From Calothrix sp. FI2-JRJ7 (GTDB lineage: Bacteria; Cyanobacteriota; Cyanobacteriia; Cyanobacteriales; Nostocaceae), in contig JAHHGX010000017.1 in NCBI GenBank assembly GCA_019359675.1, forward strand, positions 1-64,000: DNA of 64,000 nucleotides, written 5' to 3'. Shown in pieces: positions 1 to 64,000 of this stretch (position 1 is its first letter; each line of letters begins with the position of its first letter). A program made the translations under genes and the position numbers. Below the pieces are notes generated by a model that worked only from the letters and a program-made list of their open reading frames with translations, had not been told where the DNA came from and searched no databases.

Positions 1-72
1 ATCCACCAATTGTCCCTGCGACAATTGGAGAAGGCTTTCACGCTTTAATTCAAGAGGCTGATTTTTATCCAT
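1..72 (-). CDS. Probable IS66-like transposase, N-terminus only (runs off left edge)
   Basis: Reading the minus strand from an ATG at 72 gives an open frame beginning MDKNQPLELKRESLLQL that continues past the window edge. A short Leu/Glu-rich N-terminus followed by an LVD-type stretch resembles the start of IS66-family transposases common in cyanobacteria. Only 24 codons are visible, so this rests on resemblance. An ATG at 81 is an alternative start. The adjacent NUDIX remnant, which lacks its 5' part, fits insertion of an element here. Confidence 0.4.
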   Translation of the reverse strand, partial: MDKNQPLELKRESLLQLSQGQLVD

Positions 73-166
73 GACTATCATAATCTGCCTCGGTTGTTAC
101 ACTTGTCAATACCCCTAGACCTGCCTGACACTTAAACCGTGCTTCTTATATAATTTTTACGGCGCC

Positions 167-187
167 GTGACCCCCGGAGGGGGTCAC
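167..187. repeat. 9-bp perfect inverted repeat (GTGACCCCC / GGGGGTCAC)
   Basis: Two 9-base arms are separated by GGA, in the gap between the transposase start and the NUDIX remnant. It could be a terminator stem or part of a mobile-element end. No T-run follows on either side, so a classic intrinsic terminator is not supported. Confidence 0.45.
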
Positions 188-195
188 TCACTTAA

Positions 196-495
196 AGTTT
201 TGGGAAGGGGACTAACTGGAGACCTGAATCCTTACAAACTGGGTATAGTTCGCAAGATGTTAAAAAAATTGCTACGCTTTATAACGGGCCAAGTAAGGAT
301 ACAAATCAACTACATTTGTTTTTAGCACAGAATGCAGTTAAGGTGAGCGAGCAAAATTTGGATATTACAGAAGAAATTGAAGTTTTGTTAATTCCTATTG
401 ATGAAGTGCTAAGTAAAATAGAAAGTGGTGAGATTTGCGTAGTAAGTAGCATTGCTGCTTTATTGTTAGGTTTAAATTTTTTAAAAACTCTATGA
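196..495 (+). pseudogene. NUDIX hydrolase, 3' remnant
   Basis: The frame is open from just after a TAA at 193-195 to TGA at 493-495. It reads ...TGYSSQDVKKIATLYNGPS..., then LHLFLAQNAVKV, then LDITEEIEVLLIPIDEVL and a C-terminal SSIAALLLGLNFL. These match the C-terminal half of ADP-ribose-pyrophosphatase-like NUDIX proteins. The N-terminal half and a proper NUDIX box (GX5EX7REUXEEXGU) are missing: where REL-EE-TG would be expected the sequence reads RPESLQTGY. There is no plausible start codon. The stop overlaps the ATG of the downstream ABA4-like gene (ATGA), so the two were probably translationally coupled. The 5' loss may be due to the element at the left edge. Confidence 0.65.
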
Positions 496-962
496 CTATT
501 TCTCAAATCTTTAACGTTGCTAATTTAGTTGTACTACCATTTTGGGCTTTGATGATTTTATTGCCGAAATGGAAGGTTACGCAAAAGGTAATGGAGTCTT
601 ATATTCCATTTATTCCTTTAGCGTTAACGTATGTGTATTTATTTGCCAGTAGCATTACACCAGAAAATGCTCAAGCTCTCTCAAACCCACAGTTAGCTGA
701 TATTGCTAGATTTTTTGCTGACGAAACCGCAGCAGCTACTGGTTGGATTCATTTTTTGGTAATGGATTTATTTGTGGGTAGATATATTTATTTAGAGGGG
801 CAAAAAAGTGGGGTGTGGACTTTTCACTCGTTAGCACTGTGTTTATTTGCTGGCCCTATGGGGTTGCTTTCACATATCCTGACTTTTTGGATTAGTACAA
901 AGTTTTTAGCTAAGAATGATAGTTCATCTGTTGCGGATGCTTCTACTCAAGCAGAAATATGA
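492..962 (+). CDS. ABA4-like (DUF4281) integral membrane protein
   Basis: 156 residues with about four hydrophobic segments and the motifs WIHFLVMDLFVGRYIYLEG and LFAGPMGLLSHILTF, typical of the ABA4-like family. In plants ABA4 is needed for neoxanthin formation, and cyanobacterial homologues are linked to carotenoid metabolism. The precise role here is inferred from family only. The ATG at 492 overlaps the stop of the NUDIX remnant. The protein ends in a hydrophilic tail (DSSSVADASTQAEI). It is intact and of normal family length. Confidence 0.8.
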   Translation: MTISQIFNVANLVVLPFWALMILLPKWKVTQKVMESYIPFIPLALTYVYLFASSITPENAQALSNPQLADIARFFADETAAATGWIHFLVMDLFVGRYIYLEGQKSGVWTFHSLALCLFAGPMGLLSHILTFWISTKFLAKNDSSSVADASTQAEI

Positions 963-973
963 AGTTAAATATT

Positions 974-1014
974 GTTGGTTATGTTGGGTTACGCGCTAGC
1001 GAAGCCAACCTACC
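974..1014. repeat. Dispersed GTTGGGTTACGC-type repeat
   Basis: The segment TGTTGGGTTACGCGCTAGC...GCCAACCTAC lies between convergent genes. Related copies occur at about 59330-59400 and 59636-59690 (GTAGGTTGGGTGgAGGCTTTGCGTAACCCAA). This is a small interspersed cyanobacterial repeat with no coding content. Confidence 0.5.
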
Positions 1015-1930
1015 TTTTCCATTGCTGTAGAATATACGAGTAAAACCAATTTTTATCAACTTTGTCCATTGCTAAAATTTTTCTTCCTTTTTCAACAACT
1101 TTGGTTCTTCCTTGGCTTTTTCCTGTGGCTATAATTTCTGTCTCTAGTTCTTTTAATTGAAATGCTTCTGGATGACCTAAATATGAAGTTGCTAATACGT
1201 CCCAGGCATAATAATCTTGAGAAATTACTAAGGCATAACACTGTCCTGCTAAATCGGATATATCATATTGACGCTGTTTGCCTATTTTTTGGACAAATTC
1301 AGGCGTAACTGGAACGTTATTTGTGATATCTAGCGAACACATGATTATTTCTATTGAACTTTCCCAGACGCGCGCTACTGCTTTTGGGTCCCAGTAAGCG
1401 TTCCATTCAGCAGAACCATCTTGTCCAGATTCCCAATTTTTTTCTACGTTACCTGCTACATTTAAGGCGCCTCCCATCCAAATAAGGCGCCGAATTTTAC
1501 TTTCGATATCCGGGGCTTTATCTAGTACATACGCGAGGTTAGTTAATGGGCCTGTTATTAATAATGTGACGGGTTCGGGTGCTTGTTGTAATGCGCGTAT
1601 CATAAAGTCTTGACCCGGTTCTGTAAGTAACGGGGTTGTGTATGTATCTTGCTGGTTAAGAATTGGCAGGTTATCGATAACAAAGGAGTCACGACGGTAT
1701 AGGTATGGAAATGGATTGATTCCACGGACGGTACTTTCTGCTACGCTCACGTGAGAAAAACCCATTAGGTCTAAGATTTTACGTGTTGCGCTGACTGCTG
1801 GTTGAATGTAACAGTCAGCAGGGGTGACAATAACACCAATAGGCTCAACATTTTCCATCGTCATCAAAAGCATGACAGCAAGAAAATCATCAACGGCGCC
1901 GTCGTGGTCTAACAATACAAGTTCTTTCAT
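1010..1930 (-). CDS. Nucleoside hydrolase (inosine/uridine-preferring family)
   Basis: 306 residues starting MKELVLLDHDGAVDDFLAV. The DxDxxxDD calcium-binding signature is at residues 8-15 (D8, D10, D14, D15). TGPLTNLAYVL and a central MGGA segment are family landmarks. These enzymes cleave the N-glycosidic bond of ribonucleosides to give ribose plus base. The downstream ribokinase on the same strand (ending 110 bp upstream of this start) makes a ribose-salvage pair plausible. Substrate preference cannot be read from the sequence. Confidence 0.88.
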   Translation of the reverse strand: MKELVLLDHDGAVDDFLAVMLLMTMENVEPIGVIVTPADCYIQPAVSATRKILDLMGFSHVSVAESTVRGINPFPYLYRRDSFVIDNLPILNQQDTYTTPLLTEPGQDFMIRALQQAPEPVTLLITGPLTNLAYVLDKAPDIESKIRRLIWMGGALNVAGNVEKNWESGQDGSAEWNAYWDPKAVARVWESSIEIIMCSLDITNNVPVTPEFVQKIGKQRQYDISDLAGQCYALVISQDYYAWDVLATSYLGHPEAFQLKELETEIIATGKSQGRTKVVEKGRKILAMDKVDKNWFYSYILQQWKR

Positions 1931-1961
1931 CTAAATTAACTCCTAACTCCGCTCCTCGTAA

Positions 1962-2020
1962 GGTGCGTGACGCTACTAGTTTATTAGTTTTACTTCGCGA
2001 TTGTTATGGCGTCACGCACC
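1962..2020. repeat. Inverted repeat GGTGCGTGACGC ... GCGTCACGCACC
   Basis: Twelve-base arms flank a 35-base AT-rich loop between the nucleoside hydrolase and ribokinase genes. CTAACTCCTAACTCC-type heptanucleotide repeats sit on both sides. This is a dispersed-repeat type rather than a terminator (no T-run), though an RNA hairpin could affect read-through between the two genes. Confidence 0.6.
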
Positions 2021-2040
2021 CTACTCCTAACTTGTAACCC

Positions 2041-2976
2041 CTAACTTTTAATTTCTATTCCCCTTTCTTTTAAAAATGCTTCAAACATGTATCTGTCGGG
2101 TAATGATGGTTGGGCGCCTGGTCTGGTGGCTGCTATTGCACCTGCTGCGGCACCCCATGTAACACATTCACGTAAAGATAATTCTGCTTCTATTGCTGCT
2201 GCTAGTCCACCACTAAATGCGTCTCCTGCTGCTGTTGTGTCTACTGCTTGTATAGTAAATGCTGGTATAAAAAAGTTTTCTTCTTTGGTGGCGCAATATA
2301 CTCCTTTGGCGCCAAGTTTAATGATGGCGCATTTTACTCCGCGTTGTAATAGTATTTGAGCGGCTTTTGCTGCGGATTCTTCATTGTCTACCGGAAAACC
2401 AACGAGTTGCCTTGCTTCGACTTCGTTGGGTGTAATTATATCTACTAATGAATATATTTCTGATGGTACATCTAATTGTACGGGGGCTGGGTCAAGGATA
2501 ACTTTGACACCAGCATCATGACCTGCTTTGGCGGCAGCAACTACAGCAGCCATTGGGACTTCAAATTGTAATAGTAATGCTTTTGCACGTGGTAATAAGT
2601 CTGTGAGCCTTTCAACGTCTTCATTATCTAATAGTCCATTGGCGCCTGGAATCACAATAATTTGATTTTCGCCTTGAGCATCAACGATAATAACGGCTAC
2701 ACCTGAACTAGCATTTGCTTCGATTGATACATTGTCGGTTCTTACACCCGCTGCTTGTAAGCTGTTTACTAATTCGGCGCCAAAACTATGGGCACCCACT
2801 CGTCCAACAATATGTGTATTAATTCCTAAGCGGGCACTGGCAACCGCTTGGTTGGCACCTTTTCCACCTGGTGCTTTGAAAAATTCTTGTCCCAACAGCG
2901 TTTCGCCGGCGACGGGTAATCTGGGTGCTGTCGCGATTAAATCTATATTAATGCTGCCGAAGACGATAACTGTCAT
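2041..2976 (-). CDS. rbsK: Ribokinase (PfkB family)
   Basis: 311 residues starting MTVIVFGSINIDLI. The substrate-binding GGKGAN motif is at residues 37-42, and the C-terminal ATP/catalytic motif DTTAAGDAFSGGLA carries the catalytic Asp. The length fits ribokinase, which phosphorylates D-ribose to ribose-5-phosphate. The nucleoside hydrolase immediately downstream on the same strand would supply ribose. The canonical DTTGAGDAF is DTTAAGDAF here, a small change in the anion-hole region. Other PfkB sugar or nucleoside kinases cannot be excluded. Confidence 0.88.
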   Translation of the reverse strand: MTVIVFGSINIDLIATAPRLPVAGETLLGQEFFKAPGGKGANQAVASARLGINTHIVGRVGAHSFGAELVNSLQAAGVRTDNVSIEANASSGVAVIIVDAQGENQIIVIPGANGLLDNEDVERLTDLLPRAKALLLQFEVPMAAVVAAAKAGHDAGVKVILDPAPVQLDVPSEIYSLVDIITPNEVEARQLVGFPVDNEESAAKAAQILLQRGVKCAIIKLGAKGVYCATKEENFFIPAFTIQAVDTTAAGDAFSGGLAAAIEAELSLRECVTWGAAAGAIAATRPGAQPSLPDRYMFEAFLKERGIEIKS

Positions 2977-3286
2977 AAAAGTGTGTTTTTCTGGTTTTCC
3001 CGCTCCAATGGCACTATACTAACGGACACCTTTAACATCGTTCAAAGCCCTTAACACCCTCATTGTTTCTACAAAAATTTATTATTGACGTACAAACACT
3101 TAATATGTTAGTGATTTTTATAACTGATATTTTATCAAGGCACCTGTGTAAAAATGTATGTATAACAATCCTAGGCACCAAGTGTTCTTAGTATCGTCTA
3201 TTAGTATACGACGAATTCAAATGAACATGATAATCGTCATCATTTAAGTCATCATTTAAGTCAAAATTAAAAGATTTGGTTTAATC
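2977..3286. other. Intergenic region with a short tandem duplication
   Basis: This AT-rich stretch lies between the divergent rbsK and the secreted-protein gene and should carry both promoters. A 12-base unit CATCATTTAAGT is duplicated in tandem at about 3239-3262, just upstream of the ATG at 3287. No RNA gene or ORF was recognised. Confidence 0.5.
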
Positions 3287-4288
3287 ATGAAAAAAAGCAT
3301 CATTATTACTGGTATAGCATTTTTCATTGCTGGTATGGGTATGAAACCTTTTATCATAGCTAATGCTAAAACTCCTGCGGTCAAACCAACTATTAACAAG
3401 CAACAAACTAATACACCAGTTAATACACCAAAAATTACCCCTGCTGCTAAAGCCAAGGTTCAATTAATTTCCGCAGGCACCGAACCACGTCAAGAACTAC
3501 GAATAAAGCCAGTTGTGGGCACAAGAGAACTCGCTGATATGAAGGTCAATGTTGACATGGTTATTTCTTTTGAGGGTAAACCTTCACCAGCCTTTAAAAT
3601 GCCTGCAACAATAATGAAGACCGATGTTGTGGTAACAAAGGTTGAACCAAACGGTGATGTGCATTATGAGTTTTCTTATAAAGACGTTGATATTCAAGGT
3701 GATACATCATTACCACCAGCAGCTATCAGCAAGATGCGTGGAGAAATTAAAAAGCTGACTGGAATGAAAGGTACAGCAGTAGTTGATAGTCGTGGGCAAA
3801 CCAAACAAGCAAATCTTACCCTTCCCCAAGGTATAGATAACAGCCTTAAGCAGTATATTGACCAATTTTCAAATTCGATGCAGCAACTGTCTACACCTTT
3901 TCCACTAGAAGCTGTAGGTGTTGGCGCCAAATGGCGTGCGACCGAAAGTGTTAATGTCAGTGGAATGACAGTTAATCAAAGTGCATTGTACGAGTTGGTT
4001 AGCATCAAAGATAATCTTGCGACATTCAACGTTACAATCGAACAGCAAGTACCAGGACAACAAAAATTAAACTTGCCGGAGGCGCCTGCTGGAGTGACGA
4101 TGACTGTTAAGTCATATGACGGCAAAGGTCAGGGACAAGCGCAAATCAGCATGAATAAATTAATGCCAGTTAGTTCTAATGTATCGATAACTGCGAACTC
4201 GCTGTGGGGAATGACACCCGCGAATAGTAAGAAAGAAATAACGATGAACCAGCAAATGTCAATCCAAATGACTATTGACTCAAAATAA
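3287..4288 (+). CDS. Secreted protein of unknown function (possibly DUF6263-like)
   Basis: 333 residues. The N-terminus MKKSIIITGIAFFIAGMGM is a signal peptide (KK charge, hydrophobic core), followed by a Pro/Thr/Lys-rich linker to about residue 50. The remainder is a beta-rich domain containing DVHYEFSYKDVDIQG and AVGVGAKWRATESVNVSGMTVNQSALYEL, reminiscent of DUF6263-type cyanobacterial proteins. No catalytic motif is visible. It appears monocistronic, with its own upstream region and ccbP 124 bp downstream. A periplasmic or extracellular location is inferred. Confidence 0.65.
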   Translation: MKKSIIITGIAFFIAGMGMKPFIIANAKTPAVKPTINKQQTNTPVNTPKITPAAKAKVQLISAGTEPRQELRIKPVVGTRELADMKVNVDMVISFEGKPSPAFKMPATIMKTDVVVTKVEPNGDVHYEFSYKDVDIQGDTSLPPAAISKMRGEIKKLTGMKGTAVVDSRGQTKQANLTLPQGIDNSLKQYIDQFSNSMQQLSTPFPLEAVGVGAKWRATESVNVSGMTVNQSALYELVSIKDNLATFNVTIEQQVPGQQKLNLPEAPAGVTMTVKSYDGKGQGQAQISMNKLMPVSSNVSITANSLWGMTPANSKKEITMNQQMSIQMTIDSK

Positions 4289-4411
4289 TTACACTCCTTA
4301 TTTCTTTAGAGTAGTTGAGCTTAAGTGCTGAAATCGATAATATTTACGATTATCAGTCAACAACTTCAATCCAAAACACTAATCTGAATTATTAGGGGAG
4401 GGGTGTCTTAA

Positions 4412-4789
4412 ATGTCCGACGTAGAAACCGATGAGACTCGTGAGGAGCGCATCAAGAACGAAATACTTGTTGATGCTGAAGACAAAGAAGACCGCGCGAT
4501 GGGGTGGTATTATTACCTAGACGAGTGCCTAAATTTTCCATTTAATGCTAAATGGGCAAAAAAGGGACGTAAAGGAACTGCACCAGAAAAGGATGTCGAA
4601 GTTTTAGCGATGGCAACCGAAGAAGAGTGCTTACGCGATATGCTCGTGGAAGTAGTCGAGGTTGGTGGCAAAGACGAGGACGTTGACATTGCGCGGTTAA
4701 CTGATTTGAAGGTGCTTGATGCTGATGAAGATACTCAGGAAGCGCTAGATGATTGGTACTACTGGGTAGCAAAAGGTTACAAGTTCTAA
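4412..4789 (+). CDS. ccbP: Calcium-binding protein, CcbP family
   Basis: 125 residues, strongly acidic. The conserved block RAMGWYYYLDECLNFPF is at about residues 29-45 and the C-terminus is ALDDWYYWVAKGYKF. This matches CcbP, whose Anabaena member binds Ca2+ through surface acidic residues and negatively influences heterocyst differentiation. The Asp/Glu runs (VETDETREER, DAEDKEDR, GGKDEDVD) are visible. A GGGGAGGGG-like Shine-Dalgarno (AGGGGAGGGG, about 4393-4402) precedes the ATG. A strong hairpin terminator follows, so it is probably monocistronic. Role in cell differentiation is by homology only. Confidence 0.8.
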   Translation: MSDVETDETREERIKNEILVDAEDKEDRAMGWYYYLDECLNFPFNAKWAKKGRKGTAPEKDVEVLAMATEEECLRDMLVEVVEVGGKDEDVDIARLTDLKVLDADEDTQEALDDWYYWVAKGYKF

Positions 4790-4802
4790 TTTAATAAGTT
4801 AT

Positions 4803-4842
4803 AGAAACCGGGTTTCTGGTAGGAACCCGGTTTCTTTTCTTG
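4803..4842 (+). terminator. Intrinsic terminator after ccbP
   Basis: The arms AGAAACCGGGTT and AACCCGGTTTCT are separated by a short loop and followed by TTTCTT. The GAAACC...GGTTTC core resembles the inner part of the dispersed elements at 31665-31782 and 62353-62469, so the terminator may derive from that repeat family. Confidence 0.7.
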
Positions 4843-4871
4843 CAAAGAGAATTTATAATAAATATTAATTT

Positions 4872-6047
4872 ATGTCATTTAATATTTTAAGTTTAGATGG
4901 GGGTGGAATTCGCGGAATTGTGGCGGCGAAAATGCTATCTATTATCGAAAAACAAATTGATAAACCTTTAAATGAGTATTTTCAGCTAATTACTGGAACT
5001 TCTACTGGTTCTATATTAGCGGCAGCTATAGCCAGTGGACGTAGTAGTGAAGAAATTGTTGATTTATATAAGCAGCAAAGTTCTATTATTTTTCCTTATA
5101 GAAAGCGTTTTAGTCTTAAACGTTTACCTTTACTTTTTAAACATGGGGTATCGGCGCCTAAGTATTCACAGAAAGGGTTAATTCAGGTTTTAAAAGGTGT
5201 TTTTGGAGATACACCGCTTTTTAATATTGCTTCACCGTTATTATTAATAATATCTTTTGATACTATCGAGCGTTCGCCTATTTTTTTTAAAAGTTGGCGC
5301 CAAGATAAAGGTTATGGCAACGTGCCATTATGGGAAGTATGTGTTTGTTCGGCATCGGCGCCTACTTATTTTCCCGCACACAAACTTAACAGACGAATTG
5401 GTGGAACCGCGCAAGATGGATATAGTGATGCAATTATATTAGATGATGGCGCCGCTTCAGTCGATAATATTTATAACAACATGCAAATCAGTATTATCGA
5501 CGGTACAGGAATTTCACAAACCCGCACAATTAAAAAATATATTGGCTCAACTCGCACCTGCACAATATACCCAGCTTGGGAAAAAGTCCCCGATAAAACT
5601 TCGATTTACTTAATCAAATCACAATACTCAGCTATCGATGGAGGAGTTGCGGCAAATAACCCCTCAAGTTGTGCAGTTGCAGAAGCATTAAGATTAGGAT
5701 ATTCCATCCAAGACATTCGCGTTCTTTCCATCGGAACTGGAGAACGCACGCGCATAATTCCATTTGAACAAGCGCAACATTGGGGTTTAATACAATGGGC
5801 ACAACCATTAATTGGTATACTTTTTGACGGTTCATCAGAAATATACGAGTATATAACTAAGCAAATAGCTCATCAGCGTATACTCAGACTACAATTCAAG
5901 CTCGATAGAGAACTTACAGGAAAACGTCTTAGCGACGATATCGACGACGTAAGTCCAGAAAATATTAGCAACCTGCTTGAAGCTGCCCAAGTTTACATGC
6001 AGCAACCTAATATACAAACCTCACTACATAAATTTTTTAGCAACTAA
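4872..6047 (+). CDS. Patatin-like phospholipase with an inserted module
   Basis: 391 residues. The oxyanion-hole motif DGGGIRG is at residues 9-15, the nucleophile motif GTSTG has Ser44, and the catalytic Asp lies in AIDGGVAANNPS near residue 256. Patatins hydrolyse acyl esters of lipids. Between APTYFPAHKLN (about residue 172) and the DGG motif lies a segment of about 75 residues (GGTAQDG...ISIIDGTGISQTRTI...GSTRTCTI...AWEKVPDKTSIY). It resembles a domain better known from phage tail and virion proteins and is not part of the core fold. All catalytic residues are retained, so the enzyme should be active. Secretion signals are absent. The stop is 2 bp from the end of the convergent U32 gene. 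Confidence 0.85.
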   Translation: MSFNILSLDGGGIRGIVAAKMLSIIEKQIDKPLNEYFQLITGTSTGSILAAAIASGRSSEEIVDLYKQQSSIIFPYRKRFSLKRLPLLFKHGVSAPKYSQKGLIQVLKGVFGDTPLFNIASPLLLIISFDTIERSPIFFKSWRQDKGYGNVPLWEVCVCSASAPTYFPAHKLNRRIGGTAQDGYSDAIILDDGAASVDNIYNNMQISIIDGTGISQTRTIKKYIGSTRTCTIYPAWEKVPDKTSIYLIKSQYSAIDGGVAANNPSSCAVAEALRLGYSIQDIRVLSIGTGERTRIIPFEQAQHWGLIQWAQPLIGILFDGSSEIYEYITKQIAHQRILRLQFKLDRELTGKRLSDDIDDVSPENISNLLEAAQVYMQQPNIQTSLHKFFSN

Positions 6048-6049
6048 CT

Positions 6050-8590
6050 TTATCGCACAACTGTACCACGTGTAACACCAAGTTGATTTTGTAACTTTAA
6101 CTGGCGCCACAATTGCGAACCAGTTATTTTACCTTGTAATAACTGTTGATAATACTGTATTATTTGAGCCACCTCTTCGGGTTTTTCATTAACAAACTCA
6201 ATCCGAAAACTTTGTAAACCAAGTTCAATTAATCGTTGTACGTACTCGGCGCCAGTTTGAGCGGTGGCATTAAATACTGTATTGCGACATCCTAAGTCAG
6301 CTTGCAGAATATGCTCGCTTCCGACTCTATCACGTAACTTAACCTCATGTTTTTCACATGGGCGCCCGCAATCACGAAAATCTTTCCCATCAGAAAGAAA
6401 CGCACAAAATACACAATGCTCCATATGGAACATAGGCATATGTTGATGTATAGTGACTTCGTACCAGTTAGGGGGTGAGGTTGTAAGTAAATCTTCTAAC
6501 TGATTAATATTTAAGTCATAAGAAGCAGTTAACCGTTCTAAGCCAAAATTATTCTTTAAATAATCTGCTGTTAATGGGTTAGCGACATTAAGCGAAAAAT
6601 CTCCTATACATCTATCATTGGCAAAGAATTGAAGATGGTCATAGTTACGTACTAAATACCCATCAGCATTACACCCACGTACCTGCTGTAAAATCCAGTT
6701 TTCCCCAGGTTTGGTAATTCGTGGTGGTGCAACAAAAATTGTCGTGTGTGTAGAGACGTTACATGTAACGTCTCTACGGATATTATTGTTTTTAACGATT
6801 TCTACTGCTTCGCGATATTTTCGAGGGTCTTCAAATTCACAGTACAGTGTTTCAATTCCTGCATTGAGTGCAGTTTGTAGCTGTTCGAGGTTGCGGACTA
6901 AGACAATTAGAGAGGTAATAGCTTTAGGTTGAACTTGTCGTGTAGGTAATAAATCTTTTAGCGAAGCATTTGCTTTTAATTGCCAGCGTTTGGGTTTTGC
7001 ACGTTGTTCTTCTAACTTTGCGACAATATCTCGACGCATTCGGTTTAATTCGCTGACTGGAACAATTACCTCACCTTTAAGATTATTAGTTAAATTACCT
7101 AATTTAAACGCTGTATTACCCAAACGTCCAAATTGTTCTTCTAATTTTTCTTGCGTTAATGGTTTATTGCGAGCAGTTTCTAAAGGAACTGAAGATTCAA
7201 CTAAAACTATATTACCTATTTCATCACGACAAAGGGCGCCTAAACAAACTCCGCTTTCTCCATGAACTTCAATATCAAGGGGACGCTGGAACTGTGGTAT
7301 GTCTCCAGCATAACTTTGTCGCACCTGCTTATCTAATTCAGGGTCGCTGGTTTTCCATAATTTATCCCCTATATAAATTCGGCGCCAGTTTATATTACCG
7401 CGTCCAAAGCTAATTACTGTATCTTTACCTTGTTGCTGTACAGCATATACTCGTCCACCTTCTTCCCTTGCTTCTGGGTGCCCGTTGTCAAATACAATAC
7501 CGTCACCTGGTTTGAGTGGCGCCTCTAATTTAACTACTACTTCTTCGTTATTTACACGTTTAACTCTACCTAAATATACCCCACGCTTCTTGCCAAATTT
7601 CGCATGTACCAATTCCTGATTGTTGATTCCACGGAACCAGCCTGTATACAAACCACGCGAAAACGCCATTTCTAAATTATATTCTTCTTCTTCTTTTAAA
7701 GTATTTTCTACTATTTCTTCCTCTGGTGCCTCCATTAATTTATCTAATGCTTCACGATAAACACGAGTAACGTTTGCTACATATTCAGGTGCTTTTAATC
7801 GCCCTTCAATTTTAAGACAGCTAACTCCAGATTTAACTAAATCAGGTAAAACACTTAAACCAGCTAAATCTTGTGGACTAAGTAAATATTTTTTATCTTT
7901 TAAGTTTAATACTTCGCCATCAACTACCATTTCATATGGCATTCTACAAGCTTGGGCACATTCACCTCGATTTGCAGAACGTCCTCCTAATGCTTCAGAT
8001 GTTAAACATTGTCCTGAATATGCCACACATAAGGCGCCGTGAACAAATACTTCTAAAGGTAAAGAGGCGCCGCGATATTGCATTCTATTTTGGATTTTGC
8101 TAATTTCTGATAATGAACACTCGCGTGCAAGTACTACTAAATTACATCCTAATTCCTGAGCAAACTCTACACCAACTTCGCTGGTAATGGTCATTTGAGT
8201 CGAAGCGTGAATAGGAAAGTCTTCGGAAATATGGCGAATTAAACGACAAATACCAATATCTTGGACAATTACTGCGTCTACACCTGCGCTAATAATTGTA
8301 CGTAAATATTTCTCTGCTTCGCGTAACTCTTGGGGAAATATTAATGTGTTAAGAGTAACGTAACCTTTAACACCACGACTATGCAGAAACTCCATTAACT
8401 CAGGCAAGTCAGCTTCGGTAAAATTTTCTGCACGCATTCTAGCGTTGAACTTGTCTAAACCGAAGTATATTGCATCGGCGCCGTTTTCAACAGCAGCTTT
8501 TGCACACTCCCAGTTACCTGCTGGCGCCAGAAGTGAGGGACGATTTAAAGTGTGCGCGTTTTGTTGGGTAAGTTCGAGTTCGGCTTGCAT
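6050..8590 (-). CDS. U32 family peptidase / RlhA-YegQ-like protein
   Basis: About 846 residues. The N-terminal TIM-barrel-like domain starts RPSLLAPAGNWECAKAAVENGADAIYFG, and the cysteine cluster SANRGECAQACRMPYEM is the U32 signature. A second, C-terminal collagenase-like half contains CVFCAFLSDGKDFRDCGRPCEKH. Related proteins YegQ (TrhP) and RlhA act in prephenate-dependent RNA hydroxylation, so an RNA-modification role is as likely as proteolysis. An upstream TTG at 8623 also keeps the frame open, but the ATG at 8590 (MQAELELTQ) is preferred. Residues around 605-615 (RRDVTCNVSTHT) are encoded by an inserted palindromic repeat, see 6750-6777. Confidence 0.85.
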   Translation of the reverse strand: MQAELELTQQNAHTLNRPSLLAPAGNWECAKAAVENGADAIYFGLDKFNARMRAENFTEADLPELMEFLHSRGVKGYVTLNTLIFPQELREAEKYLRTIISAGVDAVIVQDIGICRLIRHISEDFPIHASTQMTITSEVGVEFAQELGCNLVVLARECSLSEISKIQNRMQYRGASLPLEVFVHGALCVAYSGQCLTSEALGGRSANRGECAQACRMPYEMVVDGEVLNLKDKKYLLSPQDLAGLSVLPDLVKSGVSCLKIEGRLKAPEYVANVTRVYREALDKLMEAPEEEIVENTLKEEEEYNLEMAFSRGLYTGWFRGINNQELVHAKFGKKRGVYLGRVKRVNNEEVVVKLEAPLKPGDGIVFDNGHPEAREEGGRVYAVQQQGKDTVISFGRGNINWRRIYIGDKLWKTSDPELDKQVRQSYAGDIPQFQRPLDIEVHGESGVCLGALCRDEIGNIVLVESSVPLETARNKPLTQEKLEEQFGRLGNTAFKLGNLTNNLKGEVIVPVSELNRMRRDIVAKLEEQRAKPKRWQLKANASLKDLLPTRQVQPKAITSLIVLVRNLEQLQTALNAGIETLYCEFEDPRKYREAVEIVKNNNIRRDVTCNVSTHTTIFVAPPRITKPGENWILQQVRGCNADGYLVRNYDHLQFFANDRCIGDFSLNVANPLTADYLKNNFGLERLTASYDLNINQLEDLLTTSPPNWYEVTIHQHMPMFHMEHCVFCAFLSDGKDFRDCGRPCEKHEVKLRDRVGSEHILQADLGCRNTVFNATAQTGAEYVQRLIELGLQSFRIEFVNEKPEEVAQIIQYYQQLLQGKITGSQLWRQLKLQNQLGVTRGTVVR
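6750..6777. repeat. Perfect 28-bp palindrome inside the U32 gene
   Basis: The half-site GTAGAGACGTTACA is followed by its exact complement. An identical 28-bp copy lies at 62926-62953, with variants at 15818-15845 and 48298-48325, and longer-loop relatives at 31433-31481 and 35208-35251. Here the repeat is read through in frame, adding roughly ten codons between conserved U32 blocks. Confidence 0.9.
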
Positions 8591-9076
8591 GGTAGTGAGG
8601 GGAGAAGAGTAACACCTTAACAATGATATCGTTTAGAGAAGGGGAAAGGGGGTTGATTTGTGAAACAGGCTCAATTTGTCATTAGTCACGCAGCGTAAAC
8701 GTAAACGTAGTTTTCCCGCAGGGTAGTTTTCCCGAAGGGAAGAATCTTAAATATTTCGATATTTGTAAGAAAGTTGAATTCACTACCCTCATTTATTAGC
8801 AATGACAAATGGGAATGCTCCCTACTAATAGCACTGCCACAGTCTACTTATATATTAGTAAATAAATATAAAAATGTATAAAAATACATTTATCATACAA
8901 ATTTATTTTATAAAATACCGCTGATTTTGCGATAAATACACAATCAGCAATAATCGTGGTAACAATATTTACTTTATTTTCTTTAAAACAATACCGGATT
9001 GTATAGCATTTCTAAATCATTAGTACAATGGCAACATCCCGATTTAGAAGAATCATGTCATGCTGAACATAGTGAA
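8591..9076. other. AT-rich intergenic region with dispersed-repeat debris, left of CRISPR
   Basis: About 8693-8755 holds a CGTAAACG...TTTTCCCGCAGGGTAG...AATCTTAAA element. An inverted relative lies on the far side of the CRISPR at about 15232-15285. ATTTGTCATT at about 8670 and AATGACAAAT at about 8803 form an outer inverted repeat. The last 35 bases (TGTCATGCTGAACATAGTGAAGCATCT, 9056-9082) are a degraded form of the dispersed element also seen at 39744-39828, and run into the first CRISPR repeat. The stretch 8880-9000 is very AT-rich and could be a former CRISPR leader. No gene was seen. Confidence 0.6.
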
Positions 9077-9313
9077 GCATCTATCCCTTTAAGGGATTAT
9101 TTGAAATTTCAAGAGCAGCAAAGAAACCTATTGCTGCAAAAGCTAAGTTTCAATCCCTTTAAGGGATTATTTGAAATTTCAAGGTGGTTTCCAAACTCAG
9201 GAGATTTTCATGCAATCAGTTAACGTTTCAATCCCTTTAAGGGATTATTTGAAATTTCAAGTTTTAATGAGTTAGATTGTCCTATTGCAATAGAAGGGTT
9301 TCAATCCCTTTAA
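9077..9313 (+). CRISPR. CRISPR array, left part (three repeats plus the first 16 bp of a fourth)
   Basis: A 37-bp repeat begins GTTTCAATCCCTTTAAGGG and ends TTATTTGAAATTTCAAG. Copies are at 9077-9113 (5' end degenerate), 9147-9183, 9225-9261 and 9298-9313 (interrupted). The spacers are 9114-9146 (33 bp), 9184-9224 (41 bp) and 9262-9297 (36 bp). The repeat has the general form of cyanobacterial GTTTCAATCCC...GGGATT...AATTTCAA repeats. No cas gene is present in the window. The fourth repeat is cut after CTTTAA by the composite transposon and resumes at 15039. The first repeat has lost its 5' sequence to a dispersed repeat. Confidence 0.93.
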
Positions 9314-11583
9314 CCCACATTCCGCACCCCTAGGCGCCTCTAATTGTCACAAAAGTGTTTTTACTGAGTATTTTCTCTATAGAAAGAGTAAAATAATACT
9401 TTTGTTACCTGTATAGACGTATTTTTTACCTAACTGACATGATATTTATATTCTCAATAATTATCAACAAATATTCATGTTTAGTTAATAGAGAAAAGCT
9501 TATGATTATTGATGCAGTATCTGTGTTCGACTGATGCAACATCAATTAGAAATGACTAGAATCTGTGACTATCAATTTTAATTAATAGCCTCGATGACAA
9601 ATATTTTTTTTGTATCAGTTTAACAGTTATAATAAAAACGACAATTTTCGGGCAGAAAACTCAAAATATACTTTCTTTCTGGCGTTAAATTTGATATCAA
9701 TATTTCGCTATCGAATTTAACTAAGTGTATAGATTGAAAACATTGGAATATCCATCGCATAGTCGGATTATTGACAGATTTACCAAGCTGATTTTTTATA
9801 GTCGATTTAGTTGCTGATAAAGCTTTCCTCATTTGTCTTTGAGCTAAAGTGTATATTAATAAACATAATCCCATTATCATAGACATCGCTTCAATTCTTT
9901 CTGGAGATTTGAGAAAAATACTATCTGCAAAAAATAAAGCATCTTTAAGAAATCCAAAACCTCTCTGCCGAGGCGGCACACTTCGTGAACACAACTTTGC
10001 TGTGCCTTATATTCAAAAATCATATCATCATTACTAAGAGATTCTTCATCTAAAATATTTGTTGCAAGGACGAAGCGTCCAGCACTCTTATGAGCTTTTT
10101 TTATTGCATTTATGTTTTCAGACAATGTAGCATTGGCTTGATAAAATATTGTTTTATCTTTTTTACTTTTTACCTGTTTTTCTATGTACTCTACGTTATT
10201 CAGTTGATGATATTTTAACTGTTTATTTAAATTATCTACGGCTTGAACAGCCTCTTGATAGGAATCAAATTTCGAGCTAAGTAGTTTTTTCAGCTTATCT
10301 GATGAACTAATTTTGAGCCGAGATATTCTTTTCTCTAATTGACGTAAATCGGATTTTTTTCTTTCAGTACTTTCTACAACTAGCCATCTCTGTTCAATCC
10401 CACCATAATTACTTTTAACTACAGAATAATAATATCCTGTTAAAGAACTGCTAATAAAATCAGTTGATAATAATGTTGAAACTAATTCTTTTGCCAGTCC
10501 AACAGTCATTGGTACTCTAGATAACCATCTCACTTCAGATAATAAATTGATATTTTTGGCGTTATATAAAGCTCCGTCTGCAACCATTAAATTATCTTCA
10601 TTACCTGTTTGTTCTATTTTCTGTTTTTTCATATGTTCTTTATATTCTAAAAATATCTGAGCAAAGCTTGAAGAATCTGATTGATTTCCAGATGCGGGTT
10701 TTATGAATATTGGTATATCTCCATCTGCTGATGATATTAGTTCTATAATAAATTGCTTTAAATCGGGTCTATGGTCGCGAGAGTAACCATAGGTAATCTC
10801 TATTGCTTGTGGTGCCTCGATTTCAATTCCTGATGAATGATTAAAAATTACGTTTGGTAAACTAGTGTTATATTCACCATGTAAATGAATTGAAGTCGAA
10901 TCTAAGTGTGACGACTTTAAACTAATATTAAACTCTTTCATCACACTTATACTAATAGCTAAAAACACCTCTGTTAAACCTTTAATAAATAACTTATCCA
11001 TCACTCTACCTAACTTATCATCATTGAGATATTCGGCTTTTACTCCTTCTCCTATTAGATATTCACAGGGTTTATCCTTAAAAAACTCAGGAAACATATA
11101 TAGGGGGCTACTTACAAAACCCATTCCATTTAATATCATCGCTTTAACTACATGTCCCGGACTTACTTTTTCGTCGGGCGCCTGCCCAACTATTTCATTA
11201 ATAATTTCTACCAAACCTATTGAGTCTATAATGCCTGCGATGATACCCAAATGGTCTATGCTTTGTATTTCAACATCTCTTAGATTAGACATAACGATAT
11301 AATTAAGTAACAGCGTCTGTTAAAATTTTCACATCTTGTGTGCTGAAAATTTACTTTCAATATCGCCCATCTTAACTTTTAAAAACTCAATATATTCGCG
11401 CATACCCGGTGGCGCTATAGCTTGATGCCAACAAAGCTATAATAGAATTTATTCTTATTAAGTTTTGAATATCCCACCAATATTTAATTATTAAGTAATT
11501 ATTCTGTACTGCTTAATAATGGCTATTTAAGTACTAATGACCTTGTGACAGCTGGGTGATAGCTAGGGGGTGCGGAATGTGGG
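9314..11583 (-). mobile_element. IS1634-like insertion sequence, left (longer) copy
   Basis: Terminal inverted repeats CCCACATTCCGCACCCC (9314-9330) and GGGGTGCGGAATGTGGG (11567-11583) bound about 2270 bp. The single long coding region is on the minus strand, with about 300 non-coding bases at each end. The outer end carries the target duplication CTTTAA. The inner end abuts TTACAAG, not a CTTTAA copy, as expected if the two IS copies now move together. Confidence 0.85.
9620..11292 (-). pseudogene. IS1634-family transposase (DUF4277 N-terminus), frame broken by a short insertion
   Basis: The N-terminal part (11292 to about 9985) reads MSNLRDVEIQSIDHLGIIAG...GQAPDEKVSPGHVVKAMILNGMGF, the DUF4277 / IS1634 start. 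It continues through transposase core segments to EYKAQQ. The C-terminal part (about 9985 to 9620, another frame) reads RGFGFLKDALFFADSIFLKSPERIEAM to YYNC. Between them lies a stretch of roughly 23-26 extra bases (GTGTTCACGAAGTGTGCCGC core) that shifts the frame. The same insertion is in the right copy. Unless frameshifting restores it, the transposase is inactive, so the last move was either earlier or driven in trans. Confidence 0.85.
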
Positions 11584-11899
11584 TTACAAGATTCAAGCTG
11601 CCAAAGTTCTGAACAAAGATGTTGAGAAAAAAGCAGAGCTTTTGGCAACTGAAGTTGAACGTCTAAAGGCTTCTATTCAAGAAAAAGATGCTCTTATTGC
11701 TCAAATGCAACAAACATCGGCGCCTGACTTGGATTCAGTTATTTCATCGTTGGGAGAAGTCGGCGAAACCCTAGGCTGGAATGGCTGGCGCCGTTCTGGG
11801 TATCGTGACTGTAACGGTACATTGCACAAAGGTATAAGTGCGATTAGTGCATTTGTTTTAGACTTAACGCGCGAGTTTCAACCAGAAACTGCATTTTAA
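11584..11899 (+). CDS. 5'-truncated gene fused to IS end; coiled-coil plus conserved C-terminal segment
   Basis: The open frame continues leftward into the IS terminal repeat (a GTG at 11570 lies inside it), so the true N-terminus is lost. What remains is a Lys/Glu-rich coiled coil (KVLNKDVEKKAELLATEVERL...KDALIAQMQ), then SLGEVGETLGWNGWRRSGYRDCNGTLHKG and FVLDLTREFQPETAF. I do not recognise the family. Coiled-coil regions of this kind occur in phage-type regulators, but this is not enough for a call. An inverted repeat follows downstream. Confidence 0.45.
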
Positions 11900-12106
11900 A
11901 TTGACGGGCAATTAAATAATAATTTATGTCTAGTTTTGTTATAAAACGATTACTTGATGCTGGGGAAACTAGGCGGCGTTTGGTTATTCATTGAGTGGCG
12001 CCAGTACCCGATATCAATGTTGTGGTTGTGTGTTAAATATGTGATGCATTAAGTAGGCACACCCACAACATTTACGTAATTTCTAGCGGTTTACTTGAAA
12101 CTCAAC
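11900..12106. other. Intergenic segment with long imperfect hairpin (about 12018-12071)
   Basis: The arms TGTTGTGGTTGTGTG and CACACCCACAACA bracket about 26 bases between convergent genes, so the structure could act as a bidirectional stop signal. A 22-codon ORF at 11926-11994 (MSSFVIKRLLDAGETRRRL...) is seen but is too short to call a gene. Confidence 0.45.
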
Positions 12107-12604
12107 TTAATTAAGTTTTAATGTAATGTTAACTACATCAAGTACATTACTGTCTGGCTGTGTAAGATACTCTTTGCCTTTTACTCCTTCATAAATACCA
12201 CTGCCACCTACAATGTCAATTTTTTGGCGTTTAGTGTTTACGAGCTTATCGGCATTAATTTGGCCTTGGAGGAAAATTCTCCCATCGGGGAGATATATAA
12301 TTTCGGTTGTATCAGCAATGAATTGGCCATTTCCAAGTTCTTTAACAAACTTAAAACTAATATCCTTAGTGCCGACTAAATTATTATTTAGGTCAAAGAG
12401 GTTTGTTGTGTAACTGACAGCATCTCCAACCTCTGTTTTTGCAGGGTCTCCAGCTTCAAAAATTTTAAAATTGGAAATTCCGCTCTCCCTGAAAGTGAAA
12501 CTAGATTTAGAAAGAAGTGAGCTAGTAGTTGCAGTAAGGGGTTCAGAGTTTAGATAAGACGGATTGGGATTTACATTTAGTGGTGCAGAATTTAGGTCAG
12601 CCAT
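12107..12604 (-). CDS. Allene-oxide-cyclase-barrel-like / dirigent-like protein
   Basis: 165 residues. After a low-complexity Asn/Ser/Pro-rich N-terminus (about 35 residues, no signal peptide) comes a beta-barrel-like sequence: GDAVSYTTNLFDLNNNLVGTKDISFKFV, DGRIFLQGQI, and the characteristic IDIVGGSGIYEGVKGKEYLTQ. The GGSGxYxxxxG motif is typical of AOC-barrel and dirigent-type proteins. The function of bacterial members is unknown. It is the only apparently intact recognisable cargo gene of the composite transposon. It lies alone on the minus strand, with an AT-rich upstream region (12605-12780) that should hold its promoter. Confidence 0.7.
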   Translation of the reverse strand: MADLNSAPLNVNPNPSYLNSEPLTATTSSLLSKSSFTFRESGISNFKIFEAGDPAKTEVGDAVSYTTNLFDLNNNLVGTKDISFKFVKELGNGQFIADTTEIIYLPDGRIFLQGQINADKLVNTKRQKIDIVGGSGIYEGVKGKEYLTQPDSNVLDVVNITLKLN

Positions 12605-12954
12605 TTTTACCTCAAGTCTTTGTTAACTTTAATTAATCTCCCTAGCGCATATCACAAGCCGCAGTAGGGATTGGTTGCTGATTTGATTGTGGTACAAAAA
12701 TAAGAGGTATTAGATTTTTAAAACCTATTTTTGTAGCGATATACAGTTTAATATAGTAATAGTATTATGTCAACCTTTTTTGACGATTTATTCAATCCCA
12801 CTCTCATCATAATCTCAGAAAGCTAGTGTGGATTGTTGTTATACTGATTATTAAATAAGATTAACCGCTTATAAAAATCAAAGGTGCCATATAAGACCTA
12901 GAGCAATTAAAAACACTTTTTTCATGGTAGATATTTAAAGCGCACGTTAATTAG

Positions 12955-13110
12955 TGCAGGGGTGCCATCCAGAAAAATCCAGACAAAGCGCAAGCTCTAC
13001 GACAAGCGATGTTAACTACTATGAAGAGTAACCCTAATCCTGTTGACTGGGCTGCTTTTACATTAATTGGAACAATAAGTAGTATTTTAGTACTGTATAG
13101 ATACATGTGA
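12955..13110 (+). pseudogene. CHAT-domain protein, C-terminal remnant
   Basis: After an in-frame TAG at 12952 the frame reads GAIQKNPDKAQALRQAMLTTMKSNPNPVDWAAFTLIG, then an unusual tail ending VLYRYM and TGA at 13108. NPDKAQALRQAML...P.P..WAAF.LIG is the usual C-terminus of cyanobacterial CHAT-domain (caspase-like) TPR proteins. Only about 50 residues survive, without the catalytic His/Cys. It is a passenger of the composite transposon and probably marks the donor locus. The rest of 12605-12954 shows no gene. Confidence 0.65.
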
Positions 13111-13115
13111 GAAAA

Positions 13116-13136
13116 CCTCGAATGGTTTATTCGAGG
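13116..13136. terminator. Hairpin CCTCGAAT / ATTCGAGG
   Basis: A perfect 8-bp stem with a 5-base loop lies just after the CHAT remnant and is followed by TGCCTTTATAT. It probably terminated that gene, and may also serve the minus-strand gene ending at 13170. Confidence 0.55.
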
Positions 13137-13169
13137 TGCCTTTATATAAAGAAGTTAGCTTTTGTTTGA

Positions 13170-13469
13170 TCACCATCTGACGAAGGGTGAGAATTCACTT
13201 CCTTTATCTGTTAGATACCAACAATCACCAACGGTAATAAGAAAGCCTGTACTAACTAAATCTTCAGTGAATTCAAGAATCACCTCGGAGTCATAACAAC
13301 CAATTCCTTCCATGATATTTTCAAGGTTTGGCGGATAATCGCCATCTTTATATTTATCTTTTTCGGTTACACCAACAGTTTGAAGAATTTCTATCCAAAG
13401 TGTTGATACCAAATATTTTTTGCCATCAGTAGCATTACAGTAATGCTGTGTTTCAAATGGAAAAATCAC
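13170..13469 (-). CDS. Small hypothetical protein, second gene of a truncated pair
   Basis: 99 residues: MIFPFETQHYCNATDGKKYLVSTLWIEILQ...YDSEVILEFTEDLVSTGFLITVGDCWYLTDKGSEFSPFVRW. The C-terminal half (LVSTGFLI...WYLTDKG) has the look of a winged-helix wing and tail, as in small phage regulators, but this is only an impression. The ATG overlaps the stop of the upstream gene by 4 bp (ATGA), so the two are translationally coupled. It is probably complete. Confidence 0.55.
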   Translation of the reverse strand: MIFPFETQHYCNATDGKKYLVSTLWIEILQTVGVTEKDKYKDGDYPPNLENIMEGIGCYDSEVILEFTEDLVSTGFLITVGDCWYLTDKGSEFSPFVRW

Positions 13470-13800
13470 GGTGCCTCAACCTCCATAACTTCGAGTACTG
13501 TTTCAAACCATCTCAGGTGTTGGACTGTTTTATCACGTCCCTTAGCTGTACCCAATGTTAATTGTGAATATGGCTTACCTTTTTCAGTAGCCAGATAATC
13601 AGGATTACCTTCTGGGTTACGAACTTGGAAACCTTGTTCAGTTAACAGTTGATTAACTCTTTGTGCTGACCAAGATTCACTAGTACGTTCAGTTAATTTT
13701 TCACCCAACTTTTTCGGTGCCAATAATTTATCTTCCACTGGAACAAGCAGCATGGATTTAGCTTCTTCCACTTCTTGCTGCAAGTGAGGATATCTTTTAC
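13466..13800 (-). CDS. 5'-truncated gene, possible phage antirepressor-like C-terminal domain
   Basis: The frame is open into the IS terminal repeat, but native sequence begins at KRYPHLQQEVEEAKSMLLVPVEDKLLAPKKLGEKL. It continues SAQRVNQLLTEQGFQVRNPEGNPDYLATEKGKPYSQL...DKTVQHLRWFETVLEVM. The pattern APxxLGExL...SxxxVNxLLxExGxQ...yxxTEKGKxYS resembles the KilAC-type C-terminal domain of phage antirepressors, so a phage or plasmid origin is likely but not proven. The N-terminal domain was removed when the IS inserted. It is coupled to the downstream small gene. Confidence 0.5.
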
Positions 13801-15038
13801 CCCACATTCCGCACCCCCTAGCTATCACCTAACTGTCACAAGGTCATTAGTACTTAAATAGTTATAAAAAAATAGTATTTAATAACTATTAAATAATTAT
13901 ATATTGGTACAATATCTAAAGCTTAATGATAATAAATTCTATTATAGCTTTGTTGGTATCAAGCTATAGCGCCATTGGGTATGCGCGAATATATTGAGCT
14001 TTTAAAAGTTGGGATGGACGGTATTGAAAGTAAGTTTTTAGGCACATAAAATGAGAAAATTTTAACAGACGCTGTTACTTTATTCTATCGTTATGTCTAA
14101 CCTCAGAAATATTGAAATACAAAGCATAGACCCTACACGGTATAATCGCTGGGATTATAGACTCAATTGGTTTGGTAGAGATTATTAATGAAATAGTTGG
14201 GCAGGCGCCCGACGAAAAAGTAAGTCCGGGATATGTAGTTAAAGCGATGATATTAAATGGAATGGGTTTTGTAAGTAGCCCGCTATATATGTTTCCTGAT
14301 TTTTTTAAGGATAAACCCGTAATGATGACATGATTTCTGAATATAAGGCACAGCAAAGCTGTGTTCACGAAGTGTGCCGCCTCGGCAGAGAGGTTTTGGA
14401 TTTCTCAAAGATGCTTTATTTTTTGCAGATAGTATTTTCCTCAAATCTCCAGAAAGAATTGAAGCGATGGCTATGATAATGGGATTATGTTTATTAGTAT
14501 ATACTTTAGCCCAAAGACAAATGAGAAAAGCTTTATCAGCAACTAAATCTACTATAAAAAACCAACTTGGTAAATCTATAAATAATCCGACCATGCGATG
14601 GATATTCCAATGTTTTCAATCTATACATTTGGTTAAATCCGATAGTGAAATATTAATATCGAATTTGACTCCAGAAAGAAAGTACATTTTGAGTTTTTTG
14701 CCAGAAAATTGTCGTTGTTATTATAATTGTTAAACTGAATAAAAAAATGATTTTTCATCGAGACTATCAATTAAAATTGGTAGTCACGGATTCTAATGAT
14801 TTCTAATTGATACTTTATAAATATAATGCATTTTTTACATCAATAATTATAGACTTTTATCTATTAACTAAACATGAATATTTATTGAGAATTATTGAGA
14901 ATATAAATATCATGTTGGGTAGGTAAAAAATACGTCTATACAGACAATTAAAGTATTATTTTACTCTTCTTAAAGAGAAAATACTCAGTAAAAACACTTT
15001 TGTGACAATTTGAGACGCCTAGGGGTGCGGAATGTGGG
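13801..15038 (+). mobile_element. IS1634-like insertion sequence, right copy with about 1.03 kb internal deletion
   Basis: The inner terminal repeat CCCACATTCCGCACCCCC is at 13801 and the outer end GGGGTGCGGAATGTGGG at 15022-15038. It is inverted relative to the left copy and about 1.24 kb long against 2.27 kb. The deletion joins GGATAAACCC (about 14320) to GTAATGATGACATG (about 14321-14334), removing the middle of the transposase. Both subterminal regions are kept, so it could still be moved in trans. Confidence 0.85.
14093..14733 (+). pseudogene. Remnant IS1634-like transposase (N- and C-terminal pieces)
   Basis: It starts MSNLRNIEIQSIDP and quickly loses frame relative to the left copy. 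It then retains GQAPDEK-type sequence in another frame up to the deletion point, and resumes with the C-terminal RGFGFLKDALFFADSIFLKSPERIEAMAM to YYNC (about 14380-14733). It carries the same GTGTTCACGAAGTGTGCCGC insertion as the left copy (14360-14380), so that insertion predates the duplication. Confidence 0.85.
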
Positions 15039-15125
15039 CTTTAAGGGATTATTTGAAATTTCAAGCTGCTATCTTACCATCTTTATCTGCCAGTAGTACA
15101 CGTTTCAATCCCTTTAAGGGATTAT
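15039..15125 (+). CRISPR. CRISPR array, right part (rest of the split repeat, one spacer, truncated final repeat)
   Basis: The remaining 27 bp of the split repeat, including the duplicated CTTTAA, are at 15039-15065. The spacer is 15066-15101 (36 bp). The final repeat, 15102-15125, breaks off after GGGATTAT. Together with 9077-9313 this gives five repeats and four spacers. Both outer repeats are damaged, so the original array was probably longer. Confidence 0.9.
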
Positions 15126-15865
15126 CCTGCTTAAAAAACACCCTATGGTTCGCGGTATTGCTGGAGAATTTATAATTTTATCTATAATTATACTACGAAC
15201 GGGTTACAGCTTTACTTTTATATTAAGTGTGAAATCTTAAAGATGCTACCCTGCGGGAAAACTGCGTTTACGTTCCTCAGCATGACAGTTGGTGCCTATG
15301 TTCCTCAGCATGACAGCTAATGCTTATGTGTGAGCATGACATAGCAGTAGTGCATAATATAATAAGTGCATAGTATAATTTTATTCTCAAATATTTATGT
15401 TTTTTTTTACCGATGTCAAGCAACTAGCAGCTTAACCGCTTAATTATTTATTATACTGAAACTTTTCATAATTAAACACATTTAATTTTTGGCGTTCTTT
15501 TAATGTTCAAGATATATCTCGCGAATGAGTAGTTTATCTTTCCTCAGTATTAATATTGTATGAGTTGGTACGATTACAACTAGAGATGGCGGTTATTACC
15601 ACCCTTTGTGTTGAAGGAGTTAGTTAAATTATAAAGGTAATTACCTTAAGCGCTTATACCGAGTTCATAAGTTAATAAGGCTGCATCTTCGATATGTTTT
15701 GTTTCGGTTAAATCATATAAGGTTTGGAGTCTGATTTTTGAGTCGAGACGCTTCACACTTCATGCTTTATAGTTTTGTTTTTTGAGTAAATTTAATATTT
15801 GTGTAATTATTCATACCGTAGAGACGTGATTTATCACGTCTCTACAAGAATCTGGTTTTTGAACA
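15126..15865. other. Long intergenic region with dispersed repeats and gene debris
   Basis: About 15232-15285 is an inverted relative of the 8693-8755 element. TTCCTCAGCATGACAG occurs twice at about 15275-15317, related to the GTTCAGCATGACA element. On the minus strand, about 15771 to 15647 encodes KRLDSKIRLQTLYDLTETKHIEDAALLTYELGISA followed by a stop. This looks like the C-terminal tail of an unrecognised gene, with an in-frame TGA just upstream. No intact gene or RNA was seen. Confidence 0.5.
15818..15845. repeat. GTAGAGACG palindrome, variant copy
   Basis: The half-site GTAGAGACGTGAT and its complement are separated by TT, immediately upstream of the GDSL gene. It belongs to the same family as 6750-6777. 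It may form a hairpin in the 5' leader of the esterase mRNA. Confidence 0.85.
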
Positions 15866-16756
15866 GTGAAAAAATACTTTATTACAGCAATAATTGCTTT
15901 ACTTAGTTTAATTATGGTTTTAGTTACATCCTCATTACACGATAACACCAGTGCGCGTACTATCAATCAAATATATGTTTTTGGCGATAGTCTCTCAGAT
16001 ACCGGGAATATGTATCGTGCGACGAATAGAAATTATCCACCCATTCCACCGTATTTTCAAGGACGTTATTCTAATGGTCAGGTGTGGGTAGAGTATCTTG
16101 CCTCAAAGTTAGCGCTCAATAGTAAACAAAGTACAAATTTTGCTTTTGGTGGTGCCATGACGGGTAAGGTTGGTAATAATGGTATCCCTGGTTTGTTGGG
16201 ACAAGTTGAGAATTTTACTAAAAATCAGCTAGATACAAACGATAGCGGACTGTATGTAATTTGGGCAGGTGCTAATGACTATATATATGGTGTTGCTGAT
16301 TCTACGGCGCCTGTTATAAATATTACTCAAGCAGTCGAGTCTTTACTGAATGCTGGCGCCAAAAAAGTCTTGGTTGCGGATTTACCTGATTTGGGTGATT
16401 TACCAGCAACTAAAAGCAGTGCAAGTTCTCAAAGTCTAAGCGCTGTAACAAAAGCACATAATCAGGATTTAGCTAAATCATTATCGCAACTGCGGCAAAA
16501 ATTTGACTCTAATTCACAAATCATCGAGTTAGATATAAGTTCACTCTATAGGGATGCAATTTCTAACCCATCTAAATATGGTTTTACAAACGTGACAAGT
16601 GCTTGCTTAAATCAAGGACCAACTTGTAGTAATCCCAACCACTTTTTATTCTGGGATGGTATTCATCCTACAACTGCTGCACATCAAATTATTGCTGAAA
16701 AAGCGTTGACTGTTCTTAATGCTCAGACTTCACAATTACAATTAGGCGCCGTTTAA
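15866..16756 (+). CDS. Secreted SGNH/GDSL-type esterase or lipase
   Basis: 296 residues with a GTG start. The N-terminus KKYFITAIIALLSLIMVLVTS is a signal peptide or anchor. Block I FGDSLSDTGN has nucleophile Ser42, block III is WAGANDYIYG, and block V WDGIHPTTAAH supplies Asp264 and His267. The length and spacing fit the thermolabile-hemolysin/phospholipase branch of GDSL hydrolases, acting on periplasmic or extracellular esters. A GTAGAGACG palindrome ends 20 bp upstream. Substrate cannot be deduced. Confidence 0.87.
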   Translation: MKKYFITAIIALLSLIMVLVTSSLHDNTSARTINQIYVFGDSLSDTGNMYRATNRNYPPIPPYFQGRYSNGQVWVEYLASKLALNSKQSTNFAFGGAMTGKVGNNGIPGLLGQVENFTKNQLDTNDSGLYVIWAGANDYIYGVADSTAPVINITQAVESLLNAGAKKVLVADLPDLGDLPATKSSASSQSLSAVTKAHNQDLAKSLSQLRQKFDSNSQIIELDISSLYRDAISNPSKYGFTNVTSACLNQGPTCSNPNHFLFWDGIHPTTAAHQIIAEKALTVLNAQTSQLQLGAV

Positions 16757-16815
16757 CTCTTTCTTTGTGTCCTTTGTGGTTATATATTTAAAACCATAAA
16801 GGATATAAAGTGTAA
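16757..16815. repeat. Degenerate inverted repeat (TTTGTGTCCTTTGTGGTT / AACCATAAAGGATATAAAG)
   Basis: It lies directly after the GDSL stop. It is related in type to the element at 49727-49797 (CTCTGTGTCCTCTG...). It may serve as the terminator hairpin of the esterase gene. Confidence 0.45.
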
Positions 16816-16856
16816 GAGTGCTATAACAAAGGTATAGCATTAAGGTGAAAGTAACT

Positions 16857-17615
16857 ATGCCTACACCATTTCCGGGAATGGATCCATATTTAGAACAGCC
16901 GGAACTATGGAATCAAGTTCATAATCGGTTAATAGTGGCAATTGCTGATGCACTGACACCTCAAATCGTTCCTAGTTATCACGTTTCAATTGAAGAACGA
17001 GTTTACGCAAGCGTTGATGATTCGTTACTAGTTGGAGTCGCGGATATAGCTGTTGCAAGTAAGAATAAGGCAACAAGAGCAACAACTGCACTTAAACAAG
17101 CTGAACCTGCTAAAGTTAGGGTTCCGATGCCTCTTGAAATTACGGAAAGGTTTCTAGAAATTAAGTCTACTCGAACAGGTGAGGTAGTTACCGTCATTGA
17201 GGTGCTTTCACCCAAAAATAAACGGTCAAAAGATGGTAGACAAGCTTATGAAAACAAACGGCTCAAAATTTTTGCTTCAAATACAAGTCTAGTAGAAATC
17301 GATTCATTACGGGCTGGGGAACCGATGCCGATTTTTGGTGATGCTAAAGGCGATTACTATATTTTAGTGAGTCGAGGATATGGTAGACCTGATGCGGATT
17401 TATACACATTTACAGTCCGTGATGTGTTACCTGCTTTTCCTATACCCTTAAAACAAGGTGATACAGAGCCTGTATTAGATTTGCAGCAATTGTTACATGA
17501 TATTTATGAGCGCGCAAGGTTTGATTTGGTTATTGATTACTCACAACCTGCCAAACCTCCATTATCTCCCGAAGATACTGCTTGGGCATGGGAAATTTTA
17601 GGGACTTCTAAATAA
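16857..17615 (+). CDS. DUF4058 family protein
   Basis: About 252 residues. The family signature PTPFPGMDPYLEQPELW is at the very N-terminus, so the ATG at 16857 is preferred over the in-frame GTG at 16845. Other conserved blocks are RFLEIKSTRTGEVVTVIEVLSPKNK, YENKRL and YGRPDADLYTFTVRDVLP. The family is abundant in cyanobacteria and has no established function. Conserved E...EVLSP.NK residues suggest a nuclease-like fold, which is only inference. It ends in front of a dispersed inverted repeat that separates it from the convergent peptidoglycan-binding gene. Confidence 0.85.
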   Translation: MPTPFPGMDPYLEQPELWNQVHNRLIVAIADALTPQIVPSYHVSIEERVYASVDDSLLVGVADIAVASKNKATRATTALKQAEPAKVRVPMPLEITERFLEIKSTRTGEVVTVIEVLSPKNKRSKDGRQAYENKRLKIFASNTSLVEIDSLRAGEPMPIFGDAKGDYYILVSRGYGRPDADLYTFTVRDVLPAFPIPLKQGDTEPVLDLQQLLHDIYERARFDLVIDYSQPAKPPLSPEDTAWAWEILGTSK

Positions 17616-17632
17616 TAAAACATTCTAATTTT

Positions 17633-17692
17633 CTTGTGGGGTGGGCATCCTGCCTGCCTTATGTTTGGAACGGGCAGGGATGCCCATTCCAC
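17633..17692. repeat. Dispersed GGGCATCCCTGCC inverted repeat
   Basis: CTTGTGGGGTGGGCATCC...GGGATGCCCATTCCAC forms a long imperfect hairpin between convergent genes. Relatives are at 21847-21871, 24223-24252, 53037-53102 and 62252-62322. Four of the five lie at or near gene 3' ends, consistent with use as terminators. Confidence 0.75.
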
Positions 17693-17713
17693 ATTTCAGC
17701 CCATTCCACGTGT

Positions 17714-19084
17714 TTAAAAGTATTCTACGCGCGCGTCGAAACCTCTATCGCGTAGTTGGTCACTTAGTCTTTCAGCTTCGCTACGTTCGTTAAATGAACC
17801 TGCATTTACATAATCACCTAAACCAGATTTTGCTGCAAATGCTTGTGGTAATAATTGACGCACACGGTTTAATGTGTCGTTGGCAAATATAGGAATAACT
17901 ACTACATAACGATTATTCCTTTCGGGTCGCTGTACTGCGGGTGGCGCCGGATTGTTACTTAAACCTAGTGCTTGCCATGTATTAAAATCTACAAACCCTG
18001 TTGGCGCCAGTTGTCTTGCACGTTGGAACTGTGCAACTGCATCTCTAGTTGCTGGGCCGTAATATCCATCTGCGTTACCTCTAAAAACTCCCCATTGCTG
18101 TAAGCGCTGCTGTACAATTATTACTCGCTGGCTGCGTTCTCCAAGACATATTTCACCACGTGCAGTTGAACATTCGTTAGTGTTTGGGTTCGGGTTTGGA
18201 TTACCAGGGTTAACAAGAGCTTGAGAAATTAATGTTAAGGTTTGTGAGTCAGCAATACCGTTAGGAATAAGTCCATTATTGCGTTGGAAGTTAGAGACAG
18301 CATCGCGTGTTGTCGGGCCAAAAATACCTGTTGGGTTGACAGGGAAGAAACCTAACTGCCGTAAATCTTGTTGCAGTTGTCTGACTTGAAATCCTTGGTC
18401 TCCTTGATTTAAAGCGTTATCCAAAGGACCGCCAACACTGCTTGAACCACCACCAAAAGTTCCAGCAGTGCGAATAGCTTGAAGAGTTCCAGCACCAACT
18501 ACTCCATCTGCACGCAAACCGTTCGCTTGCTGAAAACGAATTACTGCATTTTGAGTTTGTGGTCCGAAAGTAGTGGTTATTGGCCCGTTATAAAATCCTA
18601 AACGCGATAAATTACTTTGCAAGTTGCTGACTGCTTGTCCGCGACTGCCTAAACTTAGTACTCCACTTGCGCGACTACCACCACCTGTGTTACGGGTGTT
18701 ACACTTTGAGCGTAATAGTTGCTGTGTTCTTGGACCGACTGAACCTACTGCTGGTAGTCTATTTGCGCGTTGAAAGCGAGTAACTGCGTCTTGAGTTTGT
18801 GAACCAAAGTTACCTGTTACTGGGCCATTGAAGTAACCTAATTGTTTTAAACATCTTTGAACATTACTAACTTCTCCGCCTGAAGTTCCTCGTGATACGG
18901 CTAAACTTTGTCCTGCTATACTAACGACAAATAATGACAGCATTATAGGTAAAAACCGCATCATTGCGTTAAAAGAAAGTTTATTCCAATTCCAAGATGC
19001 TAAACCGACTTGGATATTTGTTACTTCGACTTCTTCAGGCGCCTCATAAGCCGAAGCTAGATGCAGATAACCAGTATTTTCCAT
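17714..19084 (-). CDS. Peptidoglycan-binding protein with four PG_binding_1 repeats and SPOR-like tail
   Basis: 456 residues. The N-terminus MENTGYLHLASAYEAPEEVEV is a cytoplasmic stretch frequent in cyanobacterial proteins of this type, followed by a membrane segment (MMRFLPIMLSLFVVSIAGQSLA, about 41-62). Four repeats of the form VxxLQxxLxxLGxFxGPxTGxFGxxTxxAVxxFQ lie at about 72-130, 145-205, 228-290 and 310-370. The last 65 residues (VVVIPIF...RSEAERLSDQLRDRGFDARVEYF) resemble a SPOR-type glycan-binding domain. The role is probably cell-wall anchoring. No catalytic domain is visible. Confidence 0.88.
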   Translation of the reverse strand: MENTGYLHLASAYEAPEEVEVTNIQVGLASWNWNKLSFNAMMRFLPIMLSLFVVSIAGQSLAVSRGTSGGEVSNVQRCLKQLGYFNGPVTGNFGSQTQDAVTRFQRANRLPAVGSVGPRTQQLLRSKCNTRNTGGGSRASGVLSLGSRGQAVSNLQSNLSRLGFYNGPITTTFGPQTQNAVIRFQQANGLRADGVVGAGTLQAIRTAGTFGGGSSSVGGPLDNALNQGDQGFQVRQLQQDLRQLGFFPVNPTGIFGPTTRDAVSNFQRNNGLIPNGIADSQTLTLISQALVNPGNPNPNPNTNECSTARGEICLGERSQRVIIVQQRLQQWGVFRGNADGYYGPATRDAVAQFQRARQLAPTGFVDFNTWQALGLSNNPAPPAVQRPERNNRYVVVIPIFANDTLNRVRQLLPQAFAAKSGLGDYVNAGSFNERSEAERLSDQLRDRGFDARVEYF

Positions 19085-19657
19085 AATTTTAACAAAGTTT
19101 TAGCAAGTAAGTTTTTTCGGTTAAAGAAATTACCTGTTATGGCATATACCTTACAGGTGTGTCAAACACTTAGGTTTATATCAAAGTAGTGAGGCAGAGT
19201 AGTTAAAGTAGCTGTCGTGAATAGTCACGTTTGCTACGTTGTGTTTATTAAATAGAATCACCTTGACTTAGTAGTATTCCGGTTTTCTACCCAAAATTTT
19301 TGCTACATCTGACGCAGCCACTACAAAAAAATCAAAAATACCAGAAATTAAAGCTTTTACGCCTTATTACCCCCAATTGCACACAACTATACACAAACCG
19401 CCTATAAATGGAAATATACCACTGACTTTCTTTACATGCGTCAATTTCCTAGATTAAATTTAAATAAATGGCTGCTGTACTATGCTTATATTCTAAGTGA
19501 TTTCGCTAGATAATACTGAAATATTTATTGTTACTTTAACTACTTGTACGTAGATTTGAGACAAAAATGTCCACAAATTGTGGACATTGTACTGTGGAGA
19601 TTTTTGATTTATTAAAACGTTAGGCGCCACTAATGAAAACCTAGAAACCAGGTTTCT
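19085..19657. other. Intergenic region, no gene recognised
   Basis: A perfect 10-bp inverted repeat ATGTCCACAA / TTGTGGACAT lies at about 19567-19588. About 19638-19655 holds AAAACCTAGAAACCAGGTTTC, a fragment of the element at 31665-31782. This fragment is where transcripts from ccsB would end. The rest is AT-rich without coding signal. Confidence 0.5.
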
Positions 19658-21046
19658 TTACGTAAGAGATACTTCTTTTTGGTTTTTGGTGGATGCGGAA
19701 TTTACTTTGTCAAGTATAGATAAGACTTCTTGTTCAAAAGCGACTTGTGCGCGGTTGGTTTTGCCACCTACATACAAGCGACCATCTTTTTGTAGTGCCC
19801 AAACTTGAGAGTGAGAGAAATAACTCATCGCGACACCTGCCATTAAAATCGCAAACCCGCTATAAACGATGGGAATACCTGGGTCTGCTTTAATTTGCAA
19901 TCCTGTACTGCCTATGACATCGAGTAACTTTAATGTTACACCATTAATTTGTGTGGACATACCTGTTCGCAAGGTGTTCGCAAGTTGACCTTTACTGTCG
20001 TATATCAATACCATTCCCTGTAAATCTTTGGCAAGTAATGATACACCTTCGCTTAAGTCGGGTTTGATAGGTATCCACGTACCCCAAATTCTACCTTTGC
20101 CGTTGGTATTAAGCGGCGCCATTGGTAACTGAAATATTGGACTATTATTAACACGAACGCGAACTGCGGCAATACCCCAGTCGGTTTGGTAAAGAGTTAC
20201 TCCATTATGGCGTAAAGGTTTGTTGACATATATTGTTTGATTATCAACTTCTTTACCTTGAGCATCTAATACCGACATTTTCGAGTAAAATTGGTCAATG
20301 CCACCTGAAGGTGTGTAGTCAATCCAAAAACGGTCAACATGTACCGACCAATCTTTGGGAACTTGTGATGCTGCAAACGGACCCGCATCAATAATATTTT
20401 TAATTTGGAATGTTTCACCGCTTGGTACCATTTCTTGAGCAACGAACCCTGTCATGGCGCCGAAAATAGAACCAAGTAAAGTTACAACTATTCCAATGTG
20501 AACTATAATGGGTCCAATTCGACCAACAATACCTTTGCGTGCGTAAAGTGTATTATCTTGTTGATAGACTTTATATTGCTGATTTTGTAAAATCTCAGGT
20601 AATGAATTTAACGAAGCATCATCAAATTCTGCACTTAAAGCGAGTTTCTGAAATTGTTGAGGTCTTTCATAAAATTTCCATTTACGCGCTGACTTTAAAG
20701 CAGGTAGCTGACGGGTAAATGTACAAGCAACTAAACTTGTGCCAAATAATATGAGTAGTGATAAAAACCACCATGTGCGGTAAACATGGTCTAAACCAAT
20801 GAAAAGTAAGACTTTCCAAGTTAGAAATCCAAATAAAGCTGGATGTTCAGGATAATTTGTTTGATAAAATGCTAGCGACTGCCCTTGTTCTATAACAGTA
20901 CCAAGGATACTAAAACCTGCAATTACAAGTAGCATCACAATGGCAAGTCTTAAATCGGTCAATATTGGTAATATATCTTGTCTTATTGAACGTTTAAGAA
21001 GAGAAAACCAATTAAGTTCTTTTTCAGTTGTGTTATCAGCAGTCAT
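19658..21046 (-). CDS. ccsB: Cytochrome c biogenesis protein CcsB (Ccs1/ResB family)
   Basis: 462 residues. There are three membrane segments near the N-terminus ([77 protein letters not shown]). A large lumenal domain (about 190-400) contains [22 protein letters not shown], and a C-terminal segment is [21 protein letters not shown]. This is the ResB/Ccs1 layout. With CcsA it forms the system II haem-delivery and ligation complex for c-type cytochromes at the thylakoid membrane. ccdA is 24 bp upstream on the same strand, as expected for a maturation operon. Confidence 0.9.
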
Positions 21047-21070
21047 GTGGTTAATATAAGCGATTATGGG

Positions 21071-21802
21071 CTAAATAGGAATTCGAGAAAGTAAAGAAAA
21101 TACGCCAAATGCTACTAACATTACACCACTGACAGGATTTATCCAACCCGACCAGCGTCGCAGTTCGAGTATCTTTTTTATAGAAGCAGTAAATGTGCCA
21201 GCTAAAATTAACGGCGCCACATAACCTAATGTATAGGAGAGTAATAAAACTCCACCCATAAATAAATCTTGTTGCTTTGCCACCCACCCCAGTAAACTTA
21301 CTAAAACTGGAGTACTACAAGGAGAAGCAACTAATCCAAAACTGAGACCAATACAATACGCGCGTACACCTTGAGGTAAATCTTGAGAAATCCAATCTGT
21401 ACCACCAAAAGAGGGTAATTGTAAAGGTAAAGCTTCGAGGAGGTTTAACCCCATTAAAATAGCGATAATACTAACAATGATTGGTAGACCAATTCCAATT
21501 TGACCGTATACTCTCCCAAAACCTGCGGCAAATATACCTAAACCAGCAAGTGTGGTTGCCAAACCTAGAGAAAACCAAGTTGACTGAGAAAAAGCTTGTA
21601 AACGAGTTTTAGTTTCGTATCCGCCAATATAACCAATTGTAATTGGCAACATCGACAGCATACAAGGTGTAAGACTGGTGAGCAATCCAGCTAAAAATAT
21701 TACACCAATACTGATGATACTCAAATGCGTAAGTTGGCTAGCGACAATACCGTTAGCAAAGCGTTCGAGTTGATAGAGTTGGGTAGAAAGAGTTTCCAGC
21801 AT
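21071..21802 (-). CDS. ccdA: Thiol:disulfide transfer protein CcdA
   Basis: 243 residues with six predicted membrane segments. The two conserved cysteines sit in LTSLTPCMLSMLPITIGY and GLVASPCSTPVLVSLLGW, as in CcdA/DsbD-beta. CcdA passes reducing equivalents across the thylakoid membrane to keep apocytochrome c haem-binding cysteines reduced. Its end lies 24 bp upstream of the ccsB start, so the two are almost certainly co-transcribed. Confidence 0.92.
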   Translation of the reverse strand: MLETLSTQLYQLERFANGIVASQLTHLSIISIGVIFLAGLLTSLTPCMLSMLPITIGYIGGYETKTRLQAFSQSTWFSLGLATTLAGLGIFAAGFGRVYGQIGIGLPIIVSIIAILMGLNLLEALPLQLPSFGGTDWISQDLPQGVRAYCIGLSFGLVASPCSTPVLVSLLGWVAKQQDLFMGGVLLLSYTLGYVAPLILAGTFTASIKKILELRRWSGWINPVSGVMLVAFGVFSLLSRIPI

Positions 21803-21846
21803 GGGTGTTGATAAAGTTAGGATGCTTACTCTGCTTGCATTCTAAC

Positions 21847-21871
21847 GTGGAACGGGCATCCCTGCCTGTTC
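21847..21871. repeat. Dispersed GGGCATCCCTGCC repeat, short copy
   Basis: GTGGAACGGGCATCCCTGCC lies between the Uma2 gene and ccdA. It is the same family as 17633-17692, with only one arm complete. Confidence 0.6.
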
Positions 21872-21897
21872 TATAACTTAATATATTTGGTATATTG

Positions 21898-22455
21898 TTA
21901 TGAAAATAAATCGGTAACAGCTATACTAAAGCCTTGTAAAAAAACTTGAGTGGTAGCTGTTTCTCCTAAAGTCAATAATAAATGTTTATCTTTAGTAAGA
22001 ATAATAATCCATTGGTTTTCAGGATAGATTAACCACACTTCTAAACAACCCGAATCTAAATATTGTTTAGCTTTAGCAAATAAATATTCAGCGCTATCAT
22101 CAGCAGAGGCAATTTCTGCAATCAATGGAAAACTTTGCGGTAAAAAGTCAGCATTACCGTATTGCGATAGTAAATGTTTATCTAAATAAGAAACATCTGG
22201 ACGACGACCTTGTTTATTCGTGCGACAAAGTGCTTCTGTATAAACTTCTCCTCCTTGACCACTAGAGAGCATATAGCTTCTCCAGTAATAACTAACGCGC
22301 GCTTGAATTTTACTATGCAGCAACGTCATCCCAACTTTCTCAATTATTTTGCCATCAACCCATTCTGCATTTTTTAAAGGATGATTAAAAAACTCTTCAA
22401 GGGAAGTTGCTGGTGGATATATTATCGTTTCTTGTTGTTGAAAAGAAATCACCAT
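21898..22455 (-). CDS. Uma2 family (DUF820) putative restriction-endonuclease-fold protein
   Basis: About 185 residues. An in-frame TTG at 22470 exists, but the ATG at 22455 (MVISFQQQETIIYPP) is a better start. Conserved family pieces are EWVDGKIIE, GRRPDVSYLDK, PLIAEIASADDSAEYLFAKAKQYLDSGCLEVWLIYPE. The D...E.xS..D...K pattern fits the PD-(D/E)XK nuclease fold. Uma2 proteins are hugely amplified in cyanobacteria and their role is not established. A decayed toxin-antitoxin pair lies just upstream. Confidence 0.85.
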   Translation of the reverse strand: MVISFQQQETIIYPPATSLEEFFNHPLKNAEWVDGKIIEKVGMTLLHSKIQARVSYYWRSYMLSSGQGGEVYTEALCRTNKQGRRPDVSYLDKHLLSQYGNADFLPQSFPLIAEIASADDSAEYLFAKAKQYLDSGCLEVWLIYPENQWIIILTKDKHLLLTLGETATTQVFLQGFSIAVTDLFS

Positions 22456-22477
22456 AATCTGCTTCCCCAAAGCTAAA

Positions 22478-22792
22478 TTATAAATCTTCTATACTTTCTT
22501 CTAGAATACTGTCTATATCGCGCATACTAGCTAAAACCCTTAAAATTTCCAAGTGCGTTTCTTTAACTCGGTAGACTACAATATAAGCTATTTTACCTAT
22601 TTTCCGTGTTACAAGTTCTCATGTACTAGGAACTCGTCCAGGTTTTCCCAGATTTGGCATAGAGGATAATTTACTGATAGCTCGGTTTAAACGTGCAGCA
22701 ACATCAAAGGCCTATTCTGGGTTATTATCAGCAATATAAGAGCGAATAGCTGCTAAATCTTCAACAGCAAGTGAGAGAAAAACTATACGCAT
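22478..22792 (-). pseudogene. RelE/ParE-type toxin, two in-frame stops
   Basis: The minus strand reads MRIVFLSLAVEDLAAIRSYIADNNPE, then a TAG stop, then AFDVAARLNRAISKLSSMPNLGKPGRVPST, then a TGA stop, then ELVTRKIGKIAYIVVYRV...ILRVLASMRD to the natural end. The order of ParE blocks (helical hairpin, LxxxPxxGxxGR, Y.V.YRV, .I..V) is intact, so only point mutations inactivated it. The toxin start overlaps the antitoxin remnant stop by 10 bp, the normal arrangement. Confidence 0.8.
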
Positions 22793-22875
22793 GGAGCAGG
22801 TTTTTCATCCTCCGTTCCCCAAGATTCAAGCCAAGTTTGTACATCTTCAGCATTTACCCATTTAGGAAAGCACAT
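22783..22875 (-). pseudogene. Antitoxin C-terminal remnant upstream of the broken RelE/ParE toxin
   Basis: Thirty codons read MCFPKWVNAEDVQTWLESWG followed by TEDEKPAPCV and a stop. It is the tail of a cyanobacterial antitoxin. The N-terminal DNA-binding part is absent, with FtsW coding sequence starting 30 bp further on. Loss of both partners fits a dead module. Confidence 0.55.
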
Positions 22876-22905
22876 CCGTTACAGGAGCGTTACCGTTGCC
22901 AGTTT

Positions 22906-24177
22906 TCACCGTGATGTAGTAATACGTCTACGTCTTTTAGTTCGTGTTAATTCTGGGTTGATAGGTACAACTTCAGCTTCGCTACTTTCGCGAGCAACAC
23001 GAACTAGTAAAGCTGCGGCAAGTAAACTGGCTATCATTGAGTTACCACCGTAACTAAATAATGGTAAAGGTAAACCGGTAGTTGGCAAGGCGCCTGTAGT
23101 TACACCAATATGTAGTAATGACTGTCCAACCATGACCACAGTAATGCCAATTGCAATAAGTCGGTAAATAGGATTGGTTGCTTTGATTGCTACAATTAAA
23201 CCTAAAGTAGCGTATATAGCCAGTAATGATAGCAATACCATGCAGCCAACGAAGCCAAATTCTTCAGCAAATACAGAAAATATAAAGTCGGTATCTTGAA
23301 TAGGTAGATAAAAAAGTTTTTGCTGTGATAACCCATACCCTGTTCCCGACTGTCCACCGGAACCAATTGCAAGTAAACTTTGCACTAGCTGATAACCGTT
23401 ACCTGTGGCATCTGCCCAAGGGTTGATAAAAGACATTACCCGTTTACGTTGGTATTCACGGATGCTGATACTTAACGTCGCAAGTACAATTCCACCAAGC
23501 GCGGTGCTTCCTAAATATTTATAAGGTAGTCCAGCGCCGAGTGCAATTAACCATATAGTCATTCCGCACAACGCAGCAGTACTAAGGTTGGGCTGGGCAA
23601 GTATACCTAAAACAACTAAACCAAACACACCTAGCCAAGTAAACCTTACACGCCATGTTAATTTATCCCATTGTCCAAATAATCGGGCGCTTTGAATAAC
23701 TAAAAAGGGTTTAATTAATTCAGATGGTTGAATTGGAACTGGACCGAGTAACCTACGTGCGGCGCCTAAGTCACTTTTACCAAGTCCAGGAATTAGCGTC
23801 ACAAAAATTAGCAGCAACATCAAGAAGATAAACCAGTGAGATATACCTGTTATCTTCTTAACTGGGGTATTAACAATAATATTGAATCCTAATATGCCAA
23901 CGACAACCCAAATGAGTTGGCGTTTAAAGTAATACAATCCATCTTGGAACTTTGCGTCTGCTACTGGGTAAGACGCACTAAACAAAACAGCAAGTCCCAC
24001 AAACAGCCAGACCATAGTCAGCCAGCGCAATAAACGCGCTTCAAGTGCCCAACTGTTTACGGAGTCATCTAAAAATGGTATCAGGCGACGAATTATCTTC
24101 ACTATCGGTACACTGGGTGAAGTTGAGTAAGTATAAACAAGAAACGATATTACTCGATTTAACCCAAATTTACCCAC
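22906..24177 (-). CDS. ftsW: FtsW/RodA/SpoVE family septal peptidoglycan polymerase
   Basis: 423 residues with about ten membrane segments. Family motifs are GLGKSDLGAARRLLGPVPIQPSELIKP, FINPWADATGNGYQLVQSLLAIGSGG, and TTGLPLPLFSYGGNSM. SEDS proteins polymerise glycan strands with a partner class B PBP. The call FtsW over RodA is based on general likeness to cyanobacterial FtsW. The first 25 residues (MGKFGLNRVISFLVYTYS...) are atypical, and a GTG at 24102 (VKIIRRLIPFLDD) may be the real start. Confidence 0.85.
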   Translation of the reverse strand: MGKFGLNRVISFLVYTYSTSPSVPIVKIIRRLIPFLDDSVNSWALEARLLRWLTMVWLFVGLAVLFSASYPVADAKFQDGLYYFKRQLIWVVVGILGFNIIVNTPVKKITGISHWFIFLMLLLIFVTLIPGLGKSDLGAARRLLGPVPIQPSELIKPFLVIQSARLFGQWDKLTWRVRFTWLGVFGLVVLGILAQPNLSTAALCGMTIWLIALGAGLPYKYLGSTALGGIVLATLSISIREYQRKRVMSFINPWADATGNGYQLVQSLLAIGSGGQSGTGYGLSQQKLFYLPIQDTDFIFSVFAEEFGFVGCMVLLSLLAIYATLGLIVAIKATNPIYRLIAIGITVVMVGQSLLHIGVTTGALPTTGLPLPLFSYGGNSMIASLLAAALLVRVARESSEAEVVPINPELTRTKRRRRITTSR

Positions 24178-24222
24178 AATTCCATAAATTAGTTATGCAC
24201 TAGTATTTATAGATACATATAT

Positions 24223-24252
24223 CTTGTGGAATGGGCATCCCTGCCCGTTCCA
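24223..24252. repeat. Dispersed GGGCATCCCTGCC inverted repeat
   Basis: CTTGTGGAATGGGCATCCC followed by TGCCCGTTCC, in the gap between the apc operon 3' end and ftsW. Same family as 17633-17692. Confidence 0.7.
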
Positions 24253-24330
24253 AAAATAACTTTCAATACTTATGTACTTTATATTGGCGCCTGAATTAAG
24301 GCTAGCTGGTAAGATAGTTTCACAAGATAG

Positions 24331-24357
24331 CAAAAAAAGAGGTCTAAAAAGACCTCT
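24331..24357 (-). terminator. Intrinsic terminator of the apc operon
   Basis: On the minus strand the stem AGAGGTCT / AGACCTCT is followed by seven T residues. It lies about 50 bp after the apcC stop, a textbook rho-independent terminator for apcE-A-B-C. Confidence 0.85.
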
Positions 24358-24403
24358 AGGTAACTCCCGATAGTAATTTCTTGTTGGAGAGTAAGTATAT
24401 AAG

Positions 24404-24607
24404 TTATAGAAGACCAGTGTTTAAACCTTGTTTGCCAGTAGCAAGCTCAACTTTAACGATTCTGCCACCCATTTTTTGAATACGTTGCTGTTCTTTGAAC
24501 CAGTTTTCGTAAGGAACTAGTTTTGTGAAGAAGGTATTTTGAAGTTCGCGTTGGGTTCTAATCCGGGTTTGGCTAGGTACACAAGCTGTAACTTTAAACA
24601 TCCGCAT
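24404..24607 (-). CDS. apcC: Phycobilisome core small linker LC7.8
   Basis: 67 residues: MRMFKVTACVPSQTRIRTQRELQNTFFTKLVPYENWF... with the CpcD-like linker fold. It caps the allophycocyanin trimer. The family length is normal. It is the last gene of the apc operon, 300 bp after apcB, and is followed by a strong terminator. A GGAGAC ribosome-binding site lies just upstream on the minus strand (AGGAGACTTATCACC). Confidence 0.95.
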   Translation of the reverse strand: MRMFKVTACVPSQTRIRTQRELQNTFFTKLVPYENWFKEQQRIQKMGGRIVKVELATGKQGLNTGLL

Positions 24608-24907
24608 GGTGATAAGTCTCCTGTATGAAGTGGAATATCTTTTTTATTTCAAAAATTATGAGTGTTGAATATTTGCCTACTCATTGCAAGACTGGGAATC
24701 AATCATCAATACTAGCCTGCCAAAACTCATTAAACAAAACTTACTCAATATCTAAGTTACTTTATGTATAGTTTTGTCTATCCACTTAGCACTCAGCACT
24801 CAGCACTTTTTACTCAATAAGCTCTCAGCCTTCTAGCACTCACAACTGATTCCCAGCCCTTAAATTACGCAATTAATTTGTAGCTAAATGCGCGCGTGTT
24901 ACGACTA
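24608..24907. other. apcB-apcC intergenic region with heptanucleotide tandem repeats
   Basis: CACTCAG units (CACTCAGCACTCAGCACTTT, about 24790-24809) and related CTAGCACTCACAACT units occur. They are short tandemly repeated repetitive sequences typical of heterocystous cyanobacteria. The region separates apcC from apcB and could influence the relative abundance of apcC mRNA. No gene was seen. Confidence 0.6.
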
Positions 24908-25393
24908 TTAGCTCAAGCCAGAGCTGATGTAGTCTAAGTAAACGCCCATTTCTTTACCAGCGTCAGGACCTACCAAGCTAGCAGTCACTTCTTTGATTGA
25001 TTGAATAGCTTGTACGGTGGCGCCTACGGGTACACCTAATGAGTTGTAGGTTTCTTTCAAACCGTTAAGTACGCGCTCATCTAAAATAGATGGGTCGCCA
25101 GCTAACATTGCGTATGTAGCATAACGGAGGTAGTAGTCTAAGTCGCGGATGCAAGCAGCATAACGACGTGTGGTGTACATGTTACCACCTGGACGGGTGA
25201 TATCTGAGTACAACAACGATTTAGCAACAGCTTCTTTTACGATTGCAGCTGCGTTTGCACTGATGGTGGTAGCTGCACGAACGCGAAGTTCGCCTGTTGC
25301 AAAGTAACCTTTGAGCTTGTCGATTGCAGATGAATCAAGGTACTTGCCTTGAACGTCTGAAGAATTTATTACTGAGGTAATTGCGTCTTGCAT
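24908..25393 (-). CDS. apcB: Allophycocyanin beta subunit
   Basis: 161 residues, starting [31 protein letters not shown]. The phycocyanobilin-binding cysteine lies in [25 protein letters not shown] (about Cys81). The C-terminus is [13 protein letters not shown]. The length is exactly the family norm. The protein pairs with ApcA in the phycobilisome core. The gene is 107 bp downstream of apcA. Confidence 0.97.
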
Positions 25394-25500
25394 TGTTGTT
25401 ATTTCCTTATTTCCAACCGTAATTACAATAATCCGGCGCCTAATTTTAATCAGATTGAGTCTAAAGTTTGAGATTAATCTTTCTATAGATTAAATCAAAA

Positions 25501-25986
25501 CTATGACATAGCACCAATTACGTAGTCGAAGTAAGAGCCAGCTTCACCAGCATCTTCACCAGACATAAGTCCAGTAGCAACGCTCTTCATTGCACCAACA
25601 CCAGCAACAACAGCGTCAATGGGGGTACCAAGTGACTTGTACATTTCGCGTACACCAACGATACCGATTTCTTCGATAGGTGTTACATCACCAGATACGA
25701 TTCCGTAGGTGATTAAGCGCAAGTAGTAGTCAAGGTCACGTAAGCAGGTAGCAGTCATTTCTTGACCGTATGCGTTTCCACCAGGAGAAACAACGTCAGG
25801 ACGCTTTTGGAACAACTGGTCGCCAGCTTGCTTAACGATGCGCTCGCGGTTGTCGGTTAATGCTTGAGCAATACGTAGGCGCTTTTCTCCAGTGGTGACG
25901 AAGGATTTGATTCTATCCAATTCGCCAGGGCTGAGATAGCGTGCTTCTGCGTCTGCATTCACGATGGACTTCGTGACGATACTCAT
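25501..25986 (-). CDS. apcA: Allophycocyanin alpha subunit
   Basis: 161 residues, starting [30 protein letters not shown]. The chromophore cysteine lies in [23 protein letters not shown] (about Cys81). The C-terminus is [12 protein letters not shown]. It forms the alpha/beta monomer of allophycocyanin that passes energy to ApcE/ApcD. It lies 420 bp downstream of apcE, with a repeat-containing gap. Confidence 0.97.
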
Positions 25987-26406
25987 CTTTTGGATTCCTC
26001 TAATACTAGGTAAAACCAGATTTACGAGTTACTGGCACTGTTACAACGGTTGTGAATTTATCTCGCTGCCTTAAACAGCTTCGAGAACCCACTTGCGTAA
26101 ATTCATCAACACAAGCGGTTAAACTCAACTACCTCTTATGGATTATTTTCAGGCATCCTGTTGAGTATTTATGACTCTTCTTAACACTTTGTAATATTTG
26201 CTTTCATGTTTGCTATTGTACGTATTTTGTGCTTATAGTTTGAAAGCTTTGTTAAGAAATGTTTTAAAATTCAGCACAAAATAGGCTGGCGCCTTTCTCG
26301 ATGGTCAACAGCCTAATTTAATCCCCCCAACCCCCCGCGTGGAAGGGGGCTTAAATACTTCTCTTTCCCCCCCGAATTCGCGGGGGGTAGGGGGGAATCA
26401 GATGAA
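25987..26406. other. apcE-apcA intergenic region with a GGGGG-hairpin repeat
   Basis: About 26320-26399 holds AATCCCCCCAACCCCCC...GGGGGGTAGGGGGGAATC, a dispersed long hairpin related to 41326-41439. It sits just after apcE and probably forms a processing or attenuation structure that lets apcA/apcB exceed apcE in mRNA abundance. The region 26000-26310 is AT-rich and likely holds an internal apcA promoter. These are inferences from position. Confidence 0.55.
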
Positions 26407-30241
<3,835 letters not shown>

Positions 30242-30565
30242 ATGCGTTTTAAGTATAAATTACTAGCCCTAGCTGCTCTATCTATCGCGCTTACACAGAC
30301 TATTACTCCTGCAACAGCGTTACCAGGACAAAGCATTAAATCGTTTCTAAGATGGGCAAAAACTAAACCTCTGCCCACGCTACAACAAAATAGTGCGTAT
30401 GGCGCCGTTAACAACCAACATCTAAATTATCTAAACAAGGCGCCAAAAAGTAAGAAAATCAACAAAACAAATGTAACAGCCAACAAAGATACAACAGTCA
30501 AATTCAGTAAATATAACGAAAAAGCATTAAACTTAATTTTAAAAGTATACGGCAATTCTAGATAA
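30242..30565 (+). CDS. Small secreted basic protein, unknown
   Basis: 107 residues. The signal peptide MRFKYKLLALAALSIALTQTITPATA has a probable cut after ATA. The mature protein is Lys/Asn/Thr-rich and basic (APKSKKINKTNVTANKDTTVKFSKYNEKAL) and ends LILKVYGNSR. I do not recognise a family. It is probably monocistronic, with a hairpin terminator 15 bp after the stop. Confidence 0.6.
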   Translation: MRFKYKLLALAALSIALTQTITPATALPGQSIKSFLRWAKTKPLPTLQQNSAYGAVNNQHLNYLNKAPKSKKINKTNVTANKDTTVKFSKYNEKALNLILKVYGNSR

Positions 30566-30579
30566 AAACCCCTAATTGT

Positions 30580-30603
30580 AGCACAGGCCGGAAAGCCTGT
30601 GCT
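30580..30603. terminator. Hairpin AGCACAGGC / GCCTGTGCT
   Basis: A nine-base perfect stem with a 6-base loop lies between the small secreted gene and the convergent comB. There is no strong T-run immediately after, but TTATTTTTTT follows 10 bases on. It plausibly serves the plus-strand gene. Confidence 0.6.
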
Positions 30604-30651
30604 GTGCATAGTTATTTTTTTACTACACAGACACAGAGAAAAGAGATAATA

Positions 30652-31362
30652 CTAAATTCCTTTATTTACATAAGCACTTTCAACGAAAACAGGTATACAA
30701 TTACTGACATTAAAAGCTGCTGCCAACTCTACATCTTGGTCAAACCCACGATAAATTAACTCTTTGCCCGAACTAGATTTTCTCAAATAACCTAATAAAT
30801 CATCTTCACAACTTTTAAATGCTGCAATAGCTACTTGAGCTTCTGGTGAAAAATTACCCTTTAAATAACTTAAAATAGCTCCGGCGCCAACTAAATCTTC
30901 AAACGCAAAACGTAAACTATCATCTTCCCATCTTTCACCTGCGGGTATCACCGCGACATTACCAAACCTTTGAGCAAATTTTGCTACTGCTTCGCAATTT
31001 CGTAAACAACCAGCTACTGTTAATGTATTTCCAGTTTCAAGAGTCAGGGTTGCACCATTAGGAGAAGGCAAAACCAATTTTGTTCCAGCAGGTATATTTT
31101 GTAACGATGCAGGAGAAAGAGAATACTTCCCAGATTGTCGTTTGCCTGCCAATTCTGCTTTTAAAGATTCAGCATAAGCTTTTGCTTCATCCTTCCATCT
31201 ATAAGGATAAACGATGGCGCCGTTATTGGTCGCAATTTCGACGCACGTAGAAAACGACAAAACATCAACAATGATAATAATATTACTGATTGGCGCCAGT
31301 TGATGGGCGCCGTGTAAACCCCATTCGCAAGTTATATCAAATTCTGCTTGGTCGTAAATCAT
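30652..31362 (-). CDS. comB: 2-phosphosulfolactate phosphatase (ComB family)
   Basis: 236 residues. Family blocks are IIIIVDVLSFSTCVEIATNNGAIVYPYRW, KLVLPSPNGATLTLETG, VAGCLRNCEAVA and VIPAGERWEDDSLRFAFEDLVGAGAIL. ComB is a Mg-dependent phosphatase first described in coenzyme M biosynthesis. In cyanobacteria, which lack coenzyme M, the physiological substrate is unclear. The gene is not in an obvious operon. Confidence 0.85.
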   Translation of the reverse strand: MIYDQAEFDITCEWGLHGAHQLAPISNIIIIVDVLSFSTCVEIATNNGAIVYPYRWKDEAKAYAESLKAELAGKRQSGKYSLSPASLQNIPAGTKLVLPSPNGATLTLETGNTLTVAGCLRNCEAVAKFAQRFGNVAVIPAGERWEDDSLRFAFEDLVGAGAILSYLKGNFSPEAQVAIAAFKSCEDDLLGYLRKSSSGKELIYRGFDQDVELAAAFNVSNCIPVFVESAYVNKGI

Positions 31363-31432
31363 TTGTTTTATCTGTTATCAAAAATAACCAGGTGAAAATG
31401 CTAGTAGTAGTCTGTGTCATTAATTCTGAGAT

Positions 31433-31481
31433 GTAGAGACGTGTTCACGGAGTGTACCGCAGGTAAATTTCACGTCTCTAC
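31433..31481. repeat. GTAGAGACG element with inserted GTTCACGGAGTGTACCGC core
   Basis: The outer arms GTAGAGACGTG and CACGTCTCTAC are those of the palindrome family. The middle is filled by TTCACGGAGTGTACCGCAGG, close to the short insertion that breaks both IS1634 transposases. Two repeat families are therefore nested here. Confidence 0.7.
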
Positions 31482-31664
31482 AAGGTTTTGATATTTACGC
31501 AACATACCAAAACTATTGACACAGACCAGTAGTCATCTGCCCAATACAATTTGTAGTTCAGGTTAACAAACCGCCGTATTATAAAAATTACAAGTAATAC
31601 AATAAATATACTTCCCTATATGCTGGTTTGGTTGTGGTACTGTTTTACATTATTTAACTATATT

Positions 31665-31782
31665 AGGACTTACGCTGCATAAACCTGGAATCGAGCGCAT
31701 TCATTGTCGCAGACAAATCGTCATTTTTATTACATGTTATCAACGAAGAAACCAGGTTTCTAGGTTTTCATGCGTAAGTCCT
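31665..31782. repeat. 118-bp MITE-like element with terminal AGGACTTACGC / GCGTAAGTCCT
   Basis: Terminal 11-bp inverted repeats enclose a sequence nearly identical, in opposite orientation, to 62353-62469. Both contain GAAACCAGGTTTC-type subrepeats. It has no coding capacity, so it is a probable non-autonomous element. Confidence 0.8.
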
Positions 31783-31868
31783 GTATATATATATGTCGAA
31801 TCAAATATAACTGCTCAAAACGCCCAACCACAGGATAAACTCAGAAGTGCAGCGATGTTGTTTATACT

Positions 31869-33056
31869 ATGTCCGATACTCAAAAAGTTAGCGAGAAAGT
31901 TGCTAAACTCTACGATACATATCCGTTTCCGCCAGAACCAATACTGGACTCTGCGCCTCCAGGTTACAATTGGCGGTGGAATTGGTTGGCTGCTTATAAT
32001 TTTTGTACCGGTATGAAACCGCAAAAACGAGATATTCGTATTCTCGATGCTGGTTGTGGGTCGGGTGTTGGAACTGAGTATTTAGTACATTTGAATCCAG
32101 AAGCGCAGGTTGTTGGCATAGATTTAAGTGCGGGAACACTAAAGATTGCTAAAGAACGTTGTCAACGTAGCGGCGCCAATCGTATAGAATTTCATCAGCT
32201 AAGTTTATTTGATGTCGAACAGCTACCTGGGGAATTTGATTTAATTAATTGTGTTGGGGTTTTACATCATACCGATGACCCAATTCGAGGAATTCAAGCT
32301 TTAGCAAAAAAAGTGGCGCCTGGTGGTTTGTTTCATATATTTGTATATGGGGAATTAGGACGTTGGGAAATCCAACTTATGCAACGTGCGGTTGCATTAC
32401 TCCAAGGTGATAAACGTGGAGATTATAAAGATGGAGTCAAAGTGGGACGGCAAATTTTTGCTTCGCTTCCAGAAAATAATCGAATTGTGAAGCGAGATAA
32501 GGAACGATGGTCATTAGAAAATCATCGTGATGAGAATTTCGCGGATATGTACGTACACCCGCAGGAGATTGATTATAACATTGATACGCTGTTTGAGCTT
32601 ATTGATGCTTCGGGTTTGGAATTTGTCGGTTTTTCAAATCCTGGGTTTTGGGACTTGCAAGCGCTTTTGGGTAAATCACCTGAACTAATGGAGCGTGCAG
32701 AAAGTCTTACGGAGCGTCAGCGTTATCGTCTTATCGAATTACTAAATCCTGAAACTAGTCATTACGAGTTTTTTCTGGCACGTCCACCTTTAAATAAGGC
32801 TAACTGGTCGTCAAATAGTACATTACTAAGTACGATACCAGAAGTTAGCCCATGCATAGATGGGTTCCCAAGTCAAACAATATTTAACTATGATTACAAA
32901 ATAGTAAATCTATCGAACGCAGAGTTAGCTTTTATGCAGGCTTGTGATAGCAGTAAAACTGTTGATGAAATTTTAAAATCTGTAGATTTTAATTTGGATG
33001 GAGTCCGGCGCCTTATTGAACAACAATTAATAATGATGGCGCCATCTAGTTCGTAG
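31869..33056 (+). CDS. Class I SAM-dependent methyltransferase with C-terminal extension
   Basis: 395 residues. N-terminal KVAKLYDTYPFPPEPI resembles a leader seen in cyanobacterial methyltransferases. SAM motif I is ILDAGCGSGVGTEYL (about 58-72), the acidic end of strand 2 is VVGIDLSAGTL, and motif IV is DLINCVGVLHHTDDP. Residues 310-395 form an extra domain (LSNAELAFMQACDSSKTVDEIL...) resembling winged-helix-like tails. The substrate is unknown. It is monocistronic by spacing. Confidence 0.8.
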   Translation: MSDTQKVSEKVAKLYDTYPFPPEPILDSAPPGYNWRWNWLAAYNFCTGMKPQKRDIRILDAGCGSGVGTEYLVHLNPEAQVVGIDLSAGTLKIAKERCQRSGANRIEFHQLSLFDVEQLPGEFDLINCVGVLHHTDDPIRGIQALAKKVAPGGLFHIFVYGELGRWEIQLMQRAVALLQGDKRGDYKDGVKVGRQIFASLPENNRIVKRDKERWSLENHRDENFADMYVHPQEIDYNIDTLFELIDASGLEFVGFSNPGFWDLQALLGKSPELMERAESLTERQRYRLIELLNPETSHYEFFLARPPLNKANWSSNSTLLSTIPEVSPCIDGFPSQTIFNYDYKIVNLSNAELAFMQACDSSKTVDEILKSVDFNLDGVRRLIEQQLIMMAPSSS

Positions 33057-33538
33057 ATATGCACAGGATAGAGAAAACTAAATGTAGATAATTATGATTA
33101 GTGAGTGCAGTGTATTCCTAGGAAATATCAAGTGTGATAGATAACTCAGTAAGTAGAGTCTACTGAAATTAGGTTCAGCAAGACACAAACGGGTGAAAAC
33201 TAGGAGCTAAAATGTGAAGGGGAAGGGTGAATATTTATCGCTTCTTGTAAAATCAGCCTTGAGAGCAGGTTATCATCCTGATTGGTTTCTAGTTCGACTT
33301 TGTTCGTAACGGGAGCCAATTCTCGCAATACTGAGCATCCAATGGAGGCAATGTCCAGTTTTCAATCACTAAATGGTCAATCAGTTGCCTAAAACGGTTT
33401 CCGTGGGGCGGGGGGATCAAATTGGAGTTAACAATTAAGTTAGTTGTTTTTTTCTAAAGTAATGTTACCCAATCGTGATATGATTTTACTGGCTGAGTGT
33501 GCAGTCAACATAACTAGAAAATACTGGTTTAAAGTCCC
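33057..33538. other. Upstream region of the atp operon
   Basis: A 480-bp non-coding stretch. TATGAT at about 33476-33481 is a candidate -10 element some 60 bp before atpI. GC-rich GTGGGGCGGGGGGATC lies at about 33400. No RNA gene or ORF was recognised. Confidence 0.45.
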
Positions 33539-33976
33539 GTGAGCTTGTCAGAAGAAACAACCGAACCCACACCAACAATACGACAAGAAGCTCAATCCGG
33601 TGTTGAGGACTCCGAGCCAGTTGGTTCTATGCAAGAGTTCTATCGACTCTATCAAGAGTTGCTAACGATTACTCTTGTGATAACGGGGATTATTTTCGTC
33701 TCTGTTTGGATTTTCTATTCTCTGAACATTGCCCTGAACTATTTGCTTGGGGCATGTACCGGCTTAGTTTATATTAGAATGTTGGCGAAAGATGTTGAGC
33801 GGCTTGGGCCAGAAAAACAGAAGCTAAGTAAAACGCGCTTCGCATTATTGGTAATAGTAATTCTGCTCGCATCGCGGTGGGATGAATTACAAGTACTGCC
33901 CATATTTTTGGGATTTCTGACTTATAAGGCAACTCTCATCCTCTATGTAATTCGGACGGCTTTTTACGCTGACTAG
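33539..33976 (+). CDS. atpI: ATP synthase protein I (AtpI / Atp1)
   Basis: 145 residues with a GTG start. An acidic N-terminal tail ([24 protein letters not shown]) precedes four membrane segments, including [21 protein letters not shown] and [18 protein letters not shown]. This fits the Atp1 assembly factor that heads cyanobacterial atp operons and assists c-ring formation. subunit a follows 122 bp downstream. Confidence 0.85.
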
Positions 33977-34098
33977 CGCTTTGTAAGCGGGATAACCGAA
34001 AAAGTAAATCTAGATTTTGCGGTTAGGTTTATATCTACCCGTAAGATTTGCCCCTGCTCTTAATTTAAGAAAAGAGAAACATTTGATATAGGAAGAAA

Positions 34099-34851
34099 AT
34101 GGTGAATTTTATCAACGTCTTCCATTCTCTTACCCTTGCCGAGTTAGAAGTTGGAAAACACTTTTACTGGGAATTGGGTGGATTAAAAGTACACGGGCAA
34201 GTATTTCTCACTTCTTGGTTTGTTATTGGTCTTCTCGTAATAGCATCGCTTGCTGCAACGAGAAATATCCAGAAAGTTCCTAGTGGTATCCAAAATTTAA
34301 TGGAATATGCCCTAGAATTTATTCGGGACTTGACGAAAAACCAAATTGGTGAGAAAGAGTATCGCCCTTGGGTGCCTTTTATTGGCACATTATTTTTGTT
34401 TATTTTTGTCTCGAACTGGTCTGGTGCTTTGATACCTTGGAAGCTATTAAAATTGCCTGAAGGTGAATTAGCGGCGCCGACTAATGACATCAATACAACT
34501 GTTGCACTGGCATTACTGACTTCATTGGCGTACTTTTACGCTGGTTTTAGCAAAAAAGGTTTGGGTTATTTCAGAAAGTATATCGAACCAACCCCAATCT
34601 TGTTGCCAATTGCAATTCTTGAAGATTTCACCAAACCTCTTTCCCTAAGTTTCCGTCTTTTTGGTAACATTTTGGCGGATGAACTGGTGGTTGGAGTACT
34701 AGTTTTACTAGTTCCTTTGTTTGTTCCTCTGCCAGTAATGGCACTTGGATTATTTACCAGTGCTATTCAAGCGTTGGTATTCGCTACCTTAGCTGCTGCC
34801 TACATTCATGAGGCACTCGAAGGACATGGCGAAGAACATGAGGAACATTAA
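34099..34851 (+). CDS. atpB: ATP synthase F0 subunit a
   Basis: 250 residues (called atpI in some cyanobacterial nomenclatures). Five to six membrane segments. The essential Arg lies in [21 protein letters not shown], and the C-terminal helix is [29 protein letters not shown]. It forms the proton half-channels against the c-ring. Normal length and operon position. Confidence 0.96.
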
Positions 34852-34896
34852 AGAGCGTCCAAAGAACATCATTTGATGTAATTTGAGATTGGATAA

Positions 34897-35193
<297 letters not shown>

Positions 35194-35207
35194 TACAAAT
35201 TTTTAAT

Positions 35208-35251
35208 GTAGAGACGCTGTATGTATAGTTAATAACTATCACCGTCTCTAC
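35208..35251. repeat. GTAGAGACG element between atpE and the b' gene
   Basis: GTAGAGACG and CGTCTCTAC flank a 26-base partly self-complementary middle (ATAGTTAATAACTAT). Its position directly after atpE suggests an mRNA hairpin that could protect the abundant c-subunit message. This is inference from position. Confidence 0.7.
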
Positions 35252-35319
35252 AGTAATACGCCCCCAAATTTTGGTTTTTATCAATAAAAATTGCCGTATC
35301 AGCGCGGACGAGGCAAGAA

Positions 35320-35745
35320 ATGTTTGATTTTGATGCAACCCTGCCTTTAATGGCATTACAATTCCTGCTTTTGGCGGCTTTACTAAACGCTATCTTCTAT
35401 AAGCCTTTAACAAAGGCACTAGATGACCGCGATAACTACATTAGAACCAACAAGGTTGATGCTCGCGAGCGTTTGGATAAAGCCGAGCGACTAGCTAAAG
35501 ATTACGAACAGCAACTTGCAGACGCACGCAAGCAAGCACAAGCAGCAATTACTTCGGCTGAAGCAGATGCTCAATCAATTTACTCTAAGAGTATTGCAGA
35601 AGCTCAACAAGAAGTTCAAAAGCAGCGTGAAGAAGCATCTCGCGAAATTGAAAGTCAAAAAGAGTCCGCGATGCGTTCTTTAGAACAAAAAGTAGACTCT
35701 TTAAGTCAGCAAATTCTAGATAAATTATTGGGACAAACTGTTTAG
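35320..35745 (+). CDS. atpF2: ATP synthase F0 subunit b'
   Basis: 141 residues (atpG in cyanobacterial usage). One N-terminal membrane helix ([20 protein letters not shown]) is followed by a long charged helix ([31 protein letters not shown]...). b' pairs with b as the peripheral stalk in photosynthetic organisms. Confidence 0.93.
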
Positions 35746-35916
35746 ATAAAGCGATATATTTTCTCATCGCCCTATCAGTCTCAAAAGCCCAAGCAAACAA
35801 GGGCGTAAGCATTGCCCCTCCTTATATGTAGAAATATAAGGTGTGATTAGCAATTTTCTCCTTCTTTATATATTGGGGAGAAATCAACGTATTAGCAGTT
35901 AAGTACGCAGTTGTAG

Positions 35917-36468
35917 ATGGGTATAATGGGCACCTTAATATTATTGGCGACAGAGGCGGTTGCCGGTCACGCCGAAGAAGGTGGTTTCGGTCTAAACTTA
36001 GACATTTTAGAAACCAATATAATTAACCTGGCAATTCTGGTTGGCGTACTAGTTGTATTTGGACGTAAGTTTCTTACTGATACTTTGAGCGCGCGTCGTA
36101 CTAGTATTGAAATCGAAATTAAAGAAGCAGAACAACGTGCCAAAGAAGCTGCTGCGTCATTAGCAGAAGCGCAAAAGAATTTAACTCAAGCACAGCAAGA
36201 AGCGGAGCGCATCCGTAAATCTGCTAGCGAAAATGCTCAAAAAGCTAAAGAAGCTATTTTGGCACGTGCCCAAGTCGATGTGCAACGTCTCAAAGATGCT
36301 GCTGCTGCTGATTTGACAAGCGAACAAGATAAAGCAATTGCACAACTACGATCGAGAGTTGTTGCGCTGGCTCTTCAAAAAGCTGAGTCACAGCTAAAAT
36401 CTGGAATTGCTGAAGATACACAGCACGCATTAATCGACCGCAGCATTGCGCTATTGGAGGTAAGTTAG
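35917..36468 (+). CDS. atpF: ATP synthase F0 subunit b
   Basis: 183 residues. The N-terminal membrane segment [24 protein letters not shown] is followed by a long coiled coil rich in Ala/Glu/Lys. Its stop is immediately followed by the ATG of the delta subunit (GTTAGATG), so translation is coupled. The peripheral stalk with b' links F0 to F1. Confidence 0.94.
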
Positions 36469-37020
36469 ATGAAAAGTACTGTTGCTACTGAAGAAATCGC
36501 TGCTCCTTATGCACAGGCATTAATGTCTGTAGCGCAATCTAATAACCTGACCGAAGCGTTTGGTGATGACGCACGGTCAATAGTCGGTTTACTATCTGGT
36601 AGTGAAGACCTTCGTAACTTTTTTGACAACCCTTTCATTCAAATTGATACAAAGAAGTCTCTTGTGAATCGTCTACTGAGTGACGATACTAACGCCTTCT
36701 TTCGGAATTTTTTGATGCTATTGGTTGATAGAAAGCGAATTTCTTTCCTTGAACCAATCATGAGGCAGTATTTATCACTGCTACGCGACTTAAATCAGAC
36801 GGTTTTAGCTGAAGTAACTTCTGCAATTCCTTTAAGTGAAGCGCAAGAGCAAGCAGTAATCGAAAAAGTCGTTGCCATGACCTCAGCGCGTCAAGTGGAG
36901 CTTGAGAAGAAGGTAAACAGCGATTTGATTGGTGGTGTCATCATTAAAGTTGGTTCGCAGGTAATTGATGCTTCTTTACGCGGTCAATTACGGCGCCTTT
37001 CTTTAAGTTTAGGAAGTTAG
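36469..37020 (+). CDS. atpH: ATP synthase F1 subunit delta
   Basis: 183 residues (atpD in cyanobacterial usage). VATEEIAAPYAQALMSVAQ at the start and SDLIGGVIIKVGSQVIDASLRGQLRRLSLSL at the end are the delta/OSCP landmarks. It connects the peripheral stalk to the alpha/beta hexamer. A tandem-repeat region follows before atpA. Confidence 0.94.
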   Translation: MKSTVATEEIAAPYAQALMSVAQSNNLTEAFGDDARSIVGLLSGSEDLRNFFDNPFIQIDTKKSLVNRLLSDDTNAFFRNFLMLLVDRKRISFLEPIMRQYLSLLRDLNQTVLAEVTSAIPLSEAQEQAVIEKVVAMTSARQVELEKKVNSDLIGGVIIKVGSQVIDASLRGQLRRLSLSLGS

Positions 37021-37152
37021 GAGTTAATAGTTAGGAGTTAGGAGGCGCGGAGTTAGGAGTTAGGAAGTTATTTAAATATAGTTCTGACTTTTAGCTAAAT
37101 TGTTAATTTATTAATCTTCAACTCATAACTCATAACTCATAACTCATAACTT
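37021..37152. repeat. Heptanucleotide tandem repeats between delta and alpha genes
   Basis: AGTTAGG/TTAGGAG units (37021-37068) and, after an AT-rich gap, at least four TAACTCA units (about 37118-37150). The two blocks are partly complementary and could pair in RNA. They are STRR-type repeats of filamentous cyanobacteria. Confidence 0.85.
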
Positions 37153-37185
37153 TATTTAGTAGTCTCTTTTCAAAGAAGAAGAAAC

Positions 37186-38700
37186 ATGAGTATTTCAATT
37201 AAGCCTGACGAAATTAGCAGCATTATTCAGCAGCAAATCGAGCAATACGACAAAGAAGTCAAAGTTGCTAACGTTGGTACCGTACTTCAAATAGGTGACG
37301 GTGTTGCCCGCGTTTACGGTTTGGAAAAAGCAATGGCAGGTGAGTTGCTTGAGTTTGAAGACGGTACAGTCGGTCTTGCGCTCAACTTAGAAGAAGACAA
37401 CGTTGGTGCGGTATTAATGGGTGAAGGTCGCAACATCCAAGAAGGAAGTACCGTTACCGCTACAGGTCGTATCGCTCAAGTACCAGTAGGTGATGCGATT
37501 ATTGGACGTGTAGTTGACGCATTGGGTAATCCTATCGACGGTAAAGGTGAAATCAAGTCAACTGAAAGTCGCTTGATTGAATCAATGGCGCCTGGTATTA
37601 TTGCACGTCGTTCGGTACACGAACCAATGCAAACAGGAATCACTGCTATTGACTCGATGATTCCTATTGGTCGTGGACAGCGCGAGTTGATTATTGGTGA
37701 CCGTCAAACTGGTAAAACAGCGGTTGCGATTGACACGATCCTGAACCAAAAAGGCGAAGATGTAATTTGTGTATACGTTGCCATCGGTCAAAAAGCTTCA
37801 ACCGTAGCTAACGTTGTTCAAACATTACAAGAAAGAGGCGCCCTTGACTATACTATTATTGTTGCCGCTAGCGCATCCGAAGCAGCACCACTACAATTCT
37901 TGGCGCCATACACAGGAGCAGCAATTGCTGAGTACTTTATGTACCAAGGCAAAGCTACCCTAATTATTTATGACGATTTGTCCAAGCAAGCTGCTGCATA
38001 CCGTCAAATGTCCTTGTTGCTCCGTCGTCCACCCGGTCGTGAAGCATATCCTGGTGACGTATTTTACATTCACTCACGTTTATTAGAGCGCGCTGCAAAA
38101 CTAAGCGATGAGCTTGGTGCAGGTAGCATGACAGCGTTACCTATCATTGAAACTCAAGCAGGTGACGTATCCGCATATATTCCTACCAACGTAATTTCGA
38201 TTACCGACGGTCAAATTTTCTTATCATCCGACTTATTTAACGCTGGTGTTCGTCCCGCTGTAAACCCAGGTATTTCAGTATCACGGGTAGGTTCAGCAGC
38301 ACAAACCAAAGCGATGAAGAAAGTCGCAGGTAAAATTAAACTCGAATTAGCACAGTTTGACGACTTACAAGCGTTTGCACAATTTGCATCCGACTTAGAT
38401 AAAACTACCCAAGACCAATTGGCACGTGGTGTACGCTTACGCGAACTTCTCAAACAGCCACAAAACTCGCCATTGTCCGTATCTGAGCAAGTAGCTATTC
38501 TTTACGCTGGTATCAACGGCTACTTAGACGATGTACCTGTTGAAAAAGTAGGCGCCTTCACAAAAGGTTTACGCGAATACTTAAAGAACAGCAAACCAGC
38601 ATACAGCCAAGCAGTACAGACCTCTAAGGTAATGGGTGACGCAGAAGAAGCAGCACTCAAAGAAGGTATTACTGAATACAAGAAGACCTTCGCAGCATAA
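37186..38700 (+). CDS. atpA: ATP synthase F1 subunit alpha
   Basis: 504 residues. Walker A is [10 protein letters not shown] (about 170-179), the catalytic-interface Arg is in [14 protein letters not shown], and [11 protein letters not shown] is the Walker B region. It carries non-catalytic nucleotide sites and forms the hexamer with beta. The beta and epsilon genes are not in this window, as is usual in cyanobacteria where they form a separate operon. AGAAGAAGAAAC upstream provides a weak ribosome-binding site. Confidence 0.98.
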
Positions 38701-38703
38701 AAA

Positions 38704-38780
38704 AGTTAGGAGTTAGGAGTTAGGAGTTAGGAGTTGTATCTTTCTAACTCATAACTCATAACTCACAACTCATAACTCAA
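38704..38780. repeat. Heptanucleotide tandem repeats between alpha and gamma genes
   Basis: Four AGTTAGG units are followed by TAACTCA units (TAACTCATAACTCACAACTCA). It is a second copy of the 37021-37152 type, filling almost the entire intergenic gap. Confidence 0.88.
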
Positions 38781-38791
38781 GATTAAAAGAT

Positions 38792-39739
38792 ATGCCAAAC
38801 TTAAAAGCGATACGCGACCGAATTCAATCGGTTAAAAATACCAAGAAGATTACCGAAGCGATGCGACTGGTTGCTGCTGCACGTGTACGACGCGCGCAAG
38901 AGCAAGTACTTTCGACACGTCCTTTTGCCGACAGATTAGCACAAGTACTTTACGGTTTACAAACTCGCTTGCGGTTTGAAGATGCAGATTTACCACTGCT
39001 TAAAAAACGCCAAGTTAAAACCGTTGGTATATTGGTAATTTCTGGAGACCGTGGTTTGTGCGGTGGCTATAACTCCAGCGTTATCAAACGGGCGGAAATT
39101 CGTGCTAAAGAACTTAAAGCAGAAGGGTTAGATTATAAATTTGTGATTGTTGGACGTAAAGCATCACAATACTTCCAACGTCGCGAATATCCAATCACCG
39201 CGACCTTCATGGGTTTAGAGCAAATTCCTACTGCGACTGAAGCTACTAATATTGCTGACGAGCTACTTTCTTTATTCTTGTCTCAAAGCGTAGACAGAAT
39301 TGAGTTAGTTTACACAAAGTTTGTTTCATTGGTAAGTTCACGTCCAGTTGTTCAAACTTTGCTACCTCTTGACCCTCAAGGTTTAGAAGCAGCAGACGAT
39401 GAAATTTTCCGCTTAACAACTCGTGGTGGTCAGTTTGAAGTAACGCGCGAAAAAGTAACAACAGAAGTGCGTGCTTTCCCTCGCGACATGTTGTTCGAGC
39501 AAGACCCAGTACAAATTTTGGATTCCTTGTTGCCTTTGTACTTAAGCAACCAATTATTACGTGCGCTCCAAGAATCCGCAGCAAGCGAACTTGCCGCACG
39601 GATGACTGCTATGAGTAACGCAAGCGAGAACGCTGCTGAACTTATTGGTTCGTTGACATTAGGATACAACAAAGCTCGTCAAGCTGCTATTACCCAAGAA
39701 ATTCTTGAGGTTGTTGGTGGCGCCGAAGCGTTAAACTAG
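38792..39739 (+). CDS. atpG: ATP synthase F1 subunit gamma
   Basis: 315 residues (atpC in cyanobacterial usage). [36 protein letters not shown] at the N-terminus and [41 protein letters not shown] at the C-terminus are the rotor coiled coil. The phototroph-specific insertion (around [24 protein letters not shown]) is present without the two regulatory cysteines of chloroplast gamma, the normal cyanobacterial state. It is the last gene of the operon. Confidence 0.97.
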
Positions 39740-39743
39740 TACA

Positions 39744-39828
39744 ATTGTCATTCTGAGCGAAGCGAAGAATCTCGCAAAGTCTTGATAGATAAAGAGATGC
39801 TTCACTGCGTTCAGCGTGACATTGTTTA
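39744..39828. repeat. Dispersed TTGTCATTCTGAGCGAAGCG element
   Basis: It starts ATTGTCATTCTGAGCGAAGCG and ends GCTTCACTGCGTTCAGCGTGACA, an imperfect hairpin seen widely in bacteria. It may terminate the atp operon. Degraded relatives are at 9056-9082 and 15275-15340. Confidence 0.75.
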
Positions 39829-39863
39829 CATTGAGAATAATGTTAAGGCGCCTACTAAGATTG

Positions 39864-39893
39864 TTGGCAATTTTTGAAATCTTGTACTACAAT
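39864..39893 (+). promoter_or_regulatory. Candidate sigma-70 promoter of ssrA
   Basis: TTGGCA (39864-39869) and TACAAT (39888-39893) are separated by 18 bp, and the RNA 5' end is about 20 bp further. Spacing and hexamers fit a consensus-like promoter. Confidence 0.55.
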
Positions 39894-39912
39894 AAAAATA
39901 TCTAAATAACAC

Positions 39913-40294
39913 GGGTCTGTACTGGTTTCGACGGGGTAGCGAAAGCTGTTCGTTGATGCAGGTCGAGAGGGAGTGTCTCTCGTAAATAAAGGCTCAAAAC
40001 AATAGATGCAAACAACATCGTAAAATTTGCTCGTAAGGATGCCCTAGTAGCAGCCTAAAAGCCTCTTTCAGGTCCGAGCGTTTCTAGTTTGACTCCGTTA
40101 AGAGCTAGAGACAACCCTCAACGGATGCGCTAACAAGTTTCCTCTGGTAGACTAGTTAGCAAAGAAATCACCAGAGCATCCTACCGTCCGGGATAATGGA
40201 CGATTCCCGCCTTGAGGGTAAGAAAGGCTAAACCTGTGAATGATGCGGAAGTTAATACCTATTTCGGACGGCAGTTCGATTCTGCCCAGATCCA
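39913..40294 (+). ncRNA. ssrA: tmRNA (one-piece)
   Basis: The 5' GGGTCTG pairs with the 3' CAGATCC (one G-U) to form the acceptor stem. The tRNA-like T arm GGCAGTTCGATTCTGCC is near the 3' end, and CCA is not encoded. The tag frame 40008-40058 reads ANNIVKFARKDALVAA and stop, a typical Nostocales tag. The RNA rescues stalled ribosomes with SmpB. An internal region (CGCCTTGAGGG...) matches cyanobacterial pseudoknot segments. A hairpin terminator follows at 40311. Confidence 0.96.
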
Positions 40295-40310
40295 TAAGTT
40301 AAACTAATGA

Positions 40311-40351
40311 GTCCACTGTATAATTTTAGTTATGCAGTGGACTTTAGTTTT
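40311..40351 (+). terminator. Intrinsic terminator of ssrA
   Basis: The arms GTCCACTGTATAA and TTATGCAGTGGAC (one mismatch) are separated by TTTTAG and followed by TTTAGTTTT. It starts 16 bp after the tmRNA end. It overlaps the first 15 codons of the longest reading frame of the next gene, which argues for the later start at 40352. Confidence 0.85.
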
Positions 40352-41320
40352 ATGGGTGAATCAACTATAGTTGTAAATTGTCAAAATCCAGAGTGCGGTA
40401 AAGAGTTTACAAAACGTTTAAGTGAATTCAATCGAAGCCAAAAATTAGGAAGACCCCACTTTTGTGGTTTAAGCTGCCATGCAAAGTATAGAGGATTAGG
40501 GACTTCTCAGGTTCCTGTAATTCGTAAGACTTCCCACCTTAAAGATATTATTCGAGTCGATGATTTCTCACCATTTCGTTATCATCTCAAAATCATGAAA
40601 AAATCTGCGAAGCGAAGAAGTCATGAATGTTCAGTTACCTTAGCAGACTTAAAAGCTTTGTGGGAGAAACAAAACGGTATTTGTCCTTATACCGGATGGA
40701 ATTTAATAAATTTAGCCTCAACTACTGAGTGTGAAAGTACACCTAGCACAATTTATAGAGCAAGTGTTGACAGAATTGATTCAAGGTCATGTTACACGCG
40801 CGATAATATTCAATTTATTGCTGTAATTGCGAACTTTGCCAAAAACGTTTTTACAGAGCAAGATTTAATTAATTTTTGTCATGATGTCTATCAATACAGG
40901 ATTCTCGGTAAGAGTAATCCTTTGCGCGCGTTAAAAAATATTATTGATACATCTTTTCATACACGTAGAGATGAATTTTCGCCTTATCGTCGGCATTTAA
41001 CATTAGCAAGAACAAGAATAAAAGTAAATGGGCGCCTGCTTAACATTACCTTAGAATATTTAAAAGACCTGTGGGAAAAACAGGAAGGTAGGTGCCCTTA
41101 CACAGGATGGGAATTAGAAAACTTTGAAACAACCTCACAGTGGAAAAATCATCAGTTACATCCGAAAACCGCAAGTTTAGACAGGATTGATTCTACGTTA
41201 GGATACATAGAAGGAAACGTACAATTTGTTAGCGTAATGGCAAATTATGCAAAGCTATATTTTCAAGAAGCGCAACTTTTAGAGTTTTGTAAAGCTGTAT
41301 TTGATTACCGCTGCGATTAA
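40352..41320 (+). CDS. Protein with zinc-finger-like N-terminus and two HNH-endonuclease-like modules
   Basis: 322 residues from MGESTIVVNCQNPECGKEF. An ATG at 40307 is also in frame but lies in the ssrA terminator. The N-terminal Cys pairs CQNPEC and FCGLSC suggest a zinc ribbon. Two similar modules follow: FSPFRYHLK...LWEKQNGICPYTGWNL...ASVDRIDSR..Y...NIQFIAVIANFAK and FSPYRRHLT...LWEKQEGRCPYTGWEL...ASLDRIDSTLGYIEGNVQFVSVMANYAK. The CPYTG...DRIDS..GY..GNVQFV pattern is that of HNH-type nucleases. A homing or mobile nuclease is plausible. Location next to ssrA, a classic integration site, supports mobility. Confidence 0.7.
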   Translation: MGESTIVVNCQNPECGKEFTKRLSEFNRSQKLGRPHFCGLSCHAKYRGLGTSQVPVIRKTSHLKDIIRVDDFSPFRYHLKIMKKSAKRRSHECSVTLADLKALWEKQNGICPYTGWNLINLASTTECESTPSTIYRASVDRIDSRSCYTRDNIQFIAVIANFAKNVFTEQDLINFCHDVYQYRILGKSNPLRALKNIIDTSFHTRRDEFSPYRRHLTLARTRIKVNGRLLNITLEYLKDLWEKQEGRCPYTGWELENFETTSQWKNHQLHPKTASLDRIDSTLGYIEGNVQFVSVMANYAKLYFQEAQLLEFCKAVFDYRCD

Positions 41321-41325
41321 AGTTA

Positions 41326-41439
41326 AATCCCCCCAACCCCCCTTAATAAGGGGGGCTAAAAGTACTTCTTGTTCCCCCTTATTAAGGACTAAAAGTACCT
41401 CTTGTTCCCCCCTTATTAAGGGGGGCTAGGGGGGATTAT
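41326..41439. repeat. CCCCCCAACCCCCCTT...AAGGGGGG hairpin repeat with internal duplication
   Basis: Arms AAATCCCCCCAACCCCCC and GGGGGGCTAGGGGGGATT surround two tandem CTAAAAGTAC(T/C)TCTTGTTCCCCC units. It belongs to the same family as 26320-26399, and lies directly after the HNH gene. Confidence 0.8.
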
Positions 41440-41807
41440 TCATGATATAAAAATCTTAACCGACTGAAAAAATTTTACGCCCAGGTCTATAAATTTAGAC
41501 TTATGTCATGCCCAGGTAGAAGCGTCTCCAAGATTGTCACGGAATTCATCAGTAAAGTTTTAACCCAGCTTTTAAAATTTTATAAACCTGTGTTTGATTA
41601 TCACTATCATTAATAACCCGCCGGGTGTATTCAAATCCAAGACTAATAGCTTAAGTCTACTAAAGTAGACTAGGTATGCTTTTCAGCATTTACCACGAAA
41701 ATTAGCTTGTCACAAAAATCGAATTTGTTATTTTTGAGAAGTTTTTGGGAACTATATGACTGGGGGTGTTTTAGCCCTACGTGTGTAGTTACCTGTAAAC
41801 CTATAAA
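41440..41807. other. Upstream region of the dynamin operon
   Basis: It contains a palindrome AGTCTACTAAAGTAGACT (about 41656-41673) that could be an operator. The stretch TTTTATAAACCTGTGTTTGATTATC at about 41577-41601 resembles the 3' end of the HNH gene (TTTTGTAAAGCTGTATTTGATTACC), suggesting a small partial duplication. No gene was seen. Confidence 0.45.
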
Positions 41808-44240
41808 ATGACCACAGATATTGAAACAATCTTGCGTAATGCCCGCAACCAGTTGAATGAACTTGGCGAAGCTGTTGAAAACTTACCAACTACTTACCCT
41901 GATGTGTTTGAAGACACAAGTATTGGGGAGAGACTAGAATCTTTTCGGATTTGCCATCGAGAGGCTGTGGATAGGTTACAGGCGCCAAGTTTATCTATCG
42001 CGATGATTGGCACAACATCTTCTGGTAAGTCAACTATCGTCAATGCTTTAATTGGTCGCAAAATTGCTCCTATAGAAGCAGGTGAGATGAGTGGGGGAGT
42101 TTTAACACTACGTCATGCTTTTGAGCGTAAATTAATAATTGAAGAAACAGAAGGGTCTGCTTGGGAAACAGGCGTTTGGTCAGATTTGAGTGATGAAGCT
42201 CTGTATGAAAAAATACGTGATGGTGTAATGCGTCCTTATCATGACACCCGTGAGAAAAGAGACTGTATGGCGCCACGGGTAACTGCCTATATACCGCTTT
42301 TACCAGCATCAGACAAAAACTTACTGGGATTACCACAAGGTGTGGGAGTTGAGTTAATTGATTTACCCGGTTTAAAGTCAATTCAAGACCGCGATAATTT
42401 AAAAGTTATTCAAGAAAAAGTTCATAAAGCGTTTAGTGTCGTAGCTTTAGACTATTTGCAGGTGGATGACAAACACAGAAAACGTTTGTTGGAAGAACTT
42501 AAAAAAGTTGTAGAGTACCTGCAAGGTCGTACTGATTCAATGATTTTTATCTTAAATCGGGTAGACCAGCGCGGAGCAGAAGATATTCCAATTTCAGAAC
42601 GTATTGAAAAACTCCAGAAAGAAATTCAAGAAGTATTATCTTTACGAGAACCGCCAGAAATTTTACCTTTCAGCGCGCGACTTCTTTATTACGCCCAGTG
42701 CGCTTGGGGGTCAAGCTCTCTCAATAGTACATCTTCTATTGAGCAAGCAACACGCCTAAAGCTACTACAGGCAATGTTCCAATACTGTGCAACAGCGATT
42801 AAACAGCATACAAGTGAAAATAAAGAATTGCGGCGTTGGTTTCGTGATATTGAAGACTCCGTAGATGATGGCAGCTATATTGATGATGAAACAATGCGGA
42901 AAATCCTTCAATATGCTCTAGACTGGAGTGGTGGCAGCAAACTGTGGCATCGATTACGTAGTCGGGTTGAAGAATCGTTTCCTGAACTTGTGTTATTACC
43001 AGCTTTAATCGAAGTTTTTGATAGCTATAGTGCTTTAGATGCAGCTATTAATACTGTTGCTAGTATTAGAAAAATTGAGCAGAAAGAGGAAATTGAGGCA
43101 CAGCAAGCAAAAATTAACGATAGTCGGCGACGTTTGCATGAGACAGTTGAAAACTATCGTAAAAGTTTCAGTTCTAAAATAGAACTAGTTATTAAAGATT
43201 TAAAGACTAATGAGCAAGTAGTTATTAGTCGTCTAGTACAACAGTTACAAGAAGAAGGATATCAAGGTTTTCAACCATTATTAGATGCAGTTAATGAAAC
43301 TGAAGGAGATTTGAATCAAGTACTTATATTACCTGTTAGAGATGCGCTAAAAAACAATCAGAGCGCTTACGAACTAGAAGAAAAACTACATCAAATTATT
43401 AGTCCTGCAATAGCAAATGATATAGCTAGAGCATACGACCTAGTAAGTCGTAAAGTAAATAATTTTAGTAAAGATTCTGGTCATTTACAAAAGCGTGTTC
43501 GTCAAGACGATAACCAAGGTATCAGAGAACTTGAACATGCTGAACGTGCAGTTCGCGCGCTTTACCAAGCAATGCGAGAAGCGCTAACACTTCGAGCGGA
43601 ATTTATACTTCAAGCACAAGCACAAAAACTTGAAAATGCCTTGGAGTTATTTATCAAAGAGCAGGATAATCAACTTCGTACTATTTGTTTGCAAGAGCTT
43701 CCAAATCTCAAACTTGATGAGGCGATTATTACCGAATTCAGAAAAAATGTTTATTTAAACACTCTTATTCTACCTGAAAAATTTTTTGAACTCCCAACAA
43801 GTATTAATCAAAAAACAGTCACAGAAAAAGAAGTTGTAGGAAACGAAGACGTAACTACACAAGGTAGCTCTTATAAAACAACTGAGAAAAAAGACAAATT
43901 TGAAAATGTAAATTACCGAGAGCTTTTACTTCCTAACGAAACTACTATGGTTAAACAATGGTCAGAAGGAATTACTAAAGGTAAACAACGCTTATGGGAT
44001 ATTATTTGCTCTTGGCTTACTGGTCGCTTAGATTGGGCAAGCACTGTTTTTAATACATCAGTAGATGATGTTACTGACTTTGCAGAACGCGCGCTTCAAG
44101 AGCAATTAAAGGTAATTGAGGAAAACTTCTCAACTGAAATGCAGCGTTGGAATGAAATTGAAGCTGACAAAGCTTTAGCCACAGAAGCGTTACGGAAGCT
44201 AGAAGAACAAACCCGCACATCAATCATAATATATTTCTGA
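41808..44240 (+). CDS. Dynamin-like large GTPase
   Basis: 810 residues. The G1 P-loop GTTSSGKST is at about 68-76, G2-region threonines in MSGGVLTLRHA, G3 is DLPG (about 184-187), and G4 is NRVD (about 249-252). A long helical stalk follows with coiled coils (IRKIEQKEEIEAQQAKINDSRRRL at about 420; LEHAERAVRALYQAMREALTLRAEF at about 580). The overall order is that of bacterial dynamin-like proteins, which tubulate or fuse membranes. It has no obvious membrane-spanning paddle of its own, but the next two genes encode hydrophobic segments. They follow at 6 and 15 bp, so one operon is nearly certain. A defence role is inference. Confidence 0.8.
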   Translation: MTTDIETILRNARNQLNELGEAVENLPTTYPDVFEDTSIGERLESFRICHREAVDRLQAPSLSIAMIGTTSSGKSTIVNALIGRKIAPIEAGEMSGGVLTLRHAFERKLIIEETEGSAWETGVWSDLSDEALYEKIRDGVMRPYHDTREKRDCMAPRVTAYIPLLPASDKNLLGLPQGVGVELIDLPGLKSIQDRDNLKVIQEKVHKAFSVVALDYLQVDDKHRKRLLEELKKVVEYLQGRTDSMIFILNRVDQRGAEDIPISERIEKLQKEIQEVLSLREPPEILPFSARLLYYAQCAWGSSSLNSTSSIEQATRLKLLQAMFQYCATAIKQHTSENKELRRWFRDIEDSVDDGSYIDDETMRKILQYALDWSGGSKLWHRLRSRVEESFPELVLLPALIEVFDSYSALDAAINTVASIRKIEQKEEIEAQQAKINDSRRRLHETVENYRKSFSSKIELVIKDLKTNEQVVISRLVQQLQEEGYQGFQPLLDAVNETEGDLNQVLILPVRDALKNNQSAYELEEKLHQIISPAIANDIARAYDLVSRKVNNFSKDSGHLQKRVRQDDNQGIRELEHAERAVRALYQAMREALTLRAEFILQAQAQKLENALELFIKEQDNQLRTICLQELPNLKLDEAIITEFRKNVYLNTLILPEKFFELPTSINQKTVTEKEVVGNEDVTTQGSSYKTTEKKDKFENVNYRELLLPNETTMVKQWSEGITKGKQRLWDIICSWLTGRLDWASTVFNTSVDDVTDFAERALQEQLKVIEENFSTEMQRWNEIEADKALATEALRKLEEQTRTSIIIYF

Positions 44241-44246
44241 AAATAA

Positions 44247-45095
44247 ATGATTTTCTCTAACTATTTCAATGAAGCTTTGGAAAATATTGTACGTGAAGTG
44301 GAGCGATTCGCAAGACAAACTAATAATTATAGTTATGGCTATATTTTAGGTTGTGCAGTAGAGTGTTGGTGCAAAAAACTTCAATTTTCAAATGAAATAA
44401 CTACCTACATTTATAATGTATCAGTCAACGCACAAGATTTAACCAATGATATTTGGTCATTTTGGAAACCAAAAACAGAAAAATCGGGGAAAGATGATAG
44501 TAAATTTAAAAAATATATTGATGATAAGATAGGTAATAAGATGAAATACAGATTTGACGATTGGAGATTTCTAGTATTCTTTGGTTTTTTGATAACTGCG
44601 GTTGGTTATGGGCTTTACTTGTTGAATCAGCAATCAACAAAAAAGGATAATATAAATCAACGTAAATTATCTGCTGATCAATTTCCTAATTCATATCAGC
44701 AAACAGAAAACTTCTTTTTAATTTTGGTTATAAATGCTACAAAAGAAGATATTCTGCAAACGCTGAAAGCTAACAGTAGAATTACAAGCGCTCAATCTGA
44801 TTTGCTATATCGTGCTACACAATCTTTATGGATGGGGTCTAAAACAGATTTCTTTAATTCTGGACTTGAACACTGGTTTTACAGTAAAGCTACAGCTTCA
44901 GAGCTAAAATCTGAATATGATGTTTATTTTGTAAAAATTGAGTTATTTAATAATGATATTGGATTGAAGTCAGATGCAAATCAAGTAGATAGAATCGACG
45001 CATTTCATCGATTGCCTGATAATTCGGCTAAGCTTGAGGTATCTGACAGATTACCTAGTAAAGCTTATGAAAACAGGTATTTATACAGCCGATAA
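44247..45095 (+). CDS. Single-pass membrane protein of the dynamin operon, unknown family
   Basis: 282 residues. An N-terminal cytoplasmic part (1-105) includes ALENIVREVERFARQTNNYSYGYILGCAVECWCKK, a membrane segment spans about 107-126 (RFLVFFGFLITAVGYGLYLL), and a C-terminal 155-residue domain has LILVINATKEDILQTLKANSRI. I do not recognise either soluble domain. It sits between the GTPase and a helical membrane-associated protein with 6- and 15-bp gaps, so it is probably a membrane anchor or partner of the GTPase. Confidence 0.7.
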   Translation: MIFSNYFNEALENIVREVERFARQTNNYSYGYILGCAVECWCKKLQFSNEITTYIYNVSVNAQDLTNDIWSFWKPKTEKSGKDDSKFKKYIDDKIGNKMKYRFDDWRFLVFFGFLITAVGYGLYLLNQQSTKKDNINQRKLSADQFPNSYQQTENFFLILVINATKEDILQTLKANSRITSAQSDLLYRATQSLWMGSKTDFFNSGLEHWFYSKATASELKSEYDVYFVKIELFNNDIGLKSDANQVDRIDAFHRLPDNSAKLEVSDRLPSKAYENRYLYSR

Positions 45096-45110
45096 GAGAT
45101 AAGATTTTTT

Positions 45111-46346
45111 ATGTTTATTGACACAACTCTTTTAGTTAATGACCCAGCAATTATTCAAGGTTTACTCGATGGCTCTCTAAAGCGATTTGGTGGTGTTATT
45201 AGAGAAGCTGCAACAGGTAAAATTGTACGTCATTTACTTGAAACTCCTGGTTTGACTAATAAATTAATGACTCTACCACTTAACCCTATATTAGGTGGCG
45301 CCGACTTAGTTACAGATTTGGTTGGTCATGGTATCACAATTAATAAGCTGAACAAAATTCAGGATAAATTATCCTCTGTATTAAACTTAACCCAAATTGC
45401 TGCTGGCGCCAGTATTTTGAATATTGGCGTAAGCATTGCTGGTTTTGCCTACATGGGCTATAAACTCCACCAAATTCAAAATGCTTTAGATAATGTGCAA
45501 AAATCTATAGAAGCAGGTTTTAATCGAGTTGACAAGCGTTTAGATAATTTATCCGGTCAACTCGCGTATCTCCATTTGCTCGTTGAAGATAGCAGACAAA
45601 AGCAGCAACGTATTGGCAAAGCTATTTTGGAACTTCATCGAACAATTTTAGTTAAGGAAATAGCTAACTTACAAGCAGAGCTTATAGACAGAAGTCGCTT
45701 TCCTGATAGTCCTGCACGAAATGCTCTTAAAGTAGCATCGCTTGCGAGGATAGTTCTTTCCGACCAAGCAATGCAAGCCAAACCTGCTTTAGAAGCCGAA
45801 ACTATGTTAATTAGTGATGTTGCTACTCAAGGTTGGGCAGTTGCAACAGCAACGGAAGCTTATCTTTTATTGGAAAACGGGCAGATTAATGAGGCACAGG
45901 AGTTACTTGCTCTTGAAGTTCCAAAATTCAAAAATCTTGTTTTGCAATGGTCAGATTCATTAATAGCTGATGAAAGAAACCAGCTTAGAACAGCATATCG
46001 CTTTACGGCGCCTCATTTTAAGCAACATATCAGTAATCAGCGTGCGGAAAGAATTGTTTACATTTCCTCAGCAGATAATTCTTTGTCTCAAGAGCAAATA
46101 CGGCGGAAGAAAAAGGATGTTGAGTTAGAGTTTGAAATGTCCTATAGTTCTATATTTGATCAGAAATGGACGTATCGGCAAATCGCTGTGGCTGAGTATC
46201 TAGATGCTAAAAGCGAACTTCTAGCTAGACTAGAGAGTATACAAGCTTTCGCTGAGACTTGTAAAAGTAGAGGCGTCAAGACCAGTCTTGATATTCTTCC
46301 TGCTGGTAACGTAGAACCTGGGTTATACTGCTTACCAGCAAACTAA
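45111..46346 (+). CDS. Helical membrane-associated protein of the dynamin operon
   Basis: 411 residues. The N-terminal region IQGLLDGSLKRFGGVIREAATGKIVRHLLETPGLT is followed by hydrophobic segments (LPLNPILGGADLVTDLVGHGI; LTQIAAGASILNIGVSIAGFAYMGYKL at about 90-117). Then comes a coiled coil (IQNALDNVQKSIEAGFNRVDKRLDNLSGQLAYL) and a mostly helical C-terminal half. I recall similar proteins as uncharacterised cyanobacterial proteins, but cannot name a family. The layout (hydrophobic hairpin plus long helices) is like membrane-remodelling or pore-forming partners. It is third and last in the operon. Confidence 0.7.
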   Translation: MFIDTTLLVNDPAIIQGLLDGSLKRFGGVIREAATGKIVRHLLETPGLTNKLMTLPLNPILGGADLVTDLVGHGITINKLNKIQDKLSSVLNLTQIAAGASILNIGVSIAGFAYMGYKLHQIQNALDNVQKSIEAGFNRVDKRLDNLSGQLAYLHLLVEDSRQKQQRIGKAILELHRTILVKEIANLQAELIDRSRFPDSPARNALKVASLARIVLSDQAMQAKPALEAETMLISDVATQGWAVATATEAYLLLENGQINEAQELLALEVPKFKNLVLQWSDSLIADERNQLRTAYRFTAPHFKQHISNQRAERIVYISSADNSLSQEQIRRKKKDVELEFEMSYSSIFDQKWTYRQIAVAEYLDAKSELLARLESIQAFAETCKSRGVKTSLDILPAGNVEPGLYCLPAN

Positions 46347-46372
46347 AAAATATAAACTTATAGTTCAAAAAC

Positions 46373-46933
46373 TTATCTCAGCTTTAGCCAAGCAAATACA
46401 TCATCTACACAAATTGTAAAATTTATACCTGGTAACACAGGTAAAATATCCTTAAGAGTTAACAAACTAGGTAGAGTATCTGGTTGATAAACAATGATAG
46501 AACGTTCGCTTGGGTCAATCAACCATCCAAGCAACGAGCCATTTCTTATACAATATAAAATATTACCTGTCACCTTAGTTTGACTTTGGTCTGGTGAAAG
46601 AATTTCAATTACCCAATCTGGAGCGAAATTGATACCAGTACTAATAATATCGCCATTTTCATCAACTGGTAGTCTGTCTGTTGCTACTACCGAAATATCA
46701 GGAACAACCGAACGATTACCAAATGTACAGCGTAATTCTGGAAAAGCCTCATAGTTGCTAGCTGTTGCATCAATACCTGCAATTAGACGTTTCTGTAAAA
46801 GACTATGCTTGCCTCCACCCATTGGTTTTTGATATATATTAGTGTTTATGTACTCCCATGCGGGTGATTCGTCAATGTAAGGAAGTTGTAGAAATTCTTC
46901 CAAAGTGGTTTTTGGAATTGAGATTGTCTCCAT
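46373..46933 (-). CDS. Uma2 family (DUF820) protein
   Basis: 186 residues: TTLEEFLQLPYIDESPAWEYINTNIYQKPMGGGKHSLLQKRL...FGNRSVVPDISVVATDRLP...DWVIEILSPDQSQTKVTGNILYCIRNGSLLGWLIDPSERSIIVY. The D...EILSP.....V....Y...G...WLI pattern is the PD-(D/E)XK-like core. It is convergent to the dynamin operon (27 bp gap). Role unknown. Confidence 0.87.
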   Translation of the reverse strand: METISIPKTTLEEFLQLPYIDESPAWEYINTNIYQKPMGGGKHSLLQKRLIAGIDATASNYEAFPELRCTFGNRSVVPDISVVATDRLPVDENGDIISTGINFAPDWVIEILSPDQSQTKVTGNILYCIRNGSLLGWLIDPSERSIIVYQPDTLPSLLTLKDILPVLPGINFTICVDDVFAWLKLR

Positions 46934-47052
46934 AAACGCCTATTTTACATTTTTTGGTATGTGCATGGCACAACAATATTTTATCTTAATTAAATAAATC
47001 GTGTAATCAATGTAAATTTGCTGCATTTGGAAAGACAGAGGCGCCGTTTGCC

Positions 47053-47108
47053 AAAAACATGATCACTGATAGATTAACATGATCATCAAGGGGGTTTATG
47101 ATCATGTT
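47053..47108. repeat. 56-bp direct repeat, upstream copy (terminal AACATGATCA / TGATCATGTT)
   Basis: The element has terminal inverted repeats and an extra internal AACATGATCAT. The copy at 48225-48280 is identical at about 49 of 56 positions and in the same orientation. It lies 84 bp before the fic ATG, in the promoter region, so it may also be an operator. Confidence 0.85.
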
Positions 47109-47191
47109 TCTGAGTTATTGTAGGTTTAACTTGGCTCGGAGATAAACTTTCTAACGCCAGGTTAAGTGGAGTAAGATTATAGGAACTGCCC

Positions 47192-48241
47192 ATGCAGTCG
47201 TTTGAACCAGGCTTTATTGAGCGTCAACCAATTACTCAAAATATACTGCGAACTATTCGACTTATCGGTGAGTACAAAGGTAAGCAAGAATTATTCAATC
47301 AACAGGCGCCTCAAGTTTTGGAAACATTGCAACAAGCTGCTATTATCCAAAGTACCGAATCATCTAACCGTATTGAAGGAGTCGAAGCTCCCCTCGAACG
47401 TATCAAAGCACTAGTAGCACAAAAAACAACACCGCAAAACCGCTCTGAGCAAGAGATTGCTGGATATCGAGATGTTCTTAACACGATTCATGCCAGCTAC
47501 GAGTATATGCCTTTTAACACGAGCTTGGTATTACAGTTACACAGAGACTTATATCAGTTTTTGCCAAGTGGTGGTGGTCAGTGGAAATCCTCTAATAACA
47601 ATATTACCGAAACTCGACCGGATGGCTCAACTGTTGTACGGTTTGAAACAGTTACGGCTTTTTTGACACCTGGCGCCATGACGCAGTTACATGAACGCTT
47701 TAATAGTATGATGCAAGCAGATGAAGTTGAGCCGTTACTCCTAATTCCTAGCTATGTCTTGGATTTTCTTTGCATTCATCCGTTTCGAGATGGTAATGGT
47801 CGAATGGCTCGCTTGTTGACTTTATTATTGCTGTATCAAGCAGGATATGAAGTCGGTCGCTACATCAGTTTGGAAAAAATAGTTGAGCGCAGCAAGGAGA
47901 GTTACTACGATACCTTATATCAATCATCGTTAGGTTGGCATTCAGGACAGCACACCTTACTTCCTTGGTGGGAATATTTTCTTGGTGTTATTTTAAGAGC
48001 TTACCGAGATTTTGAGCAGCGGGTTGGTTTGCTGACATCAAGTAAAGGGGCAAAACGCGAAGTTGTGTTTGATGTGGTTGAGAGATTACCAAATCAATTT
48101 AAATATATAGATGTTGAGCGCGCGTGTCCCGGTATTAGTCGTCCTACAATTAATCGGGCTTTGGCAGAACTCCGTAATGCTGGTAAAATTCGATGCATCA
48201 AGTCGGGTCGAGACGCAATTTGGGAAAAACATGATCATTGA
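47192..48241 (+). CDS. Fic family AMPylating protein with N-terminal inhibitory motif and winged-helix C-terminus
   Basis: 349 residues. The Fic motif HPFRDGNGR is at residues 196-204 with catalytic His196. The class II inhibitory motif SSNRIEG is at 57-63 with Glu62, so autoinhibition is built in and no separate antitoxin is required. N-terminal domain 1-110 is the DUF4172/Fic_N type. The C-terminal 70 residues (VVFDVVERLPNQFKYIDVERACPGISRPTINRALAELRNAGKI) are a winged helix. Fic enzymes transfer AMP to target proteins. The last codons (KHDH, stop) lie within the downstream copy of the flanking repeat. Confidence 0.88.
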   Translation: MQSFEPGFIERQPITQNILRTIRLIGEYKGKQELFNQQAPQVLETLQQAAIIQSTESSNRIEGVEAPLERIKALVAQKTTPQNRSEQEIAGYRDVLNTIHASYEYMPFNTSLVLQLHRDLYQFLPSGGGQWKSSNNNITETRPDGSTVVRFETVTAFLTPGAMTQLHERFNSMMQADEVEPLLLIPSYVLDFLCIHPFRDGNGRMARLLTLLLLYQAGYEVGRYISLEKIVERSKESYYDTLYQSSLGWHSGQHTLLPWWEYFLGVILRAYRDFEQRVGLLTSSKGAKREVVFDVVERLPNQFKYIDVERACPGISRPTINRALAELRNAGKIRCIKSGRDAIWEKHDH

Positions 48242-48280
48242 TTGATTAACTAGATCATTAAGGGTGGTTATGATCATGTT
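48225..48280. repeat. 56-bp direct repeat, downstream copy overlapping the fic 3' end
   Basis: It starts within codon GAA-AAA-CAT-GAT-CAT of fic and ends TGATCATGTT. It is the partner of 47053-47108. The gene is thus exactly bracketed by two same-orientation repeats that each carry terminal inverted repeats. Confidence 0.85.
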
Positions 48281-48297
48281 CTTTTTTTACGCGGTGT

Positions 48298-48325
48298 GTA
48301 GAGACGCGATTAATCGCGTCTCTAC
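48298..48325. repeat. GTAGAGACG palindrome, variant copy
   Basis: The half-site GTAGAGACGCGATT and its exact complement, 85 bp before the P-loop NTPase gene. Preceded by TTCTTTTTTTAC, so it is separate from a terminator for fic. Confidence 0.85.
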
Positions 48326-48409
48326 ATTTTTGCGTAACTTCAAGATATTCCTCTGTAGAATAACAGAGATGAAAAATAAATATGTTGCTATATTCCGGGA
48401 TAGACTGCG

Positions 48410-49714
48410 ATGAAATTGGATTTCGTAAGATTTTTTCAAGCTTGTAATCCCAGTAAGACCTTAGTCGTGGGAGATGCAGAGGATAGAAAGTATTATATTG
48501 ATTTTTCTAAAGTTCGAGGCGCCAGAATCATCGAAGAGTTAGGACGAACTATCACCCGTCTTTCACCTGACCAACCTACTTGTCAACTGTTTACAGGGCA
48601 CATTGGCTGTGGTAAATCTACTGAATTGCTACGACTGAAAGCTGAGTTAGAGCAACAAGCGTTTCATGTCGTGTATTTTGAATCTAGTCAAAGTCTTGAC
48701 ATGGCTGATGTTGATGTCACTGATATATTACTAGCTATTGCCCGTGAAGTTAGTCAAAGTCTGGAAGCTATCAAAATTAATTTAAAACCAGGATACTTTA
48801 AAACTTTATTCACAGATATTAGTAACTTTTTACTAACACCGATAGAAGTCTCTGAAATTCAATTTTCTACTGGAATTGCAAATATTACCACTCGCACTAA
48901 AGATAGTCCCAAACTTAGAAACCAACTACGACAATATTTAGAACCTCGCACCAACGGTATTATCGAATCTATAAATAACGAATTGCTCAAACCCGCACAA
49001 GATTTACTCAAAAAGTACGGTAAGAAGGGACTGGTAGTAATAGTTGACAACCTTGACCGTGTTGATAACTCGATTAAACCATCAGGTTATTACCAACCTG
49101 AATATTTGTTTGTGGAACGTGGCGAACAATTGAACCAGTTGAATTGCCATGTAGTTTATACAATACCTTTAGTACTAATTTTTTCTAATGCACTAGGAAG
49201 ACTAACCAACCGTTTCGGTGTAGACCCCAAAGTATTGCCGATGGTACCTGTGCAACAGCGTGATGGTTCAGAATGTTATGAAGGAATTTTAAGATTACAA
49301 CAGCTAGTAATGGCGCGCGCGTTTCCTGGTGTAGATTGGGGAATAAGTCAAAATTTGATTACAGAAGTTTTTGATAATCCTGATACTTTAAAGCAACTTT
49401 GTTTAGCTAGCGGTGGTCATGTGAGAAATTTATTAATGCTACTTTATCGTTGTCTACAGCGTGAAGACCCACCGATATCACGGGAATGTTTGGATAGTGT
49501 AATTCGTCAGCGTCGCAATGAGTTAAGTTTGGCTATTAGTTCACAAGAATGGGATTGGTTGCGTGATGTTTGTAAACACAAAGATTTGCGGGGTCAAGAT
49601 GGATATCAAGTTTTGATACGCAATATGTTTGTGTTTGAGTATCGTGATTATGATGGTTCTTGGTTTGATGTTAATCCGATTTTAGCAGAAGCAAAAGAAT
49701 TAGTTTTTGGATAA
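48410..49714 (+). CDS. P-loop NTPase (AAA/STAND-like), uncharacterised
   Basis: 434 residues. Walker A GHIGCGKST is at 63-71, and Walker B LVVIVDNLDRVD at about 209-220. Downstream are a sensor-like region SGGHVRNLLMLLYRCL (about 347) and a C-terminal winged-helix-like part ending in YDGSWFDVNPILAEAKELV. The N-terminus MKLDFVRFFQACNPSKTLVVGDAEDRKYYIDFSKVRG appears specific to a cyanobacterial family. It is followed on the same strand by the WD40 protein 99 bp later. A partnership is inferred from order alone. Confidence 0.75.
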   Translation: MKLDFVRFFQACNPSKTLVVGDAEDRKYYIDFSKVRGARIIEELGRTITRLSPDQPTCQLFTGHIGCGKSTELLRLKAELEQQAFHVVYFESSQSLDMADVDVTDILLAIAREVSQSLEAIKINLKPGYFKTLFTDISNFLLTPIEVSEIQFSTGIANITTRTKDSPKLRNQLRQYLEPRTNGIIESINNELLKPAQDLLKKYGKKGLVVIVDNLDRVDNSIKPSGYYQPEYLFVERGEQLNQLNCHVVYTIPLVLIFSNALGRLTNRFGVDPKVLPMVPVQQRDGSECYEGILRLQQLVMARAFPGVDWGISQNLITEVFDNPDTLKQLCLASGGHVRNLLMLLYRCLQREDPPISRECLDSVIRQRRNELSLAISSQEWDWLRDVCKHKDLRGQDGYQVLIRNMFVFEYRDYDGSWFDVNPILAEAKELVFG

Positions 49715-49726
49715 TTTAATCTCTTA

Positions 49727-49797
49727 CTCTGTGTCCTCTGCGTCTCTGTGGTGAGAAACTGTTTATTTTAACACAGAGACACAGAGTTCACAGAGGA
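49727..49797. repeat. Inverted repeat CTCTGTGTCCTCTG ... CACAGAGACACAGAG
   Basis: A long imperfect hairpin that fills the gap between the two NTPase genes. It ends at GGAGGAAG, which doubles as the ribosome-binding site of the next gene. Dispersed element type. Confidence 0.75.
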
Positions 49798-49813
49798 GGA
49801 AGATATAACTATT

Positions 49814-52800
49814 ATGAGTAATATAGAAGATATAAATGTCGAAAACGAACAATCATTAAAAACTTTAGTGAGAACTATTAGACTTTCTCAAGGTCAGTTT
49901 TCTCTAGTTCTACTACGATGTAATTATACTGGTTTACAGCAACGTATAACCGCGCGCTTGGATGAACTCTCACCTATAAAAATCAGTAAATTGTCTCTTC
50001 AACCATCTGTAAAAACTCTTTATACCACTATTCTAGAAGGTATTGGAGACGAGGCGCCTTTTTCGTTGATGGTATCCGGGTTAAATACAGTCGAAGACCT
50101 CGATAATCTTTTGACTTCTGCAAACCAAGTTCGAGAAGAGTTTAGAAAGAATTTTGCATTTCCTTTACTTGTATGGGTTAATGACCAAGTTCTACAAAAG
50201 TTTATTAAACTGGCAACTGATTTAGAAAATTGGGCAACGGTTATTCAGTTTAATTGTATTAGCGATGAGTTAGTTAGTTTGATACGCGATACTACAAATG
50301 ATATCTTTGCTGGTAATTTTACCCCAAATGTACAAACTTGCTGTGAAATAGAGTCAGCACAACAAGATTTACAATGGCGCCGCTCTGAAATGGCGCCGAA
50401 TGATAAAGCTAGTTTACAATTTATCTTAGGTTATCGTGCGTATTTACATGAGCAAGTAGACACTGCCTTAGAATTTTACAATCAAAGTTTAGATTATTGG
50501 CAAGAGCATGACTTAGAACGGCAAGGAATTTTACTGCTAAATATTGCTTTAGTTTACGAACTTAAAGCCGAGAAAGCTCAAGTAGATTATATTAAATATC
50601 TTGAAGAAAGTAAAGATTATCTTCAAAAGGCTATTAATTGTTTTGAACAAGCACAGCGTTTTGATTTAGTTGCTAAATATATTATCAAATTGGGTGATGT
50701 GTTACGAAGCTTACAAGCATGGGATGATTTACAATGTCTTGCTCAAAAAGCTTTGGAGTTTAATCAAAAATATGGAAATGCGCTACTTATTGCTAGAAAC
50801 TACGGCTTTTTAGCTGAGGTAGCGCTTGATAATTCACGATGGCATGATGCAATTTCGCTAAGTGGACAAGCTTTAAAAGCATTATCTAACTCCAAAGAAA
50901 ATTTACACTACCGAAACTTGTATAAATTTATTATTGCGCGCGCTCATCAAGCTTTAGGGAAAATAGTAGAAGCGATTAAAAGTTTAGAAAAACTTCGTAT
51001 TCTTAGTAGTCCCGAAAATAATCCGCAATTATATATTTCAATTTTAGAAACACTACGCGAGCTTTATTTTGAAGAAGGTAATTATTTAGAAGCTTTCCGA
51101 ATTAAACAAGAACAAATTGCCATTGAACATCAGTATAGCTTACGTGCATTTATCGGCACCACTTATTTACACCCCAAACGTTATTGTACTAATTCAATTA
51201 CTAATAAAAAGCAGCAAGCGATAGTAGCACAAGAAATTGCTGCTGCTGGTCGGCAAAAAGATGTTGATAATTTAATCGAACGAATTAGTCGCAATGACCA
51301 TAAACTAACTATCATTCATGGTCAGTCAGGTGTAGGTAAAAGTTCTATACTCAAAGCAGGATTAATACCAGCATTGAAACAGCAGTCAATTGGAGAACGA
51401 GATGTTTTACCGATTGTGGTCAGAGTTTATACTGACTGGATAGGAAATTTATGTAAGCATTTTCCAGATGATATAGATAATAATAATGAACGCTGCGCGC
51501 AATTAATTTTATACATGTTGACTAACGAAAACGGTACTCGTCCTTTAAAAACACGTAGCGAACTAGAAGCAGATTTAAAAACCTTTGATTTAATCTCAAA
51601 TACCGAAATTGATTTAGTCTTAGAAGTTTTGGTTGGTTCGGGATTAGTCCTTGAAGTTCCTGAAATTCCAACAAACCGCTATCAATTAGTACATGATTAC
51701 CTTGTGCGTTTTATTCGTCAACAGCAGGCGCCAGAACTTTTAGCTGCACTTGCAGCAGCAAGAGAAAAGCAAAAACTTACTGAAGAACAACTTATCAAAG
51801 CACTACAAGAAAAAGAAAAAGCATTATATAAAGAGCAACAAGAACGTAAACGTGCAGAAATTGCAGAAATAGAAGCCTTAGTATCGTTATCGCAAGCTTT
51901 ATTTGTGACTCATGACCAGTTAGGCGCCTTAGTTGCTAGTCTCAAAGCAGGTATACAATTACAACAAATTGATGTGGCATCATCTATCAAAAAGCGCGCG
52001 GTCGATAGAATTCGTCAAGTTGTTACCGAAGTTCAAGAACGAAACCGTTTAGAAGGTCATAGTAACTGGGTGACAAACGTAAGTTTTAGCCCGAATGGTA
52101 GAATCATTGCGACTGCAAGCGCAAACCGTAATATTATGGTTTGGAATTTAGATGGTACTTTACTTAATATCCTACAAGGACATGGGGATATTGTTTGGAG
52201 CGTTTGTTTTAGTCCAAATGGAAGTAAAATTGCCTCGGCAAGTGCTGACAATACCATCAAAATTTGGACTACAGATGGTACTTTATTGCATACCCTCAAA
52301 GGACACACCGACCAAGTTTTTAGTGTTTGTTTTAGTCCCAGTGGTAACGTTATTGTCTCTGCCAGCGCAGATAAAACTATTAAATTTTGGAGTATAAAAG
52401 GAACTTTAATACGAACGCTTCATGGACATACCGACCAAGTTATTAGCGTTTGCTTTAGTCCCGATGCCTCAATGGTAGCTTCTGCTGGCGCCGATAAAAC
52501 AATTAGACTTTGGAGTACAGACGATATAAGTACTAAATTAATTAAAACTCTTACAGCACATACCTGTAGTGTTAACAGCGTTGTTTTCAGTCCTGACCGT
52601 AAAACTATTGTATCAGCAGGCGCCGACCATACAATTAGATTATGGAGCAAAACAGGTAACTTGCTCAAAACTCTCCACGGACATACCGCAAGCGTAAATA
52701 GCGTTAGTATTAGTCCAGACGGTAGAATCGTTTCAGGTAGTTCAGACTATACCGTTAAATTATGGAGCAAAAACGGTCAACTACTAAAATCCTTTCAAGG

Positions 52801-53008
52801 TCATAACGGCGAAGTCAACGGAGTTTGTTTTAACTGCGACCGTAACCTCATTATATCAGCAAGCGCCGACCGTACAGCAAGAATTTGGAGCGCAAAACCT
52901 CCAAAACCAAAATCATTTGAACTAGATGAACTAGTAGCATGTGGTCGTGAGTGGACGCACGATTATTTAAATACTAATCCAAATGTGAGACAAACAGATT
53001 ATATATAG
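49814..53008 (+). CDS. TPR / P-loop / seven-WD40 protein with shortened NTPase core
   Basis: 1064 residues. Residues 1-180 form a P-loop-less AAA-like domain (FSLVLLRCNYTGLQQRITARL; PLLVWVNDQVLQKFI). About 200-450 are TPR-like helices. The P-loop HGQSGVGKSS is at about 502-511. Then, instead of the usual 250-300 residues with Walker B and sensors, only about 55 residues separate it from the winged-helix piece CAQLILYMLTNENGTRPLKTRSELEADL and YQLVHDYLVRFIRQQ. A coiled coil (EEQLIKALQEKEKALYKEQQERKRAEIAE) leads into seven WD40 repeats (about 742-1040). STAND proteins of this kind act as sensors. The missing core suggests an in-frame deletion. Confidence 0.8.
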   Translation: MSNIEDINVENEQSLKTLVRTIRLSQGQFSLVLLRCNYTGLQQRITARLDELSPIKISKLSLQPSVKTLYTTILEGIGDEAPFSLMVSGLNTVEDLDNLLTSANQVREEFRKNFAFPLLVWVNDQVLQKFIKLATDLENWATVIQFNCISDELVSLIRDTTNDIFAGNFTPNVQTCCEIESAQQDLQWRRSEMAPNDKASLQFILGYRAYLHEQVDTALEFYNQSLDYWQEHDLERQGILLLNIALVYELKAEKAQVDYIKYLEESKDYLQKAINCFEQAQRFDLVAKYIIKLGDVLRSLQAWDDLQCLAQKALEFNQKYGNALLIARNYGFLAEVALDNSRWHDAISLSGQALKALSNSKENLHYRNLYKFIIARAHQALGKIVEAIKSLEKLRILSSPENNPQLYISILETLRELYFEEGNYLEAFRIKQEQIAIEHQYSLRAFIGTTYLHPKRYCTNSITNKKQQAIVAQEIAAAGRQKDVDNLIERISRNDHKLTIIHGQSGVGKSSILKAGLIPALKQQSIGERDVLPIVVRVYTDWIGNLCKHFPDDIDNNNERCAQLILYMLTNENGTRPLKTRSELEADLKTFDLISNTEIDLVLEVLVGSGLVLEVPEIPTNRYQLVHDYLVRFIRQQQAPELLAALAAAREKQKLTEEQLIKALQEKEKALYKEQQERKRAEIAEIEALVSLSQALFVTHDQLGALVASLKAGIQLQQIDVASSIKKRAVDRIRQVVTEVQERNRLEGHSNWVTNVSFSPNGRIIATASANRNIMVWNLDGTLLNILQGHGDIVWSVCFSPNGSKIASASADNTIKIWTTDGTLLHTLKGHTDQVFSVCFSPSGNVIVSASADKTIKFWSIKGTLIRTLHGHTDQVISVCFSPDASMVASAGADKTIRLWSTDDISTKLIKTLTAHTCSVNSVVFSPDRKTIVSAGADHTIRLWSKTGNLLKTLHGHTASVNSVSISPDGRIVSGSSDYTVKLWSKNGQLLKSFQGHNGEVNGVCFNCDRNLIISASADRTARIWSAKPPKPKSFELDELVACGREWTHDYLNTNPNVRQTDYI

Positions 53009-53394
53009 AGTTTTCCAAAAATTAAATTAACCATTCTTGTGGAGCGGGCATCCTTGCCCGCCTGCTTTGGAATTGGACGGGCGAGAACACCCTCCTACAA
53101 GGAGAGGAGTTGGGGGAGAGGTCTTTACAAAGAGGAGGCTTTGTTTCCGTTCTGTTGTAAAATCAGAAACAACAAATTAAAACATATTTATACTTAGTTA
53201 TGTTTTATGAAAAAAATTACACTTTTGCTTTCAACAATTTTTTTAACTATTTTTATTTGCTTCTCCATTAACCCTGCACATCCCTATTCACAACCTCCTC
53301 TTCTTTGATATGAATCTAAATATGGTGGGCAGTGCCTACATAGTGCCTTATGAGAATTAACTAAAATATTAGTAAACTATCCGTTACATCCGTT
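53009..53394. other. Intergenic region with dispersed repeat and a short signal-peptide ORF
   Basis: About 53037-53102 is a copy of the GGGCATCCTTGCCC repeat, ending near a CTACAAGGAG stretch. The remainder is AT-rich and holds the 33-codon ORF at 53207-53308. The 80 bp before 53395 show nothing further. Confidence 0.5.
53207..53308 (+). CDS. Tiny ORF with signal peptide, possibly a truncated secreted protein
   Basis: 33 residues beginning MKKITLLLSTIFLTIFICFS and ending NPAHPYSQPPLL. A clear signal-peptide pattern with almost no mature part suggests either a very small secreted peptide or the 5' remnant of a larger gene. A ribosome-binding site is not obvious. Confidence 0.3.
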   Translation: MKKITLLLSTIFLTIFICFSINPAHPYSQPPLL

Positions 53395-54276
53395 TTAATC
53401 CGTTGCCAATTTTTTCACCACACTTAAAAAGTTCTGCAAAACCTTTGAAATTTCACCTTTACGCCAAACTGCGGCAATTTCAAGCATCGGCGCCAAATCA
53501 AGCGGACGATATACTACATTCACTTTATGCCGTGTTTCAGCGCCTGCGGCAACAAGAGAAATTCCCATACCTGACTCAACAAAACTTAGCATTACTTCTG
53601 GTGGACTTGCTTCTTGAACTATATTTGGTGTAAACCCTGCTTTTTGACACGCATTTATGATTTGTGTGTATAAATCAGGTTTGACGTGTTGAGGACAAAT
53701 TATAAATGGTTCGTTTGCTAACGCTGCAAAAGAAATAACTTCTTGTTGTGTTAATGGATGATTACATGGAAGCGCAACAACTATAGCTTCGCATAATAGC
53801 GTTAATATCTCAACTTCTTTAAGCTCAACAGGTGGATGAATAAAGCCAATATCAATTTTTTCATCAAGTAACGCGCGTACTTGGCCTTGAGAAGACATTT
53901 CTGTTAATGTTACCTTTGCATCTGGATAATTAGCGCGGAATTCTTGAATAATTTCAGGCAAAACTCGATTAAACGCACAAATAGAAAATCCAATTGTAAT
54001 ATTTTGGCGCTGCACCTCTACAGCTTTACGTGCGGATGAAAACGCCCGTTCTGCTTGTGCTAGTGTTAAACGTGCTTCATCTAAAAATGCTGTTCCTGCA
54101 TCCGTTAGCAGTACACCACGTTTGCTACGTTCAAATAATTCAACTCCCAATTCATCCTCAAGCTGACGAATTTGACGACTTAGCGGTGGTTGTTCCATAT
54201 ACAAACGTTCTGCAGCGCGTCGAAAGTTCAGTTCTTCAGCAACCGTAACAAAATATTTGAGTTGACGTAGTTCCAT
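53395..54276 (-). CDS. LysR family transcriptional regulator
   Basis: 293 residues. The N-terminal helix-turn-helix is MELRQLKYFVTVAEELNFRRAAERLYMEQPPLSRQIRQLEDELGVELFERS (1-50). The C-terminal effector domain (90-290) is of the CatM/BenM type. Divergent to the oxidoreductase gene, 106 bp apart, the usual layout for a regulator of the adjacent operon. Confidence 0.92.
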   Translation of the reverse strand: MELRQLKYFVTVAEELNFRRAAERLYMEQPPLSRQIRQLEDELGVELFERSKRGVLLTDAGTAFLDEARLTLAQAERAFSSARKAVEVQRQNITIGFSICAFNRVLPEIIQEFRANYPDAKVTLTEMSSQGQVRALLDEKIDIGFIHPPVELKEVEILTLLCEAIVVALPCNHPLTQQEVISFAALANEPFIICPQHVKPDLYTQIINACQKAGFTPNIVQEASPPEVMLSFVESGMGISLVAAGAETRHKVNVVYRPLDLAPMLEIAAVWRKGEISKVLQNFLSVVKKLATD

Positions 54277-54382
54277 ATATTGAACGGGTGATACTTTTTC
54301 GGTATCAGTTTAGCGCAAAAAAGGTCTTGGACATAATCATTTAACGCTTGCATAATCAGGGTTATAAGATAGTGGTAGTTAT

Positions 54383-55411
54383 ATGAAGACAATAGAACTA
54401 CATGGTTTTGGTATCAATAACCTGAAAGTCAACGAACGACCCGCTCCTGTTCCGAAGCTTGGAGAGGTATTAGTTAAAATTGAAGCTGTATCGCTCAATT
54501 ATGTTGATTTGTTAGTAGTCAAAGGTTTACTTAATCCAAGTTTGGAGTTACCTTACACACCTATATGCGACGGCGCCGGAATAGTTGAAAGTATTGGCGC
54601 CAACGTCACAGCATTCCAACCAGGTGATAAAGTAGCAACAACTTTTATACCAAATTGGATAAGTGGTAAACCTACTAGCCAAACCACTGATTACTCAACT
54701 CGTCAAGGATTGGGTAACGTTGCAGGGCAATTAAGCGAGTATAAAATATTCCAAGTTAACCAATTAATCAAAATACCATGTAATTTCTCACTTGTAGAAG
54801 CATCTACATTACCAATTGCTAGTTTAACAGCATGGAACGCACTCAAATACGGCAATCTTCAAGCAGGTGATACAGTTTTGCTGCATGGTACAGGAGGAGT
54901 ATCTATTTTTGCACTGCAATTTGTAAAAGCAAATGGCGGCAAAGCAATTATTACATCAAGCAGTGATGAAAAACTTGAAAAAGCACAAAAATTAGGTGCC
55001 GACCTAACTATCAACTATAAAAATACACCTGAATGGGAAAATATCATTCATAAATACACAGATGGAAAAGGTGTAGATATAGTCGTCGAAACTGTTGGTG
55101 GCAACAACCTTCAAAAATCACTTAATGCACTGCGAATGGGTGGACATATTTCAGTAGTGGGTTTACTCAATGGCTTTGAAACCAATCTTAATGCATTAGC
55201 TCTACTACATCAACAAGCTACGATTAAAGGAATGGAAGTAGGTTCTACCAACGATTTTATAGCGATGAATCAAGCAATTGAAGCTTATAATATTCATCCT
55301 GTGATAGATAAAGTTTTTACCTTAGAACAGACTCAAGCTGCATTTGAATATTTAGACAATGGTAAACATTTTGGTAAAGTAGTGATTAAGCTTTCAGATT
55401 TTCAATTATGA
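54383..55411 (+). CDS. MDR-family NAD(P)H-dependent oxidoreductase (quinone oxidoreductase / alcohol dehydrogenase-like)
   Basis: 342 residues. A GroES-like N-terminal domain (PKLGEVLVKIEAVSLNYVDLLVVKG) has CDGAGIVESIGANVTAFQPGDKV in place of the zinc GHE motif. The Rossmann part is LLHGTGGVSIFALQFVKANGGKAIITSSSDEK, which suggests NADP(H). Absence of catalytic zinc ligands points to a quinone- or enone-reductase branch. It is the first gene of a likely three-gene operon; its stop overlaps the next start (ATGATG). Confidence 0.85.
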   Translation: MKTIELHGFGINNLKVNERPAPVPKLGEVLVKIEAVSLNYVDLLVVKGLLNPSLELPYTPICDGAGIVESIGANVTAFQPGDKVATTFIPNWISGKPTSQTTDYSTRQGLGNVAGQLSEYKIFQVNQLIKIPCNFSLVEASTLPIASLTAWNALKYGNLQAGDTVLLHGTGGVSIFALQFVKANGGKAIITSSSDEKLEKAQKLGADLTINYKNTPEWENIIHKYTDGKGVDIVVETVGGNNLQKSLNALRMGGHISVVGLLNGFETNLNALALLHQQATIKGMEVGSTNDFIAMNQAIEAYNIHPVIDKVFTLEQTQAAFEYLDNGKHFGKVVIKLSDFQL

Positions 55412-56388
55412 TGCATAAGCTTTTTGCTCCAGTTGTACTAACAGTATTTCTTTTAAACTCAATAGAATCAGTCGCTCAAGATTCTAACGTTAAAGCTTCG
55501 ATTAAATTACCTCCTAATTTTCAGTATCCAAATGGAATCGCGCGCTCTTCCAAAGGAATTTTATATGTTGGTTCTGTGACAAGCGGTCAAATACTACGTA
55601 TTGATCCCCAAGGTAAAAGCGAGATTTTTTTCCCAGGAAGTAGTGAGATATTTGCTGGTAATAGTTTACGACTTGATGAGCAGCGAGAAATTCTTTGGGG
55701 AACTTCTTCTGATTTTCTTGGAACTAAAAATTCTAAGGGTGAAATAGTTAGGCGCCCACACCGCATTTTTGCAATTGATACCCGTACAGGTAAAGTACTA
55801 CGTGTCATTCAAATGCCTGATAGTGGTTTTGGGAATGATATCGCACTTGATGATAATGGTGGTGTTTATCTTACCGATAGTTCCCGTCCTCGTATTCATT
55901 ATCTGGCGCCTGGAGCAAGTAAGTTACAAGTTTGGGCAGAAAATTCACTATTTAATTCTAAGCAAATAGGACTTGCTGGTATTGCTCGCAGACCAGATGG
56001 TGTAATTATTGTGAGTATGTTCTCTACTGGAGAGCTTTTTAAAATTACACCTCAACCTAAAGGAGTTGCTGTTGAAAAAATATCTCTAACACGCAAACTT
56101 GAAAACCCTGATGGAATGCAATTTGCTCCAGATGGAAAACTACTTGTAATTGAAGGTAGTGTTACAAGTGGTAACGGGCGCCTGCTTAGTATTGATGTGC
56201 TTTCACCCAAAAACACACCTCGGTCAGTAGAGACTATAGCAGCAAACATGAAGTCTCCAGTTAACCTAACTGTTGCTGGTAACGATGTTTGGGTTACAGA
56301 GTCACGCATTCGTCATCATCTTTTACCGGGACAAGAAAAAAATGTTCCAAGTCGCTTCTTTATTCGACGTTTTAATTTGAGGAAGTAA
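55408..56388 (+). CDS. Secreted SMP-30/gluconolactonase-like beta-propeller protein
   Basis: 326 residues. The N-terminal signal peptide is [24 protein letters not shown]. Propeller-type repeats follow: [82 protein letters not shown]. The Asn/Asp positions fit a calcium-dependent lactonase fold, but catalysis is not certain. It overlaps the upstream oxidoreductase by 4 bp, so co-translation is likely. Confidence 0.8.
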
Positions 56389-56390
56389 AT

Positions 56391-57383
<993 letters not shown>

Positions 57384-57417
57384 CAATAATAATAATCATC
57401 ATTAAATAAATGATTTT

Positions 57418-57442
57418 CCTAGAGGATATTTTATCCTCTAGG
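57418..57442 (+). terminator. Hairpin CCTAGAGGAT / ATCCTCTAGG
   Basis: A perfect 10-bp stem with a 5-base ATTTT loop lies 35 bp after the aldo/keto reductase stop. No T-run on the plus side (ATTAG), so the strength is uncertain. Confidence 0.65.
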
Positions 57443-57552
57443 ATTAGTTCACGGTAACTAAAACGACTGCTACTGAGTCAGGAGTTGTGTTAGCCTGTGC
57501 CTCAAAATATTTGTGTACACACTGCTGCAAAGATGTATTGTAATCAAAAATA

Positions 57553-57575
57553 AAGACGTAGCAGTGCTACGTCTT
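57553..57575 (-). terminator. Hairpin AAGACGTAGCA / TGCTACGTCTT
   Basis: An 11-bp perfect stem lies 45 bp downstream of the minus-strand glycosyl hydrolase. On the minus strand it is followed by TATTTTTGA, a good rho-independent terminator. Confidence 0.8.
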
Positions 57576-57619
57576 CATAGTATTTTTGTATTTGAAGCAA
57601 AAGAGTATTGATAAATCTG

Positions 57620-59059
57620 CTAATCAGCCCTTGCGCGCAGTGCTGGAGATGGGAAAACTGCCTGAAAACCCTGCTGTCGTTGACCAGGGTCTTCGGGGCC
57701 AGTATCCCATAAACTTTCATAGTAGAAAAAGGCGACACCTAAACCGCGTTGCTGTGCGGCTTGTACTTGTGTTTTAATTTGTTGTATTGGTATACGGCGC
57801 GTTCGTAATCCTGCCATAATCCCAATACCTGTTGGTATATTTAGTTGTTGGGTTTCTATAATTTCTGGACGGGTGATTTTAGAAGTAAACGAACTTAAAT
57901 CGTCACGATAGACTTGCATTACCAACTCGTCAACAATATTTAACCGTACCCAGTTCAACCAGTCTTGGAGTTGGAACTTATAAGCGAAGTTGTAGTAATT
58001 GGGCGAAACTGAGAAAATAGCATTTGGTTTGCGTACTTTAACTGCTTGGTTGAGTTGCAGCATAAATGCTGTAATTTTATCTGCACGCCAACGTATCCAC
58101 GCTTGGTCTTGAGGGTTAGATGGAGGAGCTTTTCCAGTTTCTTGAGTATACAAAGATATTGTATATCTATCATAACCAAATTCCTGGGGTAAACTCATGT
58201 GGTCGTCGAACTGAATACCATCAGCATCGTATTTAGTTACGATTTCTAGTACTAAATCACTAATAAACTTTTGTACTTCTGGGTGGAAGGGGTTAAGCCA
58301 TGCTACCTCACCCGCTGCACTAATTGATGTTTGGTTACCATCACGTTTTCGTGTCAACCATTCAGGATGGTTTAAAGCTAACTCTGAAGTTTCAGGCGCC
58401 ATAAAACCAAATTCAAACCAAGGAATAGCCAGTAACCCACGACGATGCGCTTGATTAATTACATCCGCAATAATATCATGACCTTCTGTGCCCCTATATA
58501 CAAACGGCTGAATTTCCGCACGTTGTGCAACATCGCTTGGATACATCACATATCCCGAATTCCAAACAACAGGGTAAACAGTATTAAAGTTTAATTGGCG
58601 TAATTTATCCATCGCTTCCCCAACTTTAGTCCTGTCCCTCAAAATATCAAGGTCATTATTAGTCATCCATACACCCCGGATTTCCTGCCGTGGTCGTTGT
58701 ACTCTTTGAACAGGTTGTGGTACGGGTTGAGGAATTGGTTGTGGAACGGGTTGTGGCTGTGGTACAGGTTGCGGTACAGGAACAGGTTGTGGAAACCCAT
58801 CAGTTTCAGCAGGTGGAAACTCAGGAGTTTGAGGCAATGGAATAGGTATTGGAACGGGTTGTGGAAATTGCGGTTGTGGTGTCGGAAACTGTGGTTGTGG
58901 CGGAATCGGCTGCGGCGCCGGAAATTGCGCTAAAGCAGGAGCAAAAGTATCTAGTACTATTACTCCAACAAAAGTCAATAGAAACAAAATTGGTACAATT
59001 GACTTCAGTCTCAACCGCCATCGAAAAATCGAACTAGGTTTTATTGATTTGAATGACAT
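57620..59059 (-). CDS. GHL10-type (DUF187) glycosyl hydrolase with Pro/Gln-rich linker
   Basis: About 479 residues from the preferred ATG at 59059 (MSFKSIKPSS). An upstream ATG at 59158 is possible. A membrane/signal segment (LKSIVPILFLLTFVGVIVLDTFAPALAQ) is followed by a roughly 85-residue PQP/PQPVPQP linker. The catalytic domain begins REIRGVWMTNNDLDIL and has YDADGIQFDDHMSLP with candidate catalytic acids. These TIM-barrel proteins are thought to act on cell-envelope polysaccharides. The linker would let the enzyme span the peptidoglycan. Confidence 0.85.
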   Translation of the reverse strand: MSFKSIKPSSIFRWRLRLKSIVPILFLLTFVGVIVLDTFAPALAQFPAPQPIPPQPQFPTPQPQFPQPVPIPIPLPQTPEFPPAETDGFPQPVPVPQPVPQPQPVPQPIPQPVPQPVQRVQRPRQEIRGVWMTNNDLDILRDRTKVGEAMDKLRQLNFNTVYPVVWNSGYVMYPSDVAQRAEIQPFVYRGTEGHDIIADVINQAHRRGLLAIPWFEFGFMAPETSELALNHPEWLTRKRDGNQTSISAAGEVAWLNPFHPEVQKFISDLVLEIVTKYDADGIQFDDHMSLPQEFGYDRYTISLYTQETGKAPPSNPQDQAWIRWRADKITAFMLQLNQAVKVRKPNAIFSVSPNYYNFAYKFQLQDWLNWVRLNIVDELVMQVYRDDLSSFTSKITRPEIIETQQLNIPTGIGIMAGLRTRRIPIQQIKTQVQAAQQRGLGVAFFYYESLWDTGPEDPGQRQQGFQAVFPSPALRARAD

Positions 59060-59802
59060 GTTAGTTACCCACGCACGCCATCGCATATTTTTGTGATGGA
59101 ATCTACTCGCCATATAGTTTACAGTTAATGTATGTTTACTCCCACGAGCAATTGGCAATGCTTCTCTTTATGCCATATCGTGCGCCAAAGCAGTGCATCA
59201 AGTAACTTGATACAACACTTCTTGGCAAACTAGTAATCCTGACGCAGCGAATTCGGGAGTAGTGCCCACAACATTTTTATTTGTGACATGAAAATGGCAA
59301 CGCATATAAACGGACGTAACGGATAATTGTAGATAATTGTAGGTTGGGTGGAGGCTTTGCGTAACCCAACATATTCCCATGAGCATTTTTAGTGGGTTGG
59401 CGCCGTCAATGACAGTTTGTCACAGAACTTTTACATACGAGTGGTGTGGGTAAATATACAACCGAATGGCACCCACTTGAGAAGGCGGAAATTCCATCGC
59501 TGCTAACGAAGTAATTGATGACCTTTTGAAATACTTACTCAAAGATTAAAAATTTCAAAATACCCAATATGAGTTATGCAATCAATCGAATTATATGACA
59601 ATTTGATCGTGTACAGGCGCCAATAAAACAATAAATTGTAGGTTGGGTGAAGGCTTTGCGTAACCCAATATACCTCCCCATGAGCGCTTGTTGGATTCTG
59701 TAACGTGGCGCTTATTCGTTTAACCTGCTAGTCATTGATGAAAATTCCACGGGTTGGCGCCTAGAGTAAAATATATACAGTAAAGCAACGGAGCAAATAG
59801 CA
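59060..59802. other. Long intergenic region with two copies of a GTAGGTTGGGTG repeat
   Basis: Copies at about 59330-59400 and 59636-59702 read GTAGGTTGGGTG(G/A)AGGCTTTGC followed by GTAACCCAA and CCCATGAGC. Between them are fragments without clear coding potential. The last 40 bases before 59803 hold the probable ribosome-binding site GGAGC of the NACHT gene. Confidence 0.6.
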
Positions 59803-62229
59803 GTGAACATCACCGCTTCAATAACCAAAATGCTGAAACTGGCTATTTTATGCCTGATGGTGTTCCTGCTGTGGACAAGTAATAGCTGGGCACAAGTTAC
59901 TGTAGATGAAAAAATTGCTCCTCTGGTTGAAAAACTAATTGATAACAACGCGCGTGTTCGTTTAGAAGCGCACGATGCACTTGTCAGTATTGGTTTAGGC
60001 GCCGTTCCTACGCTTGTAGAAACTTTAAATAATCCCGATTGTAATATACGTTGGCGTGCGGTTTGGGTGTTGGGAGATATGGGCACCGAAGCTGCATCTT
60101 CCGTTCCAGCACTGACGAAAGCTTTGCAAGATGTAGATGCCCAAGTACGTATGTATGCTGTATTGGCATTAGGCGCCATTGGTACACAAGCAAAACCAGC
60201 GGTTCCAGCTTTAATGGCAGCGTTACAAGATAAAGAACTGTACGTTCGGATTTATGCAGCTTCAGCATTAAGACGAATAGGTATGGAAGCGAAAGTAGCT
60301 GTTCCATCTTTAATAAATGCGCTCAAAGATAATAACCCGCGCGTTCGTAAAAATGCAGCTTTGGCTTTGGGTGCAATGGGAACTGAGGCAACTTCTGCTG
60401 TTAAAGAAATGATTCCGTTGTTGAATGATAACGAATATTACGTCAGGTATGGCACGGCAAAAGGGTTAGGTGGTATTATTGGCGCCTATCAAGATGTTGC
60501 TGATAAATTACCAAGTGCCAAGTTAACAAAGGTAATTACTGATTTTGAGCAAGTTATAAAAATTTTAGAAGAACATAAAGATAATTTTACTGAAATTGAC
60601 GCTGCGAGAATACGGCGCCCTTTGGAAGCTTTGAAATCTGAGAAAGAAACGCGGTTATTTGATAGAGTAGTCGAATGGCTTCTCAAGCATAAGTTACTTT
60701 TGGGTATTGCAGCATATGTGACTTTGTTGCCTACACTGTGGTTTATACTGCTGCGAGTCAAACCAATATGGCTGTTAAAGATTAATAATGCTCTTAAGCC
60801 TTACACTGATTTTTCATTACCGTTTATTAGTATAAACGTACCTTTAAGATATGTGTTATTTGTTGGATGGTTTCATTATCATCCTAAAGTACTCGATGCG
60901 TGGGTAAATAAATATATTGAATCGGCGCGCGAACAGTTTCCCAAAAAAGATACTGTTAGTAATCGTAATACCTATATTCCCATTCCCGTTGTTCTTGATG
61001 GCAATACCGTAGCACAACTGGCCCCCGATAATTTGCGAGCGACTTTCTCAAAACAGCGTAGTTGCTTGATAATATTCGGTGAAGGTGGAAGTGGTAAAAC
61101 GAGTTTAGCTTGTCAAGTTGCAAACTGGGGAATGAGTGATATTGTAGATAACCGCTTGTGTCAGCATTTAATGTTACCTGTGCTGTTAGAAGAAGACTTT
61201 CGCACGGTAGATGGAAAGTCATCATTGAAAGAAGCTATTCGCGGACAGTTACAAGCGTTAATAGACGAACCAGAACCAATATGCGAGGAATTATTAGTTA
61301 AGCTGTTACGAAAACAACGCATTTTAGTAATAGTAGACCGTTTCTCTGAATTAAATACTACTACGCGCGAAGCATTACAACCAGACTCACCAGACTTTCC
61401 AGTCAATGCGCTGGTCATTACATCACGGTTAGAAGAAAAGCTAGGAAGGGTAAATAAAACTACAATTAAACCATTGCGAATTGAAGCAAATAAGCTTTCC
61501 TCATTTATGGAAGCTTATTTAATGCAGCGTGGAAAGCGTGATAAATTTACAGACCAGGAATTTTTTGATGCTTGTAATCGTTTATCTTTAATGGTCAGTC
61601 ATGGTAATATTACAGTGCTATTAGCAAAATTATATGCCGAACAGTTAATAGCTAATGTTGAAAACCAAATTGTATATGATATTCCGCAAACGATACCCAA
61701 TTTAATGCTGGGGTATCTCAACGAGTTAAATCGTGATGTTGCTAGTGATAAATTGGATGATAGAATTATACATCTAGATACAAAAGCAATTGCTTGGGAA
61801 TGTTTGCAGCGTAATTATCAACCAGGTACAACTTCGCGCGCGGATGCTGTTGCTGCTTTATCGAGTATAAATCCTGATGATGTAGACAGGCGCCTTGACT
61901 ATCTCGAAAACCGTCTACATCTAATTCAAACCGTTGGTTCCGCAAAAGATAAAATCAGGTTTTGTCTCGACCCATTAGCTGAGTACTTAGCTGCTTTGCA
62001 TGTTGTAGAAATATACGGTAACAACGATGGTAAATGGCGTTCGGGTTTTTTGAAAAAAGCTGATGATTTAGTTAAAGCCAGTGGGCAAGATACAATTAAA
62101 GGGTTTTTATTGGCTGTTTATGATTGCTACCTGTCACAAGTTATAAGCGCCAAACCTTCTGATTTTTTACTGGTTAGATTAAGTAAGCTGACAGGTGTTA
62201 CAAGTGCTGTACAATCAGTGGCGCCGTGA
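59803..62229 (+). CDS. Transmembrane HEAT-repeat / NACHT NTPase
   Basis: 808 residues with a GTG start. The signal peptide MLKLAILCLMVFLLWTSNSWAQ ends near residue 31. HEAT repeats (A.VP.L...L.D.....R..A..ALG.IG) fill about 35-215. A membrane region is at about 290-315 (LLGIAAYVTLLPTLWFILLRV), and a further hydrophobic stretch (LPFISINVPLRYVLFVGWF) at about 338-356. The NACHT domain follows: Walker A GEGGSGKTS (about 426-434), Walker B ILVIVDRF (about 507-514, Asp512), TSRLEE sensor, and a helical C-terminus to 808. The topology places the repeats outside and the NTPase inside. Most STAND sensors are soluble, so a signalling receptor is plausible. Confidence 0.8.
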   Translation: MNITASITKMLKLAILCLMVFLLWTSNSWAQVTVDEKIAPLVEKLIDNNARVRLEAHDALVSIGLGAVPTLVETLNNPDCNIRWRAVWVLGDMGTEAASSVPALTKALQDVDAQVRMYAVLALGAIGTQAKPAVPALMAALQDKELYVRIYAASALRRIGMEAKVAVPSLINALKDNNPRVRKNAALALGAMGTEATSAVKEMIPLLNDNEYYVRYGTAKGLGGIIGAYQDVADKLPSAKLTKVITDFEQVIKILEEHKDNFTEIDAARIRRPLEALKSEKETRLFDRVVEWLLKHKLLLGIAAYVTLLPTLWFILLRVKPIWLLKINNALKPYTDFSLPFISINVPLRYVLFVGWFHYHPKVLDAWVNKYIESAREQFPKKDTVSNRNTYIPIPVVLDGNTVAQLAPDNLRATFSKQRSCLIIFGEGGSGKTSLACQVANWGMSDIVDNRLCQHLMLPVLLEEDFRTVDGKSSLKEAIRGQLQALIDEPEPICEELLVKLLRKQRILVIVDRFSELNTTTREALQPDSPDFPVNALVITSRLEEKLGRVNKTTIKPLRIEANKLSSFMEAYLMQRGKRDKFTDQEFFDACNRLSLMVSHGNITVLLAKLYAEQLIANVENQIVYDIPQTIPNLMLGYLNELNRDVASDKLDDRIIHLDTKAIAWECLQRNYQPGTTSRADAVAALSSINPDDVDRRLDYLENRLHLIQTVGSAKDKIRFCLDPLAEYLAALHVVEIYGNNDGKWRSGFLKKADDLVKASGQDTIKGFLLAVYDCYLSQVISAKPSDFLLVRLSKLTGVTSAVQSVAP

Positions 62230-62251
62230 TTTTATTGATGATTTATATATA

Positions 62252-62322
62252 TCTTGTGGAACAGGCATCCCTGCCTGTCATAAAATTATAAATCTTAGAA
62301 CGGGCAAGGATGCCCATTCCAC
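62252..62322. repeat. Dispersed GGCATCCCTGCC inverted repeat, long copy
   Basis: CTTGTGGAACAGGCATCCC...GGATGCCCATTCCACAA, 25 bp after the NACHT gene stop. Probable terminator hairpin, same family as 17633-17692. Confidence 0.75.
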
Positions 62323-62352
62323 AAAAGCAAAAAATGATTTTATAAATATTTC

Positions 62353-62469
62353 AGGACTTACGCATGAAAACCTAGAAACCTGGTTTCTTCGTTGATAGCA
62401 TGTAATAAAAATGACGATTTGTCTGCGACAATGAATGCATGAAAACCAGGTTTATGCAGCGTAAGTCCT
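62353..62469. repeat. 117-bp MITE-like element, second copy
   Basis: Begins AGGACTTACGC and ends GCGTAAGTCCT. Its reverse complement is almost identical to 31665-31782. It lies 30 kb from that copy in opposite orientation, in a gap between convergent genes. Confidence 0.8.
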
Positions 62470-62477
62470 ATATTTAT

Positions 62478-62813
62478 TTAAGCAACAGCATAACCAGTAT
62501 ATTGTCTAACATTAGGATGATGAAACGCTAAAACAATCTTGTCTTTAGGCACACCAGCAGCCACTAAATCATCAGTTATTCCATCTTCTATTCCATCTCG
62601 ATAAATCCAAATTTTGCCGTTTTTAATAATAACATCAACTACACATCCATGAATTCTCAAATCTTTATCCCAACCATAAATCATCAATATATAATGATTT
62701 CTATCTTGGCTGATAACGATTTCAGATTCAATCTCACCATATGAGTAAGGGATATCAGCATGATGCTTCAAAATTTTATAAATATTTTCTCGATAAAACT
62801 CTAATGTATCCAT
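62478..62813 (-). CDS. xisI: XisI family protein (fdxN element excision controlling factor type)
   Basis: 111 residues: MDTLEFYRENIYKILKHHADIPYSYGEIESEIVISQDRNHYILMIYGWDKDLRIHGCVVDVIIKNGKIWIYRDGIEDGIT... to FHHPNVRQYTGYAVA, a complete XisI. The family was named for control of excision of the fdxN element in heterocysts, but most members are of unknown role and pair with XisH. Here only the last 23 codons of xisH remain (62801-62872), overlapping the xisI start. Confidence 0.9.
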   Translation of the reverse strand: MDTLEFYRENIYKILKHHADIPYSYGEIESEIVISQDRNHYILMIYGWDKDLRIHGCVVDVIIKNGKIWIYRDGIEDGITDDLVAAGVPKDKIVLAFHHPNVRQYTGYAVA

Positions 62814-62872
62814 TGAGTAATCTCCTTTTTTTCAGGATCGAACACAATTAATCTAACTACAGTTCGTCTCAT
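62801..62872 (-). pseudogene. XisH C-terminal remnant
   Basis: MRRTVVRLIVFDPEKKEI followed by TQWIH and TAG. This is the expected tail of XisH (.KL.V.DP..E.I..WI). The stop overlaps xisI by 13 bp, the normal xisH-xisI overlap. Upstream sequence no longer matches, so xisH has been lost except for this end. Confidence 0.65.
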
Positions 62873-62925
62873 TATTAACGTATACAGGTTATGGTGTAGC
62901 GTAGTATTTTATTATATAAACGCAT

Positions 62926-62953
62926 GTAGAGACGTTACATGTAACGTCTCTAC
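62926..62953. repeat. Perfect 28-bp palindrome, identical to 6750-6777
   Basis: Half-site GTAGAGACGTTACA plus its complement. Here the copy is intergenic, 48 bp after the helical protein gene on the minus strand. Confidence 0.9.
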
Positions 62954-63000
62954 ATTTAGGTTATTTAATATTGTTGACGACTATTTTGTTCTACCCTAAT

Positions 63001-63729
63001 TTACAATTTTGCAGCGGTAGATTCTAGAATAGTTTTGAGTTGCTTTCTAAGTACTTGTTCAGTTTGAGCTACTGTTGATCCAGCTTTAGCAGCTTTTTTA
63101 TCTGCTTCTGTTTGATATTCGTCTACGGGAGAAGGTTCACCGTTGGCTATTTTTGTTTTTGTCGCGTTGTATGAAGTTTGTGCTGTTTCCCAACGTTGCT
63201 TAACTTGGGTATAACGGTCGCCATATTGCGCTGTTAATTTATCATCCCAGTTAGCCAATAGTTCTTTGAGAGAAACATAATCTTTTTGAAGACTTACAGA
63301 TAATTTGCCTCTTAGAGCGTTGAAAACTGTTAAGAGTAAAGACATTATACGACTGCGGGGTGCTTTTTGCTTTTGGGTTTCGACTGCAACAAGGGCGCCA
63401 TCAACAGCATCTAAAATTTGTTGCTCACCAATAGCTTGGTTGGTAACTGTTTGCTGTTGAGTATTGCTATCTTTTACTCCTGCGATGGCACCTTCCATTG
63501 CTGCCATTGTTTCATCCTTAGCTTGTTGACCCTTGGTTTTGAAATTTTCTATAACTGCTGTAACAGCATCTTTAGCTATATTGCGAATTTCGCCAGAACC
63601 GCCTTTAAGCTCATTTACAGCTTCATTAACTGCAAGTTGAACTATTTCACGAATTCTTTTAGTTCTGGCGCCGCCTGTTTCTTTGACTTGTGCTAAATCT
63701 TGAGCAATACGTTCTTTAATTGTAGACAT
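63001..63729 (-). CDS. Ala/Lys-rich helical protein of unknown function
   Basis: 242 residues, almost entirely predicted amphipathic helix: IKERIAQDLAQVKETGGARTKRIREIVQLAVNEAVNELKGGSGEIRNIAKDAVTAVIENF, then QKAPRSRIMSLLLTVFNALRGKLSVSL and LANWDDKLTAQYGDRYTQVKQRWETAQTSYNATKTKIA. No catalytic motif. It resembles apolipoprotein-like or stress helical proteins. GGAGGAACATCATATG gives a strong ribosome-binding site. Probably follows, in the same transcript, the gene that runs off the right edge. Confidence 0.6.
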   Translation of the reverse strand: MSTIKERIAQDLAQVKETGGARTKRIREIVQLAVNEAVNELKGGSGEIRNIAKDAVTAVIENFKTKGQQAKDETMAAMEGAIAGVKDSNTQQQTVTNQAIGEQQILDAVDGALVAVETQKQKAPRSRIMSLLLTVFNALRGKLSVSLQKDYVSLKELLANWDDKLTAQYGDRYTQVKQRWETAQTSYNATKTKIANGEPSPVDEYQTEADKKAAKAGSTVAQTEQVLRKQLKTILESTAAKL

Positions 63730-63819
63730 ATGATGTTCCTCCTAATTCTGTTAATTCAAATAATGACGTGTGTTTAAGATGTACACAGATAATAAAAAAT
63801 AAGTTAGTAGTAATTGTGT

Positions 63820-64000
63820 TTAATTTACAGTCACAGCTTCAACATCAATTACATTATTTACTACATTATATACTTTGTTCGTATCGACTTTAGCATCAGT
63901 ATCATGCTTCTTGCGGTTTTGAAGTTTTTCCATAACAATTTGGGATACTTCCGCAACTAAAAAGGTACCAATTACACCATCATCGATAAGTCCTAAAAGT
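63820..64000 (-). CDS. C-terminal part of a gene running off the right edge, possibly DUF1232/YkvA-like
   Basis: 60 codons visible: LLGLIDDGVIGTFLVAEVSQIVMEKLQNRKKHDTDAKVDTNK... to VNNVIDVEAVTVN and stop. LGLIDDGVIGTFLVAE resembles the end of YkvA-type membrane proteins (LGxIDDxxxxxxL). The 3' tail is polar. The 90-bp gap to the downstream gene fits a shared operon. The call is tentative. Confidence 0.4.
   Translation of the reverse strand, partial: LLGLIDDGVIGTFLVAEVSQIVMEKLQNRKKHDTDAKVDTNKVYNVVNNVIDVEAVTVN

What the first reader, a model, noticed from the sequence alone, without database searches (positions are those of the whole stretch)
41808..46346. Three-gene dynamin-GTPase operon: candidate membrane-remodelling defence or repair system
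A large dynamin-like GTPase with all G motifs is followed, 6 bp later, by a single-pass membrane protein of no recognised family. After another 15 bp comes a helical protein with a hydrophobic hairpin and coiled coil. Tight spacing implies a functional unit. Known dynamin-based antiphage systems (for example Eleos/LeoBC types) have different partner composition as far as I know. The neighbourhood (HNH protein next to ssrA, Uma2, Fic, STAND-like NTPases) is typical of a defence island.
Basis: partly seen in the sequence, partly recalled or inferred. Interest (0 to 1): 0.75.

Follow-up and report, generated by a model that had tools for sequence, protein, structure and literature searches.

The report
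Dynamin operon with pore-like effector
Three neighbouring cyanobacterial genes recur together as a unit that pairs a membrane-shaping GTPase with a swappable, probably membrane-attacking partner, which makes it a good but untested candidate for an unusual anti-virus system.

Summary
Window 41808-46346 encodes an 810-aa dynamin GTPase (DYN), a 282-aa single-pass membrane protein (G2) and a 411-aa protein (G3), 6 and 15 bp apart. In a sample of 386 cyanobacterial genomes, 16 carry this DYN subtype; 15 of them also carry a long G3 match and the 16th keeps a G3 remnant beside DYN. The unit is patchy and often decayed; copies lie on a conjugative plasmid beside Hma-type genes and inside a BREX cluster.

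Four of 34 G3 loci carry an added class-3 lipase; one of these (L060) lacks the hydrophobic segment. Ten sister loci carry DYN, a G2 relative and a second dynamin instead of G3.

Best reading: a modular defence system in which a dynamin and a membrane adaptor control an exchangeable membrane-acting third component. It resembles Eleos plus Juk but fails membership tests of both. Defence is inferred: no infection data, enrichment beside defence genes not proven, direct comparison with solved JukB failed, and no significant PDB fold match for G2 or G3.

The parts
41808..44240 (+). DYN: dynamin-family GTPase, 810 aa; GTPase domain about residues 60-255, long remainder
44247..45095 (+). G2: single-pass membrane protein, 282 aa; helical N part, TM, C-terminal alpha/beta domain of no known family
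   Evidence: (mean pLDDT 86.5)
44568..44624 (+). transmembrane segment of G2 (residues 108-126)
   Evidence: hydropathy only
45111..46346 (+). G3: 411-aa protein, JukB-like N-terminal module plus family-specific helical C-terminal domain
45132..45515 (+). JukB-like module of G3 (matches positions 12-136 of the 323-position PADLOC JukB model), contains hydrophobic segment 96-114
45590..46343 (+). C-terminal helical domain of G3, shared by copies with and without lipase; putative coupling to DYN/G2
   Evidence: the coupling role is inference

Best explanation
A mobile three-component membrane-attack defence module. DYN, a GTPase of the dynamin family, assembles on a membrane when that membrane is disturbed or altered by infection (inferred). 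G2, anchored by one transmembrane helix, couples DYN to the third component (inferred). G3 is the effector: its JukB-like N-terminal module inserts into and permeabilises a membrane, in some copies backed, and in one replaced, by a class-3 lipase (activities inferred from homology), killing the infected cell or destroying a phage-derived membrane compartment. The C-terminal domain of G3 is the common docking part (inferred). Shown: an operon inherited as a unit, intact GTPase motifs, a JukB-type module, lipase fusions with the Ser, Asp and His positions kept, a second dynamin in place of G3 in sister operons, a plasmid copy and decay. Not shown: phage protection, pore formation, contact among the three proteins.
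For: Linkage and joint inheritance. JukB model: 21 of 22 G3 proteins in A6 match at E up to 0.01, 9 of 22 also a second JukB model; the model gives 2 hits in the host genome and 0 of 14 control genomes. [quoted passage not shown] Lipase_3 at E 4e-29 and 1.2e-31 in the two fusions scanned; GHSLGG, the NDP Asp and the following His are kept in 4 of 4 fusions, and L060 lacks the hydrophobic segment and any JukB match. Exchange of the third gene: 10 sister loci carry DYN, small protein, second dynamin and no G3; their small proteins are G2 relatives (hhalign 94.9%, E 4.5e-8; the G2 HMM finds 4 of the 10 directly at E up to 0.01). Mobility: conjugative plasmid beside HmaC- and HmaB-type genes; between a pglX part and pglZ-brxL of BREX; GC differs from the flank by 0.05 or more in 5 of 8 loci checked. 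A close relative, L098, keeps the site with an internal deletion from window 42517 to 45178.
Against: No infection data. The JukB match covers only the N-terminal third of the model; a profile of this module did not find the solved JukB chain in the PDB at E up to 10, and Foldseek ranks 9jht (Jumbo phage Killer B) only 50th, at E 2.1. Foldseek found nothing at E up to 0.001 for G2 or G3; G3's own module is the badly modelled part. The JukB model rang in 0 of 299 genomes of the phylum of G387; the tool warns that this shows nothing about absence, so it cannot be counted as specificity. Neighbourhood test not decisive: 102 PADLOC families at 1e-20 among 102 neighbour proteins against 46 among 112 control proteins, where each of the 25 families listed per set was matched by one protein (one family by two), so a few proteins carry many overlapping models; of 10 neighbours that I chose from the 102, 3 matched at 1e-10. 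GC does not depart in L102, L072 and L086. Sixteen of 386 genomes have only N-module matches; in the three such loci looked at, no DYN or G2 match lay near, so the module also exists outside this unit. A paper reports that dynamin genes of a Pseudomonas island, not shown to be of this subtype, were not active against the phages tested (PMC12595487, passages).
Confidence: 0.53

Rival explanations
1. Accessory membrane-repair or stress-response system: DYN and G2 remodel or seal damaged membrane and G3 is a scaffold, not a killer.
For: B. subtilis DynA is reported to support membrane integrity and delay lysis by phage (PMC8844932, abstract); dynamins are common in cyanobacteria and grouped by conserved partners (PMC5827413, section 7); many homologous loci sit among ordinary-looking genes (by eye).
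Against: Only 16 of 386 cyanobacterial genomes carry the subtype; decayed copies, a plasmid copy and lipase fusions are unlike a maintenance function.
Confidence: 0.22
2. Eleos/LeoABC-like system whose job is membrane-vesicle or envelope trafficking; G3 replaces the second dynamin as a membrane-binding partner.
For: Sister DYN1 and DYN2 (one locus tested, L163) match LeoBC and LeoA weakly (E 1.9e-6 each), in the order LeoBC-like then LeoA-like; leoABC of ETEC were linked to vesicle release (PMC4159319, passages).
Against: The window DYN matches LeoA best over 44 residues around the P-loop; G3 shows no GTPase domain; lipase fusions fit attack better than trafficking.
Confidence: 0.12
3. Selfish or competition module of mobile elements (plasmid stabilisation, superinfection exclusion or plasmid interference) rather than anti-phage immunity.
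For: A copy on a conjugative plasmid and, by my reading of sequences, copies near mobility-type genes in L086 and L072.
Against: In most flanks read I saw no mobility gene (by eye, not a census); no antitoxin-like gene in the constant unit; no relative found in the phage records or viral contigs searched.
Confidence: 0.1

Closest known systems
Juk (jumbo phage killer), effector JukB
   Same: N-terminal module of G3 matches PADLOC JukB and holds a hydrophobic segment; a membrane effector under control of another protein (inferred here); lipases as alternative effector type (review)
   Different: No JukA match at the window; the host genome's one JukA-model hit lies on another contig; long C-terminal domain outside the JukB match; dynamin and G2 in place of the JukA sensor
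Eleos / LeoABC
   Same: Dynamin-based operon; LeoC has a predicted membrane anchor (PMC4159319, passages); the sister operons have two dynamins, in LeoBC-like then LeoA-like order
   Different: Window DYN shows only local similarity to LeoA/LeoBC; one dynamin only; G3 and G2 matched no Eleos model
Cyanobacterial dynamin clades with conserved neighbours (KGK, HSR1, chaperone, Tandem A/B; PMC5827413)
   Same: Cyanobacterial dynamins grouped by linked partner genes; the sister DYN1-small-DYN2 operons may overlap the HSR1 clade (inference, not tested)
   Different: No clade with a JukB-like or lipase partner in the section read (section 7)
B. subtilis DynA and the 'Dynamins' label of defence-finding programs
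   Same: Dynamin with a reported effect on phage infection; dynamins of bloom cyanobacteria have already been listed among phage-defence genes (PMC11265339, passages)
   Different: Single protein reported to delay lysis (abstract); the passages name no effector partner

Membership tests
Dynamin superfamily | Dynamin_N GTPase domain above Pfam cut-off with G1, G3, G4 motifs | tested here: met
   56.2 against 27 bits; motifs
Juk system | JukB-type effector module | tested here: met
   N-terminal third only: 21 of 22 G3 proteins in A6; L060, not in A6, has no match
Juk system | Full-length JukB | tested here: not met
   Match covers positions 12-135 of 323; PDB JukB not found by profile
Juk system | JukA sensor encoded alongside | tested here: not met
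   JukA model PDLC04113 hits the host genome once, at G000:C2, not on the window's contig C17; no JukA among hits of 8 window proteins. Flanks of homologues were not tested for it
Eleos | LeoA and LeoBC along their length | tested here: not met
   DYN: LeoA E 1.1e-8, best stretch residues 52-95; LeoBC E 8.2e-8, best stretch 16-85
Eleos | Two dynamins in one operon | tested here: not met
   One in the window operon; two in 10 sister loci
LeoA/HP0731 family (NF041922) | Score above curated cut-off 325 | tested here: not met
   16 bits
Pore-forming effector | Oligomeric pore on membranes | not testable with these tools
   JukB pore activity is taken from a review
Anti-phage defence system | Reduces phage propagation | not testable with these tools
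   needs a challenge assay
Anti-phage defence system | Enrichment next to known defence genes | tested here: inconclusive
   Clear cases L101, L051, L059; matched-control scan not decisive

The most novel reading that the evidence does not exclude
A GTPase-gated membrane-attack immune system: a bacterial dynamin reads membrane shape during infection (phage injection site or phage-derived vesicle) and, through a dedicated transmembrane adaptor, licenses an exchangeable effector slot filled by a JukB-type pore former, a lipase fusion or a second dynamin. This would be immunity that senses membrane remodelling itself, and it would tie Eleos-like dynamin systems to Juk-like vesicle killers in one evolutionary scheme.
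Probability: 0.35. Interest if true: 0.82.

Novelty: new variant of a known kind. Interest (0 to 1): 0.61.

Why it matters
What bacterial dynamins do in cells is largely open. A natural series in which related dynamin-adaptor pairs are combined with a pore-like module, a lipase fusion or a second dynamin makes that question testable: activation of G3 can be read as membrane damage, and the third gene can be exchanged. If true, it would also extend JukB-type effectors, described against nucleus-forming jumbo phages, to a dynamin-controlled system centred on cyanobacteria.

Tried and rejected
Core housekeeping: rejected on patchiness, differing flanks and decay. Phage-borne cargo: no relative found in phage records (DYN only) or viral contigs (DYN and G3). 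G2 as a known family: one PDB sequence line at E 0.71, no significant fold. G3 as a ClyA/Nhe-type toxin: such chains appear in the Foldseek list only at E above 1 and are not used. Direct confirmation against the solved JukB failed, and a search for JukB proteins to compare with, in 299 genomes of the phylum of G387, found none. The PADLOC neighbour scan was meant to count proteins but reports families, so it stays inconclusive. The Paracoccus plasmid protein with the same module (E 4.3e-13) had no PADLOC match in the two upstream proteins scanned. G2 in the phylum of G387: 1 of 299 genomes, G387 itself. The G2 match in G070 lies inside a frame of about 1100 aa and was dropped; with it dropped, 13 of 386 genomes match G2 by single sequence. 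Papers: searches listed no paper whose title or abstract start describes a dynamin operon with a JukB-like or lipase partner; of the listed papers I opened passages of seven (abstract and outline only, 126, 127, 128) and section 7 of one, not whole texts. The primary Juk paper (PMC12147104) is not held, so Juk facts come from one review; Eleos facts come from PADLOC models and the LeoABC paper.
Full report
Observation. The first has a Dynamin_N domain above the Pfam cut-off and the GTPase motifs GTTSSGKST, DLPG and NRVD (motif names recalled). The second has one strongly hydrophobic segment and no family beyond a Pfam line at E 0.34. The third is largely helical.

A unit, not a chance neighbourhood. 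In 386 cyanobacterial genomes drawn evenly from the phylum, a profile of the dynamin found 31 at E up to 1e-40, in two sets: 16 at E below 1e-100 and 15 weaker. A search with the window G3 found 34 of 386: 16 with a C-terminal match of 190 residues or more, 2 with short C-terminal pieces, and 16 with matches in the N-terminal part only. Fifteen of the first 16 carry the strong dynamin; the exception, G109, is a remnant with three stops. Conversely 15 of the 16 strong dynamins have a long G3, and the sixteenth, G247, has a G3 remnant 21 bp downstream. With the window's own G2 as query, 14 of 386 matched, one of which I dropped as unrelated. Gene order is DYN-G2-G3 in 12 further loci; two of them (L053, L054) have the dynamin in two frames and L063 has a stop near its end. 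Four more regions hold decayed or partial copies (L057, L064, L065, L066). A scan of GTDB genome contigs gave 36 loci: 23 hold all three genes (in L073, L101, L103 and L105 the dynamin is in more than one frame), 2 hold DYN and G3 without G2 (L100; L098 by deletion), 2 hold DYN and G2 without G3 (L095, L102), 7 are cut by a contig end, 1 is a distant Treponema locus and 1 a fragment. Protein distances correlate across 22 operons that I picked as intact; this shows joint inheritance only. Outside cyanobacteria the scan gave MAGs labelled Deltaproteobacteria (L091, all three genes; L097), Competibacteraceae (L095), Desulfobacterales (L106) and Treponema (L104), where mis-binning is possible, and one isolate, Ruminiclostridium papyrosolvens (L102).

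Mobile and dispensable. On Nostoc sp. TCL26-01 plasmid pTCL26-01_C (typed conjugative) the operon lies 560 bp upstream of genes that PADLOC matches to HmaC (E 1.8e-97) and HmaB (2.3e-72). In Nodosilinea sp. LEGE 07298 (L101) it lies between the 3' part of a pglX (E 5.3e-117), with two small genes in between, and pglZ-brxL; the pglZ ORF opens 12 bp after G3; the dynamin frame there is split. In G105 (L059) an SNF2 helicase of HmaA type (8.5e-202) lies 2.3 kb downstream. In Dulcicalothrix desertica PCC 7102 (L098) the same chromosomal site, 87-95% identical to the window in its main aligned pieces, keeps DYN residues 1-236 joined by a deletion to a G3 fragment. GC of the operon differs from its flank by 0.05 or more in 5 of 8 loci checked (L051, L091, L095, L101, L104) and not in L072, L086, L102; the window operon itself (0.369) lies within the window's usual range. 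Elsewhere the flanks look like ordinary genes (by eye). A matched-control scan did not settle enrichment.

G3 is a modular protein. Residues 8-134 match PADLOC JukB, as do 21 of 22 G3 proteins in alignment A6, up to E 1.7e-16. The model gives two hits in the host genome and none in 14 controls; it also gave none in 299 genomes of another phylum, which the tool says proves nothing. [quoted passage not shown] Of 34 distinct G3 loci (13 from the window and, less 2 shared), 4 (L060, L072, L086, L094) carry a GHSLGG lipase domain at the N-terminus (Pfam tested in two), with the expected Asp and His in 4 of 4 (the triad is recalled). Three keep the JukB-like hydrophobic segment; L060 lacks it and has no JukB match, so there the lipase stands in for it. 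Limits: the match covers a third of the model, comparison with the solved JukB failed and the Foldseek hit to it is not significant.

The third slot is exchangeable. Of 16 regions fetched around the weaker dynamins (15 genomes), 10 show DYN, a small protein and then a second dynamin of 760-774 aa, and no G3 match; the other 6 are contig-cut or arranged otherwise. The small proteins are related to G2 over the transmembrane segment and the start of the C-terminal domain. The Competibacteraceae MAG L095 has window-type DYN and G2 followed by a second dynamin of the sister type (E 6.1e-218) on the opposite strand, so co-operation there is less sure; a Desulfobacterales contig shows DYN end, G2, second dynamin (E 2.2e-75 to the sister DYN2). 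In a GTPase-domain tree L095 falls inside the window-type clade (0.97) with L102 and L091 (0.90), so exchange or loss of the third gene happened within the clade; deeper nodes are weak (0.53-0.69). DYN1 and DYN2 of one sister locus match LeoBC and LeoA weakly, in the order of leoC-leoB-leoA (PMC4159319, passages).

Mechanism. Most likely the dynamin-adaptor pair controls a membrane-acting third component: G3 permeabilises a membrane, the lipase versions hydrolyse it, and the sister versions remodel it with a second dynamin. Everything past the anatomy is inference. Cell suicide and destruction of a phage compartment cannot be told apart here.

Known or new. It is not a Juk system: partial JukB, and the host genome's only JukA-model hit lies on another contig. 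It is not Eleos: no full-length LeoA/LeoBC, one dynamin. A survey of cyanobacterial dynamins lists clades by linked genes and none with this partner in the section read (PMC5827413, section 7). Dynamins of bloom cyanobacteria have been counted as phage-defence genes before (PMC11265339, passages), and one tested pair of island dynamins in Pseudomonas showed no activity against the phages used (PMC12595487, passages). Nine literature searches listed nothing that describes this operon, in a library that lacks many papers. I rate it a new variant of known kinds: dynamin-based and JukB-type components combined.

Noticed in passing
L158-L164, L166, L167, L169: Ten cyanobacterial loci with a DYN1 - small G2-like protein - DYN2 operon, a two-dynamin system; one of them tested shows weak LeoBC/LeoA similarity. 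May overlap the published HSR1 clade.
   Followed up: partly
G000:C2:58008-58403: The host genome holds a JukA-model match (E 4.8e-8) away from the window; whether a Juk-like system sits there was not looked at.
   Followed up: no
L175:6037-6981 (Paracoccus yeei plasmid pTT13-3): JukB-like protein (PADLOC E 4.3e-13) preceded by an unnamed 223-aa protein with a strongly hydrophobic stretch (2.26); no PADLOC match in the two upstream proteins scanned. A similar match on P. versutus pBEN.
   Followed up: partly
G000:C1:57592-58059 and L068-L070: Proteins of about 405-424 aa with the JukB-like N-terminal module; L068-L070 have a different C-terminal part and no DYN or G2 match near.
   Followed up: partly
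window 47192-48241: Fic protein matching PADLOC SoFic (E 1.5e-33, 20-349 of 361), a further defence-type gene just downstream.
   Followed up: no
window 46358-48287 against L098 11204-13221: The Uma2 and Fic genes are in swapped order in Dulcicalothrix desertica PCC 7102.
   Followed up: no
L095 9794-12466 and 15699-16427: The DYN1 of this MAG and a nearby 242-aa protein share a Cys-rich N-terminus (zinc-ribbon-like, by eye); DYN2 lies between them on the other strand.
   Followed up: no
G000:C87:37345-39541: Two weak dynamin matches in adjacent frames (729 and 689 aa) in the host genome, possibly a Tandem A/B pair.
   Followed up: no
L102:8542-9942: 466-aa gene 34 bp upstream of DYN in Ruminiclostridium papyrosolvens, where no G3 was found; only a weak PADLOC match (PDC-M11A, E 0.0013).
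   Followed up: partly
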